The notes under the pieces were generated by a model. It made no database searches and had not been told where the DNA came from. It was given only the letters and a program-made list of their open reading frames with translations. This document shows positions 1 to 64,000 of a stretch of 64,000 nucleotides of DNA, one piece after another. Origin of the DNA: [Clostridium] symbiosum (GTDB lineage Bacteria > Bacillota > Clostridia > Lachnospirales > Lachnospiraceae); assembly GCA_021769625.1 (NCBI GenBank), contig JAETSN010000005.1:21368-85367 (forward strand), in the 5' to 3' direction. The stretch's first letter is position 1. Each line of letters starts with the position of its first letter. Made by a program: the position numbers and the translations under genes.

Positions 1-122
1 AGAAGCAGACAGAACAGACAGACAGAATCCGCGCCGCCGGACAACCCCAGCAAAATCCTGTCACCCTTCCGGATCAACTTTTCTCTTTCAATAAATTCCT
101 TAACCTTTTCCCGTGTACCCAT
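1..122 (-). CDS. tilS: tRNA(Ile)-lysidine synthase TilS, N-terminal fragment (runs off window)
   Basis: Minus-strand translation from 122: MGTREKVKEFIEREKLIRKGDRILLGLSGGADSVCLFCLL, containing the PP-loop SGGxDS motif; sits next to spoIIE as in the B. subtilis order. Confidence 0.8.
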   Translation of the reverse strand, partial: MGTREKVKEFIEREKLIRKGDRILLGLSGGADSVCLFCLL

Positions 123-190
123 TCCTTAACTTTATAGTAAACATCCCAAAAAAGCAAGCATTTCCTACAGTACTCAGTCCCCTTCATCTT

Positions 191-1378
191 TTACCTCGTC
201 CTCTCCCAAAATCCGGTCACCAGCACGGTCATATCGTCCCGCACCTCCCCCTTGCACTGCCCCAGCACATAGCCCAGGATATCATTCGCCAGTTCACTGG
301 GATTTTTGCTCTGGAACCGGCTGATGATCTCCGGCAGAGCCGCCTCTCCGACTCCTTGATTCAAAGCATCCACCACGCCGTCCGACAGCAGGATGATATA
401 ATCCCCGTCCTCCAGATATCTGGTCACCGACTCGCTCTCCGGCTCCTCGATCAGCCCCAGCGGCAGATTCCGGGAGGAGATCTGCTCCACCAGGTTATCA
501 CGTTTCAGATAGGAGGGCGCCGCCCCCACCTTGCAGAAATGGCAGGTCCCCCGGTACAGGTCGATACTGCAGCAATCTATCGTGGACGTATTTTGCTCTG
601 CACCGCCGGTCAGCAGGACGCCGTTCACAAGCCGTATCGCAGCCTCCGCGGAAAATCCCGCCTCCAGAAAGCGCTGCATCAGATCCACCACCGTGGCGCT
701 GCTCTTTAGCGCGCTCTCCCCGGCGCCCATACCGTCGGAGAGCAGGATCGCCACGCTCCCCTCCCCATGCTCAAAGCTCTCAAAATTGTCCCCGGAAACC
801 GTCTCGGCCTGCTTGATCGCCTTTGCGCTTCCGGTCAGAACATGATAGGAGGGTTCCTCCTGAAACAGATAAGTCCCCCACTCCTGGGACAGGAAAAAAC
901 TGCAGTTCCGATGGGGTACAAGCCGCATGTCCAGAAGTACCGACAAAAGCCCCGCCGCATCCTCCGAGGAAATACTGACTGCCTTCAGCGTCCTGAGCTG
1001 TATACTGTACTGTCTGTGGCCGTCTCCCGCCCGTATGTAAAAAAGATCTCCCACAAGGATACCTTCCGTCCTCATTTCCCGCACCAGCTGCCGGTATTTT
1101 TTCTCGCTGATCCTCTCCACGCTCCTCTCCTGCCCGGCAATGTCGGAAAGCATGCGGGACATTTCCTGAAGCTGTCCGGCAAATACCGCCCTCTGTTCCG
1201 AGAGCTGCCTCTCCCACAGGATCAATTGCCTCTCTCCCTCCGTATATCCTTTTTTTTCACTTTCCGCTTCTGTCGTAAAGCTCTGAAAGGTATCCGCCAG
1301 TTCCCGGAATGAATCCGCATATTCCATCAGCCTCTGCCTTTCATAGTCCTGTATCATGGATGTTTCCATCATCATCAC
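191..1378 (-). CDS. spoIIE: SpoIIE-family PP2C serine phosphatase, short form without N-terminal membrane domain
   Basis: C-terminal PPM phosphatase motifs (LLSDGMGAGESALKSS, LSDGVVDAL, RDDMTVLV); neighbours tilS and divIC. Confidence 0.85.
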   Translation of the reverse strand: MMMMETSMIQDYERQRLMEYADSFRELADTFQSFTTEAESEKKGYTEGERQLILWERQLSEQRAVFAGQLQEMSRMLSDIAGQERSVERISEKKYRQLVREMRTEGILVGDLFYIRAGDGHRQYSIQLRTLKAVSISSEDAAGLLSVLLDMRLVPHRNCSFFLSQEWGTYLFQEEPSYHVLTGSAKAIKQAETVSGDNFESFEHGEGSVAILLSDGMGAGESALKSSATVVDLMQRFLEAGFSAEAAIRLVNGVLLTGGAEQNTSTIDCCSIDLYRGTCHFCKVGAAPSYLKRDNLVEQISSRNLPLGLIEEPESESVTRYLEDGDYIILLSDGVVDALNQGVGEAALPEIISRFQSKNPSELANDILGYVLGQCKGEVRDDMTVLVTGFWERTR

Positions 1379-1401
1379 TCCTTCCTGTTTTTTGTGTGAT
1401 G

Positions 1402-1468
1402 ATTATAGACATATTCCCGGCACGATGTTTGTCAAAATCGCACCCGGACTTTCGGGTTTTTTCCGACA
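1402..1468 (-). promoter_or_regulatory. Putative Spo0A-type spoIIE promoter: TTGACA-N22-TATAAT with 0A-like boxes
   Basis: Minus strand TTGACA (1435-1430), 22-bp spacer, TATAAT (1407-1402); 0A-like TGTCGGA (1468-1462) and, on the + strand, TGTCAAA overlapping the -35. Confidence 0.5.
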
Positions 1469-1524
1469 AGAACCGCACAGGAACTTCATGCAGAACATTA
1501 TGAAAGGGTATTTTTCCATTAAAA

Positions 1525-1548
1525 AAGCTGTCCGTTGCCGAACAGCTT
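1525..1548 (-). terminator. Rho-independent terminator downstream of divIC
   Basis: Minus strand AAGCTGTTCGGCAACGGACAGCTTTTTT. Confidence 0.8.
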
Positions 1549-1906
1549 ATTCTCCTTCCGTCTTAAAAACAATCTCATCTTCATACACAAGCCCTAACTT
1601 TTCTTTTGCCATGTCTTCAATATATTTCTGAGTCTGTGTATATTTCTCATATTCTCTGATCTCTTCCGCCCTTGCCTCTTCCTGGTCTATCTTCTCCTGC
1701 AGCTCTTCCTGCCTTGCCGCGTAAACCGCCTGTTTTTCCCTCAGCTCTCCTTTTCGGATGTTCACCACCACGATCAGCATGAGCAGTACCAGCGTGACGA
1801 GCATCATGGCAAACTTATTCTGTTTTCTTTTCTGGTATGCCACCCGTCTGCGTGCCATCCTGCTCTCCCTCCATCCTGTTCCCGACTGAACAAAAATACA
1901 GATCAC
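1547..1906 (-). CDS. divIC: Septum formation initiator family protein (DivIC/FtsB)
   Basis: Small protein with one TM and a coiled coil; position between yabQ and spoIIE. Confidence 0.75.
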   Translation of the reverse strand: MICIFVQSGTGWRESRMARRRVAYQKRKQNKFAMMLVTLVLLMLIVVVNIRKGELREKQAVYAARQEELQEKIDQEEARAEEIREYEKYTQTQKYIEDMAKEKLGLVYEDEIVFKTEGE

Positions 1907-1908
1907 CC

Positions 1909-2421
1909 TTAATGTTTACATAATAATATTCTAATCATTTTCCGAAACACCGTCAACTTCTTTTTTATCATTCTGTAAAAAAACCTGCATTTCCTGCCTA
2001 AAAGAACTTTCAGGGCATAACATTTCGATGCTGCGGCTTTCTTCGGCTTTTCCAGAACACCCCCTGCTTTTTTTCCGGCTTTTTCTGCGGCTCTGAAGGC
2101 TCCGGTTTTTGTTTTATTCAGCAGTTTTGAGCTGTATTTCACAAAAAAGGCTCCGACGGAAACCGTATAGAGGAAAATCCCGATGCACACCCCCAGTATC
2201 GTATAAAAACGCAGATGCCCGTTATGGTATTCATAGAGCATTAGAAACGCCCTGACCCCCACCCAGAGCCAGTACAAAAAGTCCTCAAACGCCATGGCCA
2301 GCCCGTTATGTCCCACCACTCTCCTGAAAATGCGGAGCAGATCATAAGCAAAAGCTATTTCAATCCCGAAATAAGCAGCATACAGGAACAGAACAAACTC
2401 AGTCGTCACCAGTTCACTCAT
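1909..2421 (-). CDS. yabQ: Spore cortex biosynthesis protein YabQ
   Basis: Multi-TM 170-aa protein in the conserved yabP-yabQ-divIC-spoIIE order. Confidence 0.75.
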   Translation of the reverse strand: MSELVTTEFVLFLYAAYFGIEIAFAYDLLRIFRRVVGHNGLAMAFEDFLYWLWVGVRAFLMLYEYHNGHLRFYTILGVCIGIFLYTVSVGAFFVKYSSKLLNKTKTGAFRAAEKAGKKAGGVLEKPKKAAASKCYALKVLLGRKCRFFYRMIKKKLTVFRKMIRILLCKH

Positions 2422-2441
2422 ATCGGCTTTCCCCTTTTTCC

Positions 2442-2774
2442 TTATTGAAACAATCTGGCAAAAAAGGACTCCGTTTTTTCTCTCGCACCTGATGTATCCG
2501 AGTAAGTCAGCGAATCCACGCTGCCGTCCACATCCACTTCGCCTTTATCTAAAGAAAGCCTGCTGACATGGAGTTCCGACCCCTTAATCATCAGCATTCC
2601 CTGCTCTGTCTCAAGCAACACTTCATTGATATCAAAGGAAAGCACATCATTGACACCTGTGATCGTACAGGTTTTTCTTCCGGTCAGCACGATCTTATGG
2701 GTCCGTAGCTGCCCTCTGGCATAACTGCTGCCATGTCCGTTATTATTATTAAAGCTGCCGCTTAAATCTTCCAT
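2442..2774 (-). CDS. yabP: Sporulation protein YabP
   Basis: HKIVLTGRKTCTITGVNDVLSFDINEVLLETEQGMLMIKGSELHVSRLSLDKGEVDVDGSVDSLTYSD is typical of YabP. Confidence 0.85.
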   Translation of the reverse strand: MEDLSGSFNNNNGHGSSYARGQLRTHKIVLTGRKTCTITGVNDVLSFDINEVLLETEQGMLMIKGSELHVSRLSLDKGEVDVDGSVDSLTYSDTSGAREKTESFFARLFQ

Positions 2775-2937
2775 CCCGTTCCTCCCCTGATATAAACTCG
2801 AAAATCCAGACGCTGCGCCCTAGCCGCGCTTTGCATAGCCTGATATATCTGTCACGCAGCCGCCTGATCTCCCCTTGACATAATATATGAACGGGACGTC
2901 CATCTGATACCAGAATTTTACAGATTTTTCCGGGCGC

Positions 2938-3195
2938 TTATATATAGCGGTACATCTCCTTTGCCTCTTCCTTACGGACCACTTCCGCCACATCAAGCAC
3001 TTCCACCTTAACCTCTTTAGAACCAAACTGAATCGTGATGACATCTCCTGTTTTCACCGCCGTACCTGCCTTGGCAGGTTTGTCATTGATCAGCACCCTC
3101 CCTGCATCGCAGGCCTCATTTGCCACGGTGCGCCTTTTAATAAGCCGCGACACCTTTAAGTATTTATCCAGCCTCATAATAGTTCTCCTTATCAC
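2938..3195 (-). CDS. S4-domain RNA-binding protein (RqcP/YabO-like)
   Basis: MRLDKYLKVSRLIKRRTVANEACDAGRVLINDKPAKAGTAVKTGD S4 domain; yabO position. Confidence 0.85.
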   Translation of the reverse strand: MIRRTIMRLDKYLKVSRLIKRRTVANEACDAGRVLINDKPAKAGTAVKTGDVITIQFGSKEVKVEVLDVAEVVRKEEAKEMYRYI

Positions 3196-3206
3196 CTAAC
3201 AGAAAA

Positions 3207-3235
3207 CCCGGACAGCGCTGCTGCCCGGGCTTTTT
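3207..3235 (-). terminator. Terminator downstream of HU
   Basis: CCCGGGCAGCAGCGCTGTCCGGG followed by TTTT on the minus strand. Confidence 0.7.
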
Positions 3236-3269
3236 CAGTGTGCACAAATTACACATCTTCTCCAGCAAT

Positions 3270-3545
3270 TTATGCGTTCAGCATGTCCTTTAATGCCTTA
3301 CCCGCTTTGAACTTAGGCGCTTTGGATGCAGCAATCTGCATAGCCTTACCAGTCAGAGGGTTACGGCCTTCTCTGGCAGCTCTTTCGGATACCTCAAAAG
3401 TACCGAAACCTACAAGCTGAACTTTTCCGCCCTTCTTTAACTCATCAGCAACTACATCTGTGAAAGCTTTTAATGCCTTCTCGGCATCCTTTTTGGAAAT
3501 TTCAGCCTGATCAGCAATTGCTGCAACTAACTCCATTTTGTTCAT
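3270..3545 (-). CDS. hup: HU family DNA-binding protein
   Basis: MNKMELVAAIADQAEISKKDAEKALKAF...GRNPLTGKAMQIAASKAPKFKAGKALKD. Confidence 0.95.
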   Translation of the reverse strand: MNKMELVAAIADQAEISKKDAEKALKAFTDVVADELKKGGKVQLVGFGTFEVSERAAREGRNPLTGKAMQIAASKAPKFKAGKALKDMLNA

Positions 3546-3776
3546 TTTAAATCCTCCTATTATAACTACAATTGGTTTCTGAAATTTTTCCCTTAAAATA
3601 AAGCTTTTCCCGGAAAAAACGTCTCTACATATTTATAGTGGTTTTTCCCCTGTTTGTCAAGGATTTTATAGATATTTCAGAGTTTTTTTCCCGTCCCCGG
3701 CATTTTCCCCAAAAGGGTGAGGGCCTGCCCGGAAAAAAGCAGGTCCCCACAGGAAAATAATGTTATGCTGCCACTC

Positions 3777-4796
3777 TTATGCCTTCTTACTTTCTTTAAT
3801 TTTGGCAAACACTGCCTGCAGAAGAATAAAGAAACATAACAGGATAGCCGTGATGATATTTGCCCAGGAGCTTACCAGCTTGCCGTTGGTCTTCACCAGG
3901 GTTGAAATGGTGCCGTTGATCAGCACGCCCACCAGCGAGCCGAGCACGTTGCCCACGCCGCCGGTCAGCAGCGTTCCGCCGATGACCGAGGACGAAATCG
4001 CATCCATCTCAAGGCCAGTGGCCTGCGTCGTCGTACCGCACATGGTATTTAAGCAATAGCAGATGCCGCCGATGGATGTCAGAAAGCTGCTCAGCGTATA
4101 GGTGAGCAGTTTTGTTTTTCTCACATTCAGCCCCATCAGCGTCGCGGAGACCTGATTGCCGCCCACCGCATAGATGCTCCTGCCGAATTTCGTATATTTC
4201 AGCATCAGATAAACCAAAACTACTACAAGCAGAGCCACCACAACTGTCGGGCGGATAAAGGGCACCTGATAAATACCCTTCTTGTTCTCATATCCGCCGA
4301 ACGGAATATTGATCTTCGCGTTGGAGATCGCCGTAAAGAGCTGATCTGAAACGATACTCACCTGATCCTTACAGATCACAGCCGTCATGCCTCTGGCAAA
4401 GAACATTCCCGCCATCGTCACGATAAAGGGCTGGATCTCCAGATAAGCCACGCAGAATCCCTGCACCAGGCCGAATACAACGCCGATGATCAGTACCATG
4501 ATCATGAGCACCGGACTCTTCATACCCCATGTCTCCATACCCACCGCCAGAAACATACAGTCCATGGCGATCAGGGAGCCTACGGAGATATCGATGCCGC
4601 CTGTCAGCATCACGCAGGTCATCCCTGCCGCGACAGCGATCAGGCCCGCATTGTTGATCAGCACGTTCAAAAATGTCTGAAAATGGGTAAATCCCTTGTC
4701 TGCATATATAATGCAGCCGCCCAGATACATGAGGACGAACAATATCACCGTAATGGCAAGCAATATATTATTTCCACCGATTTTCAATTTTTTCAT
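3777..4796 (-). CDS. Sugar ABC transporter permease, YjfF-like (galactofuranose/arabinose class)
   Basis: RbsC-type permease motifs (GGIDISVGS..., YAVGGN); fourth gene of a ytfQRT-yjfF-like operon. Confidence 0.85.
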   Translation of the reverse strand: MKKLKIGGNNILLAITVILFVLMYLGGCIIYADKGFTHFQTFLNVLINNAGLIAVAAGMTCVMLTGGIDISVGSLIAMDCMFLAVGMETWGMKSPVLMIMVLIIGVVFGLVQGFCVAYLEIQPFIVTMAGMFFARGMTAVICKDQVSIVSDQLFTAISNAKINIPFGGYENKKGIYQVPFIRPTVVVALLVVVLVYLMLKYTKFGRSIYAVGGNQVSATLMGLNVRKTKLLTYTLSSFLTSIGGICYCLNTMCGTTTQATGLEMDAISSSVIGGTLLTGGVGNVLGSLVGVLINGTISTLVKTNGKLVSSWANIITAILLCFFILLQAVFAKIKESKKA

Positions 4797-5860
4797 GCCT
4801 GTACCGCCTCCTTTGCTGCTGCCTTTTTCGCGGACAGTTTTTTGAAATATGCTTTCACGGGCTCAGACTGGATGACTACGATCAAAATGACCACGATGGC
4901 CTTAAATACAGGCGCCTGCGCGGAGGAAACACCCAGCGCGTACAGTGTCGTGGTGATCGCCTGAATCGTGTAGGCGCCGATGATGGAACCGGCAAGATTA
5001 AATTTGCCGCCGCCAAGGCTGTTGCCGCCGAGTGCCACCGCAAGGATAGCGTCCAGCTCCATGTTCAGACCGATGTTATTGGTATCCGCAGAGTAGATCC
5101 TGCAGGTTGCTACCAGGCCGGAAATACCTGCGCACAGGCCGCAGATCACATAGCACAGAAGAATGATCTTCGCGGAGTTGAATCCGGAGATTCTGGAAGC
5201 TTTTTTATTAATGCCGACACTCTGGATATATGTGCCGAGTGCCGTCACCCTCAAAACAACAGCTGCTATCGCAACACAGACCGCCGCAATGATGATCGGC
5301 GTCGGGATAATGCCGCAGTACCCGCCGAAGAACTGGAAGGAGGGCACACGCACATACACGATATTGCTGTTGCACAGAAGAAGTCCTATCGCCCTGCCCG
5401 CAGACCAGAGGATCAGCGTCGCTACCATCGGCTGGATGTTCATATATGCCACCAAAAACCCGTTGAACAGGCCGCAGACGCATGCGATCGCGATGCCTGC
5501 CAGCATGCCCACCCAGAGGGGCACATTATATTCACTTACGTTCGTCACGCCGTAACCTGCCAGCAGCATACAGCACAGGCCGCCGGACAGACTCATCACA
5601 GATCCCACCGAGATATCCGTACCGGCGGAAGCCGATACGACGAGGGTCATGCCGATCGCGAGAATAGCCACTTCGCTGCCCCTGTTCAATACGTCGATCA
5701 GACGTCCGTAAAGGATGCCGTTATTGATGCTGATCGTAAAGAAACTAAGGGGCGGATTCCCGCTGGCGATATCGTAGATCACATTGATCATCATCACCAG
5801 GATCATACTGAAGATCGGCAGGAACAGTTTCATTTTTGTAATCTTTTTTATCTTATCCAT
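4793..5860 (-). CDS. Sugar ABC transporter permease, YtfT-like
   Basis: RbsC-type permease (GTDISVGSVMSLSGG); overlaps the next gene by 4 nt. Confidence 0.85.
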   Translation of the reverse strand: MDKIKKITKMKLFLPIFSMILVMMINVIYDIASGNPPLSFFTISINNGILYGRLIDVLNRGSEVAILAIGMTLVVSASAGTDISVGSVMSLSGGLCCMLLAGYGVTNVSEYNVPLWVGMLAGIAIACVCGLFNGFLVAYMNIQPMVATLILWSAGRAIGLLLCNSNIVYVRVPSFQFFGGYCGIIPTPIIIAAVCVAIAAVVLRVTALGTYIQSVGINKKASRISGFNSAKIILLCYVICGLCAGISGLVATCRIYSADTNNIGLNMELDAILAVALGGNSLGGGKFNLAGSIIGAYTIQAITTTLYALGVSSAQAPVFKAIVVILIVVIQSEPVKAYFKKLSAKKAAAKEAVQA

Positions 5861-7377
5861 TATTTGGCACCTCCTGCGATCGCTTTCATCACACCTTCCT
5901 GAGACAATTCCTCACCGCTGATCTCACCGACCTTGGAGCCGTCTCTAAGTACTGCCATGCGGTTGCAGGTCCTGAGCATCTCCTCGATCTCGGAAGAGAT
6001 AAAGATAACGCTCGTTCCCTCTTCCGCCAGTTTGATCACCAGTTTCTGGATCTCTGTCTTTGTCCCGATATCGATACCGCGGGTGGGCTCATCGAGGATC
6101 AGGAAATCCGGATTTGTCGCAAGCCATCTCGCCAGTATGACCTTCTGCTGGTTGCCGCCGGAGAGCTGTTTGATCAGGGTTTCCCTGCTGGCAGTCTTGA
6201 TCTGCAGCATTTCGATAAATTTGTCTGCGATCTCAATCTGTTTCGCCATCGGTATCTTCTTAAAGATGCCCAGTTTTGCCTGCATCGCGAGAATGATATT
6301 CTCCCGCACGGACAGATCCCCGATAATGCCTTCCGCCTTTCTGTCATCCGGCAGAAGTCCCATGCCGAGGTTCATGGCATCGATCGGATTCTTGATCGTC
6401 ACTTCTTTTTCTTTTACTTTCAGCGTACCGGTCTGCGCCCTGTCCGCGCCGTAGATCACGCGCGCCAGCTCGCTCCTGCCGCTTCCGAGAAGCCCGGTCA
6501 GGCCGATCACTTCCCCTTTATGTATCTCCAGATCAAACGGCTTGATCGTGCCGGCATGGCTCAGTCCCTTCGCATCGATCACAAGAGGCTCCTTCGACTT
6601 ATCGCCGCTGCATTCCGGCTTGATATTTGCCAGATCATCAAAGTCTTTCCCCATCATTGCCGCAACCAGTTTCACACGGGGCAATTCTTCGATACTGTAT
6701 TCTCCTACCAGTGTACCGTTTCGAAGCACCGTGATGCCGTCACAGACCTCGTAAACCTGCTCCAGAAAATGGGTTACGAAAACGATACCGACGCCCTGCC
6801 CGCGAAGCCTTCTCATCATACCGAAAAGCTTTGCCACCTCGTTGTCATCCAGTGAGGAGGTGGGCTCATCCAGAATAAGGACTTTACAGTCCATATCCAC
6901 CGCCCGGGCGATCGCTATCATCTGCTGCAGAGCCAGTGAATATTCTTCCAGATTCTGTGTCACATCCACATCCAGAGCCAGGTCCTTCATCAGCTTTGCC
7001 GCCATTTCATTCATTTTTTTTCTGTTTACCGTCCCGATCTTTGTCATTGGCTCCCTGCCGATGAACAGATTCTCCGCCACGGAAAGGTTCGGACAAAGAT
7101 TTACTTCCTGATAAACTGTGGAGATCCCTCTTTTCTGGGCATCCATCGTATCCTTATTCACGATCGGACCATCGATGCCGTCCAGATAGATCTCTCCCGC
7201 CTCAAACTTGTTTACCCCGGTAAGACATTTGATCAGCGTGGACTTCCCGGCCCCATTTTCTCCCATGAGTGCACGGATCTCACCCTTTTTCAGATGGAAA
7301 TCCACATTTTCCAACGCTTTTACACCGGGGAAAGTCATACAGATTCCTTTCATACTCAAAACAACATTATTTTCCAT
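5860..7377 (-). CDS. Sugar ABC transporter ATP-binding protein, YtfR-like, two NBDs; start set at MENNVVLSMKG
   Basis: Walker A GENGAGKST, signature LSGGNQQK, GLLGSGRSELARVIYG; upstream in-frame extension unlikely to be coding. Confidence 0.9.
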   Translation of the reverse strand: MENNVVLSMKGICMTFPGVKALENVDFHLKKGEIRALMGENGAGKSTLIKCLTGVNKFEAGEIYLDGIDGPIVNKDTMDAQKRGISTVYQEVNLCPNLSVAENLFIGREPMTKIGTVNRKKMNEMAAKLMKDLALDVDVTQNLEEYSLALQQMIAIARAVDMDCKVLILDEPTSSLDDNEVAKLFGMMRRLRGQGVGIVFVTHFLEQVYEVCDGITVLRNGTLVGEYSIEELPRVKLVAAMMGKDFDDLANIKPECSGDKSKEPLVIDAKGLSHAGTIKPFDLEIHKGEVIGLTGLLGSGRSELARVIYGADRAQTGTLKVKEKEVTIKNPIDAMNLGMGLLPDDRKAEGIIGDLSVRENIILAMQAKLGIFKKIPMAKQIEIADKFIEMLQIKTASRETLIKQLSGGNQQKVILARWLATNPDFLILDEPTRGIDIGTKTEIQKLVIKLAEEGTSVIFISSEIEEMLRTCNRMAVLRDGSKVGEISGEELSQEGVMKAIAGGAK

Positions 7378-7556
7378 GCAGACGTCTCCCTCCAGAGTTT
7401 TCTTCTCAGGTAACGACCCGGTTACCGCCCTGCTATCCCCTGCAGCAACCGGCAATTTCCGTCATAATGCGTAAAGAGGAGAAACCCCAAGTTTCCCCGG
7501 GATATTCTCCCCCTTTACAGTTTTCATTAAATTCCTTTTACTGTTTCTATTGCCTC

Positions 7557-8657
7557 TTAGTAAGCACGGCCGTCCAGAACTTCCTGGCTCATGGTGATCG
7601 CATAAGCGCTCTCAATACCGGGTGCTACGAAAGCTTCATCTTCAACCAGTGTCCAGGCGTCAACTTCTTCGCCCGCTTCCAGCTTCTTAACAACTTCCTC
7701 AGCAAAACCTGCCTGCAGAGGGTTACACTCTACGTTACATGTGATCTTGCCGTCCAGTGTATACTGAAGTCCGTCGTGTGTAGCGTCGAAGGAGATGATC
7801 TGTACATCGCCGTCAACACCGTATGTAATGCCCGCTGCATCCATCGCGTCCATCGCGCCGTATGCTTCGTTATCGTTCTGACATACAACTACGTTGAAGT
7901 TGCCTGCGCCGTATGTCTTGATGAAAGATTCCATAACTTCCTGGCCGCCTGCCTGTGTGAAGTCACCGGACTGGGAATCAAGAACCGTCCAGTTGGAGTT
8001 CTTGGCTACAATATTGTTGAAGCCTTCCGTACGTCCCAGAGTTGCGGATGCGCCAACGGAACCTTCGATCACAAGGATATTTGCATCTTCGCCGTTTAAG
8101 TACTCTGCAAGCCAGTTGCCGGCAGCTTCACCTTCAGCGATCATGTCGCAGCCGAGAGCCGTTGTGTACAGAGAAGGATCCGCATCTACCGCACGGTCTA
8201 CGATGAGAACCGGGATACCTGCATCCTGTGCCTCCTGAAGAACTGTGTCCCAGCCTGCGGACTGGATCGGAGCGATACAGATGTAATCAAGTTCCTGCTC
8301 GATGAAACCGCGGACTGTTTCGATCTGAACTGCGTGGTCGTTATCGCAGTCTACGAAAGACAATTCATAGCCGTTTGCTTCACTGAAAGTATCCTGATAG
8401 TTCTTTGTGTTAGCTGCACGCCAGTCAGACTCATGGCCAACCTGCGCAAAACCTACGCTTATAAGCTCGCCGTCTGCTGCCGGAGCCGCTTCCTCTGCGG
8501 GAGCTTCCTCCTCAGCCGGAGCCGCCTCTTCTTCTGCCGGAGCCGCTTCCTCAGCCGGAGCTGCCGCCTCTTCCGCAGGAGCTGCGGAGTTACCGCATGC
8601 AACCAGGCTGGAAACCGTCATTGCAGCAACTAATAATAACGCAATTTTTTTCTTCAT
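7557..8657 (-). CDS. Sugar ABC transporter substrate-binding lipoprotein, YtfQ-like
   Basis: Signal peptide with lipobox SLVACGNS; periplasmic-binding fold (VGFAQVGHESDWRAANT...GWDTVLQEAQDAGIPVLIVDRAV). Confidence 0.9.
   Translation of the reverse strand: MKKKIALLLVAAMTVSSLVACGNSAAPAEEAAAPAEEAAPAEEEAAPAEEEAPAEEAAPAADGELISVGFAQVGHESDWRAANTKNYQDTFSEANGYELSFVDCDNDHAVQIETVRGFIEQELDYICIAPIQSAGWDTVLQEAQDAGIPVLIVDRAVDADPSLYTTALGCDMIAEGEAAGNWLAEYLNGEDANILVIEGSVGASATLGRTEGFNNIVAKNSNWTVLDSQSGDFTQAGGQEVMESFIKTYGAGNFNVVVCQNDNEAYGAMDAMDAAGITYGVDGDVQIISFDATHDGLQYTLDGKITCNVECNPLQAGFAEEVVKKLEAGEEVDAWTLVEDEAFVAPGIESAYAITMSQEVLDGRAY
8478..8586 (-). repeat. In-frame Ala/Pro/Glu linker repeat inside the YtfQ-like SBP
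   Basis: Encodes tandem (E)EAAPAEE units. Confidence 0.7.
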
Positions 8658-9112
8658 TTTCTTTCCTCCCTAATGAATTTTATTTTTTTGCGCCGGAACA
8701 GTATTTTCTGTTTCCGTAAATTTACTCTAACCCATCTGTTTTTCAAAATCAATTCAATTTTGTGCAATTTACCTAATTTCGTTCATCTAAACAATACAAC
8801 TTTTTGTATAATATGACATTTTTAGATACAAATTTTGCTTTTCTTGTTGGATATTTTAAGATTTTGTAGGAATTTTTAAGATTATTGAAGAATCACAGGA
8901 AGTTTTCCAGGCTTATCACCCCTGTAAAGTATATGTTAAATTGACCAAAATAAGAAATATATCCCGAAAAATATTGAATATTTTAAACCTCTCCCGGAGA
9001 AGAAGTAATTTTTCACCTTTCCGGAGGGCTCTCACTTTTTATATTATTTTAATAGAGAGACGGATAGTTCATATTTGTTCAGCCACCAATGTCATTTAGT
9101 TTACAGCTCAAC

Positions 9113-9307
9113 CAGCCGGGAGGGGAATCAAATCCTCAAGGAGCCCCTGCAGCAACGTCGGCACAATTGGCAAATGTGAAATTTAAAAAGCAAAATTTCA
9201 CATGGTATTTTCGAGCCTAGTACCGCTACGTTGCAGCCAGCTCTGTTTCTCAAGAGCTTGAGCGGCGAGCGCGGCGACGGAGGATTTGATTTTCCTCCCG
9301 GCGTCCG
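9113..9307 (+). repeat. Dispersed structured element F1, copy 1
   Basis: CAG-CCGGGAGGGGAATCAAATCCTC ... GAGGATTTGATTTTCCTCCCGG-CGTCCG; arms 9116-9137 and 9280-9301 pair over 22 bp with two G-T(U) wobbles; core AAGGAGCCCC / CGTCGGCAC / GAGCGCGGCGACGGAG. Confidence 0.85.
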
Positions 9308-9337
9308 ACTATCCTAATATTTAAATAAGGAAACACT

Positions 9338-10420
9338 ATGTCCGCAAAATACGTCTGGCTTGCCGGCCTGTTAAAAAATTTAATAGAGGAAAACGCAGGC
9401 GACACCTTCAAACTGCCGACAGAGGCCGCCCTCTGCCAGAAGTACGGCGTCAGCCGCCAGACTGTCCGAAAAGCCCTTTCGGTTCTGGAAGCGGAACATT
9501 TAATAGAAAAACGGCAGGGCAGCGGTTCCTATGCCACGGGACTCTCAGGGCGGGCGGGAAAGGATACTGTAGCGATCCTGATCTGCTCCGACACGGAATA
9601 TATCTATCCCGGCGTCCTCGCGGATCTGCGGAACACATTGCAGGAAGCGGGCTTCTCTTCCACAGTCCATGTCACGAACAATCAGGCGTCCGCAGAAAGG
9701 GAAATCCTGCTGCAGCTGTTGAAAAATCCTGTGCGCGGTATTCTGAGCGAAGGCTGCAAAACCGTTTTCCCGACACCGAATCACGATCTGTATAACCGCC
9801 TGGGACAGATGGGCACTTCCGTTTTGTTTTTCCACGGAAACTATGCCAATCTGCCCGACTTTCCCTCCGTAAAAGATGACAATTACGGGGGCGGGTATTA
9901 TCTCGGAAAATATCTTTCTTCCCTCGGGCATAAAAAAATAGCCGGTATCTTCAAAGCCGATGACATACAGGGCAGCGAACGGTGCTTTGGCCTTTTATCA
10001 GCCCTGCGGGATGAAGACATCCCTTTCTGTGAGGACTGTATCAGCCGCTTCGATACCGCACAGCTTGACGCGCTGCAGAAAAAGCAGGATACCGGCTTTT
10101 TATCTGAATTTGCCCAGAAGCAGTTAAAGGACGCGACTGCCGTTGTCTGTTATAACGATGAGATCGCCTACTGGCTCATCAAAGAACTGACTTATAAAAA
10201 TCTGCGGGTTCCGGAGGATATCAGCATTGTCTGTTTCGACAATTCCTATTTATGCGAACTTTCTCCTGTACAGATCACTTCGCTGTCCCATAAAAACCAT
10301 GAGATGGGCGTGACTGCCGCTGAAAATATACTGAAACTGATGAAGGGTTTCTCCGTCTCTTCCCAGACTCTCCCCTGGCATCTCTCCGTAAAACGCAGCG
10401 CCGGCCCTGCGCCCGCCTGA
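9338..10420 (+). CDS. GntR-HTH / LacI-type sensor-domain transcriptional regulator (AraR-like)
   Basis: N-terminal wHTH (LPTEAALCQKYGVSRQTVRKALSVLEAEHLIEKRQGSGSY) plus LacI-like effector domain. Confidence 0.85.
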   Translation: MSAKYVWLAGLLKNLIEENAGDTFKLPTEAALCQKYGVSRQTVRKALSVLEAEHLIEKRQGSGSYATGLSGRAGKDTVAILICSDTEYIYPGVLADLRNTLQEAGFSSTVHVTNNQASAEREILLQLLKNPVRGILSEGCKTVFPTPNHDLYNRLGQMGTSVLFFHGNYANLPDFPSVKDDNYGGGYYLGKYLSSLGHKKIAGIFKADDIQGSERCFGLLSALRDEDIPFCEDCISRFDTAQLDALQKKQDTGFLSEFAQKQLKDATAVVCYNDEIAYWLIKELTYKNLRVPEDISIVCFDNSYLCELSPVQITSLSHKNHEMGVTAAENILKLMKGFSVSSQTLPWHLSVKRSAGPAPA

Positions 10421-10423
10421 TGT

Positions 10424-12043
10424 TCATTTTCCGTTCCGGTACTCCCTGGGCGTCAAGCCCGTCGTCTTTTTAAAGACAAAACTGAAATAATGGGGATCTT
10501 TATAGCCCACCTCCGCTGCGATCTCCCCGGAGTGCTTTTCCGTCTGGCGCAGCAGTTTTTTTGCTTTATCCATCCGCTTCTTTGTGACATATTCGATAAA
10601 TGTCATCTGCATCTCCTGGCTGAACACGCTGCTGAAGTAGTTGCCGCTGACACCGATCACGCCTGCCACACTGTTTAGGGAAAGCGAATCTTCGCTGAAA
10701 TTTTCCTCAATATATTCCAGCCCCTTTTTGAGTACGCGCTTGCCCTGATTTTCGTTCTCCCGGTCCCGGAGCATCAGCGCCCTCTCCAACAGCTCCCGCA
10801 TATAATCATAAATCCCGGCGCTGCTTAAGGACACTTCCCTTATCCTGTCATGGTCGTTTTCCGGCAGAAGGTCCTGCTGGCTGATGCCCAGCATTTCCAT
10901 ATAGTTGACGGTAGTGAAGCGTATATTCAGCAGCAGATAGTCCCGGAACAGCCTGGATTCCAGCGCTTCCTTCACCCCCGCCAGATAGCCGCTTATAAAA
11001 TCTCCTATCTCCTCCTGTTTTCCTTCCCTCAAAAATCCCTGAATAATCTCGGGATCCACCTTGGAACTGTCCAGAGACTCAAAACTTCTGATATCCTTTC
11101 CCGGCATCAGTTCTTCCGCATCTTTTTCTGTCAGGATGTGCTGCTGCGGATTAAAAAAGCGGTGCGCAAGTATATGGTTTACCTTGGCGTAACATTCCGG
11201 AAGAAGGGATAGCCGCTCCACCGGTTCCCCCACCGCCGCATGCCATTCCATGGAAAATTCTTCTTCCGAACAGATTTTTTCTATATTTTGAAGGCATCTA
11301 CTTTTCATCTCCTCCATCTGTCCTGCCTCCCCCTTGATCAGAACACCGTAAAGACTGATATTCCAACGGAAGGCAAGATATTCCGGAAACCGCATAAAAT
11401 ACCGGAACAGCGCCTCCTTCACCCTGTCGAACCCCTCCGGCTCCTGTATCATGGCTTCTGTATTCCGGCGTTTTACCTGCAGGCTCAAAAGCACGATGTT
11501 ATAGCAGGGACCGTCCAGTTCCAGAGAGATTTTTGCAGCTTCCTCATAGATCTGCTGCACGGAGAGAACCCCCCCAAATACCTTCTCCAGAAAATTTCTG
11601 CGGGAATACTCCTCATATTCTTTCATCTCATTCTGGAAAGTCTCCAGATAGTTTTTCTGTTCCTGCTCCGTCTCGATCTTTTCCCGGATCTCCAGAAGAA
11701 CCTTCCGCAGCGCCCCTCTCGTAACCGGCTTCAAAAGGTACTGCTCTACACCCACACGGATGGCGCGCTGCGCATACTCAAATTCATCGTATCCGCTGAT
11801 AATGATGATCTTGATATCCGGTATCTCCTGTGTCACGATCTGGCTGAGCGCCAGTCCGTCCATAAAAGGCATCTTGATATCCGTGATCAGCACATCCGGC
11901 CGGATCTTCCTGATCATCGGCAGCGCCATCTCTCCGTCGCTCGCCTCCCCCGTAAACTGGTAACCGTACTCCTGCCAGGGAATATTGTTTTTCAATCCTT
12001 CCCTGACGATGCTTTCATCTTCCACCAAAAATACTTTCAGCAT
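10424..12043 (-). CDS. Response regulator, YesN type (REC + AraC HTH)
   Basis: LKVFLVEDESIVREGLK...DVLITDIKMPFMDG and C-terminal AraC HTH. Confidence 0.9.
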   Translation of the reverse strand: MLKVFLVEDESIVREGLKNNIPWQEYGYQFTGEASDGEMALPMIRKIRPDVLITDIKMPFMDGLALSQIVTQEIPDIKIIIISGYDEFEYAQRAIRVGVEQYLLKPVTRGALRKVLLEIREKIETEQEQKNYLETFQNEMKEYEEYSRRNFLEKVFGGVLSVQQIYEEAAKISLELDGPCYNIVLLSLQVKRRNTEAMIQEPEGFDRVKEALFRYFMRFPEYLAFRWNISLYGVLIKGEAGQMEEMKSRCLQNIEKICSEEEFSMEWHAAVGEPVERLSLLPECYAKVNHILAHRFFNPQQHILTEKDAEELMPGKDIRSFESLDSSKVDPEIIQGFLREGKQEEIGDFISGYLAGVKEALESRLFRDYLLLNIRFTTVNYMEMLGISQQDLLPENDHDRIREVSLSSAGIYDYMRELLERALMLRDRENENQGKRVLKKGLEYIEENFSEDSLSLNSVAGVIGVSGNYFSSVFSQEMQMTFIEYVTKKRMDKAKKLLRQTEKHSGEIAAEVGYKDPHYFSFVFKKTTGLTPREYRNGK

Positions 12044-12068
12044 TTATCTTCCCTCTTCCAAATCAGAT

Positions 12069-13118
12069 TCAGTATGTCCTGTCATCCAGAAATTCCGCCA
12101 CATTCTCTTTGATAAATACATTTTCTTTTACCACATAACTTTTTTCTACGGCCTCCCCGTTTTCCAGCTTGCGGATGATCTTATCGATATATTCTCCCTG
12201 TACCGGATTGCATTCGATATCCACATTGATCCTTCCCTCTTCCACCATCTCCAGCGCGTCGCGGATGGCATCAAAGGAGATGATCTTTACTTTTCCGTAC
12301 TCCCCGAAACTGACGCCCGCCTCCTGCATCGCCTCGATCGCCCCCATCGTCATATCATCATTCTGGGATACCAGTACATCGATTTTCGGATAGCGGCGCA
12401 GCATACCCCGCATGACCTCTTTTCCTTTTGTCGCAGTAAAATCTCCGGATGCGGACTCCAGGATATTCCAGTTCTCGTGGTTTGCCGCAATCTCCTCAAA
12501 GCCTTCCGTCCTGCCGATCTGCGCCGTGGAACCCATCGTTCCCTGGAGCACCACGATATTGATCTCCTCATCCTGCCGGTTTTTCTCGCGCAGATACCCT
12601 TCCAGCCATCTCCCCGCCTTTTCCCCCTCGCTCTTGGCGTCCGTTCCGATCCACGTCGTATAGAGGGAATCATCTTTCACATCCACCATACGATCGATGA
12701 CGATCACCGGGATCCCCGCATCCTTCGCCTCCTGCAGCACCGTATCCCAGCCACTCTCTATCACCGGTGCAAACACGATATAATCCACCCGCTGGGAGAT
12801 AAAGCTGCGGATCGCCTTGATCTGGTTTTCCTGCATCTGGCGGGCGTTGTTAAAGATCAGGAAATAGCCCGCATCTTTGGTCAGCGCATTCTGGATGGAA
12901 AGGGTATGCGCCGTCCTCCAGCCGGACTCGCTGCCCAGCTGAGAGACCCCCACCACGATCAGATCCTCCGCTTCCGAATCGGCCGGTGTCTGTTCTATCT
13001 CAATATCCCTGAATATTTCATGGCTGATGGAGAGAAGCGGTACGGCGCAGAGCAGAAAGATAAAAATGCCGACATGTCCGAAAATCATCGCTTTTATTTT
13101 TTCCACTATTTTCTTCAT
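12069..13118 (-). CDS. Membrane-anchored sugar-binding protein (YtfQ-like), putative co-sensor
   Basis: N-terminal TM helix; closely similar in pattern to the 7557-8657 SBP; overlaps the histidine kinase gene. Confidence 0.85.
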   Translation of the reverse strand: MKKIVEKIKAMIFGHVGIFIFLLCAVPLLSISHEIFRDIEIEQTPADSEAEDLIVVGVSQLGSESGWRTAHTLSIQNALTKDAGYFLIFNNARQMQENQIKAIRSFISQRVDYIVFAPVIESGWDTVLQEAKDAGIPVIVIDRMVDVKDDSLYTTWIGTDAKSEGEKAGRWLEGYLREKNRQDEEINIVVLQGTMGSTAQIGRTEGFEEIAANHENWNILESASGDFTATKGKEVMRGMLRRYPKIDVLVSQNDDMTMGAIEAMQEAGVSFGEYGKVKIISFDAIRDALEMVEEGRINVDIECNPVQGEYIDKIIRKLENGEAVEKSYVVKENVFIKENVAEFLDDRTY

Positions 13119-14671
13119 GCGCTCTCCTCTTTTTTATCTGCTTTTATCGTCCCCTGCAAAGTTTCCCCCGGCAGCTTTTCATGCAGCTCCACCGCCGGAA
13201 TGACAATACTGACCTTTGTACCCGTCCCTTTTTCCGACTCGATCGTCATGCCGTATTCCATACCGAAGTTCATACGGATACGCTCGTTTACGTTGGCAAG
13301 CCCGAAGCCCTTTTCCGTCTCTTTGCAGGGCCTGCTGATCTCCTCCCGAAGCCTTTTTAATTCCTCTTCATCCATGCCCACGCCGCTGTCCTGCACACAG
13401 AGCAGGATCCTGTCTTCTTTGTCCTTTTCTCCGTGCAGCATCTTTCCCGTGATCCAGATCTTTCCCTTTGCCCGCTTGTATTTGATCCCGTGATACAGGG
13501 AATTTTCCACCAGCGGCTGCAGTGTCAGTTTCAATATTTTATACTGATACAATTCCGGGTCTATGTCGATCTCATAATCCAGAATATCCCGATAGCGCAC
13601 CTGCTGGATTTCCAGATACCCCCGGATATGCTCCTTTTCCTCCCGGATGGAAATATATTCCTTTCCCTTACTCAGCACCAGCCGGAAAAACTCCGAGAGC
13701 GCCACGACCACATCCACCGCTTTATCCGGATCGTCTCCCTCTATCAGCCAGACGATCGTATCCAGCGTATTATACAGAAAATGCGGATTGATCTGCTCCT
13801 GCAAAAGCCGCAGTTCCGCATGCCGCATCTTTCTCTCATCTTCCTTGATCTGATGCACCATGACTTCCAGATTTTCCGACATATCGTTTACACTGTCCGA
13901 CAATACCTCCAGTTCGTCCCCTGTCTGCATTTTGGCCCTGTCCGAAAAATTTCCCTCCGCGATCTGGCTGGTGATCCGGCACAGCTCCTGGATCGGTTTT
14001 GTGATGCTGTTCAGCAGCGCGCTTGCGATCAGGATCACTGCAACCACAATACATACACCGAACAGAATACTGATAAAAATGACATGTTCCACTTCCGCGT
14101 TTAACTGGATCTTCAACTGTTCGATGCTTCTTGTCTGATAATAAATATACTGTTGGATATCATCCTGTATCAGTTCCGTCAGGATATAGATATCGTTGTA
14201 CAGCATATCGATGCTTTCTTCATACTGCCCGTCCGCCTCTTTATTCAGCTTGATGTCGTTCACCCGATCTTCCAGTGTGTCGATGCTCCGCAGAAGGCTC
14301 TGCAGCCATATCCGGCTCTCCCTGTCCGTTGTCATCGCCAGCAGGTTATTGCTTCCCGCCCTGAGCTCTTCGATCAGCTTATACGGGTCTTTAAAAGTTC
14401 CGTCCTCCTCGATCGTATCAAACGTAACGTTGCTCACCACCAGTTTATAGAGGCTCTCATCCATCTCCTCCTTGAAATTGATATTGTAATTATTCGCCAC
14501 GGTCATGCTGCTGACGATCTGGTCGTAGGCGCGACTGTAATTCAACAGCGCCATGATCAGATAGATCGTAATATAGAGGATCGGCACCATCGCTACCAGC
14601 ACCAGTATGATCAGCTTGTTTTTCAGTGGGTATTTTATATTTTCAGCAGTCATAGTAATTTCCTCGGCCAA
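13115..14671 (-). CDS. Sensor histidine kinase, YesM type (HAMP, His_kinase, HATPase)
   Basis: RLLQEQINPHFLYNTLDTIVWL; HAMP; C-terminal GVGMDEEEL and GFGLANVNERIRM. Confidence 0.92.
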   Translation of the reverse strand: MAEEITMTAENIKYPLKNKLIILVLVAMVPILYITIYLIMALLNYSRAYDQIVSSMTVANNYNINFKEEMDESLYKLVVSNVTFDTIEEDGTFKDPYKLIEELRAGSNNLLAMTTDRESRIWLQSLLRSIDTLEDRVNDIKLNKEADGQYEESIDMLYNDIYILTELIQDDIQQYIYYQTRSIEQLKIQLNAEVEHVIFISILFGVCIVVAVILIASALLNSITKPIQELCRITSQIAEGNFSDRAKMQTGDELEVLSDSVNDMSENLEVMVHQIKEDERKMRHAELRLLQEQINPHFLYNTLDTIVWLIEGDDPDKAVDVVVALSEFFRLVLSKGKEYISIREEKEHIRGYLEIQQVRYRDILDYEIDIDPELYQYKILKLTLQPLVENSLYHGIKYKRAKGKIWITGKMLHGEKDKEDRILLCVQDSGVGMDEEELKRLREEISRPCKETEKGFGLANVNERIRMNFGMEYGMTIESEKGTGTKVSIVIPAVELHEKLPGETLQGTIKADKKEESA

Positions 14672-14874
14672 TATTATTGTACATAAATATTATCTCTCCG
14701 CCGGTATTTCGCCGCAGTCGGGACCGGTGTTGTCTCTGCTTACCGGATCTTTCATTTATTTATGTTCATTTTATCAAGTGGTTTCCCCGAATGCAACCGC
14801 GAGATTTTGACAAATATCCTTTCGTGTGCTAAACTGGTGAAGATTTGTATAAAAATTCAATAAAATGAATTATT

Positions 14875-16416
14875 ATGAGGAGGAAAAAATTTATCATGCT
14901 GACACAAAGTTGTATTGTTCTTGCCATTGTGGTCTATCTGTGCGGGATGCTTTACATAGGGATCTCCTTTTCCAAAAAGAACTCCAACACGGATGATTTC
15001 TATCTGGGCGGAAGGACTCTCGGGCCCTTTGTCACCGCCATGAGCGCAGAGGCCTCCGATATGAGCAGCTATCTGCTGATGGGCCTTCCCGGGCTCGCCT
15101 ATCTCTCCGGCCTCGCCGATGTGGGCTGGACCGTGATCGGGCTTGCTGCGGGAACTTATTTAAACTGGCTGATCGTCTCCAAAAAGATCCGCCGCTACTC
15201 CCATGCGGTGGGCGCCATCACCATACCGGATTTCTTTGCGAAGCGTTACGGCGACCGGAAAAATATACTGACAGCCATCGCCGCCGTTATCATTATCATC
15301 TTCTTTATTCCCTACACCGCGTCCGGCTTTTCCGCCTGCGGTAAATTATTCAGCACGCTGTTCGGCATGAATTACATGGTGGCAATGATCGTATCCGCCG
15401 TCATCATCGTGACCTACTGCGCCTTCGGCGGTTTCCTTGCGGTGAGTACCACCGACCTGATCCAGAGCATCATCATGACCATCGCTCTGTTCATCGTGAT
15501 CGGTTTCGGCGTGGTGCAGGCGGGCGGCACTTCCGCGGTGATCGAAAACGCGAAAGCCCTGCCCGGTTACCTAAGTTTTACACAGACTTATGTGGCGAGC
15601 ACCGGCAGCGCCGCTCCCTATACGCCGCTGACCATCGTATCCACCCTCGCATGGGGCCTCGGCTATTTCGGCATGCCCCATATCCTGCTCCGCTTCATGG
15701 CGATCGAAGATGAAGAAAAACTGGCGCTATCCAGAAGAGTGGCAAGCATCTGGGTAGTGATCTCCATGGCTGTCGCGATCCTGATCGGTATCATCGGTTA
15801 CAGCATGACGCAGGCAGGCGTGATCCCTGCTCTCGAGGATTCCGAGACCATCATCATTCAAATCGCAGGATTCTTAAGTAAATTCGGGATTTTCCCCGCG
15901 CTCCTGGCGGGTGTGATCATGGCCGGCATTCTGGCAGCCACCATGTCCACGGCGGACTCCCAGCTTTTGACGGCAGCCTCCGGCATTTCCCAGAATATCA
16001 TGCAGGATTTCCTCGGCATTAAGCTGAAAGAAAAAACAGCCATGGCCATCGCAAGATGCACCGTGATCGCCATTGCCGTGATCGGTATCTTTCTGGCGAG
16101 GGATCCGGGCAGTTCCGTATTCCAGATCGTATCCTTCGCATGGGCCGGCTTCGGCGCGACTTTCGGGCCTGTGGTCCTCTTTGCACTGTTCTGGCGGCGT
16201 TCCAATAAATGGGGTGCGCTGGCGAGTATGGTTTCCGGTGGTATCATGATCTTTGTCTGGAAATTCGGCATAGCGAAACTCGGCGATGTCTTCCATATCT
16301 ATGAACTGCTCCCCGCATTCATCGTCGGCTGTATCTTCAATGTGGCCGTAAGCCTGCTGACACCGGCGCCGGAGGAGGAGATCACGAAAGTATTTGATCA
16401 GGTGAACGGAAAATGA
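14875..16416 (+). CDS. putP: Sodium:solute symporter, PutP-like sodium/proline symporter
   Basis: SSS-family motifs (DFYLGGRTLGPFVTAMSAEASDMSSYLLMGLPG). Confidence 0.9.
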   Translation: MRRKKFIMLTQSCIVLAIVVYLCGMLYIGISFSKKNSNTDDFYLGGRTLGPFVTAMSAEASDMSSYLLMGLPGLAYLSGLADVGWTVIGLAAGTYLNWLIVSKKIRRYSHAVGAITIPDFFAKRYGDRKNILTAIAAVIIIIFFIPYTASGFSACGKLFSTLFGMNYMVAMIVSAVIIVTYCAFGGFLAVSTTDLIQSIIMTIALFIVIGFGVVQAGGTSAVIENAKALPGYLSFTQTYVASTGSAAPYTPLTIVSTLAWGLGYFGMPHILLRFMAIEDEEKLALSRRVASIWVVISMAVAILIGIIGYSMTQAGVIPALEDSETIIIQIAGFLSKFGIFPALLAGVIMAGILAATMSTADSQLLTAASGISQNIMQDFLGIKLKEKTAMAIARCTVIAIAVIGIFLARDPGSSVFQIVSFAWAGFGATFGPVVLFALFWRRSNKWGALASMVSGGIMIFVWKFGIAKLGDVFHIYELLPAFIVGCIFNVAVSLLTPAPEEEITKVFDQVNGK

Positions 16417-16427
16417 ACCGCAAAAAA

Positions 16428-16461
16428 GAACGCCCCGAACCGACAACTGGTTGGGGCGTTC
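16428..16461 (-). terminator. Terminator between convergent putP and the DUF134-NifX gene
   Basis: GAACGCCCC...GGGGCGTTC followed by TTTTTT on the minus strand. Confidence 0.75.
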
Positions 16462-16561
16462 CCTTGCATTAGCATAAGCCTGCCCGCAGAGCGTGCAGGC
16501 GTTGGTTTCACCGGATGATCCGCATACGTCCCACCGCAGCAAAATCACCATATTACCCGTG

Positions 16562-17332
16562 TCAGCCGCAGTGATGTGCGCCGCCGCAGCCGTGGTCGCC
16601 GCAGGCATGCCCTTCATCGTGATGGTGATGATCACACTGCACATCGGGGTCAAATTCCAGCCGGTCAGCCAGAAAAGCCTCCACCGCCGCATCGGCATCG
16701 CCGGAAACCCCGCCGCAGAGCCTGATGCCCGCCGCAGCCAGCGCCGCCTGTGCGCCGCCGCCGATACCGCCGCAGATCAGGACATCCGCATTCAGGGCAT
16801 TCAGGACTCCTGCCAACGCGCCGTGACCGCTGCCGCCCGTATCCACGATCTCTGAGGAAGTCACCTTTTTGTCCTCCACATCATAGATCTTAAACCGTTC
16901 GGTATGGCCAAAGTGCTGGAAAATCTGTCCGTTTTCATAGGTAACAGCTATTCTCATGATAAGATCTCCTTTTTCCTTTTTATACTGCTGATAGTACATT
17001 TGTTTAAAGCATCCGTCATATCCGCAATTTATGCCCTGTCCATCACACAACAGAAAGTCCCCACCCTCAATCCGAAGGGGACGTCCGTCCACAATGCAGT
17101 CCGCCAGCTTTTTCCTTGCAGCTTCATAAATCCTCTGTACCGTTGTTCTGGCAATCTCCATGAGTACGGCACATTCTTCCTGATCGAACCCCTCTCTGTC
17201 TATCAGCCGGATCGTCTCATACTCGTCTACCTTCATGATCACCGGCTCTTTTTTAACCGCCGCATCGACTGGGGCAAATTCCAGTATTTGCGGAAAATGA
17301 CATACTTTTCTGCGCTTCACCGGTCTTGGCAT
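16562..17332 (-). CDS. DUF134 DNA-binding domain fused to NifX/NifB-type (dinitrogenase iron-molybdenum cofactor) domain with His/Cys-rich tail
   Basis: MPRPVKRRKVCHFPQILEFAP (DUF134); MRIAVTYENGQIFQHFGHTERFKIYDVED (NifX-like); tail CDHHHHDEGHACGDHGCGGAHHCG. Confidence 0.88.
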   Translation of the reverse strand: MPRPVKRRKVCHFPQILEFAPVDAAVKKEPVIMKVDEYETIRLIDREGFDQEECAVLMEIARTTVQRIYEAARKKLADCIVDGRPLRIEGGDFLLCDGQGINCGYDGCFKQMYYQQYKKEKGDLIMRIAVTYENGQIFQHFGHTERFKIYDVEDKKVTSSEIVDTGGSGHGALAGVLNALNADVLICGGIGGGAQAALAAAGIRLCGGVSGDADAAVEAFLADRLEFDPDVQCDHHHHDEGHACGDHGCGGAHHCG

Positions 17333-17368
17333 AAACCTGCTTCCTTTCCGTCTGCTTCACTCTAACCT

Positions 17369-17435
17369 ATTATAATTTTATTTAGGGCATATGTCAATAA
17401 CATTTGTTGACATATGCCCTAAATATGGATATAAT
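17369..17435. promoter_or_regulatory. Mirror-symmetric divergent sigma-A promoter pair with perfect 18-bp inverted repeat
   Basis: +: TTGACA 17407-17412, N17, TATAAT 17430-17435; -: TTGACA 17397-17392, N17, TATAAT 17374-17369; ATTTAGGGCATATGTCAA (17380-17397) / TTGACATATGCCCTAAAT (17407-17424). Confidence 0.88.
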
Positions 17436-17466
17436 GAATTATCCATGTAACAGAGAGGGATATACT

Positions 17467-18126
17467 ATGAGTTTTGAATCTTACTTCCCCATTTGGGATA
17501 AATTGAATACAGACCAGAGAAACCGCATTCTGGACGGATTGATCACAAGGCAGGTCAAAAAAGGAACGATGCTCCACAACGGCAGCATGGACTGTACCGG
17601 CCTGCTTTTAGTCAGAACGGGCCAGCTTCGCGCTTTCATCCTTTCCGACGAGGGGCGGGAGATCACGATCTACCGCCTGTTTGACAGGGATCTTTGCCTG
17701 TTCTCCGCCTCCTGCATGGTCCGTTCCATCCAGTTTGAGGTGACCGTTGAGGCGGAAAAGGACACGGAACTATGGGTCATCCCGACGGATATCTATAAAG
17801 GAATCATGGAGGAATCCGCACCGGTGGCAAACTACACCAACGAGCTGATGGCGACCCGTTTTTCCGATGTGATGTGGCTGTTCGAACAGATCATGTGGAG
17901 AAGCCTTGATAAACGCGTTGCGGCATTTTTACTGGAAGAATCCTCCATCGAGGGAACCGATGAATTAAAGATCACCCATGAGGCCATTGCCAATCATCTC
18001 GGTTCCCACCGGGAGGTCATCACCCGAATGCTCCACTATTTCCAGAACGAGGGAATGGTCAGGCTGTCCCGCGGGAAAGTTGCCATCCTGAACAGGGAAA
18101 AGCTGGAAACACTGCAGGATATGTAA
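17467..18126 (+). CDS. Crp/Fnr family transcriptional regulator; start set at MSFESYFPIW
   Basis: Cyclic-nucleotide-binding fold and C-terminal HTH_Crp (ITHEAIANHLGSHREVITRMLHYFQNEGMVRLSRGKV). Confidence 0.9.
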   Translation: MSFESYFPIWDKLNTDQRNRILDGLITRQVKKGTMLHNGSMDCTGLLLVRTGQLRAFILSDEGREITIYRLFDRDLCLFSASCMVRSIQFEVTVEAEKDTELWVIPTDIYKGIMEESAPVANYTNELMATRFSDVMWLFEQIMWRSLDKRVAAFLLEESSIEGTDELKITHEAIANHLGSHREVITRMLHYFQNEGMVRLSRGKVAILNREKLETLQDM

Positions 18127-18134
18127 AAGATTGT

Positions 18135-19826
18135 CTATTTATCCATTCCGCACGCATACGCCGCCTCGATCAGCGCACGGTCATGCATGACTGCATCATA
18201 AAAACGGAAACCGCCGGAAAAGTTGTAAGCCTCATAGCCGCTGCCCTCCAGGATCCGGCAGGCAATATAGCTGCGCAGGCCGCTCTGGCAGATGACATAG
18301 ACCGGTTTTTCCTTTTCGATCACCCCGAGCTTCTCCCGCAGTTCATCCACCGGGATATTGATAAAGCCTTCGATATGCCCGTCTACGAATTCTTCACCTG
18401 TTCTCACATCCAGCAAAGTCGCGCTGCCGTCATAAGGCAATTTCTCCATATCGGCAAGATGCCACTGCTTCAGCAGCCCTCTGGCGATATTGTCGATCAT
18501 AAAGCCCGCCATATTCACAGGATCCTTTGCGGAAGAATAGGGCGGCGCGTAGGCAAGATCGAGATCTTTCAGCCCGGTTGCCTTCATGCCTGCATGGATG
18601 GCGGCTGCCAGTACATCGATGCGTTTATCCACACCCTCAAAGCCCACGATCTGGGCTCCCAACAGACGGTAAGTCTTCTTTTCAAAGACCACCTTCATGG
18701 TCATCACCTTGCCGCCCGGATAATACCCCGCATGGCTCATGGGAGAGAGGACGATTGTATCCGTATCCAGACCTGCCTTTTTCGCGTTTGTCTCATTGAT
18801 GCCGGTGACGGCGGCTGTCAGATCAAATACCTTGATGACAGAACTGCCCTGACTGCCAGGATAACGGCTGTCTCCGCCGCAGATGTTGTCCGCAGCGATG
18901 CGCCCCTGTTTATTGGCCGGCCCCGCCAGAGAGATCAGGGCATCCTCACCGGTCACATAGTGCTTCACCTGCACCGCATCGCCCACGGCGTAGATATCGG
19001 GCACGGAAGTCTCCATCCGGTCGTTTACCGCGATGCTGCCCCTGATGCCGAGTTCCAGACCGGCTTCCTTTGCCAGCGCCGTATCAGGCGTAACGCCGAT
19101 GGCCAGCACCACCATATCCGCGTGGAGGGGTTCGTTGTCCTTCAAAAGGACATCCACACCCTCCTCTTTTTCTTCGAAACCCTCCACAGTATACCCCAAA
19201 GCCAGCTTCACGCCGTGTCTGCGCATTTCACCGTGGATCATGGACGCCATATCCGCGTCAAAAGGATTCATGAGCTGTCTGGGGCGCTGGACGATAGTCA
19301 CATCCATACCGATCTCCCGCAGATTCTCTGCCAGTTCCAGACCGATAAAGCCGCCGCCTGCCAATACCGCGGATCTGGGACTATGTTTGTCGATATACTC
19401 TCTGATCCGGAAGGTATCTTCCACAGTGCGAAGGGTGAACAGCCTGTCGATCCCCACACCAGGCAGTCTCGGCTGTGTGGGTTTCGCGCCGGGTGACAGG
19501 ATCAACTTGTCATAGTTCTCCTCAAACTCCCCGCCGGTTTCCAGATTCCTTACGGAAACACTTTTGCGTTCCGGATGGATGGCTGTCACCTCATGATGTA
19601 CCTTCATATCCACACGGAAACGGGAAAAGAAGCTCCCGGGCGTCTGCAAAGTCAGATCCTCCGGGTCAGTGATCACATCGCCTATATAGTACGGCAGCCC
19701 GCAGTTTGCGTAGGAAACATATCCCGAACGCTCAAAGACAATAATTTGGGCCTGTTCATCCAATCTTCTGATTCTTGCTGCTGCTGTGGCGCCACCTGCC
19801 ACACCTCCTACAATGACAACCTTCAT
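18135..19826 (-). CDS. CoA-disulfide reductase with C-terminal rhodanese domain (CoADR-Rhd)
   Basis: FAD/NAD-linked reductase (VIVGGVAGGATAAARIRRLDE), active-site context SYANCGLPYYIGD, rhodanese CQSGLRS. Confidence 0.92.
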   Translation of the reverse strand: MKVVIVGGVAGGATAAARIRRLDEQAQIIVFERSGYVSYANCGLPYYIGDVITDPEDLTLQTPGSFFSRFRVDMKVHHEVTAIHPERKSVSVRNLETGGEFEENYDKLILSPGAKPTQPRLPGVGIDRLFTLRTVEDTFRIREYIDKHSPRSAVLAGGGFIGLELAENLREIGMDVTIVQRPRQLMNPFDADMASMIHGEMRRHGVKLALGYTVEGFEEKEEGVDVLLKDNEPLHADMVVLAIGVTPDTALAKEAGLELGIRGSIAVNDRMETSVPDIYAVGDAVQVKHYVTGEDALISLAGPANKQGRIAADNICGGDSRYPGSQGSSVIKVFDLTAAVTGINETNAKKAGLDTDTIVLSPMSHAGYYPGGKVMTMKVVFEKKTYRLLGAQIVGFEGVDKRIDVLAAAIHAGMKATGLKDLDLAYAPPYSSAKDPVNMAGFMIDNIARGLLKQWHLADMEKLPYDGSATLLDVRTGEEFVDGHIEGFINIPVDELREKLGVIEKEKPVYVICQSGLRSYIACRILEGSGYEAYNFSGGFRFYDAVMHDRALIEAAYACGMDK

Positions 19827-19827
19827 G

Positions 19828-20163
19828 CTATCGTTCCACCTTTCCTGAATAAGCGGCGATACCGCCGATATTGTTTACATTGGAGTATCCCATCCGCTGC
19901 AGCATAGCTGCTGCCTGACGGCTGCGGGAACCGGAATAACAATATACAAACAGCGGCGTCTCTTTATTTTTTGCCACAGAAACCACTCTGTCCATGCTCT
20001 GCAGCGCCACATTCACGCTGCCGGGAATATGCCCCTCCCGGTATTCATCCGGGGTGCGCACATCCAGCAGGACTGCGCCCGGAATCATCTTATATTCTTT
20101 TACTCCCTGATTGATATCCGGTTGTTTGAAAAAGTCTAAAAATCCCATTATTGTACCTCCCAT
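19828..20163 (-). CDS. Rhodanese-like domain protein
   Basis: LLDVRTPDEYREGHIPGSVNV...VYCYSGSRSRQAAAML. Confidence 0.9.
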   Translation of the reverse strand: MGGTIMGFLDFFKQPDINQGVKEYKMIPGAVLLDVRTPDEYREGHIPGSVNVALQSMDRVVSVAKNKETPLFVYCYSGSRSRQAAAMLQRMGYSNVNNIGGIAAYSGKVER

Positions 20164-20241
20164 TTTCTTTTATGGCTTCATGATAATGGAAAATGCGGCC
20201 GGCTTCCGTGATGATATCACTTAACATACCAAAAATATTTA

Positions 20242-20279
20242 TAAAACCGCGCTTCCATCGTTATAAAGCGCGGTTTTAT
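20242..20279 (-). terminator. Terminator downstream of sortase gene
   Basis: AAAACCGCGCTT...AAGCGCGGTTTT hairpin. Confidence 0.75.
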
Positions 20280-20341
20280 ATGTTTTGTATCCTTATTTTC
20301 TCCGGTATTATCAGCATTTTCAGTAAAATGCTTTATTATCC

Positions 20342-21118
20342 TTAATCCTCCTCAAACGGCACCAACATCCCGTGCAGCACATATCTGGCATCTTCATAAT
20401 CATATTCACAGGTGGATAACAGCACATACTTCCCGTTCGGATCCGTCTCTATATCCGCACTGAAGTCCGAGTTGGCATGCGCCATCTGCAGGTAATCATT
20501 CAGTTCCTGACAGGGTCCCTGAAAAATCGTATAGGTATCTGAAGTAGCAGGCGTTGTATATCCGCTGAACAGTTTTATCTGATAATCCTGTTCCGGCGTC
20601 AAAAGCCAGAACACCGGATGTTCTTCATAATAATTTTGATCAGCCCAGTTTCTGAGCGTCGCAAACATAGAACCGTTTTTCATATGGTGCCCGTAGATGA
20701 TCGTATTGGAATCTGCAAACCCCGGTGTGTTGAGCGCCTCCACAAATATGGAGCCGGCACGGTTCGCCGCCCTGTCATATGTATGGCCTAAATAAAAATC
20801 ATTATCCTCTCCCTGCAGCACCGGATAGTTGACAGCCGTCCCTTCACAGTAGATCCAACCTACCACATCACTGTTCACACTCTGCAGCGCCGCAAAATCC
20901 ACTGTGATCGGCACGCCCTCTGTACCTTCTTCCGGATCCTTCCCCGTATCTTCTGAACTTCCTTCTTTTCCCGCTTCCACGGTAAATTTTGATGCAGACT
21001 CTTCATATAACTTGTCCGTCATACGATATCCCATCATGATCTGCAGAAGAAATGCCAATGAGGAAAAAAAGATGATGCACAATACTATTATTAAAACGAT
21101 ACGAATTTTTTTACTCAT
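20342..21118 (-). CDS. srtB: Class B sortase
   Basis: N-terminal TM; IIYGHHMKNGSMFATL and catalytic LLSTCEYDYEDARYVLHGML. Confidence 0.9.
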   Translation of the reverse strand: MSKKIRIVLIIVLCIIFFSSLAFLLQIMMGYRMTDKLYEESASKFTVEAGKEGSSEDTGKDPEEGTEGVPITVDFAALQSVNSDVVGWIYCEGTAVNYPVLQGEDNDFYLGHTYDRAANRAGSIFVEALNTPGFADSNTIIYGHHMKNGSMFATLRNWADQNYYEEHPVFWLLTPEQDYQIKLFSGYTTPATSDTYTIFQGPCQELNDYLQMAHANSDFSADIETDPNGKYVLLSTCEYDYEDARYVLHGMLVPFEED

Positions 21119-21161
21119 TGTTTATCAGCAGCTCCTAAAAAGTACAGTTTTATCCCATATC

Positions 21162-22508
21162 CTACAGCCTCTTTAACAGCGCTTCCCTCTGCTCCTCATA
21201 CCCCGGTTTCCCGAGCAGTGCGAACATATTCTTCTTATAGCTTTCCACGCCCGGCTGGTTAAACGGATTCACACCCAGCAGATAGCCGGATACGCCGCAG
21301 GCAAACTCAAAGAAGTAGAAAAGCTGTCCCAGATAAAACTCGTTTACTTCCGGAATCTTCACCATAAGGTTCGGCACCTGTCCGTCGGTATGGGCGAGGA
21401 TCGTTCCGTTCATCGCGGACTTATTTACAAAGTCAACCGTCTGGCCCGCCAGATAGTTCAGACCGTCAAGATCCACAGGCTCTTCCCCGATCGTGAGGGT
21501 TTCCCTGCTCTTCTCCACATCGAGCACTGTCTCGAACATGATCCTTGCGCCGTCCTGAATAAACTGTCCCATGGAGTGCAGGTCTGTAGTCAGATCTACG
21601 CTGGCAGGGAAGATACCTCTCTGGTCTTTTCCCTCGGACTCGCCGTAAAGCTGTTTCCACCATTCGGAAATATAGTGGACCGCAGGTTCATAGTTTGCCA
21701 GGATCTCGACTTCTTTGCCTTTTCTAAGCAGGATATTGCGGACCGCCGCATACTGCAGCGCATCGTTTTCCTCAAACGCATTGTTAAGCGCCGCTTCCCT
21801 GCCGCTTGCCGCGCCTTCCATCAGTTTATCAATGTCCGCGCCGGATACTGCGATCGGAAGCAGGCCCACCGCCGTCAGTACGGAGAAACGGCCGCCCACA
21901 TCGTCGGGCACTACGAAGGTTTCGTATCCTTCTTCTGTCGCAAGTTTCTTTAACGCGCCTCTCGCCTTATCGGTGGTCGCGTAAATTCTCTTCGCCGCGC
22001 CCTCCTTGCCGTATTTCTTCTCGCACATCTCTTTAAAGATGCGGAAAGCGATGGCAGGCTCTGTCGTCGTGCCGGATTTGGAGATGATATTAATGGAGAA
22101 ATCCCGATCCCCGATCACATCCATTAAATCTTTCAGATAAGTGGAGCTGATGGAGTTGCCGCAGAAATAAATTTCCGGTGTCTTCCTGACAGACTTGTCC
22201 ACTATATTATAGAAGCTGTGGCGCAAAAATTCGATCGCAGCCCTTGCCCCCAAATAAGAACCGCCGATACCGATCACCAGAAGTACCTCGGAATCACTCT
22301 GGATCTTCTCCGCCGCTTTTTTGATCCTGGAGAACTCTTCCTTATCATAATTCACCGGAAGATCGATCCATCCCAAAAAGTCATTTCCTGCGCCGGTTCT
22401 GCCGACCAGAACTTCTCTTGCATCCGACACGGGTTTTTTCATATTTTCTACTTCGTGTTCCGCGATAAAGGGTGCCGCCTTAGAATAGTCAAATGTTACT
22501 TTGCTCAT
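21162..22508 (-). CDS. pgi: Glucose-6-phosphate isomerase
   Basis: [50 protein letters not shown]. Confidence 0.97.
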
Positions 22509-22628
22509 TGTTTTGCTCCTTTTCTCAATTTTTGCCCTGTCTTATCTGAAAGTTCAGACAGTCACTGAATTTACTAGATTCAGTTTAACAAAGAACCGTT
22601 TTTCTTTCAATAGAATTTCAACAGAAAT

Positions 22629-23471
22629 TCAGTAAGAATCATAAACAAATTCCAATAAAAGTCCTTCCAACTCCTTCATTTCTTCCGGCGCAAGTTTTTT
22701 CTCCTCCCCCTTCTTTTTGTGCGCGGTAAAATCCGCGATCTCCGTCGATTTTTCCCCTGCCCTTACAGACTTCTCTCCGGTATCTCCTTTTCCGCTATCA
22801 CCACCGCTGTCTTCTATTCTTTTTCCATATCCTTCTCTGCGATCATCTGCTCTTTTTATGTATTCTTTTTCCGGGCCGGTATTCTCTTCCCGACGAATAC
22901 CGTCCTCTCCTCCCTCCGCCTCCAGTCTGTCCAGCCGTTCCTGTTCTTTCTTTGACTGGGGAATCCGCACGCTGATGTTATTTTCCAGATAATCTATTAA
23001 ATTGGTCTTTAAAACTTCCTTTTTCCCCTTCAGGTCCACCGCCGCCGAAATGGAAAAATAGGCATAGAGCATCACAAAAGCAGACAGATAATAGGCAAGG
23101 ATCTCCCCGATCGTTTCTCCCACGATAATGCCCCGGCAGGCTCCGGCCCCCGTTATAAAAATGGAAAGCAAAAGGAGCTGTCCCCCCAGATGCTCTATGC
23201 TCTTTGCGGACAGCGGGCCGAACTTAATGCCATGCAGGAACTTGTCCACAAAAACAGGGATATTCACTACTTTCTCATGCAGTTCATATCGGTTGGTAAA
23301 CTTCAATTTACATGTTTTCAGCATTTTGTTTTTTGTAGATGACATATTATATGTCTCTTTTATCATATTTTGGTAAAGAAAACCTGTTATGATCTGGCAT
23401 AGCAGACTGAAAATAAACAATACTAATATTACACCGGCAAGTATTTTATGTTCTGTAAAAAGGCTTTTCAT
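22629..23471 (-). CDS. Uncharacterised membrane protein with long charged C-terminal region
   Basis: Three likely TM segments then an E/K/R-rich low-complexity domain. Confidence 0.7.
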   Translation of the reverse strand: MKSLFTEHKILAGVILVLFIFSLLCQIITGFLYQNMIKETYNMSSTKNKMLKTCKLKFTNRYELHEKVVNIPVFVDKFLHGIKFGPLSAKSIEHLGGQLLLLSIFITGAGACRGIIVGETIGEILAYYLSAFVMLYAYFSISAAVDLKGKKEVLKTNLIDYLENNISVRIPQSKKEQERLDRLEAEGGEDGIRREENTGPEKEYIKRADDRREGYGKRIEDSGGDSGKGDTGEKSVRAGEKSTEIADFTAHKKKGEEKKLAPEEMKELEGLLLEFVYDSY

Positions 23472-23728
23472 GTTACAGGCTCCTTTCTCCCGTTTATGTC
23501 AGTTTCAGTATAATCCGGAAAAAGTCTCTCGCTCAACAAAAACTCTTCGCTGTATTTTTACAAAATATGGGGGCATTTTTACTCTTTCTCTGGAAAACGA
23601 CATTATTTTCTGCTATAATTTCTTCTTAATAAAATAATTTTGTTGATAACAAAATCAACGGCTCTTCCGCTAAATCCGCCGGACGGATCTGAAAGCGGCA
23701 GGAACCAGTACAGAAGGGAGAATGGAAC

Positions 23729-23974
23729 ATGCATTACAAACCATCAGGAGTCTGTTCCCAGGGGATTGATTTTGAACTGGAGAACGGCATTGTAAAAGGA
23801 GTTCGTTTTACAGGCGGCTGCAGCGGAAATACGCAGGGCGTTGCGGCTTTGATCGAAGGAATGCCCGCAGAAGAAGCCATCCGGCGGCTCAAAGGGTTAA
23901 AATGCGGATTTAAACCTACTTCCTGCCCCGACCAGTTGGCAAAAGCATTGGAAGCAGCACTTGTCAGTCAGTAA
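23729..23974 (+). CDS. TSCPD domain-containing protein (TIGR03905-like)
   Basis: GLKCGFKPTSCPDQLAKALEAAL, FTGGCSGNTQGVA. Confidence 0.88.
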   Translation: MHYKPSGVCSQGIDFELENGIVKGVRFTGGCSGNTQGVAALIEGMPAEEAIRRLKGLKCGFKPTSCPDQLAKALEAALVSQ

Positions 23975-23991
23975 ATGCGGAGGTCGTTTTC

Positions 23992-25062
23992 ATGTCAAAA
24001 AAAATTATTTTAACAGGCGGCGGCACTGCCGGCCATGTCACGCCGAATATTGCACTGATTCCCCATTTGAAGGAAGCAGGCTATGAAATAGTTTATATTG
24101 GCTCCTATGAGGGAATAGAAAAAAGATTAATTTCCGATTTTCCGGAAATTCCATATTACGGTATCGCAACGGGAAAATTCAGGAGATATCTGGATCTTAA
24201 GAACCTGACTGATCCGTTCCGAGTGATAAAAGGCTTTGCCGAAGCAAAAAAGATCTTAAAGCGTGAAAAACCTGACGTTCTATTTTCCAAAGGTGGCTTT
24301 GTCAGCGTACCCGTCGTCAGGGCGGCGGCTTCCCTGCATATCCCCTGCATCATCCATGAATCCGACATGACGCCGGGGCTTGCTAACAAGCTCTGCATCC
24401 CGATCGCGCAGAAGGTCTGCTGCAACTTCCCGGAAACTTTAAAAATGCTGCCGGAAGAAAAGGCTGTGCTGACCGGTTCCCCGATCCGCGAGGAATTGTC
24501 CAGCGGAAATAAAATCGCCGCTTTGGAGCTCTGTAAATTCACCGTCTCCAAGCCGGTCGTCATGGTCATCGGCGGCTCTTTAGGGGCGGCAAGCGTGAAT
24601 CAGGTCGTGCGGGATGCCCTCGATGCGCTGCTGCAGGACTTTCAGGTGGTTCATATCTGTGGTAAGGATAAAGTGGATAATCTGCTGCTCAATGTCAACG
24701 GTTATAAACAGTTTGAATATTTGAAGACGGAGCTGAAAGATGTGTTTGCCATGGCGGACGTTATCATTTCCCGGGCAGGCGCCAACGCGATCTGTGAGCT
24801 TTTGGCCCTGAAAAAGCCAAACCTGCTGATCCCGCTGCCGGCAGGCTCAAGCCGCGGCGACCAGCTCTTAAATGCTGCTTCCTTCGAATCGCAGGGATAC
24901 AGTATGGTGATCCAGGAGGAAGATCTGACACCGGAGCTTCTTGTGGAAAAAGTGCAGGAGTTGTATTTTACGAGGCAGATTTATATCGATGCGATGAACA
25001 GTTCTATGCAGATGAGTTCTATCAGTTCCATTATGAAGCTGATCCAGGAGGCGACTGCCTGA
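23992..25062 (+). CDS. murG: MurG-type UDP-GlcNAc:lipid I GlcNAc transferase
   Basis: ILTGGGTAGHVTPNIALIP; IISRAGANAICELLALKKPNLLIPLPAGSSRGDQLLNA. Confidence 0.9.
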   Translation: MSKKIILTGGGTAGHVTPNIALIPHLKEAGYEIVYIGSYEGIEKRLISDFPEIPYYGIATGKFRRYLDLKNLTDPFRVIKGFAEAKKILKREKPDVLFSKGGFVSVPVVRAAASLHIPCIIHESDMTPGLANKLCIPIAQKVCCNFPETLKMLPEEKAVLTGSPIREELSSGNKIAALELCKFTVSKPVVMVIGGSLGAASVNQVVRDALDALLQDFQVVHICGKDKVDNLLLNVNGYKQFEYLKTELKDVFAMADVIISRAGANAICELLALKKPNLLIPLPAGSSRGDQLLNAASFESQGYSMVIQEEDLTPELLVEKVQELYFTRQIYIDAMNSSMQMSSISSIMKLIQEATA

Positions 25063-25089
25063 AAAAGAGTTGTTAAAAAGATTATTATC

Positions 25090-25232
25090 CGGACGCTGGT
25101 AGAATAATAAAAACCTCCGTCGCCACGCTTTCGCTCCAAAAAAGCGTAACGGACACTAAGCTCGTGAAATACCTCGCTAAGTGCCGACGCTTTTTAAGGG
25201 GCTCCTTGAGGTTTTTATTATTCTACCAGCTG
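25090..25232 (-). repeat. Dispersed structured element F1, copy 2
   Basis: Minus: CAG-CTGGTAGAATAATAAAAACCTC...GAGGTTTTTATTATTCTACCAG-CGTCCG; 22/22 complementary arms (25208-25229 and 25096-25117). Confidence 0.9.
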
Positions 25233-25256
25233 GTTATAGATAAGCACTAATTTAAT

Positions 25257-26921
25257 TTATCGTTCTTTTATATTCTCAATTACAAGAGAGCCATCTTCCA
25301 GATGGATCTCAGCTTTCAGTTTGATGCTCAGCGGAAAGCTCACCTCTTCGCCGTCTTCATTTACAAAAGACGCTTCCATTCCAAAGTACAGGAAAAGTCC
25401 TTTATCTGCTGCGAATTCTCTTTCCGGGGCGAGATTTACTGCCTCGTATATCAGGTTTTTCCTTGCTTCGTCCGGCAGTTCCTCAGGTTTTCCAAAAGTA
25501 TCTTCCATTAAATACAGCTGGACAGAGCCTAAAGCCTCATCGTATTCCGCTTTTAACTGATGTATGATCTGACTCTCATAGTCGCTGACGGAGAGGACAC
25601 TGGCAGACCAGTTTTCTTCCTGCAGGGATATGATCCAGAGCTCTCCCGCCTGCTGCACCGGTACTTCTTCCGGTTCTTCGGATACCTTTATGTCATTTCC
25701 GGAGACGGCCGGCTTATCATTCTCTGCAGCCGTTTTGTCGGTATTGCCTGCGGAAGCGCTTTCCTGTGCGCTGCTTCCCGCCGCTTCCTGTGCAGAAGAT
25801 TTTGCTTTTTTGCCATCCGCAGGATCTGTTTCTTTCCCTGTCGCAGTATTTTCCGACGATCCCACTGTTTTATTCGTCGATGCATTTTCCGGCGTTTCTG
25901 CCACTTTACTTGTCGTTGTATTTTCCATGCTTTCCGACGTTTTATTTGTTGATGTATTTTCTGCCCCGGTTTCCGCAGCCTTTTTCTCCAGTGTATCGCC
26001 TGCCGCAGTCTTATCTTGACCGGATGCTGTCTCTTCCGCCGCCTCTTTATTTTTATTGCTGTCCGTGTTTTCTGAAGATTCTCCGTTTTCTCCCGCTGTT
26101 TTATCCAACCCCTCTATATCTTCCTTTGATATCATTTCCATCTGCGGTTCGCCATTGTACAGCAGGATGACCAGTTCTTCCTCCCCGTCGCCGTCCGCAT
26201 CCGCAAAAGATAGCTCCGGCAGCTTTTTCGTGCTGTTCATATAATTCCAGTCATAATACTGACAGGTATCTTTCACCCGGAGGGCAGTCCCCATTACCCT
26301 GCCATTTTCGTGATATCCGTAGAGGGAGACATCTTTTTCCGGCAGCTCCGCCAGCAGGATCGTCCGAAGCTTTTCCGGTGTATCCGCATAGCGTTCTTCC
26401 ATATCGGGTGTATAAACTTCCGTTACCTCTTTCAATTTCTCCGGCGTCATTTCCGCTTTCCAGGCATCAATTCCCTCAAGAACCTCTTCCGGTTCCTGCT
26501 CCGCCGGCTGCTCCGATGCCTCATTCTCCGAGACGGTGTCATTATCGCTCACAGAAGGCAACGCCTCCTCCGGCGCCTGTTCCGTGACCTGCTTCTCTTC
26601 TTTTGCCTTGCTGTTTTCCTCATCCAGCGCAATGATATCCGCTTTATAGCTTCTGACGATCACTGCTTTCGCCACGCTTTTTACCACAGGTATCTTTATC
26701 GCTGTCTCCGCGAATGCATAGGAACTGTTCACCCCTATCGTCAGGCACAAAAACAGAATAGCCGCAACAGAACCCGCCATCCTGATGACACGGTTACGCC
26801 AGGCAGCCGCTTTTTTACGCCTGTCCGCAGCGACCGTCTGTCTTACCATCAGCAAAAGCTCATCCGGTATCTCTATATCTTCATATTTCAGTTTTTCTTC
26901 CTGAAAATAGTTATGCTTCAT
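25257..26921 (-). CDS. Putative membrane anti-sigma factor / ECF-regulated protein with low-complexity extracellular region
   Basis: Overlaps the sigma gene; N-terminal cytoplasmic segment, one TM, Thr/Asn/Glu-rich region, C-terminal globular domain. Confidence 0.7.
   Translation of the reverse strand: MKHNYFQEEKLKYEDIEIPDELLLMVRQTVAADRRKKAAAWRNRVIRMAGSVAAILFLCLTIGVNSSYAFAETAIKIPVVKSVAKAVIVRSYKADIIALDEENSKAKEEKQVTEQAPEEALPSVSDNDTVSENEASEQPAEQEPEEVLEGIDAWKAEMTPEKLKEVTEVYTPDMEERYADTPEKLRTILLAELPEKDVSLYGYHENGRVMGTALRVKDTCQYYDWNYMNSTKKLPELSFADADGDGEEELVILLYNGEPQMEMISKEDIEGLDKTAGENGESSENTDSNKNKEAAEETASGQDKTAAGDTLEKKAAETGAENTSTNKTSESMENTTTSKVAETPENASTNKTVGSSENTATGKETDPADGKKAKSSAQEAAGSSAQESASAGNTDKTAAENDKPAVSGNDIKVSEEPEEVPVQQAGELWIISLQEENWSASVLSVSDYESQIIHQLKAEYDEALGSVQLYLMEDTFGKPEELPDEARKNLIYEAVNLAPEREFAADKGLFLYFGMEASFVNEDGEEVSFPLSIKLKAEIHLEDGSLVIENIKER
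25846..25989 (-). repeat. Four degenerate 36-bp (12-aa) in-frame tandem repeats
   Basis: ENTSTNKTSESM / ENTTTSKVAETP / ENASTNKTVGSS / ENTATGKETDPA. Confidence 0.8.
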
Positions 26922-27498
26922 TCCGGCTTTCCCTCTCCGCCTTTTTTAATGATTTTCCATATCTCGTTAAAAGTTCTTCATCTTCTTTTTCCAGTTCTTT
27001 CCCCAGCTTCTTACAGGCCGCGTACAATCTGGATTTTACCGTATTCAGGTTGGTATCCGTAATCTCCGCAATCTCTTTCAATGTTTTTTCTTCAAAGAAA
27101 TGCAGTTGGATCACGATCTGCATATCTGTCGGCAATTCGGAAATTTTAGAGACAATCTCTATCTTAGGTTCATAGGCCGGCTCTTCATAGCTTCCTTCCA
27201 AAAGATCATTATCCGACTCATCCCATGCTATGTATTTTTTTTCTTTCCGCAGATACATCAGGCTTTCATTGATCACAATACGGTAAAACCAGCTCGCCAT
27301 CGCCTCTTCGCTCTGCAGTTTTTCATAATTTTCCAACGCTTTACATATGGCATTCTGCACCACATCCAACGCCGCCTCCCTGTTTTTCACATAATAAAAA
27401 GCGGCACGGTAAAACTGGTTCTGATTTTCCACAATGTGTTTCACCAGAGAGTCATACAGTGCTTTCTTAGACATATCTGTATTCCTTCCTACTTTCAA
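26911..27498 (-). CDS. ECF-type RNA polymerase sigma factor
   Basis: Region 2 (FYRAAFYYVKNREAALDVVQNAICKAL) and region 4 (LKEIAEITDTNLNTVKSRLYAACKKL). Confidence 0.92.
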   Translation of the reverse strand: MKVGRNTDMSKKALYDSLVKHIVENQNQFYRAAFYYVKNREAALDVVQNAICKALENYEKLQSEEAMASWFYRIVINESLMYLRKEKKYIAWDESDNDLLEGSYEEPAYEPKIEIVSKISELPTDMQIVIQLHFFEEKTLKEIAEITDTNLNTVKSRLYAACKKLGKELEKEDEELLTRYGKSLKKAERESRNEA

Positions 27499-27540
27499 GA
27501 TGCTCTTCTCTTAAGTTTTGTTTAAATTATTTTCAACTTT

Positions 27541-28320
27541 TTAACGATTTTGTATCATAGTTGTATCATAATTTCCTGAAATGGTATGATCTTCCAAAAA
27601 ATTCATCCAATCTCTCTCGGAACCATAAAAGACATTGAGATCGATATGCTCCTCTTCCCCGCTGTAGCCCTGCAGCTTCGCCTCACTGTCATACTGCCAG
27701 AAAGTCCACTTTCCGGGCATGCCCATGTTCGGGGAAAAATATACATTCCTTATCCAGAGCGGATATTCGTCAAAAGCTCCTCTGATATAAGTGCTGTAGG
27801 AGCTTTCCGTCGCATAGATCAGCGGTTTTACGCCATAATGTTCCTCCAGTCTGTCCAAAAGGCTCTGCAGCTGCTTCCTCGTCTCTTCCACATCGGGCCT
27901 GTTATAGAAACGGTCCCCGTAAAATTCAATATCGATCACCGGCGAGAGCATTCCCTCTTCTTTGGGCACCACGGAAATAAAGTGTTCTGCCTGCGCCGCA
28001 CCTTCGCTCTCAAAACTGAAAAAATGATATGCGCCCCTCTTCAGTCCCGTCTTTCCCGACCGTTCCCAGTTTTCCTCAAATCTTACATCAATATGGCTGC
28101 TGCCTTCCGTCGCCTTGATAAACGCAAAATCTATATCTTCCTCAGCCAGAACTTCCCAGTCGATCTCCCCCTGATAATAGGATACATCCACACCCCGGAT
28201 CGGATAATCCGCTTCCGAAGGATGGTTTATCGTTATTTTTCCCTGATAGATCAGTAAACCAAACAATATGGCATCAAACAACAGCAGAACAGCCGCCCCT
28301 ATCCACAGCTTTTTCTTCAT
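27541..28320 (-). CDS. GH25 family lysozyme (muramidase)
   Basis: RGVDVSYYQGEIDWEVLAEEDIDFAFIKATEGS; WTFWQYDSEAKLQGYSGEEEHIDLNVF. Confidence 0.93.
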   Translation of the reverse strand: MKKKLWIGAAVLLLFDAILFGLLIYQGKITINHPSEADYPIRGVDVSYYQGEIDWEVLAEEDIDFAFIKATEGSSHIDVRFEENWERSGKTGLKRGAYHFFSFESEGAAQAEHFISVVPKEEGMLSPVIDIEFYGDRFYNRPDVEETRKQLQSLLDRLEEHYGVKPLIYATESSYSTYIRGAFDEYPLWIRNVYFSPNMGMPGKWTFWQYDSEAKLQGYSGEEEHIDLNVFYGSERDWMNFLEDHTISGNYDTTMIQNR

Positions 28321-28574
28321 AATCCCTCACATTCCACTGCACAGGAGATACACTTGACCGGTCGGCGGACGCATACATCGCCTTACGCCAACCGGATAAA
28401 TCCCTGTACATCCTCTATCATAGTATATGATATTTATGAGAAACTCAATCCTTCGATACAAAAGATAATGTAATTTTAAGAAATATAAGAGCATATACCC
28501 TGTGGAAGTCACAGAATATATGCTCCTTCTAACGCATTTAACCGATATTAGCATCATTAAGTTAATTCTTCAGT

Positions 28575-28756
28575 CAGCGGGTAAGAACATAAAATACTTA
28601 AGGAGCCCTTTGAAAAACGCCGGCACTTAGGCAAATATGAAAATTTCACATGTATTTTAGCGCCTTATGTGTCCGCTGTGTTCTTTCATAGGCTCCTAAA
28701 GAACAGAGCCGGTGAGAGCGTGGCGACGTAGTATTTTATGTTCTTACCCGCGTCCG
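28575..28756 (+). repeat. Dispersed structured element F1, copy 3
   Basis: CA-GCGGGTAAGAACATAAAATACT (28577-28598) ... AGTATTTTATGTTCTTACCCGC (28730-28751)-GTCCG; 22/22 pairing; core AAGGAGCCCTTTGAAAAACGCCGGCACTTAGG...GAGCGTGGCGACG. Confidence 0.9.
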
Positions 28757-28772
28757 CCGTCAGTAACTAACT

Positions 28773-30077
28773 TCACTCCGCCGGCGCAAACCTCGACCTG
28801 TCCTGTCCCTCCGGTCTCGGTGTGATCTCTCCCGCCTTTGTCAGGGCGATCTTTGTCAGCATCGGTCCGAAAAGTTCATAGATCAGTACCGCGAAAAGCA
28901 CGATATTTCTGATGATCGCGCCCTCCTCGCCCAGTTCCTGGGCAACCGTCACGGACATGCCGAGCGCCACGCCCGCCTGGGGCAGGAGCGTGATGCCAAG
29001 ATATTTACAAACCTGAGGCTCGCATTTCATTGCTCTTGCACTGAGCGAAGCCCCGATATATTTCCCGCCGGAACGGGCAATGATATAGATCACACCTATC
29101 GCTATCACCGTCACGTTGGAAAATACGCTGAGATCCAGCTCCGCACCGCTGAGCACAAAGAATACCACAAAGAGCGGCGCCGTCCATTTATCCACACGGT
29201 CCATGATATCCGCCGAAAAATCACAGATATTGCAGAATACCGTTCCCAGCATCATACATACCAGCAGGCTCGAAAACCCAAGCTCGATCTCCGTTCCCGG
29301 AATTTCCATCCTTACCATGGAAAGCGCTACCGTCAGCACCACAAAAGTGATGGAAATGCCCATTCGCCTTGTATTGGAATGGAACCATTTCTCCAGCATT
29401 GTGAAGATCACTCCCATGATAAATCCCAAAAGAAGCGATCCGACCACTTCCAGCATCGGGTTCACCAGCACCGTGATCACACTGATCGCAACCCCGGAAT
29501 AAAGCGCTTTCGCCACCCCGAAGGATATCGCAAATACGATCAATCCGACCGCATCGTCAAGCGCTACAATCGGAAGCAGTATGCTGGTAAGAGGTCCTTT
29601 CGCCTTATACTGGTTTACTACCATCAATGTAGCCGCCGGAGCCGTTGCCGTCGCGATCGCTCCCAGACAGACACAGGTAGGAATCCCGATACTGCTGCCA
29701 AGATCAAATATGTAATAGATCGCTATAAGGCTTACATCCACCAGTACAGTGGCCGCAAGCGCCTGTACGACAGCCACCACCGTGGCCTGTTTCCCGGTCT
29801 TTTTCAACTCTTTCAACCGGAATTCATTTCCTATGGAAAAGGCAATAAATCCGAGCGCCACATCCGAAAGGATTCCAAAGCTTTCCACATCCTCAAAAGT
29901 ACGGAATCCTATTCCCAGCCTCCCGATCAGGCTCGGCCCTATCAAAAGTCCCGCTACCAGATAAGCTGTCACCGCGGGAATTCCGAAATTTCTCACCGCA
30001 CGGGTCAGTATGAGCCCGAGAAACATTGCAAAGCCCAACATGAGCAACGTAGTTGCCGTTTCCGATATCTGTATCAT
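28773..30077 (-). CDS. CPA2-family cation:proton antiporter
   Basis: Polytopic Na+/H+ exchanger domain (GIPAVTAYLVAGLLIGPSLIGRLG...LDDAVGLIVFAISFGVA). Confidence 0.9.
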   Translation of the reverse strand: MIQISETATTLLMLGFAMFLGLILTRAVRNFGIPAVTAYLVAGLLIGPSLIGRLGIGFRTFEDVESFGILSDVALGFIAFSIGNEFRLKELKKTGKQATVVAVVQALAATVLVDVSLIAIYYIFDLGSSIGIPTCVCLGAIATATAPAATLMVVNQYKAKGPLTSILLPIVALDDAVGLIVFAISFGVAKALYSGVAISVITVLVNPMLEVVGSLLLGFIMGVIFTMLEKWFHSNTRRMGISITFVVLTVALSMVRMEIPGTEIELGFSSLLVCMMLGTVFCNICDFSADIMDRVDKWTAPLFVVFFVLSGAELDLSVFSNVTVIAIGVIYIIARSGGKYIGASLSARAMKCEPQVCKYLGITLLPQAGVALGMSVTVAQELGEEGAIIRNIVLFAVLIYELFGPMLTKIALTKAGEITPRPEGQDRSRFAPAE

Positions 30078-30182
30078 TTTCTGCCTCCGTAAGTCATTTA
30101 TGCTGTATTTTTTTGACCTCTACCATTTTACCACTTCTTTTTTGCCTGTCAATATTTTTATTGCCTGTCTGGTACTCATAGC

Positions 30183-30315
30183 CCGCGGGAGTCAATAACC
30201 CCGCCGCAAGCAGCGGGGCATGGAATTTAATACGCCCCAAAGGGCGGGGTATTGACCCTCGCGGCAGTCGCCAAATGCCTGCAAGCAGTCACTTGGCTCG
30301 TTGCCCGCGAGAATA
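30183..30315 (+). repeat. Structured repeat F2, copy A (two-hairpin form)
   Basis: Hairpin 1 GTCAATA...TATTGAC (30191-30256); hairpin 2 CTCGCGGCAGTCGCCAAAT...ACTTGGCTCGTTGCCCGCGAG (30258-30311). Confidence 0.75.
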
Positions 30316-30378
30316 AATCTGCCGGCTCATGACATGCTGACAGCGGTCATGGCCGGCTCAATAAATCTTATTCACTTA

Positions 30379-30906
30379 TCAGAATGTATCTTCCCAGAGC
30401 ACCGTTTTCCCCGTCCGTAAAGATTCCGGCAGATCGATGATCCTCTGGTTGCTGGAACCCCGGAAGCGGAGCCCCAGATCTTTTAATGCCTGTACGAACT
30501 CACCGTCCACCAGGACATCGAAATAAGAAAGCAGTTCCCTCGTCTCTTCCCACTCCGCGCACATTCTTTCCAGTACGTCTCTCTCAAAGGTATAGCCTGT
30601 ATAACACCAGATATCCTTTCCCGGCAGCTCCTTTTTCACCCGGCGGATAAAGGGCAGAAGCCCCTGCTGGTTGCTGTGCTCTAAAGGTTCTCCTCCCAGT
30701 AAAGTCAGTCCTTTTACATAGCCGGGGCGCAAAGTGTTTATTAGTTCATTTTCTGTATCTGCGGTAAACGGGCTGCCGTATTTGAAGTCCCATGTCTCTT
30801 CATTAAAGCAATTCTGGCATCTGTGGGTACAGCCGCTGACAAAAAGCGTCACCCGTATACCGGGACCGTTCGCAATATCACATTTTTTGATCTCAGCATA
30901 ATGCAT
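30379..30906 (-). CDS. nrdG: Anaerobic ribonucleotide reductase activating protein (radical SAM)
   Basis: CTHRCQNCFNEETWDF; LTLLGGEPLEHSNQQGLLPFI. Confidence 0.95.
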   Translation of the reverse strand: MHYAEIKKCDIANGPGIRVTLFVSGCTHRCQNCFNEETWDFKYGSPFTADTENELINTLRPGYVKGLTLLGGEPLEHSNQQGLLPFIRRVKKELPGKDIWCYTGYTFERDVLERMCAEWEETRELLSYFDVLVDGEFVQALKDLGLRFRGSSNQRIIDLPESLRTGKTVLWEDTF

Positions 30907-30930
30907 AATTGTCTCCCATCTTCTTAAGAT

Positions 30931-30977
30931 ATACTATATATTGTAGCATTGTTTTTCTTATTGTCAAGATTTTGTGG
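30931..30977 (-). promoter_or_regulatory. nrdG promoter with paired NrdR-like boxes
   Basis: Minus: ACAAAATCTTGACA-N16-TACAATATATAG; box starts 31 bp apart. Confidence 0.65.
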
Positions 30978-31066
30978 AGTAAACAACACATCCCCTTTTT
31001 TACAGTAACGGCATCCAACATTTCCGGGAGCGTGTCTTCTCTTATCCGGCTGGCAAATTCCTCCTG

Positions 31067-31441
31067 TTATACCGGATCCATCCCATACAGCCGCTTTAAA
31101 TCCTCCAGATTGCAGAGCAGCGCGCCGAAGTATGTCACCGTATTCGGCCCATTATTGTATTTGACCTGCGCCGACATTGCCAGCTCGTTCACAAAAATCC
31201 CATTGGCCTCCAGATCATACTTTCCGGTGAGCACCAGCATTTTCTCATAGGCACGGATCCTCTCCGCGCATTCATCTACCGTTCCCACCGCCGGAGGGCA
31301 GGCCCATGTCTTCCCGTACTTCTGACAGGTGTTCGCCTCACACATTTTCCGCACTTCCTGTGAAAAACGGATATCCCCAATATCTACAAGACCGTATTCA
31401 TAAAATCCGGCCGCCTTTAACTGCTGTTCTAAAAAATTCAT
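31067..31441 (-). CDS. DUF2284 family putative metal-binding protein, apparently shortened
   Basis: VRKMCEANTCQKYGKTWACPPAVGTVDEC; KYNNGPNTVTYFGALL. Confidence 0.75.
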   Translation of the reverse strand: MNFLEQQLKAAGFYEYGLVDIGDIRFSQEVRKMCEANTCQKYGKTWACPPAVGTVDECAERIRAYEKMLVLTGKYDLEANGIFVNELAMSAQVKYNNGPNTVTYFGALLCNLEDLKRLYGMDPV

Positions 31442-31546
31442 TTATACTCCTTTCCCACAGTAAAAAACAACGGGGCAACGGCCCACCTGCTGTCACCCCG
31501 CTTGCTGTTTACTTTTTGCAAACCCGCTTTATATCGAGGGTCCCTT

Positions 31547-33748
31547 TTAAAGATGCAGCACCCTCTCCTTAATCTCCTGCGTCCTTCCCTGATTCCAGAA
31601 CTGGGTTCCGATATAACCGCAGGTTCTTCTCGCCACGTTCATCTTATCCTGGTCGCGGTTTCCGCAGTTCGGGCATTCCCACACCAGCTTGCCATGCTTA
31701 TCCGTAATGATCTGGATTTCCCCGGTATAGCCGCATTTCTGGCAGTAATCGCATTTTGTGTTCAGTTCCGCATACATGATATTCTCGTAGATGTACTGCA
31801 TCACAGTCAACACCGCTTCCAGATTATCCTGCATATTGGGCACTTCCACATAGCTGATAGCGCCGCCCGGTGAAAGAGCCTGGAACTGCGCCTCAAATTT
31901 CAGTTTATCGAAGGCGTTGATCTCTTCCGTCACATGTACATGGTAGCTGTTTGTGATATAGTTTTTATCTGTCACACCGCTGATGATACCGAAACGCTTC
32001 TGCAGCGCTTTCGCAAATTTATAGGTTGTGGACTCGAGCGGTGTCCCATACAGGCTGAAATCAATGTTGGATTCCTCTTTCCATTTTTTACACGCCGCAT
32101 TCAGGTGCTCCATCACTTCCAATGCAAAAGGCGTCGCTGTCGGATCCGTATGGGAGCGTCCCGTCATATATCTGGTACATTCGCATAGTCCCGCATAGCC
32201 CAGAGAGATCGTGGAATAGCCATCATATAACAACTTATCTATCGTCTCTCCCTTTTTCAGCCGTGCCAGCGCCCCGTTCTGCCAGAGGATGGGCGCTACG
32301 TCCGAGGGCGTTCCCTTTAACCTCTCATGCCTGCACATCAGCGCCTTATGGCAGAGCGCAAGCCTCTCGTCCATGATATTCCAGAATTTTTCCTTGTCGC
32401 CGCCCGAAGTACAGGCAACATCCACCAGATTCAACGTCACAACACCCTGGTTGAATCTTCCGTAATATTTATGTTTTTTCGGGTCATAATTTCCGGCATT
32501 TGCCAGATTTCCGATATTTTTATCCGTAAATCTGTCTGGAGTGAGGAAACTCCTGCAGCCCATGCAGACATACACATCGCCCTTTAACTCTAACATCACC
32601 TTCTCGGAGATGTAATCCGGCACCATCCTCTTCGCTGTACATTTTGCGGCTAGCTTTGTCAGATACCAGTATTTGCTGTCCTCGTGAATATTATCCTCCT
32701 CCAGCACATAGATCAGTTTCGGGAATGCCGGTGTGATAAACACGCCCTTCTCATTTTTCACTCCCTTGATCCGCTGGTTCAGCATTTCCTCGATGATCGA
32801 GGCAAGGTCATCCCTTGTCTGCCCTTCGGGCACTTCATCGAGATACATGAATACCGTGATAAACGGCGCCTGTCCGTTGGTGGTCATCAGTGTGATCACT
32901 TGATACTGGATCATCTGTACACCGCGGTTGATCTCTTCTTTCACACGCATCTCGGCGATCTGGTTGATCTTCTCTTCGTCCATCGGGAGATCCGCGCGGT
33001 CAAACTCCAGCCTTACCTGCTTGCGGAGTTTCTCACGGCTCACCTGCACAAACGGCGCCAGATGGGATAAGGAGATACTCTGTCCGCCGTACTGGGAACT
33101 CGCGATCTGAGCGATCGCCTGTGTCGCGATATTGCAAGCAGTGGAAAAGCTCTTCGGTTTATCGATCATCGTCTCGCTGATGACTGTGCTGTTCTGCAGC
33201 ATGTCCTCTAAATTGACAAGACAACAGTTGTGCATATGCTGCGCAAAATAATCCGCGTCATGGAAATGGATGATCCCTTTCTCATGGGCTTCCACGATAT
33301 CGTTCGGCAGCAGGAAACGCTTTGTGATGTCCTTGCTGACCTCCCCCGCCATATAGTCGCGCTGCACGCTGTTTACAGTCGGGTTCTTGTTGGAATTTTC
33401 CTGCTTTACTTCCTCATTGCTGCACTCAAGCAGGCTTAAGATCTGTTCGTCGGTGGAGTTTGCCTTCCTGACAAGCGCTCTTCTGTAACGATAGGTGATA
33501 TAACTTCTCGCCACCGTGAAAGCACGCTGGTTCATGATCTCGTTTTCCACCATATCCTGAATCTCTTCTACGGAAAGAGAACGATTCATTTTTTCACACT
33601 GACGGATCATATTGTCAGCGATCACGTCGATCTGACGGTCTGTCATTTTTTCGGCATCCACAACGCTGTTGTTTGCCTTTCTGACCGCCGCAATAATTTT
33701 GGAAATATCATAGGCTACTTCCTGGCCGCTTCTTTTAATAATCTTCAT
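31547..33748 (-). CDS. nrdD: Anaerobic ribonucleoside-triphosphate reductase
   Basis: N-terminal ATP-cone; Zn site CDYCQKCGYTGE...CPNCG; glycyl radical RRTCGYIGT. Confidence 0.97.
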   Translation of the reverse strand: MKIIKRSGQEVAYDISKIIAAVRKANNSVVDAEKMTDRQIDVIADNMIRQCEKMNRSLSVEEIQDMVENEIMNQRAFTVARSYITYRYRRALVRKANSTDEQILSLLECSNEEVKQENSNKNPTVNSVQRDYMAGEVSKDITKRFLLPNDIVEAHEKGIIHFHDADYFAQHMHNCCLVNLEDMLQNSTVISETMIDKPKSFSTACNIATQAIAQIASSQYGGQSISLSHLAPFVQVSREKLRKQVRLEFDRADLPMDEEKINQIAEMRVKEEINRGVQMIQYQVITLMTTNGQAPFITVFMYLDEVPEGQTRDDLASIIEEMLNQRIKGVKNEKGVFITPAFPKLIYVLEEDNIHEDSKYWYLTKLAAKCTAKRMVPDYISEKVMLELKGDVYVCMGCRSFLTPDRFTDKNIGNLANAGNYDPKKHKYYGRFNQGVVTLNLVDVACTSGGDKEKFWNIMDERLALCHKALMCRHERLKGTPSDVAPILWQNGALARLKKGETIDKLLYDGYSTISLGYAGLCECTRYMTGRSHTDPTATPFALEVMEHLNAACKKWKEESNIDFSLYGTPLESTTYKFAKALQKRFGIISGVTDKNYITNSYHVHVTEEINAFDKLKFEAQFQALSPGGAISYVEVPNMQDNLEAVLTVMQYIYENIMYAELNTKCDYCQKCGYTGEIQIITDKHGKLVWECPNCGNRDQDKMNVARRTCGYIGTQFWNQGRTQEIKERVLHL

Positions 33749-33853
33749 ATTTTACTACTATCCTTTTTTTGCCCGTCTTCTCACAAAATCCTACGTTGGG
33801 CTCCCCGTATGATTCCCCCTGTGGCAGACGCCTTTCCCTTAATTTTGAGACGT

Positions 33854-33900
33854 CTACTATATATTGTATCACCGTTTTTTCCCTTGTCAAGATTTTGTAG
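33854..33900 (-). promoter_or_regulatory. nrdD promoter with paired NrdR-like boxes
   Basis: Minus: ACAAAATCTTGACA-N16-TACAATATATAG, same layout as nrdG. Confidence 0.65.
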
Positions 33901-33962
33901 CCAAGAATAACTCCTCAAAATCAGATGTAAAATTTAGGACATTTGCACAAAGGGCTGATAAA

Positions 33963-33994
33963 AGCAGGTATCTGTAAAGGTACAGATACCTGCT
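33963..33994 (-). terminator. Terminator downstream of FGGY kinase
   Basis: AGCAGGTATCTGTA/TACAGATACCTGCT then TTTT on minus. Confidence 0.75.
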
Positions 33995-34012
33995 CCAAAA
34001 AATAATATGTAT

Positions 34013-35611
34013 TCAGCTTTTCATATGATCCACTGCCGCTCTTTCGATCGCAAGCCCCGTGCTGTAGAGTTTCATAAATTTCTCAAAGCCCTCCACATCC
34101 GCCGCATCTGGCTCCATCACATAAGCTTCCGCATCTCCAAACACCTTGTTATCCAGATATGTACCGAGATCCTCCCCATCCTCTTTCTGGATCATGTATG
34201 ATGCCAGCAGCGCCATGCCCCATGCGCCGCCTTCCCCTGCGGTAGCCATAACCGATACCGGCGTATTGGTCGCCGCCGCCAGATAGCTCTGCGCCACGCC
34301 TTTTGTCTTGAACAGGCCGCCGTGTCCCTGCAGCTTATCGAGGGTTACGCCCTCCTGTTTGGTAAGGATATCAAAACCGGTCTTTAACGCGCCCATTGTC
34401 GTGTAGAGGTTTGCGCGCATAAAGTTTGCCAGATTAAATTTGCTGTCGGGTCTGCGCACCAGCAGGGGCCTTCCCTCGTCAAAACCGGTGATATGTTCTC
34501 CCGAGTAATAGTTGTAAGCGAGCACATCGCCGCAGTCCTTATCTCCCTCCAGAGACTTATTGAACAGCACGCCGAACAGTTTACCCATATCCACTTCCAT
34601 GCCGTAGCTCTCTGCAAACTCCTTAAAGATGCCCACCCATGCGTTCAGATCGGAAGAGCAGTTGTTGCAGTGCACCATCGCCACCGCATCGCCGCTTGGC
34701 GTTGTCACGATATCAAGCTCCTCATATGGTTTGGACAGATCGTTTTCCAGCACCGCCATACCGAAGATGGATGTCCCGGCGGACACGTTGCCGGTACGCC
34801 TTGCCACGCTGTTGGTAGCCGCCATACCCGTGCCTGCATCCCCTTCCGGGGGGCACATCGGGATACCTGCCTGCAGAGCGCCGCTCGGATCTAACAGTTT
34901 CGCGCCCTCCTCGGTCAGTGTTCCCGCATGTTCACCTGCCACCAATACTTCCGGCAGGATCTCCTCCAGTTTCCAGTCAAATTCTCTCGGCTCTATCAGA
35001 GTATCAAACCGCGCTATCATATTCTTATTAAATTTCTTTGTCGCGATATCAATAGGGAACATACCGGAAGCCTCGCCGACGCCGAGCACTTTCTTTCCCG
35101 TCAGCTTCCAGTGGATGTAACCCGCCAGCGTGGTGAAGAAGGCCACCTCGGAAACATGTTCCTCTTCATTTAAGATCGCCTGATACAGATGAGCGATGCT
35201 CCATCTCTGCGGGATGTGAAAACCGAACAGTTCGCTCAGTTCTTCGCTCGCCTGTCCTGTGATCGTGTTTCTCCATGTCCTGAAAGGTACAAGCAGGTTA
35301 TTTTCTTTATCAAACGCCATATAGCCGTGCATCATGCCGGAAAAGCCGATCGCCGCAAAGCTGCTTACCGCCACGCCGTACTGTTTCTGTACATCCTCCA
35401 CAAGGCTCTTATAACAGTCCTGCACACCCGCCCAGACCGCATCCAGAGAATAGGTCCAGATGCCGTCCACAAGCTGGTTTTCCCAGTCATGGCCGCCGGA
35501 TGCGATAGGCTGGTTCTTTTCATCCACCAGCACCGCTTTTATCCTCGTGGAGCCAAACTCGATACCCAGTACCGCCTTTCCGCTTTGAATCAGTTCTTTT
35601 GCATTGCCCAT
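34013..35611 (-). CDS. FGGY-family carbohydrate kinase (ribulokinase/xylulokinase-like)
   Basis: [68 protein letters not shown]. Confidence 0.85.
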
Positions 35612-35755
35612 AATGATTACCCTCCATTTTTACTTTTCCGCAGTTTTCCCGGTATATATGGTTTAAAAATCATTTCACACAGTCCCCGGTCTTCTGCTGA
35701 TTCCATTTCCCTTTCTTCTATCATAAATGCTGCCGGAAAATCTTACAAGCTGTTT

Positions 35756-37294
35756 TTAATGCTCATCTTTATATTGTTGTATCGAATCCCAGAGCCCGTC
35801 CAGCGCTTCGATCGTCTTACAGTACAGTTCATATTTTTTATCATAGACGGCCGCCCTCTCCATATCCGGAAGAACCGGTGCCGAGATCCGGCACATATCT
35901 TTTGCCGCGCCTGTGATATCCTCATAAGCCCCGCTGGCTGTCGCGCCGATCAGCGCGCACCCGAAGGCTCCCGTCTCGTTCACCTGCACGCTCTCCACGG
36001 GCAGCTTCATCACATCCGCAAACATCTGCGTCCACATGGGCGAGCGCGCCGCGCCGCCCGCAAGACGGATGGATCTCACCGGCTCTTTTCTGGTCTTCAG
36101 AAGCTTCTCCAAATGATACCTGTGGCAGAAAGTAACTCCTTCGTACACGCTCCGCAGCAAATGTTTTCTTGTATGGAAATTACTGATTCCCACAAAACTT
36201 CCGCTGGCGTTGGGATGCACGTTGCTCGCCATCAGAAACGGCAGATACACCGGGCAGAATTCCTCTGCCGGAATCTCCTCCACCCACGCGTTCATCTGTT
36301 CGTAAACGCTCGTCCCGTTCTTTTTGCACTCCTCACGCAGCTCCGGAAGCAGATTTTTCATAAACCACTCATTATTTCCCGCGGAAGTCGGACTGCACTC
36401 TTCCACCAGATAATACCCCGGCAGGCAGAAAAACGAATTCATCATGACACTGCCGTCCGTTACAGGTTCCCTGCCGATATACTCGTTGATGCTCCAGGTT
36501 CCCGCGATCATGCAGATATGTTCTTCATCCGTGACACCCACCGCCACCGCGCAGGCATCGATGTCAAAAGCCCCGCCTGCCACCGGCGTTCCGGCCTTCA
36601 GTCCGGTCTTTCCTGCCGCTTCTTCCGTGATATGTCCGCAGATGTCCGTGGAATACTTAAGCGGCGGCAGTTTTTCCATACACCCGGAAAGTCCGAACAG
36701 GTCAAGGAGCTCCTGATCATACCCCCCGGTGTGAAGATTGACCAGATTACATCCCGAATAATCCGTGCGCTCCGCAAAAGCTTCCCCCGTCAGACGAAAT
36801 CTCACATAATCTTTGCAGGCGAAGATCCACTGTGTTTTTTCCAGCGTCTCCGGCTCATTGTCCTTTAACCACGCAAGCAAAGACACCGGCTGACTGCTCA
36901 GGATATGCTGGCAGGAACGCTCAAACACTTTCTCCTCCGTCCCATCTTCCTTCCACTGCACAGGATAACGCCACGCCCTGTTATCTGTGGAAATGATACC
37001 GTTTCTGACAGGCCTGTCATCCTTCCCCCAGAGATAAAGCCCTTTACCGTGGCCGCAGACCGCCACACAGGCGATCTCCTCACCGGAGATCCCCGCCTTT
37101 TCGATCGCTCTCCGGATCACTTCACAGTTGGCTTCCCACATCTCGTCCATGTCCCGCTCAGTAAAACCGGGCTTCGGCACGAGCATTGCCGTATCCATTC
37201 CGGCAACCGCCACCTCTTTTCCGGTTTCATCAAAAATAGCGGCCTTTGTCGCTGTCCCGCCGTTATCTAATCCAAGATAATACCTCATAATCAT
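35756..37294 (-). CDS. FGGY-family carbohydrate kinase (L-xylulose kinase-like)
   Basis: YLGLDNGGTATKAAIFDETGKEVA; RLAGGAARSPMWTQMFADVM. Confidence 0.85.
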   Translation of the reverse strand: MIMRYYLGLDNGGTATKAAIFDETGKEVAVAGMDTAMLVPKPGFTERDMDEMWEANCEVIRRAIEKAGISGEEIACVAVCGHGKGLYLWGKDDRPVRNGIISTDNRAWRYPVQWKEDGTEEKVFERSCQHILSSQPVSLLAWLKDNEPETLEKTQWIFACKDYVRFRLTGEAFAERTDYSGCNLVNLHTGGYDQELLDLFGLSGCMEKLPPLKYSTDICGHITEEAAGKTGLKAGTPVAGGAFDIDACAVAVGVTDEEHICMIAGTWSINEYIGREPVTDGSVMMNSFFCLPGYYLVEECSPTSAGNNEWFMKNLLPELREECKKNGTSVYEQMNAWVEEIPAEEFCPVYLPFLMASNVHPNASGSFVGISNFHTRKHLLRSVYEGVTFCHRYHLEKLLKTRKEPVRSIRLAGGAARSPMWTQMFADVMKLPVESVQVNETGAFGCALIGATASGAYEDITGAAKDMCRISAPVLPDMERAAVYDKKYELYCKTIEALDGLWDSIQQYKDEH

Positions 37295-37602
37295 TCCTCA
37301 TACCTTTCCGCAGGTGAAAAATCCTTTTTCACGCTCGCCTTCTTAATGTCTACTTTATCATATTCCACGCCAAAACGCATCAAAAAATATGGCGGCCACT
37401 CATGTTTTCAACTACAATATGACAAATTTTCTTCTTTCTTTTCATGGATATCTCTTGTTCCAAATAATTCTGCATGATAGAATTATGTTTACAGAATAAA
37501 ACTGCAAAATGAATGATACAGTAAACGACAGTCCTGCAGATTCACTGTCCGGTTACAGACGGAACTGCTGACAGAAAAACATTTACAGAAAGAGGGATCA
37601 CC

Positions 37603-38307
37603 ATGACAAAAACAGGCATCATCGGCGCGATGGAACTGGAGGTCGCCACGCTGAAAAATTTAATGAAGATAAACACAGTCACCGAAAAAGCCGGGATGAG
37701 TTTTTATGACGGTACATTGAGCGGAAAATCCGTGGTCGTTGTGCGGTGCGGATACGGCAAGGTTAACGCCGGGATGTGTGTACAGATTCTGGCGGATCTG
37801 TTCGATGTGACCCATATCATCAACCTCGGCGTGGCCGGTTCCTTAAATCCAAAGCTGGATATCGGCGATATCCTCATCTCGGAAAAAGCCCTGCAGCATG
37901 ATATGGATTCCTCCCCTTTGGGCTTTGCGCCCGGCCAGATCCCGGATATCGATGTTCTCGCTTTTCCCGCGGACCGGAAAATGATCGATACGGCGGTTTT
38001 GGCCTGCAGGCGGGTAAACCCTGACATCAATGTCCTCACAGGGCTTGTCGTGACAGGCGACCAGTTTATCTCCAGCAGAGAAGCAAAGGACAGGCTTGTC
38101 ACCGTTTTCCACGGGGACTGCGCCGAGATGGAGGGCGCCGCCGTTGCGCAGGTTTCCTATTTAAACAAACTGCCCTTTATCATCATCCGCGCCATCTCCG
38201 ATAAAGCGGATGATTCCGCAGGCGAGATCGATTTTCCGACCTTTGAAAAGCAGGCGGCGGAACACTGCGCAAAACTGACTGTAGAATTTATCAGAAGTTT
38301 TGCATAA
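37603..38307 (+). CDS. mtnN: 5'-methylthioadenosine/S-adenosylhomocysteine nucleosidase
   Basis: TGIIGAMELEVATLKNLM; VVTGDQFISSREAKDRL; CAEMEGAAVAQVSYLNKLPFIIIRAISDKAD. Confidence 0.95.
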   Translation: MTKTGIIGAMELEVATLKNLMKINTVTEKAGMSFYDGTLSGKSVVVVRCGYGKVNAGMCVQILADLFDVTHIINLGVAGSLNPKLDIGDILISEKALQHDMDSSPLGFAPGQIPDIDVLAFPADRKMIDTAVLACRRVNPDINVLTGLVVTGDQFISSREAKDRLVTVFHGDCAEMEGAAVAQVSYLNKLPFIIIRAISDKADDSAGEIDFPTFEKQAAEHCAKLTVEFIRSFA

Positions 38308-38366
38308 AATTGATCAGAGTGCGGACAGCTTATGCTTCATCTTTTTTTCCGCACCCGTGCGCATAT

Positions 38367-38411
38367 AAAACCGCCGGAGCAGTCTTTTATGTTTGCTGCT
38401 CCGGCGGTTTT
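38367..38411 (+). terminator. Terminator downstream of mtnN
   Basis: AAAACCGCCGGAGCAG...CTGCTCCGGCGGTTTT. Confidence 0.8.
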
Positions 38412-38432
38412 CTGTATTGCGCATTTTTCATT

Positions 38433-38499
38433 TCCGCGGACAACGAGCCAAATAGATGTGTCCGCACGTATATTTGGCGACTGCCGCGGGATTATTGAC
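38433..38499 (-). repeat. Structured repeat F2, copy C
   Basis: Minus: GTCAATAATCCCGCGGCAGTCGCCAAAT...TATTTGGCTCGTTGTCCGCGG; begins immediately after the ahcY-like stop codon. Confidence 0.7.
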
Positions 38500-39750
38500 T
38501 TATGCCAGCGTATAACTGTTCAGATATTTCTCCTGCTCCTCGGTCAGCACATCGATCTCTTTTCCGAGAAATGCCAGTTTTCTCTTTGCCACATCGATAT
38601 CCACTTCCCTGGGTACATCGATCAGTTTTTCCGTAAGCTCGCTGCCGTGCTCCACCAGATATTTCGCGGACAGCGCCTGGATCGCAAAGCTCATATCCAT
38701 GATCTCCGCCGGATGCCCGTCCCCTGCTGCCAGATTCACGAGACGTCCCTCCGCCAACACAAAGATCCACTGCCCCGTGGGAAGCTTATAGCCCATGATG
38801 TTCTTTCTCTGTTCCCTTGTTTCCAGAGCGATCTCACGAAGGCGCGCCATGTCGATCTCACAGTCAAAATGTCCCGCGTTGCACAGGATCGCGCCGTCTT
38901 TCATCACCGCGAAATCTTCCTCATCGATCACCTTGTCACAGCCGGTGACAGTCACAAAGAAGTCACCGATCTTAGCGGCTTCGTTCATAGGCATCACATC
39001 AAAGCCGTCCATCACCGCTTCGATCGCCTTAATCGGATCGATCTCCGTGACGATGACCCGCGCGCCGAGCCCTTTCGCCCTCATGGCAGTTCCTTTGCCG
39101 CACCAGCCGTAGCCGGCAACCACCACGATCTTTCCTGCAACGATCAGATTTGTGGTACGGTTGATGCCGTCCCATACGGACTGTCCCGTCCCGTAGCGGT
39201 TATCAAAGAAATGCTTGCAGTCCGCATTGTTTACGCGCACCATCGGGAACTTTAATTCCCCTGCATGGTTCATCGCTTCCAGACGGATGATACCGGTGGT
39301 TGTCTCTTCACAGCCGCCGATGATCGCCGGGATCAGTTCCGGCATCTTTGTGTGAACCATATTGACAAGATCTCCGCCGTCGTCAATGATGATATTGGGG
39401 CCCGCCTCCAGTACATGCTGAATATGGGAATCGTATTCCTCCGGCGTGCTGTTGTACCAGGCATGGACTTCCAGCCCGTCCTTCACCAGCGCAGCCGCCA
39501 CGTCATCCTGTGTGGAGAGGGGATTGGACCCTGTCACATACATATCAGCCCCGCCCGCTTTCAACACCTTGCACAGATAAGCGGTCTTTGCTTCCAGATG
39601 CACCGAGAGGGCAATCTTCTTCCCTGCAAAGGGCTTCGTTTCCGAAAACTCTTTTTCCAGAGTACGCAGCAGGTCGCAGTTCCGCTTTACCCACTCGATC
39701 TTTCTTTCGCCGGATTCGGCTAAACTCAAGTCTCTGATTTCACTGTTCAT
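38500..39750 (-). CDS. ahcY: Adenosylhomocysteinase family protein, short form (SAH or S-inosylhomocysteine hydrolase); start set at MNSEIRDLS
   Basis: KTAYLCKVLKAGGADMYVTGSNPLSTQDDVAAAL; VVAGYGWCGKGTAMRAKGLGARVIVTEIDPIKAIEA; RBS GGAGG just upstream. Confidence 0.9.
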   Translation of the reverse strand: MNSEIRDLSLAESGERKIEWVKRNCDLLRTLEKEFSETKPFAGKKIALSVHLEAKTAYLCKVLKAGGADMYVTGSNPLSTQDDVAAALVKDGLEVHAWYNSTPEEYDSHIQHVLEAGPNIIIDDGGDLVNMVHTKMPELIPAIIGGCEETTTGIIRLEAMNHAGELKFPMVRVNNADCKHFFDNRYGTGQSVWDGINRTTNLIVAGKIVVVAGYGWCGKGTAMRAKGLGARVIVTEIDPIKAIEAVMDGFDVMPMNEAAKIGDFFVTVTGCDKVIDEEDFAVMKDGAILCNAGHFDCEIDMARLREIALETREQRKNIMGYKLPTGQWIFVLAEGRLVNLAAGDGHPAEIMDMSFAIQALSAKYLVEHGSELTEKLIDVPREVDIDVAKRKLAFLGKEIDVLTEEQEKYLNSYTLA

Positions 39751-39763
39751 TTTTTTTCCTCCA

Positions 39764-39862
39764 GTCTGATACCCCGCGAAAAGCTGCGAGGTATCAGACC
39801 CTCGCGTCATTCGCCAGATTCTCATGCCAGCATGCCATCCGGCTCATTGCTCGCGGGAATAA
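39764..39862 (+). repeat. Structured repeat F2, copy B (two-hairpin form)
   Basis: Hairpin 1 GTCTGATACC...GGTATCAGAC (39764-39799); hairpin 2 CTCGCG..CGCCAGAT...ATCCGGC..CGCGGG (39801-39857). Confidence 0.75.
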
Positions 39863-40003
39863 AATGTTGAGATATTCAGCCGAATTTTTATTATAGTGAT
39901 GGTCGTCTGTCCTATCATCACTGGGACACAGCGATATTGCTCTTACAATATCTCCGCATATAAATTGATCGCATCGGCACAGATCCCCGGATATATCAGT
40001 CTC

Positions 40004-41305
40004 TCAATACTGCTTTTTATCCAGTCCCATCCGAACGATAATCTCGTTAATCTTTTTATACACCAGTTCCTCATCCATCGTCAATATCTTTCGGTCCTCC
40101 ATCGTGATTTTTCCGTCGATGATCACGGTCTCCACCTCGGAACCGTTTGCGGAATAGGAAAGCCCCGCGATCAGGTTATTCCGCGGTGTCAGAGACGGTG
40201 TATTTAAATTGAGAATGGCGATATCCGCCTTCTTCCCTTCCTCCAGAGAGCCGATCTCCTTCTCCAGGCCGAGCGCCTTCGCACCGTTTATCGTGGCGAT
40301 GCGGATCGTCTCCCCGGCGCTGACGCACTGCGGCGTTCTCGCAACGCCCTTGTGGATCAGGGCGAGCAGGCTCATCTCATGGAACAGGTTCAGGCTGTTG
40401 TTGGAAGCCGCCCCGTCCGTACCGATACAAACATTGATCCCCTTTTCCAGCATCTTCGGAACAGGCGCAAAACCGTTCCCCAGCTTCATATTGCTGGCAG
40501 GGTTTGTGACCACGCTGACATTCTTTTCTTTCAGGATATCCATATCGCTCTCTGTGATCTGCACACAGTGCGCAGCCACGGCGGGCACATCGAACAGTCC
40601 GTTTTTCTCCGCCATCTCGATCGGCGTGCAGTGATATTTTTCCCTGATCTGCTCTATCTCACTCTCGCTCTCGGAAAGATGTACATGGATCCGCATATTG
40701 TTTTTCTTTGCTTCCTCCGATACAATGCGCATAAATCCATCGTCACAGGTATAAGGCGCATGGGGTCCCAGCATAAAAGCCAGCCTGTCGCAGTCCGCCG
40801 CCGCATCCCTCTCCTCATATGCCTGTCTAAGGCGCATCTGCCCCGCCTCGTCATTGCCGCTTCCCACTAATCCGCGGCTGATCACGGCGCGCATGCCGGA
40901 TTCCTTCACCGCCCTGGTGGTCTGATGAATGTTCATCTGCATATCATTAAAACAGGTCGTCCCGCTCTTCATCATCTCTATAATGGCAAGACAGGCGCCC
41001 CAGTAGGTATCTTCATCCGTCATCTGCTGCTCGATGGGATCGATCGTCCCGAACAGCCAATCCATAAAGCTCAGATCATCCGCCACATTCCTCATAAAAG
41101 ACATATAGGAATGGGTGTGGCAGTTCACAAGCCCCGGTATGGCAAGCCTGTCCTTCCCGTCGATCACCTTATCCTCCGAAAATCCCTCCGGCCTTTTGCC
41201 GATGGAAGCGATCCTGCTCCCCTCAATATAAATATCCGTCTCACGAATGACATCCCTGTCACCTTCCGGCAAAAGTGCCAGAATATTTTTTAATACGATT
41301 CCCAT
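40004..41305 (-). CDS. Amidohydrolase: 5'-MTA/SAH deaminase-like (MtaD/DadD)
   Basis: GLVNCHTHSYMSFMRNVADDLSFMDWLFGTIDPIEQQMTDEDTYWG; CIGTDGAASNNSLNLFHEM. Confidence 0.88.
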   Translation of the reverse strand: MGIVLKNILALLPEGDRDVIRETDIYIEGSRIASIGKRPEGFSEDKVIDGKDRLAIPGLVNCHTHSYMSFMRNVADDLSFMDWLFGTIDPIEQQMTDEDTYWGACLAIIEMMKSGTTCFNDMQMNIHQTTRAVKESGMRAVISRGLVGSGNDEAGQMRLRQAYEERDAAADCDRLAFMLGPHAPYTCDDGFMRIVSEEAKKNNMRIHVHLSESESEIEQIREKYHCTPIEMAEKNGLFDVPAVAAHCVQITESDMDILKEKNVSVVTNPASNMKLGNGFAPVPKMLEKGINVCIGTDGAASNNSLNLFHEMSLLALIHKGVARTPQCVSAGETIRIATINGAKALGLEKEIGSLEEGKKADIAILNLNTPSLTPRNNLIAGLSYSANGSEVETVIIDGKITMEDRKILTMDEELVYKKINEIIVRMGLDKKQY

Positions 41306-41413
41306 GGTCTTTCCTGCCTCCTGTAAAATTATGCATTTCGTTTATCCTGTAAAATCTGCTTCCTAAACTGAACGTACGAAACAGTTTCCTTCATAACGGA
41401 TATAAACCATCTG

Positions 41414-42376
41414 CTATCCGTTCACCACATTGATCGGCGTTCCCGCCAGAAAGTTTTTGATATTCTGATATACGCCGTCCACGCAGCGCTCCCTCGCCTC
41501 AAGGCTCGCCCACGCCATATGGGGCGTAATGATCAGGCGGCGGCTGTCCGTAAACCTGCTCAGAGGATTCTCGTCCGTGATAGGCTCCTTCTCCAGCACA
41601 TCCAGCCCTGCCGCCGCGATCTCCCCGTCTGTCAGGGCGGTGTACAGATCGGTGCTGTTCACCACAGGCCCCCTCGCCACATTGATCAGGACTGCCGATC
41701 TTTTCATTTTTTTCATCGCCGCCAGATCGATCAGGTTTCTCGTCCGGTCGCTCAAAGGACAGTGCAGGGAAAGCACATCCGACTGCTCCAGCAAAGTGTC
41801 CAGATCCACCTTTTCATAATCCGTACAGGTGCTGTTTCCCGAAGCGGAATAAAAAATCACCCTGCACCCGAAGCTTTCCGCGATCTTCGCAACCTTCCTG
41901 CCGATATTTCCCATGCCGACAATGCCCCAGACCTTTCCCTCCAATTCCCAGAACGGCTCGTCAAAATGGGAAAAACGGCTCTGCGCCGCATAGGCGCCGG
42001 ATTTCACATATTCATCATAATAGCGCAGCTTTTCTATCAAAAACAGCGCCATAGCCACGCTGTGCTGCGCCACCATCGCCGTGGAGTAATTCCTGACATT
42101 GCAGACTAAAATGCCCCTGCTTTTACAATACTCCACATCCACATTATCATATCCTGTCGCAAACTCACAGACCAGCTTTACATTTTCTGCGTCCTTTAAA
42201 GTTTCCTCTCTGATGGGCGCCTTATTGGATACCACGATATCCGCGTCTTTCACTCGCTCTGCCACCTCTTCTATCGTTACGGTATTCGGATAGATATTTA
42301 ATTCCCCGAATTCCTTAAGGCGCTCCACATCGATATCGAGCCCCACGCTGTTTCTCTCTAAAATGACGATCTTCAA
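41414..42376 (-). CDS. D-2-hydroxyacid dehydrogenase (NAD)
   Basis: VWGIVGMGNIGRKVAKIAESFGCRVIFYSASG; INVARGPVVNSTDLYTAL. Confidence 0.9.
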   Translation of the reverse strand: MKIVILERNSVGLDIDVERLKEFGELNIYPNTVTIEEVAERVKDADIVVSNKAPIREETLKDAENVKLVCEFATGYDNVDVEYCKSRGILVCNVRNYSTAMVAQHSVAMALFLIEKLRYYDEYVKSGAYAAQSRFSHFDEPFWELEGKVWGIVGMGNIGRKVAKIAESFGCRVIFYSASGNSTCTDYEKVDLDTLLEQSDVLSLHCPLSDRTRNLIDLAAMKKMKRSAVLINVARGPVVNSTDLYTALTDGEIAAAGLDVLEKEPITDENPLSRFTDSRRLIITPHMAWASLEARERCVDGVYQNIKNFLAGTPINVVNG

Positions 42377-42416
42377 ATTTCTCCTCCGTTCCGCTGCCTG
42401 ACAGCTTTAATGATGA

Positions 42417-43597
42417 TTATAGATAATCTTGTATTTCCGCCTCACTTATCCGATACTGGTCACAAATTTTCTGTATCATATCCTGTTCTGGCATATTCAA
42501 ACTGCGTAAAGTCTCTATTGAACCTTTAACTGCTGCTTTTTCCTGATCTTTCTGCATCTTATCGATGGCTTTAAGCTGAATCGCTATAGTTTCTTTTTGG
42601 ATATCAAGTTCTTCCTTCTGCGCATCTATCGTTTCCTGCATCTCATCAATCATATACTGCACTGTATTTTTATCAAGTTCATACAATTCCTTCGAGAACA
42701 TCTCCATCACCCTTTCTGTATTCAGGTAAATTTCATAACCCGCTTCATATATCTTACGAAATTCAGGATATTTTCTGATCAGTTCAATGATTGTTTCCGG
42801 CTCATCACATGAAAACAGTGTCAGCCACGCATCTCTCTTATTGCTTATGCCTTTATTCTGCTGTTTTTTCTTAAAGATGTCAAGGGGAATGAGCAAGTAT
42901 TTCTGCAAGAATTCTATATGCAATCCTGTATCTGATTTCTGTTCAAAAAAATGATAACTATTCTCTGGATAATCATGAAATTCTTTGGAACTTTTTTCAA
43001 ACAATACTATCGTATATACGTCTTTGATATCCCGGTAACTGAATTTCTTTTTCTTTTCATTTCTCACCGTTTTATACTGCCGCAGCAACAGGCCGCTGAA
43101 TAACAGGCGCATCTTTGTCCCGGAAACAGATAACCGATTTTTTGCATTTCTACGTTAGCAATACTTCCATCTTCCAGCTCTATCACAATATCCATGATCA
43201 CCAAAGAACTTTCATCCGCAATCCTGGAAGAATCATTCGGTAAAACATGAAGTACCTTCACTTTCTTCTCCAACATATGAGAAAGAAAATCATTTAATCT
43301 TTCTGGCACGATCTCCGGATTCATTATTTCCTTAAAGAAACCATCGTACAGAAATCTTAATCCCTTTACCCCTGTACAGATATTTAAAAAATCTTCCTGC
43401 TGCTCTTTTTCCCAACCATCAAACTTTTTACTTAGAATCTCATTTTCTGCAATCTCTTCCAATACCTCCTTCCGCTCCCTGATCGCAGGAAAATACTTTT
43501 TTAACTCTGCTGCCATAAACAATCCTCCTTCTGATAAAATAATAATTTTAAATAAATGGTAACTTCTGGCAGAAATTGCCGACTGTGAGAAACACAC
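42417..43597 (-). pseudogene. Rpn/PD-(D/E)XK nuclease-family transposase-like gene, frameshifted into two ORFs
   Basis: ORF 43064-43597 (DGFFKEIMNPEIVPERLNDFLSHML...DIVIELEDGSIANVEMQKIGYLFPGQR) continues in another frame as 42417-43112 (LLLRQYKTVRNEKKKKFSYRDIKDVYTIVLFE). Confidence 0.8.
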
Positions 43598-43900
43598 AAA
43601 TGAAAAAAGATAAGAATATATCTGATAGAATATAAAATATCGCTTTTAAAACATTATGTCAAGCTTTTTTAATTTATAGACAAGTTTTTCTTTCCACTCC
43701 CCTTTTCCCATGCTATGACATTCCTTCCAAACTGGAAGCGATAAAGGAAGAAGACCTGCTGTTCCTTGCAGAATCCGCATACGCAGATGCCGGGATATCT
43801 TTAACCCCGGCATCCTGTTATTATACCGTTTATCCTACATTCCGTCCTGTTCCGATATCATTCGGCAGACAATAATGTCCTACCGGCAATACGATCTGCC

Positions 43901-44881
43901 TTATTCCTCAAAAGGATACACGATCCCCCACTCTCTTCTCCGCTCGTCCATAAATTCCATCACACGGATCGTCTCCGCATGGGGCATCTCCGGGCACTCC
44001 AGAGCGCCTTCCCGCAGCGCTTTTATACAGGCTTCCACCTCGTACTCATAGCCCGTGATCTGCTCCGGCGCCTCTTTATAGAGGATCTTATTGCGCTCCC
44101 TGTCATACACGGTAAAACTTTCATAATTATTGATATTCTCAATGACCATAAAGCCTTCCGTCCCCTGAATGATGCCTTTTCTGTCGCCGATACAGCAATG
44201 GGAAGCCGTCAGGGACGCCACCCTGCCGTCCTTATACTGGATCGTGATCGTCTCCTGCTTATCCACGCCTGTCTCCGCATAGGTACAGAAGGAAGACACC
44301 TTTTCGATATCCGTCCCGAAAAAGATCGACGCAAAATTGATCGGATAAACGCCCAGGTCCAGCAGGCTTCCGCCCGCCAGCGCAGGGTCATACAGCCTCT
44401 GCACATGTTCCAGGGAATAGCTCAGATTTGCGGAGAGCATCCTGGGCTTTCCGATCAGCCCCTGCCCCAGCGCCTCTTTTATCATGCCGACCATCGGCAT
44501 ATACCTCGTCCAGATGGCTTCCGTGACAAAGACCTTTTCCCTCTCGGCATACTCCAGCACTTCTCTCGCCTGTTTTGCATTCACGGTAAACGCTTTCTCG
44601 CATAACACCGGCTTTTTATGCCTGATACATTGCATGGCGTTATCATAATGCTCGGAATGGGGCGTGGCGATATAGACCAGATCCACATTTTCATCCTGCA
44701 GCATCGCCTCATAAGAACCGTACGCCTTTTCCACACCATACTCTTTTGCAAAAGCCTTCGCTTTCTCCTCCGTTCTGGATGCGATCGCATAAAGAGATAC
44801 ATCTCCCATCCCGTTCACTGTCTTCGCCATCATACCGGCGATCTTTCCGGCTCCCATCAAGCCGATCCGCAATTTGTCCAT
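43901..44881 (-). CDS. Gfo/Idh/MocA family oxidoreductase
   Basis: RIGLMGAGKIAGMMAKTV; DLVYIATPHSEHYDNAMQCIRHKKPVLCEKAF. Confidence 0.93.
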   Translation of the reverse strand: MDKLRIGLMGAGKIAGMMAKTVNGMGDVSLYAIASRTEEKAKAFAKEYGVEKAYGSYEAMLQDENVDLVYIATPHSEHYDNAMQCIRHKKPVLCEKAFTVNAKQAREVLEYAEREKVFVTEAIWTRYMPMVGMIKEALGQGLIGKPRMLSANLSYSLEHVQRLYDPALAGGSLLDLGVYPINFASIFFGTDIEKVSSFCTYAETGVDKQETITIQYKDGRVASLTASHCCIGDRKGIIQGTEGFMVIENINNYESFTVYDRERNKILYKEAPEQITGYEYEVEACIKALREGALECPEMPHAETIRVMEFMDERRREWGIVYPFEE

Positions 44882-45034
44882 TCTGTCATCTCCCTGTGTA
44901 TTTTGATTGTTCTGACCAAGATCCGCAACCTCAGATTCTGATCTGATCCTTCTCCAAGGCTTTATCTGTGACCAACCTGCTCTCCGTCACCCTATCTTGC
45001 CGTTCCCTGCCCAAAAATCTGGCTGTCCGCCGCT

Positions 45035-46162
45035 TCAATGTCCGAGAATATAGCCGCATATCACTTCCGCAACTATCGCTTCTTCCCCATCCTTCAGGTT
45101 ATAGGCATTGATAAACACCACATTTTTTTCCATATGAAATTCCGGCGGATAAACGCCGACATCCACCGCCGGGGTCAGGCTTCTTGTATACTCATTGCAG
45201 TCCTTCGCCGTCATATTTTCCGGCAGATACAGATGCAGGAGCGGTTGATATGTACCGAGCCTTCCCTGACGCAGCATTTCGGTACGGATTCCCGTCCTCT
45301 CCCTCACAGCCTCCGCGATTTTCAGCAGTTTTTCTTCCTGTTTTTTAAACCGTTTTTCCTCATCCTCCGCCACAAACAGCTCCAACGCCGTAATGAAGCC
45401 GACAAGCTCTTCCTTTCCGGTCTTAAATGCCCGCCCCAGCCTCGGGTTGGGACTCGCAAGCATCTTACAAAGGCGGATCAGTTCTTTATCCCCCACGACC
45501 AGTCCCGTGCTCTGTGGTCCCTTGATATGTTTTCCGCCGCTGAAGATTGTCAAGTCTGCCCCCAGCTCCTTTGTATAATACCACAGATTGGACGCGGGTG
45601 GAAGCTGTGCGGCGGCGTCCACGATAATTTTTACCCCTGTTTCCCTCAATACGGGAATGATCTCTTCACAGGTTGGAATTCCTTTCTCATAAAAAGATGC
45701 GGGAAACAGCACACAGGCTGCCGTTCTCTCACCGACCGCTCTCCTGACGGATTCCGCATCCGGTCTCACCTTCACGATCTTTGCCCCCGTCAGTCCGGTC
45801 AGTTTCCAGTATGGGATGATATTCAGCACATCCCCATCCAGAACAATGATCTCATTTCTGGAAAAAGACGAGGTATCCGGCAGCATATCCATCTTCTCCT
45901 CCTGCCCCAGACACATACAGGCACCGGCAGAAAGCTCCAGCCCGGAGGAAGCCCCGGTTGTCACAAAAGCCGCCTCGTTTTTTGTAAGCTGCGCCGCCCT
46001 TTCACATACCGCATCCCGCAGCGCTTCATAATCGATGCAGCATTCCGCCGCCTGCGCCATCGCCTCCACCGTCTCTTTTTCCATCAATGAACCGCCCAGA
46101 TTCGTATAAGGTTCACTGGCATTTATGATTCTTTTTATATGTAATGTCTCATAACAGCTCAT
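45035..46162 (-). CDS. PLP-dependent enzyme, SelA/DgaE-like (D-glucosaminate-6-phosphate ammonia-lyase family)
   Basis: INASEPYTNLGGSLMEKETVEAM; DLTIFSGGKHIKGPQSTGLVVGD (PLP Lys). Confidence 0.82.
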   Translation of the reverse strand: MSCYETLHIKRIINASEPYTNLGGSLMEKETVEAMAQAAECCIDYEALRDAVCERAAQLTKNEAAFVTTGASSGLELSAGACMCLGQEEKMDMLPDTSSFSRNEIIVLDGDVLNIIPYWKLTGLTGAKIVKVRPDAESVRRAVGERTAACVLFPASFYEKGIPTCEEIIPVLRETGVKIIVDAAAQLPPASNLWYYTKELGADLTIFSGGKHIKGPQSTGLVVGDKELIRLCKMLASPNPRLGRAFKTGKEELVGFITALELFVAEDEEKRFKKQEEKLLKIAEAVRERTGIRTEMLRQGRLGTYQPLLHLYLPENMTAKDCNEYTRSLTPAVDVGVYPPEFHMEKNVVFINAYNLKDGEEAIVAEVICGYILGH

Positions 46163-46166
46163 ATTC

Positions 46167-47753
46167 TCAAACCTGTCCTCTTTTTACACATTCTCCGCTT
46201 AAAATTCCCGTCATCTCGCCGTTTTCCAGCACAGGAAGACCATTCACCAGCACAGTCTCTATCCCCTTTGCCCTTTGCCTCGGATTCTCAAAATCCGCCT
46301 GATCTTTTACATTTTCATAATCCATGATACAGATATCTGCATAATTTCCTTCTCTTAGCAAGCCGCGATCTTTGATATGGTATATTTCCGCAGGAAGGGC
46401 CGACAGCTTCCGGATAATATATTCCGCAGGCACTCCCCTCTCCCGCATCACACGAATTGTCCTCGAAAAGGCTCCGAAAGTCCTCGGATGGCATAAAACG
46501 CCCTCCGGGATCGTATCGCTCCCCACGGTATAGCGGTTGTCCGTAAACAGGCGGTACTGGTCATCATACAGCTTTTCCTTCAATTCCTCCGTCTGATTTT
46601 CCACACCCACAAAACCCACTTCCAACTCGTTCTCCAACAGCAGCCGAATCACGGTCTCCTGAAAGGTCTCCTGATGTTCCTCCGAAATCTCCCGCAGCGT
46701 CTTCCCGATCGAATCCGCATATTTGTCTTTTGTCAGGGCAACTCTGGCGGTCTGTCCCTCCGCAAAGAAATACCGGTGTCTCTCCCGCATATCCGCAAGC
46801 AGTTTATCCCGAAGCGATGCAGACGACAGCCTCTCCATGATCTCTTCATAACCGCCCTCCTGCGCCCATCCGGGCAATAATGCCAGAAGAAGCCCTGCTC
46901 CCACCAGATACGGATAAAATTCGTAATGTATTTCCGCACCCTGTTTTTCCAGTTCGGCAAAGGGTTCAAACACACTGCGATGATCCTCTAAGCCGCCGGT
47001 CCTGTAGTGCAGCATATTCAGCCGCACCCCGGTCTCCTCCACCACCTTTACAACCTCTTCCAGAGAAGTCCGCGGTATCTGTCCGTCATTTAAACGCTGA
47101 TGGACACAGAAGATTCCGTCATATTTCTTTACGACCTTACAGAGCTCTATGATCTCCTCCGTATCCGAAAAGCCTCCCGGATAATAGGAAAGCCCGACAG
47201 AAAGCCCCACAGCGCCGCTCAGCATCGCCTTTTCCAGCTCTTCTTTTGCCATCTCCAGACGATCCCCCGTCAGTTTCTGATCCACAAAACCACAGGCGTA
47301 TTCCCGGATGGCATTGTGGGATACATTGGACGCCACATTCACCGCGGCGCCGCCAAGAAGCTCCAGATACTCCGCAAAACTGCTCCATGCCGGAAGATAT
47401 TTCCCCTGATCTGCAAAAATACCCCCATTCATACGGAGGGAACGCTTCAACCCCTCCGGTGTGGTCGGCGCAAACCCCAGACCGCACTGCCCGGTCACGA
47501 TCGTTGTAATCCCCTGATATACCGCATGGGGCTGCTGCCTGTTGTACATCACATTCAGTTCCGAGTGCGTATGCCCATCGATCAACCCCGGCGTAACCGT
47601 CTTCCCCCTCGCATCAATAACTCTTTTCGCCGATCCACCAATCTCTCTGGCAACTTTCACGATCCTATTTTTTACAACACCAATATCACCAATAAAAGGA
47701 ACCTCCCCACTTCCATCAACAATCCTCCCCCCTTTTATTACAATATCATACAT
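46167..47753 (-). CDS. N-acyl-D-amino-acid deacylase family amidohydrolase; start set at MYDIVIKGGRIVDG
   Basis: VTPGLIDGHTHSELNVMYNRQQPHAVYQGITTIVTGQCGLGFAPT; RBS GGAGG before 47753. Confidence 0.88.
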   Translation of the reverse strand: MYDIVIKGGRIVDGSGEVPFIGDIGVVKNRIVKVAREIGGSAKRVIDARGKTVTPGLIDGHTHSELNVMYNRQQPHAVYQGITTIVTGQCGLGFAPTTPEGLKRSLRMNGGIFADQGKYLPAWSSFAEYLELLGGAAVNVASNVSHNAIREYACGFVDQKLTGDRLEMAKEELEKAMLSGAVGLSVGLSYYPGGFSDTEEIIELCKVVKKYDGIFCVHQRLNDGQIPRTSLEEVVKVVEETGVRLNMLHYRTGGLEDHRSVFEPFAELEKQGAEIHYEFYPYLVGAGLLLALLPGWAQEGGYEEIMERLSSASLRDKLLADMRERHRYFFAEGQTARVALTKDKYADSIGKTLREISEEHQETFQETVIRLLLENELEVGFVGVENQTEELKEKLYDDQYRLFTDNRYTVGSDTIPEGVLCHPRTFGAFSRTIRVMRERGVPAEYIIRKLSALPAEIYHIKDRGLLREGNYADICIMDYENVKDQADFENPRQRAKGIETVLVNGLPVLENGEMTGILSGECVKRGQV

Positions 47754-47806
47754 AAAAATACCTCCATATTGATTTGGACACAACCGACTGATGCTTAAAC
47801 CACAAC

Positions 47807-47972
47807 CAGCCGGAAAGAACATAAAATACTGAAGGAGTCCTTTGAAAAACGCCGGCACTTAGGCGCTGTATTTTAGCGCCTTATGTGTCCGCTGCGTTCT
47901 TTCACAGGCTCTTGAAAAACAGAGCCAGCGCGAGCGTGGCGACGAAGTATTTTATGTTCTTTCCGGCGTCCG
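47807..47972 (+). repeat. Dispersed structured element F1, copy 4
   Basis: CA-GCCGGAAAGAACATAAAATACT (47809-47830) ... AGTATTTTATGTTCTTTCCGGC (47946-47967)-GTCCG; 22/22 pairing. Confidence 0.9.
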
Positions 47973-47987
47973 CTTAACCTCAAAACC

Positions 47988-49205
47988 CTACGGCCTAACC
48001 GCCGTCCCATCCTCTATCCTGCTATAAAGCCAACTAAAATCCATCGTATCGACAGCCGGATACTTCTTCGCTTTCTCTTCATCAAAATCAACGCCGATAC
48101 CCGGTTTTTCATTCAGATAAGCATAACCGTTCCTGACCTCAGGGCATCCCGGGAATACTTCTTCCTCCGCTTCATTAAAGCCGGCAAATTCCTGTATGCC
48201 GAAATTGGGGGAGGACAGATCCAGATGCATCTGCGCCGTCATACCGATAGGCGAGAGATCATTCGGGCCGTGCCATGCGGTCCTCACCTGGTAAGCCTCG
48301 GAGAATGCCGCAAGCTTTCTCGCCGGCGTCAGGCCGCCGATATCACTGATATGTACCCGGATATAATCGATCCACTGATTCTGGATGATCGTTTTCCATT
48401 CCAGGGAATTTGTAAATAATTCTCCCATGGCGAGAGGCGTTGTCGTATGGTTCCTGAGTTTTTCAAAATAACCCACTTGATCCGGACGCAGCGCATCTTC
48501 CACATAGAACATCTTAAACTGCTCAAACTCCTTTACGAGATTCAGTGTATCGATGGGCGTCAATCTTTCATGGATATCATGTAAGAGTTCCACATCCCAG
48601 CCGACATCGTTTCTGACTTTTTCAAAAAGCTTTACCGTATTTTGCATATAAAGCCTCGGGCTGTAATACATGCCGTCCGGCGCATTTTCTGTCTTGTTCA
48701 GTTTCTGGGGCGCACCGTTCATGGTTCCCCCGTAGGTTCCCATCTGACATCTGATATAGTGATAACCCTGTTCCTGCAGAGCACGCAGATTTTCTATCAC
48801 TTCCTCTATTGTATTTCCGTCCGCATGTTTGTAGACAGCGACCCCTTCCCGGCATTTTCCGCCGAACAGTTCATATAACGGCAATCCTGCGATCTTTCCC
48901 TTGATATCCCAGAGCGCTTCGTCAACGCCTGAGATCGCATTGTTCAGAACAGGACCGTTCCTCCAGTAGGAACTTCCCATCATCGTCTGCCAGATATCCT
49001 CCGTATTGTATACGGATCTCCCGATCAGCATCGGGCGCAGATATTCCTGAATGGCAGGGATGACCGCTTTATACCGCCATGTGAAGGTCGCACAGCCAAG
49101 CCCGTAGAGTTCCGGCTCCGATGTCTCGACTTTTACCACCACCAGATTGATTCCATGTGGTGCTGTGATAATTGTTTTTATGTCTCTGATTGTAATGTTT
49201 TTCAT
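47988..49205 (-). CDS. rspA: Mandelate racemase/enolase superfamily, RspA / D-mannonate dehydratase-like
   Basis: MKNITIRDIKTIITAPHGINLVVVKVETSEPELYGLGCATFTWRY; WHGPNDLSPIGMTAQMHLDLSSPNFGIQEFAGF. Confidence 0.9.
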   Translation of the reverse strand: MKNITIRDIKTIITAPHGINLVVVKVETSEPELYGLGCATFTWRYKAVIPAIQEYLRPMLIGRSVYNTEDIWQTMMGSSYWRNGPVLNNAISGVDEALWDIKGKIAGLPLYELFGGKCREGVAVYKHADGNTIEEVIENLRALQEQGYHYIRCQMGTYGGTMNGAPQKLNKTENAPDGMYYSPRLYMQNTVKLFEKVRNDVGWDVELLHDIHERLTPIDTLNLVKEFEQFKMFYVEDALRPDQVGYFEKLRNHTTTPLAMGELFTNSLEWKTIIQNQWIDYIRVHISDIGGLTPARKLAAFSEAYQVRTAWHGPNDLSPIGMTAQMHLDLSSPNFGIQEFAGFNEAEEEVFPGCPEVRNGYAYLNEKPGIGVDFDEEKAKKYPAVDTMDFSWLYSRIEDGTAVRP

Positions 49206-49271
49206 GATCCACCTTTTCCTGGTTATTATCCGATCGCCTGTTTTGTAATAACCATATCATTTATATTTATA

Positions 49272-50105
49272 TTAACTCTTTACCGCACCGCTTGTCATAC
49301 CTGCGATGAAATATCTCTGGAAACATAAAAACAGGATGATCAGCGGAAGACAGGACATGCTGGATGCTGCCATCATATCATTCCAATGTACCTGATTCTG
49401 TGTATTCAGGGAAACAATACCCACCGTCAGCGTTTTCAGGGAATCCTTCGAGATCAGGATAGAAGAATACATATATTCATTCCAGCCGTTGATCAGCACA
49501 AAGATGGCAACCGCTGCAATACCGGGTATCGTGAGAGGCAGCACAACTTTGGAAAAGATCGTAAAGCTGTTTGCCCCGTCCACCCTTGCCGCTTCATCCA
49601 GTTCCAGAGGGATCGTCTCAAAATAGGAAGTCATCATCCAGGTGCTGAACGCGATGTTCGTCGCCGCGTAAACGATCGTCAATCCCAGCAGGGAGTTTGT
49701 CATATGATAGGTGCTGAGCACCGCATAAAACGGAACGACCAGCATAACGCTCGGGAAAGTCTGTGTCACCAGCAAAAATGCCATAAACTGTTTTTTCCCT
49801 TTAAATTTAAATCTTGTCACACCGTATCCTGAAAGGCAGGCACAGGCAGTACAGATCACCATGGAACCCAGACAGGTTACCAGTGAATTTCTTGTCATTT
49901 TTCCGAAACTGTACAGACCGAAAAACTTTTTGAAAGAATCCAGAGATATCGGGTTCGGGATCCAGACAGGCGTAGGGGAATAGGTCTGCGCCTCTCCCTT
50001 AAATGCGGTGGAAACCATCCACAACACGGGAACGATGATAAACAGCGCCAACACGATCAGGATCAGATATCTTCCTGCTGCCAGCAGTCTCTTTTTTGTT
50101 TTCAT
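49272..50105 (-). CDS. Carbohydrate ABC transporter permease (MalG type)
   Basis: EAA loop LPLELDEAARVDGANSFTIFSKVVLPLTIPGIA. Confidence 0.93.
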   Translation of the reverse strand: MKTKKRLLAAGRYLILIVLALFIIVPVLWMVSTAFKGEAQTYSPTPVWIPNPISLDSFKKFFGLYSFGKMTRNSLVTCLGSMVICTACACLSGYGVTRFKFKGKKQFMAFLLVTQTFPSVMLVVPFYAVLSTYHMTNSLLGLTIVYAATNIAFSTWMMTSYFETIPLELDEAARVDGANSFTIFSKVVLPLTIPGIAAVAIFVLINGWNEYMYSSILISKDSLKTLTVGIVSLNTQNQVHWNDMMAASSMSCLPLIILFLCFQRYFIAGMTSGAVKS

Positions 50106-50111
50106 ATCCGC

Positions 50112-51014
50112 CTATTCCTCCTTCAATATAAGTCTGTATATTTTACTGATCAGGTAACATATCGCAAATACAATGATACCCCATGCAGATGCCTTGCCAA
50201 ACTGCAGATCGTTGAACGCCGTGCCGTAGATGCTCAGGCTGACCAGATCCGTCGCCTTGCCCGGGCCGCCGCCGGTCATCGTGTAGACCAGTGTATACTG
50301 TTTGAACCACCACACACTGTCCAAAATGAGCGTTGTAGTAAGCACAGGCCGCAGTCCCGGTACAGTCACATGGAGGAACTGTTTCCATTTAGTCGCTCCG
50401 TCGATCATTGCCGCTTCGTACAGATCCTTCGAAACACTCTGCAGGCCGGACAGGATCATCGTCATGACAAGGGGATAACCTTTCCAGATACAGACAAACA
50501 CGATCGTCGGAAAAGCAAGGCTTCCCGAACTTAACCATGACATATTGCTGCTGATCAGTCCCAGAGATTTTAAAATAGCATTTAACACACCGTACATTGG
50601 ATTCAGGATCCACGTAAAGAGCAGCGCGATCACGCTCTCCGGGAACAGCCAGGGCAGCATAAAGATCACCCTGAAGATCGTTCTGCCTTTAAATTCCGTA
50701 TTCAAAAGCGAGGCAAGGATAAATCCAAGCACAAAATGCCCGATCACAACAAGGATCATAAATTTAAAGGTCAACAGCACGGAAGAATAAAATTCCGAAT
50801 TGGTGAATGCCTGAATATAATATCTGAGTCCGACAAATTTCCATTTTGTTACGAGATTTGTGTTAAAAAAGCTGATGTAGAGGCCATACGCCATCGGATA
50901 GATGATCATGGCGATCATGGCAAAGGCTGCAGGACCGATAAATGCATACCCTATAGACTGCCGTTTTTCTACCTTGCCCTTCTTTGTTTGTTTATTTGAT
51001 ATACTTTTTCCCAT
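50112..51014 (-). CDS. Carbohydrate ABC transporter permease (MalF type)
   Basis: SKDLYEAAMIDGATKWKQFLHVTVPGLRPVLTTTLIL. Confidence 0.93.
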   Translation of the reverse strand: MGKSISNKQTKKGKVEKRQSIGYAFIGPAAFAMIAMIIYPMAYGLYISFFNTNLVTKWKFVGLRYYIQAFTNSEFYSSVLLTFKFMILVVIGHFVLGFILASLLNTEFKGRTIFRVIFMLPWLFPESVIALLFTWILNPMYGVLNAILKSLGLISSNMSWLSSGSLAFPTIVFVCIWKGYPLVMTMILSGLQSVSKDLYEAAMIDGATKWKQFLHVTVPGLRPVLTTTLILDSVWWFKQYTLVYTMTGGGPGKATDLVSLSIYGTAFNDLQFGKASAWGIIVFAICYLISKIYRLILKEE

Positions 51015-51079
51015 TTCACTTCCTTCTTTCCCAAGTAACGATCATATGCTGCGCAGCGTTCATCCGTTCCCTCTTACAA

Positions 51080-51107
51080 AACAAGTGAGGAAACTTCCTC
51101 ACTTGTT
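51080..51107. promoter_or_regulatory. Perfect 13-bp intraoperonic stem-loop between SBP and permease genes
   Basis: AACAAGTGAGGAA-AC-TTCCTCACTTGTT. Confidence 0.7.
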
Positions 51108-51145
51108 CTGCTTGAACATAAGGGCAGGAAAGCATAGCCCATATT

Positions 51146-52535
51146 TTAATTGTACTCTTCCAGCAGCGTTTCCATCTCTTTTACAAGATCATCCACTGCC
51201 TGTTCATTGGTCTTGTCACCACTGAACACTGCTGAGTAAGCGTCGCCGAGCACTGTCTTCAATGCGCTCATGCCGGGGAAGTTGATCACATCGATACAAC
51301 CTGCATCTATTGTAGCAAGATAACCGGCATAATCATCACCCGTAATATATTCAACTTTCTGTCCTTCCACTGTAGAAGGAATCTTTCCGCTGGACTGCCA
51401 GAATTTATATTCCGGATCATTGACACTGAAGAATTTCAGGAATTCCACTGCCGCCGCTTTTTCTGCATCATCTGCCTGGCTGCAGAGAGCATAACCTTCC
51501 GCGTTCAGCATTGTACCGGGATAATCGCCCGGGATCTGAAATGAACCGAGTTTTCCTTCGAGATCCGGATTATTCGCGTAAGCAACGCCCAAAGCGTTAG
51601 AACCGGAGAGGATCATACTTGTGTAGCCCATAGCGAAATAGTTTGCCGCCGTAGCATAGTCCACTTCCGTGATACCTGTCGGAACCACGCCGTCAACATT
51701 GTTCATGTTTGTCCAGAAAGTAAATGCCTCTAAGAATCCGTCAGAACCGATATCTGTCGTCCATTCCCCGGTGGAATCATCTACCAGCTTAAAGCCCTGG
51801 CTCCATAAATAGCTCTGGAAGCGGCTCTGTCCTGAAGAGTTGTTGGAACCGACCATGGAGAATCCCCACTGGTCTATCTCGCCGTCACCGTCGGAATCCA
51901 CTGTCAGTGCTTTTGCACATTCCAGAAACTCATCCCATGTTTTGGGAACGGAAAGTCCGGCTTCCTCAAATCTGTCTTTTCTGTAGATAACGGCACTGGG
52001 CTGTACATCGATCGGATAGAATGCCATCTGGTCATCCAATGTACAGGCTTCTATAATACCATTCGCAAAGGTATTAAGTGTCTCGTCATCCAACTGACCT
52101 TTCAGGTCTTCCATCAGGCCTAAATCAAACAGGCTCGGCGCCTGATCAACACTTGTAAAGAACAGTGTCGGCAGATCATCCGGCGAAGTCGCCATTGCCG
52201 CAAGCTTTGTGTAGATATCATTACTGCTGATCGCTGTCACTTCCACAGTAATATTAGGATATTGCTCCATAAATTTATCTGCATATTCATAGATGTATTG
52301 CCCGTGGGGATCTTCACTTGCGTATGCACATAAAATAGTAACGGTAACTTCTTCGTCACCTAATGCCGTACCCCCCCCGATCTTCTGATGCAGGTTCCTC
52401 TGCCGCTTCCGCGCTTTCCTCCTGCGCTGGAGCATCCGGTGTATCTTGTGTATCATCAGCACTGTTCCCACAGCCTATCAAAGTTCCTGCCACCATGGTA
52501 AGTGACAAAATAACTGCTAAAATTTTCTTAGACAT
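51146..52535 (-). pseudogene. Carbohydrate ABC transporter substrate-binding lipoprotein split by a frameshift at a G8 tract
   Basis: 52535 frame encodes MSKKILAVILSLTMVAGTLIGCGNSADDTQDTPDAPAQEESAEAAEEPASEDRGG then stops; mature SBP continues in another frame (GTALGDEEVTVTILCAYASEDPHGQ...). Confidence 0.88.
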
Positions 52536-52736
52536 TTGACTCCTCCCAATTTTTTATGTGATTTTTTATGGAATCGTTAAGTTTAACTGCTTTCCATTTT
52601 GAATCATGCACAATTCAAAATGGATTTATACCGGTATATTTTGCGTTTTTCCTAACATATTTACAAAATAACATATATCAGAAGTCAAATGTCATCGAAT
52701 TTGTCTCAAAAATCATCATTTTTTATACAAAAAGCG

Positions 52737-52768
52737 AAAACCACCATTTTTTGGAAAATGGTGGTTTT
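52737..52768 (-). terminator. Terminator downstream of AraC genes
   Basis: AAAACCACCATTTT/AAAATGGTGGTTTT, 14-bp stem. Confidence 0.8.
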
Positions 52769-52770
52769 TA

Positions 52771-53703
52771 TCACATATCGATTGACCTGCGCTTTTTAAG
52801 GTACGCCTGATGTTTTTTTCTGTACTGCAGAGGGGATATCTGCATCATTTCATTGAACTGACGAAGAAACGTATTGACATTTGTATACCCTACCTCGGCG
52901 GCGAGCGCTTCTATACTGATATCAGATCTTTCAAGTAGACGCACTGCATTGGATATCCTGACCGTATTAATATACTTTTTGATATTGATCCCGCATTCCA
53001 GCTTAAAATATTTGCTGATCGTACCGGGCTGGAAATAAAAACGCTCTCCCAGTTTTTCCAGATTGATCTCTTCCTTATAGTTTAAATCAATATAACTCTT
53101 GATCTGCAGCATGGTCCGATGGAGCGGTGAATGGACATTTTCCGGATTCTGAAAGTCTAATTTTCTTTTCAGCATCAGTGTCAGCATATGAATATGAGCT
53201 GCCACTATTTCCGCACTGTCTTTTTTCGGATTTCTTGTCTCCTCTCTTAAATGCCTCAAAATATGAATATATTCGGCAAACTCCCTGTCCGGCAGCCCTT
53301 TCAGGAGCATACTTTTTTCAGGACTCAATGTCTGGTAAATGTCCAGATAATCACTGATCGCAGGGATCGTCCTCATATAGACCGGCAGCATTGTCAGCCC
53401 GTACCTGTTATATGGAACTTCCGTCAGTTTTGCAAAATGAAAATCCATGGCACCTATCATCAGAATATCATTTTTTCCGATCGTATAAGTTTCTCCGTTT
53501 ATTTTGTATTCCGCTCCGCCGCTTTCCCCGAAAAGAAGTTCTATAGAATTATGCCTGTGATTCATGATGCCTGAACCTGCATCAGAAGTGTGCGTCACAT
53601 AGACGTTCTCTTCATTCATCTCGATAAAAGCGGCTCCGTCCGGAGTATACGCTTCTCTCGGCCTTTTACCGTCATATTCTATCTGTTCAAATATTCTGTA
53701 CAT
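52771..53703 (-). CDS. AraC family transcriptional regulator (cupin sensor + HTH), paralogue 1
   Basis: C-terminal AraC HTH ISIEALAAEVGYTNVNTFLRQFNEMMQISPLQYRKKHQ. Confidence 0.92.
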   Translation of the reverse strand: MYRIFEQIEYDGKRPREAYTPDGAAFIEMNEENVYVTHTSDAGSGIMNHRHNSIELLFGESGGAEYKINGETYTIGKNDILMIGAMDFHFAKLTEVPYNRYGLTMLPVYMRTIPAISDYLDIYQTLSPEKSMLLKGLPDREFAEYIHILRHLREETRNPKKDSAEIVAAHIHMLTLMLKRKLDFQNPENVHSPLHRTMLQIKSYIDLNYKEEINLEKLGERFYFQPGTISKYFKLECGINIKKYINTVRISNAVRLLERSDISIEALAAEVGYTNVNTFLRQFNEMMQISPLQYRKKHQAYLKKRRSIDM

Positions 53704-53730
53704 CTGTATCCCCTTCTTTTAATCAGTTTT

Positions 53731-54663
53731 TCAAGATAGATCGATTATGCAGTGCTTTTTCAGATAAGCCTGATGTTTCTTCCTGTATTGCAGAGGGGAT
53801 ATCTGCATCATTTCACTGAACTGGCGAAGAAATGTGTTCACGTTCGCAAATCCCACTTCTATAGCCAGAGCCTCTATGCTGATATCGGATTTTTCCAGAA
53901 GCCGCACGGCGTTTGATACTCTGACAGTATTGATATATTTTTTAATGTTGGTATTGAATTCCAGTTTAAAATATTTGCTGATCGTGCCGGGCTGGAAATA
54001 AAAGAGTTCTCCCAATTTTTCCAGACTAAGGTCTTCTTTATAATTCAGGTCGATATAACTCTTGATCTGCAGCATGGTCTGATGGAGGGGAGAATGGCTG
54101 AACTTCATATTCTGAAAATGCAGTTTTCTTTTCAGCATCAGGGTCAGTATATGAATATATGCCGCAACGATCTCAGAACTGTCCGCCTTTGCGTTTCTTG
54201 TCTCTTCCCTCAAATGTCTCAAAATATGGACATACTCCGCAAACTCCCTGTCACTGAGCCCTTTCAGGAGCATACTGTTTTCGGGACTCTGGGTTTCATA
54301 TATGCCAAGATAATCATTGACGGCAGGGATCGTTCTCATATAGGTGGGAAGCATTGTCAGTCCGTAACGGTTAAACGGCACCTTTGTAACCTTGCGGAAA
54401 TGAAAGTCCATCGCCCCGATGATCAGGATATCATTTTTACCGACAGAATATATTTCCTCATTTATCTTATAGTCTGCTTCACCTTCCTCACAAAAAAGAA
54501 TCTCAACGGAAGTGTGCCTCTGATTGATGATCTCAAAATCCGAATTGGAAGTGTGGGTCACATAGACATTCTCTTCATTCATCTCAATGAAGGTTCCATC
54601 TGCAGTATACGCTTCTCTTGGCCTGATACCGTCGTACTCCATCTGCTCATACAGTCTGTCCAT
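53731..54663 (-). CDS. AraC family transcriptional regulator, paralogue 2
   Basis: Collinear with the adjacent gene over its full length. Confidence 0.92.
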   Translation of the reverse strand: MDRLYEQMEYDGIRPREAYTADGTFIEMNEENVYVTHTSNSDFEIINQRHTSVEILFCEEGEADYKINEEIYSVGKNDILIIGAMDFHFRKVTKVPFNRYGLTMLPTYMRTIPAVNDYLGIYETQSPENSMLLKGLSDREFAEYVHILRHLREETRNAKADSSEIVAAYIHILTLMLKRKLHFQNMKFSHSPLHQTMLQIKSYIDLNYKEDLSLEKLGELFYFQPGTISKYFKLEFNTNIKKYINTVRVSNAVRLLEKSDISIEALAIEVGFANVNTFLRQFSEMMQISPLQYRKKHQAYLKKHCIIDLS

Positions 54664-55656
54664 CTACATATCCCCTTCAAAAAGAATACCTGCCTCTTTC
54701 CGCATTGTTTCTATTATCTCAATAACATTTACCGTAGTTTCCAGCTTTTTTTGTATGGTATGGTAATCTTCTTCCAGCAGCATCTTTGTCATATTCTGGA
54801 CTTCATAAAACCATCTGTCCGGATTTTCCTGCAGATTATAAGATGTTTCGCTATTCTTTGTCACAAGACGGACACTATTCAATCCATTCGGGCCTCCTTC
54901 CACATAAAGATATCCCTTTTCTCCTTGAATCTGGACAGAATTCTCCCCCCAGGTATCCTTCGCCCCGGTACACTCGCTGACAAAATCAGAATACTGCAGG
55001 ATGACAATACCGGAAGTATCCACACCCGTATGACAGATATTCGGATAATATACTGCCTTTTCCGGTTTCCCGAACAGCGCTATATTTAGATAAAGATTGT
55101 AATAATTGATATCCTGCAAACACCCGCCCGCAAAATCGGGGCTGAATACATTCGTCACATTTCCTGCGAGAAGCTGGTCATAACGGCTCGAATACTGGCT
55201 GTAGGAGGACATCACAAGCCGTATCCTCCCAATCTCGGGAAGTTTTTCTTTTATAATGCTCAAATTCGGCAAAAATGCAGTCGGCGTTGCGTCAACCAGA
55301 AAAAGTCCTTTTTCTTCCGCCAGCGCGATCAATTCCTCCACCTGCGCCTTTCTGGGGCACATGGGTTTTTCGCAGATCACATTTTTCCCATGCAGCAGTG
55401 CGGCCTTTGCCTGTTCATAGTGCATATTGTTCGGAGATGCCACATAGATAAAGTTTACTTCCTCATCCGACAATAAAGCATTCAGATCCGTATATACCTT
55501 TTCAGCTCCATACTTCCCGGCGAGTTCCCTGCCCTTTTCTTCCGTTCTGGAGTAGACGGCTTCAAGGCGGATACCATCCGTGGCCTTTACCCCATCCAAT
55601 ATGGAATGTACAATAAAGCCGGAACCTATCGTACCAAGTTTAATCTGTTCCATAAA
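54664..55656 (-). CDS. Gfo/Idh/MocA family oxidoreductase (start approximate, MEQIKLGTIGSGF)
   Basis: IKLGTIGSGFIVHSILDGV; NFIYVASPNNMHYEQAKAALLHGKNVICEKPM. Confidence 0.9.
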   Translation of the reverse strand, partial: FMEQIKLGTIGSGFIVHSILDGVKATDGIRLEAVYSRTEEKGRELAGKYGAEKVYTDLNALLSDEEVNFIYVASPNNMHYEQAKAALLHGKNVICEKPMCPRKAQVEELIALAEEKGLFLVDATPTAFLPNLSIIKEKLPEIGRIRLVMSSYSQYSSRYDQLLAGNVTNVFSPDFAGGCLQDINYYNLYLNIALFGKPEKAVYYPNICHTGVDTSGIVILQYSDFVSECTGAKDTWGENSVQIQGEKGYLYVEGGPNGLNSVRLVTKNSETSYNLQENPDRWFYEVQNMTKMLLEEDYHTIQKKLETTVNVIEIIETMRKEAGILFEGDM

Positions 55657-55790
55657 ACTTCTCCCTTCATCATTTTGATCTTTCGTCTTCATTCTAGCAT
55701 ATACCTATAAAGTATAACAACTTTATATTCTCTAAAAATGTACCGAAAATTATCCGGATGCATTTTTTCCCGCTTTACCAGACACAGCAA

Positions 55791-55820
55791 AAAGCCCTGC
55801 GTCCGAAAACGCAGGGCTTT
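55791..55820 (-). terminator. Terminator downstream of oppA-like gene
   Basis: AAAGCCCTGCGT...ACGCAGGGCTTT followed by TT on minus. Confidence 0.8.
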
Positions 55821-55915
55821 TATATTTTACTTTACCGTAAAATAATACGGGAACCTACACATTTTGTATCAAAATGTGTAGTAGCATAAAAATTTATTTT
55901 CTATAAATTTTTATT

Positions 55916-57619
55916 TTACTCAGTAATATCAGCGTACATGAAGTACCAGTAACCATATGCGGAATGCCACATACCTGTGATCTTATCGCTCTGCAGCCAG
56001 AAGTCATTGTAGTAAGCTACAGGGATACATGCCGCCTGATCCATCAGGATATCTTCTGCCTCATGCAGTGCTGCGGAACGCTCAGCCGTATCCAGAGTTG
56101 TTCTGGAAACATCCATAGCCGCATCGTAATCCGCATTGTCAAACTTACCGTCGTTGTTGCCGTTTGTGGAGTACAGCAGATCCAGCATATTGGAAGGATC
56201 GGAGTAGTCTCCTACCCAGCCGTTACGGGATGCTTCGTAATCACCGTTACGTCTCATAGGTGTGAAGCTTGCCCACTCAACGATATCTACGTTCAGGGTG
56301 ATGCCAAGTTCAGCCCATGCCTGCTGCAGATACTCTGCAACAACTCTGTGGTAACCTGCATCGTTTGTGCTGTATGTGATAACCGGGAAGCCTTCACCAT
56401 CCGGATATCCTGCATCTGCAAGGAGCTGTTTTGCCTCTTCCAGATTTGCTTCATAGTTTGCCACATCGATATAAGGCTGTCCGCCGTTTGCGTTATCCAT
56501 GAACTGGGAACCGTCTGTATCGATCCAGCCCGGACCCATGAAGTTGGATGCCGGTGAATAAGTTCCCTGCATCAGGGTATTTGCCACATAGTCACGGTCA
56601 ATTGCAAGGCTCAGTGCCTTACGGACATTTACATCATCAAAAGGAGCTTTCTGTGTATTTAAGCTCAGGTAGTAGGTACCGATGATAGGATCAACGTAGA
56701 ACTCAGGGTTGCCTTCCAGAGAAGGAATTTCTTCTGTAGGAACGTCCTTGATAAACAAAACCTCGCCTGTCTGGTATGCGCTGTAGGAAGCGTTGGCATC
56801 CTCGATCAGATTAAACTTGATCGCATCCAGTTTGATCGCATCTGCATTCCAGTAGTTGGGGTTCTTCGTGCACATAATGTAAGAACCGGGAACCCACTCG
56901 GAAATGTAGAAAGAACCGTTGCAGACATAAGTACCTGCATCAACTGCCCATGCGTCGCCGTTTGTATCGATTGTTGCCTGCTGTACAGGGCTCAGTGTTG
57001 CGAATGCTGCCAGAGAACCAAAGTAAGGACAAGGGGAGGACAGATGTACTTCCAGTGTAGTATCATCTGCCGCTACCACATTCAGCTTTGTGATATCGCC
57101 TGCGATAGCATCCTCGTAACCTTCAACCATGCTCAGAACTGTCTCCGCATAGGGAGCTGCCGTATTGGGATCGCATACGCGCTGCCAGCTGTAAACGAAA
57201 TCGTTAGCTGTCAGGTCGGAACCGTCAGACCATTTCAAGCCGTCTCTTAAATGGAAAGTCCATGTCAGGCCATCTTCAGATACTTCCCAGCTTTCAGCCT
57301 GTCCGGGAGCAAGTTTGCCTTCCTGATCAACTGTCAGAAGACATTCAAATGTGTGTAAGATCATGTTGCCGCCGTCAACTGCACTGTTCAATGCAGGGTC
57401 AAGCGTCTCAGGGTTCGGCCCAATCTGTACGGAAAGAACTTTCTCACCTGTGGAAGCTGCCCCCCCGTCAGATTCTGCTGCCGCATTATCGCCGGTTTCT
57501 GTTGCTTCTTCTGTGCTCTCGCTCGGTGCTGCAGGTTCTTCAGATGAAGAATTGCCGCAAGCCGTTACGCTGACAACCATAACCGCTGCCAGAAAAAGAG
57601 CTGCTACTCTTTTTTTCAT
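55916..57619 (-). CDS. oppA: Peptide ABC transporter substrate-binding lipoprotein (OppA)
   Basis: Lipobox VVSVTACGNSSS; GPNPETLDPALNSAVDGGNMILHTFECL; family 5 SBP. Confidence 0.93.
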   Translation of the reverse strand: MKKRVAALFLAAVMVVSVTACGNSSSEEPAAPSESTEEATETGDNAAAESDGGAASTGEKVLSVQIGPNPETLDPALNSAVDGGNMILHTFECLLTVDQEGKLAPGQAESWEVSEDGLTWTFHLRDGLKWSDGSDLTANDFVYSWQRVCDPNTAAPYAETVLSMVEGYEDAIAGDITKLNVVAADDTTLEVHLSSPCPYFGSLAAFATLSPVQQATIDTNGDAWAVDAGTYVCNGSFYISEWVPGSYIMCTKNPNYWNADAIKLDAIKFNLIEDANASYSAYQTGEVLFIKDVPTEEIPSLEGNPEFYVDPIIGTYYLSLNTQKAPFDDVNVRKALSLAIDRDYVANTLMQGTYSPASNFMGPGWIDTDGSQFMDNANGGQPYIDVANYEANLEEAKQLLADAGYPDGEGFPVITYSTNDAGYHRVVAEYLQQAWAELGITLNVDIVEWASFTPMRRNGDYEASRNGWVGDYSDPSNMLDLLYSTNGNNDGKFDNADYDAAMDVSRTTLDTAERSAALHEAEDILMDQAACIPVAYYNDFWLQSDKITGMWHSAYGYWYFMYADITE

Positions 57620-57706
57620 AATGTTTCCTCCTTAAAATTTATTAAATTTCTAAAAAAAAGTGTATCACTTTTCAGTGTTACCATATTTCATTGCATTTGT
57701 CAACAA

Positions 57707-58696
57707 TTAATTTATCTTATCTATGTTATGACAGGCTGCAAAATGGCCTTTCTCTATTTCCTTCCATTCCGGTACTTTTTCCGCGCATTCCGCCGTAGCG
57801 TAGGGACATCTTGTCCGGAAAGTACAGCCTGAAGGCGGATTTAATGGGCTCGGTACATCTCCTTCCAGCACGATACGGCTGCTCTTTCTCGCCTTCTTCG
57901 GATCTGCGATCGGGATCGCTGAGATCAGGCTCTTCGTATAAGGATGAAGCGGGCGGTCGATCAATTCATAACTGTCGGCAAGCTCCACCATTCTACCGAG
58001 GTACATAACGCCGATACGGTTGGAAATATGTTTTACCGCAGAGAGGTCATGTGCGATAAACAGATACGTCAGCCCCATCTGCTCCTGCAGATCTTCAAAC
58101 ATGTTGATGACCTGCGCCTGAATGGATACGTCCAGCGCGGAGATCGGCTCATCACAGACGATAAACTCCGGGCTCACGGCAAGCGCTCTCGCAATGCCCA
58201 CACGCTGCCTTTGTCCGCCGGAAAACTCGTGGGGATAGCGGTTAGCATGTTCAGAGTTCAGTCCCACTTTTTCCAGCATCTGGATGATCATGTCATACCG
58301 TTCTTTATCATTCGCCGCAAGCTTATGGACATCTATGGCTTCCCCCACGATATCGCCCACCGTCATACGGGGGTCAAGGCTTGCATAGGGATCCTGAAAT
58401 ACGATCTGCATCCGTTTTCTGAAAGGAAGCATATTCGGAAATTCTTTTTTCTTTACATCAAAGACTATCTCGCCGTCAAATGTAAATCTGCCGTCCGTCG
58501 GTTCGTAAAGCCGCAGCATAGTACGTCCCGTCGTGGTCTTGCCGCAGCCCGATTCTCCCACCAGGCCGAGGGTCTCTCCCTTATTCACAAAAAAGGAGAC
58601 ATCATCCACCGCACGCACAAATTTTTTCTTACTGCCGAAACCTCCCGCCGAAAAATATTGCCGGAGATGTTCTACTTCAACAAAATGTTCACTCAT
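57707..58696 (-). CDS. oppF: Oligopeptide ABC transporter ATP-binding protein (OppF)
   Basis: [35 protein letters not shown]-terminal oligo-HPY extension. Confidence 0.94.
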
Positions 58697-59690
58697 GAGA
58701 TGCTCCTTTCTCCATTTCTTCTTTCTGATTCAGCCAGCACTGCGTATAATGCACTTCACCGAATTCTGTGACAGGCGGCATCTCACGAAGACAGATCTTC
58801 ATCGCTGCATCACATCTGGGAGCAAAAGGGCAGCCCTCCGGCGGATTCAGCATATCAACAGGCGTCCCCTCGATGGGTATCAGCCTCTCATGTTCCTTTG
58901 TATCCAGTCTGGGGATGGAACGGATCAATCCTTTGGTGTACTGGTGTTTCGGATGATAGAAAATATCGTCCGTCGTGCCGTATTCTACAATTCTTCCGGC
59001 ATACATAACCGCGATCCTCTCGCACATGCTCGCCACCACGCCGAGGTCGTGGGTGATCATAATGATCGCCATACCCAGCTTATCCTTCAGTTCCATCATC
59101 AGTTCCAGAATCTGTGCCTGGATCGTCACGTCCAGCGCTGTCGTCGGTTCGTCCGCGATCAGAAGTTTCGGTTCACAGGCAAGAGCGATGGCGATCATCA
59201 CACGCTGCCGCATGCCGCCGGAAAGTTCGTGGGGATACTGTTTTAAACGTTTTTCCGGTTCATTGATGCCTACCAGCTCCAGCAGTTCTTTCGCGCGTTC
59301 CTTTGCCTGCTGTTTCGTCTTATCGGTGTGGAGACGGATCACTTCCGTGATCTGGTTGCCCACCGTATAGACCGGGTTCAGGCTTGTCATGGGGTCCTGG
59401 AAGATAATGGAAATTTCGTTTCCGCGGATTCCACGCATCTCCTTCTCACTCATATTTTCGATCTGATGTCCGTTAAAATTCAAATTCCCGCCGAGCAGCT
59501 TTCCGGGATGTGCCGTAAGGCCCATCAGGGAGTAAGCCGTGACAGACTTACCAGAACCGCTCTCTCCCACGATCCCAAGCACTTCGCCTTCTTTCAAATG
59601 AATGGAAACATCATTTAAAGCCTTTACTTCCCCCGCGGGAGTAAAGAAAGAAAGCCGTTCATTTTTTATATCAACAAGATACTCTGCCAT
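58689..59690 (-). CDS. oppD: Oligopeptide ABC transporter ATP-binding protein (OppD)
   Basis: [36 protein letters not shown]. Confidence 0.94.
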
Positions 59691-59708
59691 TTTCGTTCTC
59701 CTCCCTGA

Positions 59709-60755
59709 TTAATTCTTAAGCTTCGGATCGAATGCATCCCGCAGGCCGTCACCGAAAAGGTTGAAGCTCAGGATGATCAAACTGATCAGAATTGCCGGAA
59801 TAAACAGCAGATGCGGGAAAGTACCCATACCGTTGATCGCATCGGCCGCCAGTGAACCCAGGGAAGGAAGCGGCACTGCCACACCCATACCGAGGAAGCT
59901 CAAAAAGCTTTCCGTAAAGATGGAAGACGGGATCTGCAAAGTCGTCGTCACGATCAGCGTGCCGATACAGTTCGTCAGAAGATGCTTCTTGATGATCTTG
60001 CCGTTCCCGACGCCCAACGCCCTCGCCGCTGTAACATATTCGCTTTCTTTTAATGTCAATATCTGGCTTCGCACCATTCTCGCCATACCTACCCAGTAAA
60101 GCAGGGCGAACACCAGAAAAATACTGATCAGGTTCGTTCCTATCACATTGATCCAGCTAAAGCCCGGCACCATAGCCAGCCGTTTCAGCGGATCGTCCAG
60201 CGCAAACTTTAACAGAACGATCAGCAGGATATCCGGGATCGTATAGATGATATCCACAATACGCATCATGATCAGATCGACCCAGCCGCCGAAGAAAGCC
60301 GCCACAGAACCGTAAATGGAACCGATGATCAGAATGATGCCTGTGGCAACCAGTCCGACGATCAATGAGATGCGGCTTCCCATCATCACACGGATCGCGT
60401 AGTCACGCCCCATCTTATCCGTGCCGAAAATGTGAGGGAATACTTTTTCGCCTGCATCGATCCGCGCCTGTTCCTCCGCGGAATATTCCATCGGGCCTAA
60501 GTTGTTCGCCTTCTTGATCTGCTCCTCGTAAGAATAGGGATAAAACATCGGAACAATAAAAGAAAATATCATAACCAGAATGATGACGATCAAAGAGACC
60601 ATCGCCACTTTATTTTTGCGCAGACGGCGCATGCCGTCCTTCCAGAAGCTTACGCTCTCACGCATAATAACCTGACTTTGTTTTTCCTCTTCTGTAGCGG
60701 GGAGAAAATCTTCAGGATTTAGTTTTAACTGAAAACTTAAAGGATTCTGTTTCAT
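59709..60755 (-). CDS. oppC: Oligopeptide ABC transporter permease (OppC)
   Basis: HIFGTDKMGRDYAIRVMMGSRISLIVGL. Confidence 0.94.
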   Translation of the reverse strand: MKQNPLSFQLKLNPEDFLPATEEEKQSQVIMRESVSFWKDGMRRLRKNKVAMVSLIVIILVMIFSFIVPMFYPYSYEEQIKKANNLGPMEYSAEEQARIDAGEKVFPHIFGTDKMGRDYAIRVMMGSRISLIVGLVATGIILIIGSIYGSVAAFFGGWVDLIMMRIVDIIYTIPDILLIVLLKFALDDPLKRLAMVPGFSWINVIGTNLISIFLVFALLYWVGMARMVRSQILTLKESEYVTAARALGVGNGKIIKKHLLTNCIGTLIVTTTLQIPSSIFTESFLSFLGMGVAVPLPSLGSLAADAINGMGTFPHLLFIPAILISLIILSFNLFGDGLRDAFDPKLKN

Positions 60756-60817
60756 TTTATCATTATGCCTTTCTGAGTTAATTTAATTGCACCACAGCGT
60801 TAAAGCAACCATTCCCA

Positions 60818-61735
60818 TTACTTCAGCTTGATCCTCGGATCCACGATCTTATAGGCGATATCTACGAATACGTTCATAATGATAACGAGCGTTGCAAGGA
60901 AGATGGTCGTACCCATGATCATCGTATAATCACGTCCGTTGATCGCCTTGATGAATTCTCCGCCCAGGCCCGGAATCACAAAGATCTTCTCCACTACAAA
61001 ACTGCCTGTGATCGTATAGGCAAGCATCGGCCCCACATATGTAATTACCGGAAGAATCGCATTGCGGAGGGCATGTTTAAACAGAATAATACCACCTGCA
61101 AGTCCTTTCGCCCGTGCCGTGCGCATATAATCCTGGCCCAGTACATCCAGCATGGAAGAGCGCATCAGCCTCATAATATAAGCTGTCGGATAGAAAGAAA
61201 GAGCAGCCACCGGCATAATATAATGTTTCGCTGTCTGAAGTCCGATCGTCGGCAGGATCGCCAGCTTCACGCCCAAAAAGTACATCAGTACCGTACAGAT
61301 CACAAAGCTCGGCACTGCAATACCACAGGTCGCCACAACGCTGATCAGACTGTCCGCAAATTTTCCTCTCTTTAATGCTGCAATACATCCGAGCGGAATT
61401 CCCAGGATCAGGGAAACCATAACACAGGAAAGGCCAAGCCTGGCAGATACCGGAAATCTTGCTATAATAATAGATGTGACCGTACGTCCCCTCTGTTTTA
61501 AACTGTCGCCGAAATCCCCGTGTAAAGCATCCGTCATATAGGTAAGATATCTTTGGGACATCGGTTTGTCCAGGCCGTATTTCGCTTCCAGCGCAGCTGT
61601 TGCCTGAGGACTGATCGCTTTTTCTGATAAAAACGGACCGCCTGGCACCATATTCATCAGAAAAAAGGTGAGTGTTGCAACGGCCCATATCGTTACAATC
61701 CCCAGAATGATTCTTTTAACAATGTACTTAAACAT
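60818..61735 (-). CDS. oppB: Oligopeptide ABC transporter permease (OppB); start near MFKYIVKRIILG
   Basis: KYIVKRIILGIVTIWAVATLTFFLMNMVPGGPF. Confidence 0.93.
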   Translation of the reverse strand: MFKYIVKRIILGIVTIWAVATLTFFLMNMVPGGPFLSEKAISPQATAALEAKYGLDKPMSQRYLTYMTDALHGDFGDSLKQRGRTVTSIIIARFPVSARLGLSCVMVSLILGIPLGCIAALKRGKFADSLISVVATCGIAVPSFVICTVLMYFLGVKLAILPTIGLQTAKHYIMPVAALSFYPTAYIMRLMRSSMLDVLGQDYMRTARAKGLAGGIILFKHALRNAILPVITYVGPMLAYTITGSFVVEKIFVIPGLGGEFIKAINGRDYTMIMGTTIFLATLVIIMNVFVDIAYKIVDPRIKLK

Positions 61736-62054
61736 GGTTAAAACTCCTTTACTATCATCTTGTTTTTTGCTATTTTTGCCATAATATATATACGACATGC
61801 AGCGATATTTATGGCATGTTAATACTTTATCATATTAGTTTACAATAACACAAAAATTTTACAATGTCCAATGTTTCATGGAATTTCCATAAATTTTCTG
61901 CAAATTTATACGATAAAATGAAAGTGACAGGTTATTTTATTATGTAAATTTATGCAGATTTCTGTGTTATTTAATAATTGACCGCTTTTAAAGGATTGTG
62001 ATTTTCTTTATAACATGATAAAACAGTTTTATATGGAAAGGAATTATCTGTTGT

Positions 62055-62729
62055 ATGAAAAATATTCTTATCATAGAAGACGACTCTGCTTTAACAACAG
62101 GACTTTGCAGGGCTCTTTCATCTGATGAAATTTATACTGCCGGGTGTCATTCTCTTCGGGAGGCGAGATGTATGCTTCAAAAAGAGACTTATGCTCTTAT
62201 TCTACTGGATGTAAATCTGCCGGACGGAAATGGTTTTGACTTTCTGAAAGAAATAAAGGACAAATTTTTGACTCCTGTCATTCTTCTGACAGCCAATGAT
62301 ATGGAAGCGGATATTGTAGCGGGTTTGGAACTCGGTGCGGATGATTATATTACAAAACCTTTTTCCCTTGCCGTTCTGCGGGCGAGGGTAAATGCCGCCC
62401 TGCGCAGGGAAAGTGTTGAAAAACCGGCGGTTCCCTTCTTGACCGACCGTTATTCTTTTCATTTTGACAGAATGGAATTTTTTTGTGACGGAATAAAAAC
62501 GGAACTGAGTAAGACAGAACAAAAGCTCCTGCGGCTTTTGGTGGAAAATGCCGGAATTACGCTAAGCCGGGATAAGCTGATCGACGCGGTATGGACCGAC
62601 GGCGCCGAATATGTGGATGAAAATGCTCTCTCTGTTACAATAAAACGGCTTCGGGATAAACTGAAAGCGCAGGATCACATTAAAACCGTTTATGGTATCG
62701 GGTATGTCTGGAAAAATAATAAAGAATGA
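62055..62729 (+). CDS. OmpR-family response regulator
   Basis: ILIIEDDSALTTGLCRAL...LILLDVNLPDGNGFDFL; C-terminal Trans_reg_C. Confidence 0.95.
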   Translation: MKNILIIEDDSALTTGLCRALSSDEIYTAGCHSLREARCMLQKETYALILLDVNLPDGNGFDFLKEIKDKFLTPVILLTANDMEADIVAGLELGADDYITKPFSLAVLRARVNAALRRESVEKPAVPFLTDRYSFHFDRMEFFCDGIKTELSKTEQKLLRLLVENAGITLSRDKLIDAVWTDGAEYVDENALSVTIKRLRDKLKAQDHIKTVYGIGYVWKNNKE

Positions 62730-62800
62730 TTTTTTTTGTGTAATACACATAAGGCATACGGAAAAATTTGCAGATTACTGAAAGGACATGGTCGTTTTCA

Positions 62801-63739
62801 ATGAAAGAATCTTATCTTGCTGTCATCATTTTTATTGCAGTTATGTGTTTCATCATATCATCCCTTATCATCTTTTTCTATCATCTACACACCCTGCGAA
62901 TCATGAACCGTCTGGAAAATATGGTAAATGCCGCCATTGACGGTTCTTTTACGGAACAGATTTTTGATGAGAGCAGGCTTTCCGCTTTAGAAAGCAATTT
63001 TGCCAAATATCTTTCCGCATCCGAAACTTCCTACAAAAATATAGCTGCTGAAAAAAATAATATCAAGACAATGATCTCTGATATCTCCCATCAGACCAAA
63101 ACTCCCATTTCCAATATTTTGTTGTATTCAGAATTATTGTCAGAGCAGGATCTGTCCCCTGAATCGAGAGAATATGTATCTTCCCTGACCTCGCAGGCAG
63201 AAAAGCTGAAATTTCTGGTCACGTCCCTTGTAAAGCTTTCCCGTCTGGAGACAGGAATCCTCACCCTGTCACCGAAAAAGACCCCTGTTTTTCCTATGAT
63301 AGATAATCTGATAGGACAATACACTCCTTCTGCAAAAGAAAAAAATCTTGCTCTTTCCATATTAAATGCCGGATCAAATACAGATGAACATACGGAAGAT
63401 CCTGCTGCCGTTTTTGATGAAAAATGGACGACGGAAGCCATCGGCAACCTGATCGATAACTCCATAAAATATACGGAGAGCGGCAGTATCACATTATCGG
63501 TAATACCCTATGAAATGTTTCTCTGTATTCAGGTTGCGGATACCGGTATCGGTATTCCCGAACAGGAACATGCAAAGATTTTTTTGCGTTTTTACCGTTC
63601 CGAATCCGTCCATGAAAAGCCCGGCGCAGGAATCGGTCTGTTTCTCGCCCGGCAGATCATCACGATGGAAGGAGGTTATATGAAAGTTTCCTCTAAACCG
63701 GGAAGGGGTTCTATTTTTTCCGTATATCTGCCCCTGTAA
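62801..63739 (+). CDS. Sensor histidine kinase (start near MKESYLAVII)
   Basis: ISDISHQTKTPISNILLYSELL (H box); ADTGIGIPEQEHAKIFLRFYRSE; GAGIGLFLARQII. Confidence 0.94.
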   Translation: MKESYLAVIIFIAVMCFIISSLIIFFYHLHTLRIMNRLENMVNAAIDGSFTEQIFDESRLSALESNFAKYLSASETSYKNIAAEKNNIKTMISDISHQTKTPISNILLYSELLSEQDLSPESREYVSSLTSQAEKLKFLVTSLVKLSRLETGILTLSPKKTPVFPMIDNLIGQYTPSAKEKNLALSILNAGSNTDEHTEDPAAVFDEKWTTEAIGNLIDNSIKYTESGSITLSVIPYEMFLCIQVADTGIGIPEQEHAKIFLRFYRSESVHEKPGAGIGLFLARQIITMEGGYMKVSSKPGRGSIFSVYLPL

Positions 63740-63956
63740 AACCGCACTAACAGTTCAGCCTTTGCCTGAACCGTTGCAAAACGGCTTTAAAGTTTTAAAA
63801 AAAGAATAGACTTTACTTACCAGATATGATATATTTAACTCATGTCCTGAATTAATCCGACAGCTTATGTAAAAGTGTAAAATATTTATAATTGACAATC
63901 AATAAAAAAAATGAAATCAAAACGACAGATGTTTTACACAGAAAGGAGTTATTCTT

Positions 63957-64000
63957 ATGATACTTACAAATGAAGATTTACTGGCGATATCACAGGTAGT
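63957..64000 (+). CDS. Start of an unidentified CDS, truncated at window end
   Basis: RBS AGAAAGGAG then ATG: MILTNEDLLAISQV... Confidence 0.5.
   Translation, partial: MILTNEDLLAISQV

Follow-up and report, generated by a model that had tools for sequence, protein, structure and literature searches.

A family of apparently new, very common mobile structured-RNA repeats in Lachnospiraceae

A short dispersed repeat, represented by at least 147 covariance-model matches in the genome of [Clostridium] symbiosum, apparently constitutes a real, very common and new family of mobile structured-RNA repeats that recurs in other Lachnospiraceae. Target duplications, common ends, empty sites and a conserved fold together argue for a MITE-like element carrying a structured RNA. 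In the reading that we favor and consider probable, the element is non-autonomous and dispersed, with a conserved structured RNA encoded on its plus strand and retained after insertion, perhaps as a cis-acting part of the transcript. Its mobility would have been supplied by a transposase acting in trans, and selection would act on the plus-strand transcript, as the structure is RNA-like and strand-specific.

The analyzed window is a stretch of 64,000 nt (contig C80, positions 21368–85367) from an assembly of 4.08 Mb in 145 contigs. The focal copy, at 28572–28757 on the plus strand, scores 122.9 bits (E = 4.5e-24) with the covariance model. It consists of the 5′ arm (28577–28598) and the 3′ arm (28730–28751) of the outer stem, P1, followed by the boundary GTCCG, and of a core (28600–28728) with the P2 hairpin, an extra hairpin, and a U-GAGA-G tetraloop at 28713–28718; its outer repeats are reduced to remnants. 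A plain terminator-like hairpin adjoins it on the minus strand (28489–28525). Copy 1 (9110–9308, plus strand, arms 9115–9137 and 9280–9302, 113.4 bits) still has a left inverted repeat, CAATGTCATTTAGTTTA, at 9087–9103 and a remnant, GTTCAGCC, at 9077–9084. Copy 2 (25089–25235, minus strand, arms 25230–25208 and 25117–25095, 163.3 bits, fold z –8.8) is flanked by two convergent genes, and copy 4 (47804–47973, plus strand, arms 47809–47831 and 47945–47967, 135 bits) has an antisense gene beside it, with the stop codon at a distance of 15 nt. All four copies are thus found where the preliminary description had placed them, and it was also correct in ascribing to each of them self-pairing arms (here 22–23 nt, each matching its own partner), a conserved core with a covarying inner stem and, for copy 1, two G-U pairs.

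What it took for a four-copy element is, however, a family about 40 times larger. The copies are not chance matches, as the core pattern AGGAGYCCYTN{3,30}CGYCGGCAC yields 106 matches in the genome and none for the reversed control. From this genome 106 complete copies with 70 distinct 5′ arms were extracted, and 84 copies were used to train the covariance model R1. A number of contigs end inside copies (the ends of L037, L052, L053, L061, and L075); therefore the assembly is fragmented by the element, and the true copy number may be higher.

P1 is a stem of about 22 bp (22–23 bp) with nearly free sequence, enclosed by an outer terminal inverted repeat. Conserved CA and GTCCG border it directly at the 5′ and 3′ arm, respectively, and the positions just beyond are unpaired. 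The short helix inside P1 has, as a conserved feature, a tandem G-A mismatch (GGAGYC/GRCGAC); this helix is fully Watson-Crick in one copy (GGCACC/GGTGCC at L033:676) and has T-A partners in two copies with T as the top letter (L005 and L018). Next comes a three-way junction with P2, a long conserved hairpin (ACGYCGGCACUUAG...CUUAGURYCGCURCGU) that falls into three sequence classes, and a GNRA hairpin of two base pairs. The peripheral hairpins at the tip of P2 and beside it are optional and freely combined with arm and P2 types, module shuffling producing 38 combinations among the 106 copies. The outer inverted repeats are CAATGTCATTTAGTTAA...TTAACTAAATGACATTG and, further out, GTAACAGTTCAGCC...GGCTGAACTGTTAC; hence ordinary MITE ends do exist, although the preliminary description overlooked them, and the sequence-free arms are located inside them. 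Partial tandem duplications comprising only the 3′ part (the GNRA hairpin and the 3′ arm) are seen in L190 after 6147, L214 after 1632, and L221 after 1655, and suggest template switching.

The same structure is obtained as the minimum-energy fold of single short copies, with plus-strand z from –6.6 to –12.7, and –6.4 for the focal copy with its extra hairpin. An alternative from RNAalifold, with P2′ pairing with the GNRA region, was dropped, since in the alignment of 84 source-genome copies (A1) each of the three P2 classes covaries with a partner of its own.

In A1, 94.5% of cells are paired, compared to 83.0% upon shuffling, with 470 two-sided cells against 136, and sliding of the partner columns decreases pairing to 36–48%. 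Among 67 copies from other genera (A5), 93.8% of cells are paired, compared to 59.0% upon shuffling, with 1183 two-sided cells against 336, two-sided changes in 49 out of 49 pairs and 32–43% pairing in the sliding controls; as A2–A5 were aligned to the model structure, these pair counts are inflated and the exact percentages lean to the model, unlike the single-sequence folds, which are independent of the model fit. All four Watson-Crick pairs are present in comparable numbers in most P1 columns, and in A5 P2 and the closing pairs of the GNRA loop covary, too.

There is strong support for an RNA fold that is specific to one strand. The tetraloop at the cap belongs to the GNRA type in 92 of the 95 foreign copies and in 78 of the 82 copies from the source genome, with six different loop sequences and covarying closing pairs (GC/GC, AC/GT, and GT/AC). 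In P1 of the plus strand, G-U pairs outnumber A-C pairs by 52:16 in other genera (p = 1.4e-5) and by 24:9 in the source genome; A-C pairs prevail outside P1 in A1, an excess that we ascribe to a C-A mismatch conserved in P2. The plus strand is more stable than its complement in 60 of the 67 foreign copies (p = 7e-11). The loop, the wobble excess, and the stability all point to selection on the plus-strand RNA. The earlier suggestion of a structured RNA thus holds across dozens of genera, and the covariance-model search proposed with it, covering the genome and other Lachnospiraceae, has produced relatives in many genera, with overwhelming covariation.

The element has moved as DNA, with target duplications of 8–9 bp. 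The GTAACAGTTCAGCC...GGCTGAACTGTTAC ends are accompanied by exact 8-bp duplications in two genera, represented by the source genome (L447 and L453, both carrying the core) and G120 (L441–L444 and L446), and CAATG...CATTG ends, by 9-bp duplications (L013, L020, L048, L062, and L077). Both hallmarks of MITEs, terminal inverted repeats (GTAACAGTTCAGCC...GGCTGAACTGTTAC and CAATGTCATTTAGTTAA ends) and target-site duplications (8 and 9 bp), are therefore present, and core-less derivatives with GTAACAGTTCAGCC...GGCTGAACTGTTAC ends exist. Sister species provide pairs of occupied and empty sites, two of them within the window: no copy is present at 46156–46184, where G001 is occupied (L175:5774–5940), and only a plain terminator-like hairpin at 33921–34021, where G006 is occupied (L156:5857–6004). 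With duplications, common ends, and the empty sites that the preliminary description had recommended looking for in related strains, its proposal of a mobile element is borne out. In many old copies the outer repeats are gone, and the core and P1 are retained.

GTAA ends with 8-bp duplications suggest IS66, but it is absent from the source genome (G000), G001, and G120, and was rejected as the mobilizer. The sole 2.7-kb pair of ends (L440) encloses unrelated genes with no recognizable transposase and has no duplication, and was rejected as an autonomous element. A second, different structured element of 165 bp, with GTAACAGTTCAGCC ends, 8-bp duplications, and the interior GAGCGCCAGATTATGAGCAAAGTT..., is present in G120 (L442:222–386 and L446:136–300) and might represent a further RNA cargo.

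Once inserted, the element changes the letters of its stem without losing the pairing, as seen at the same sites in sister species. Orthologous sites were found by Blast of masked flanks, with a copy present in both species; in eight comparisons, 67 P1 pairs have changed on both sides and three on one, L183–L073 being excluded from this count, as it overlaps two of the eight. The copies L183 and L180, clearly one and the same insertion, are distinguished by two compensated pairs plus a single change. L185 and L001 are also one insertion; they have four differences in 168 bases, and flanks that are approximately 90% identical. Shared sites need not all be single insertions, because the arms can differ almost completely.

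This vast excess of two-sided changes, even at one site between species, would also be produced by correction of DNA palindromes, with template switching in the replicating hairpin keeping the arms matched and the core conserved for other reasons, e.g., transposition. This main rival agrees with the fact that the arms of some copies far exceed 22 bp and are still near-perfect (L140 and L196), and that some two-sided changes occur also in the outer arms in G120. On the other hand, among 16 closely related G120 copies compensation decreases with the distance from the core, the ratio of two-sided to single changes being 13:8 in the inner part, 19:44 in the outer part, and 0:15 in the terminal repeat (Fisher p = 0.003), a gradient more in keeping with selection on P1 than with blind repair of palindromes. 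Palindrome correction also does not agree with the GNRA loop, with the excess of G-U over A-C on one strand, nor with the covariation of P2 and the GNRA closing pairs, and so we see it as the less probable explanation, if one to be taken seriously.

A further possibility, which we find rather improbable, is that the core itself is mobile and enters the loops of existing palindromes (terminators, MITE hairpins), borrowing the arms of the host hairpin as its stem; if true, it would be a sequence-free, structure-targeted mobile RNA. The single clear case is the focal locus, where the hairpin GAGCATATA...TATATGCTC in G006 forms the arms around a core, while the window has the plain hairpin plus the focal copy; this is explained equally well by a window lineage that lost the core. 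In G008 the locus contains an ordinary terminator. The lack of relationship between the arms of different genera, and the continuation of some arms into longer palindromes, fit insertion into hairpins, but most copies in the source genome have related arms and fixed CAGC/GCGTCCG borders, and the target duplications lie outside the arms.

The element, which we continue to regard as a MITE-like carrier of a structured RNA, is widespread in one bacterial family. Full-length R1 matches were found in eight out of nine genomes of the same genus and in 137 out of 397 Lachnospiraceae genomes, covering 120 of the 334 sampled genera. The order-level scan gave matches in Lachnospiraceae only, and in a class-wide sample of 394 genomes nine match, all of them Lachnospiraceae, with none among the genomes from outside the family, estimated at approximately 378, as most non-matching genomes are not itemized. 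This absence serves as a control, demonstrating that long hairpins alone do not score. The scan of named genomes retrieved Lachnospiraceae, Butyrivibrio, Dorea, Acetatifactor, and unplaced Clostridiales MAGs, mostly from gut and rumen. The copy number reaches at least 98 in G156 and at least 85 in G120. Phage carriage was rejected, as the core pattern had no match in viral contigs.

Given this range, an ordinary MITE with a core seemingly conserved only through recent copying is quite unlikely: it would account for the inverted repeats and target duplications, but the same core with compensatory changes is found in 120 genera, where its arms are unrelated and its ends differ, old orthologous copies keep the core while the outer repeats decay, and there was no sign that near-identical cores had recently spread horizontally from genus to genus.

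The arrangement of copies varies between genomes. Whole elements in G156 form tandem arrays with a period of 164 or 187 bp (L271, L272, L273, and L274). Those in G055 (L291–L320) mostly form head-to-head pairs with a spacing of approximately 290 bp and both arm types represented, resembling an oversized REPIN; fully hypervariable arms were rejected for this genome, since its arms are of two types, and changes within either type are compensated. In G349, a divergent pair of copies is followed approximately 200 nt downstream by an S10-Clostridia ribosomal-protein leader (L149:1854–1947).

As to the neighboring genes, in 64 out of 89 cases in the source genome (64:25) the gene found on the 3′ side has its own 3′ end facing the element, with genes called by a simple longest-ORF rule, and the element usually lies 6–30 nt past the stop codon, antisense to that gene. 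The bias diminishes to 50:31 (p = 0.045) in other genera, and G006 shows none (13:12). The close spacing would result either from the collapse of useless sequence between the gene and the retained element or from a function at 3′ ends, and part of it could come from collapse or reuse of the outer repeat. An intrinsic terminator was rejected, as there is no T-run on the plus side, and the minus side is only mildly enriched (3.0–3.3 compared to 2.1–2.3 T in 8 nt). The likeliest role would be in cis: a rigid structure of the transcript near gene 3′ ends might alter 3′-end stability, processing, or read-through, making the insertion tolerable or useful. We offer this prediction as a tentative guess.

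No match to the window copies or to divergent copies was found in Rfam 15, at either the gathering cut-off or a loose E-value, the only Rfam matches near copies being separate RNAs outside the element, and a literature search found no paper describing it; both agree with the initial impression that no named family could be recognized. Inspection of ORFs next to low-copy elements yielded no partner protein, the neighbors being ordinary and differing, so that the lack of an accompanying protein gene, noted earlier for the window, holds for these as well. HEARO and the omega RNAs of IscB and TnpB are multi-copy structured RNAs tied to mobile DNA, and the preliminary description considered a guide-RNA element of this type. 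A multi-copy RNA core joined to a variable segment, the would-be guide, resembles them, but this segment is double-stranded, the GNRA-capped fold has no free 5′ or 3′ guide, no nuclease or constant partner gene was seen nearby by ORF inspection, and nothing matched at Rfam thresholds, which makes this explanation very unlikely.

ERIC sequences, or intergenic repeat units, of enterobacteria are intergenic repeats of approximately 127 bp folding as hairpins. They contain a short look-alike string, GAGCGAACGC, but an ERIC copy scores 3.4 bits with the covariance model, that is, at the chance level, and ERIC was rejected as a relative. REP and REPIN elements are 20–40 bp long with conserved tags, the GTAG type having a linked tyrosine transposase (PMC3733652, PMC3116915). 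Judged by this description, the present element of approximately 150 nt stands apart, and the earlier comparison with REP holds in general terms only (intergenic hairpins, some REPs forming inverted dimers, and head-to-head pairs in some genomes such as G055), with nothing closer. BOX of Streptococcus pneumoniae, with approximately 125 copies per genome, is a modular (boxA, boxB, boxC) MITE-like repeat with ends paired in the predicted RNA fold, possibly mobilized in trans by an IS and confined to pneumococcus and near relatives (PMC3049150). As a multi-copy modular repeat with paired ends it is, going by its description only, the nearest in kind; it differs in that the RNA core of the present element is common to 120 genera and its stem sequence is free.

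To our knowledge, RNA-folding interspersed repeats have been known in a few bacteria, each limited to a few species and of unresolved function. Here, a very common structured RNA that is missing from Rfam keeps one fold, with free stem sequence and irrespective of its transposon ends, at up to approximately 150 loci per genome in a dominant family of the gut and rumen. Its many natural variants and orthologous sites make it possible to test if repeats of this kind are selfish or useful.
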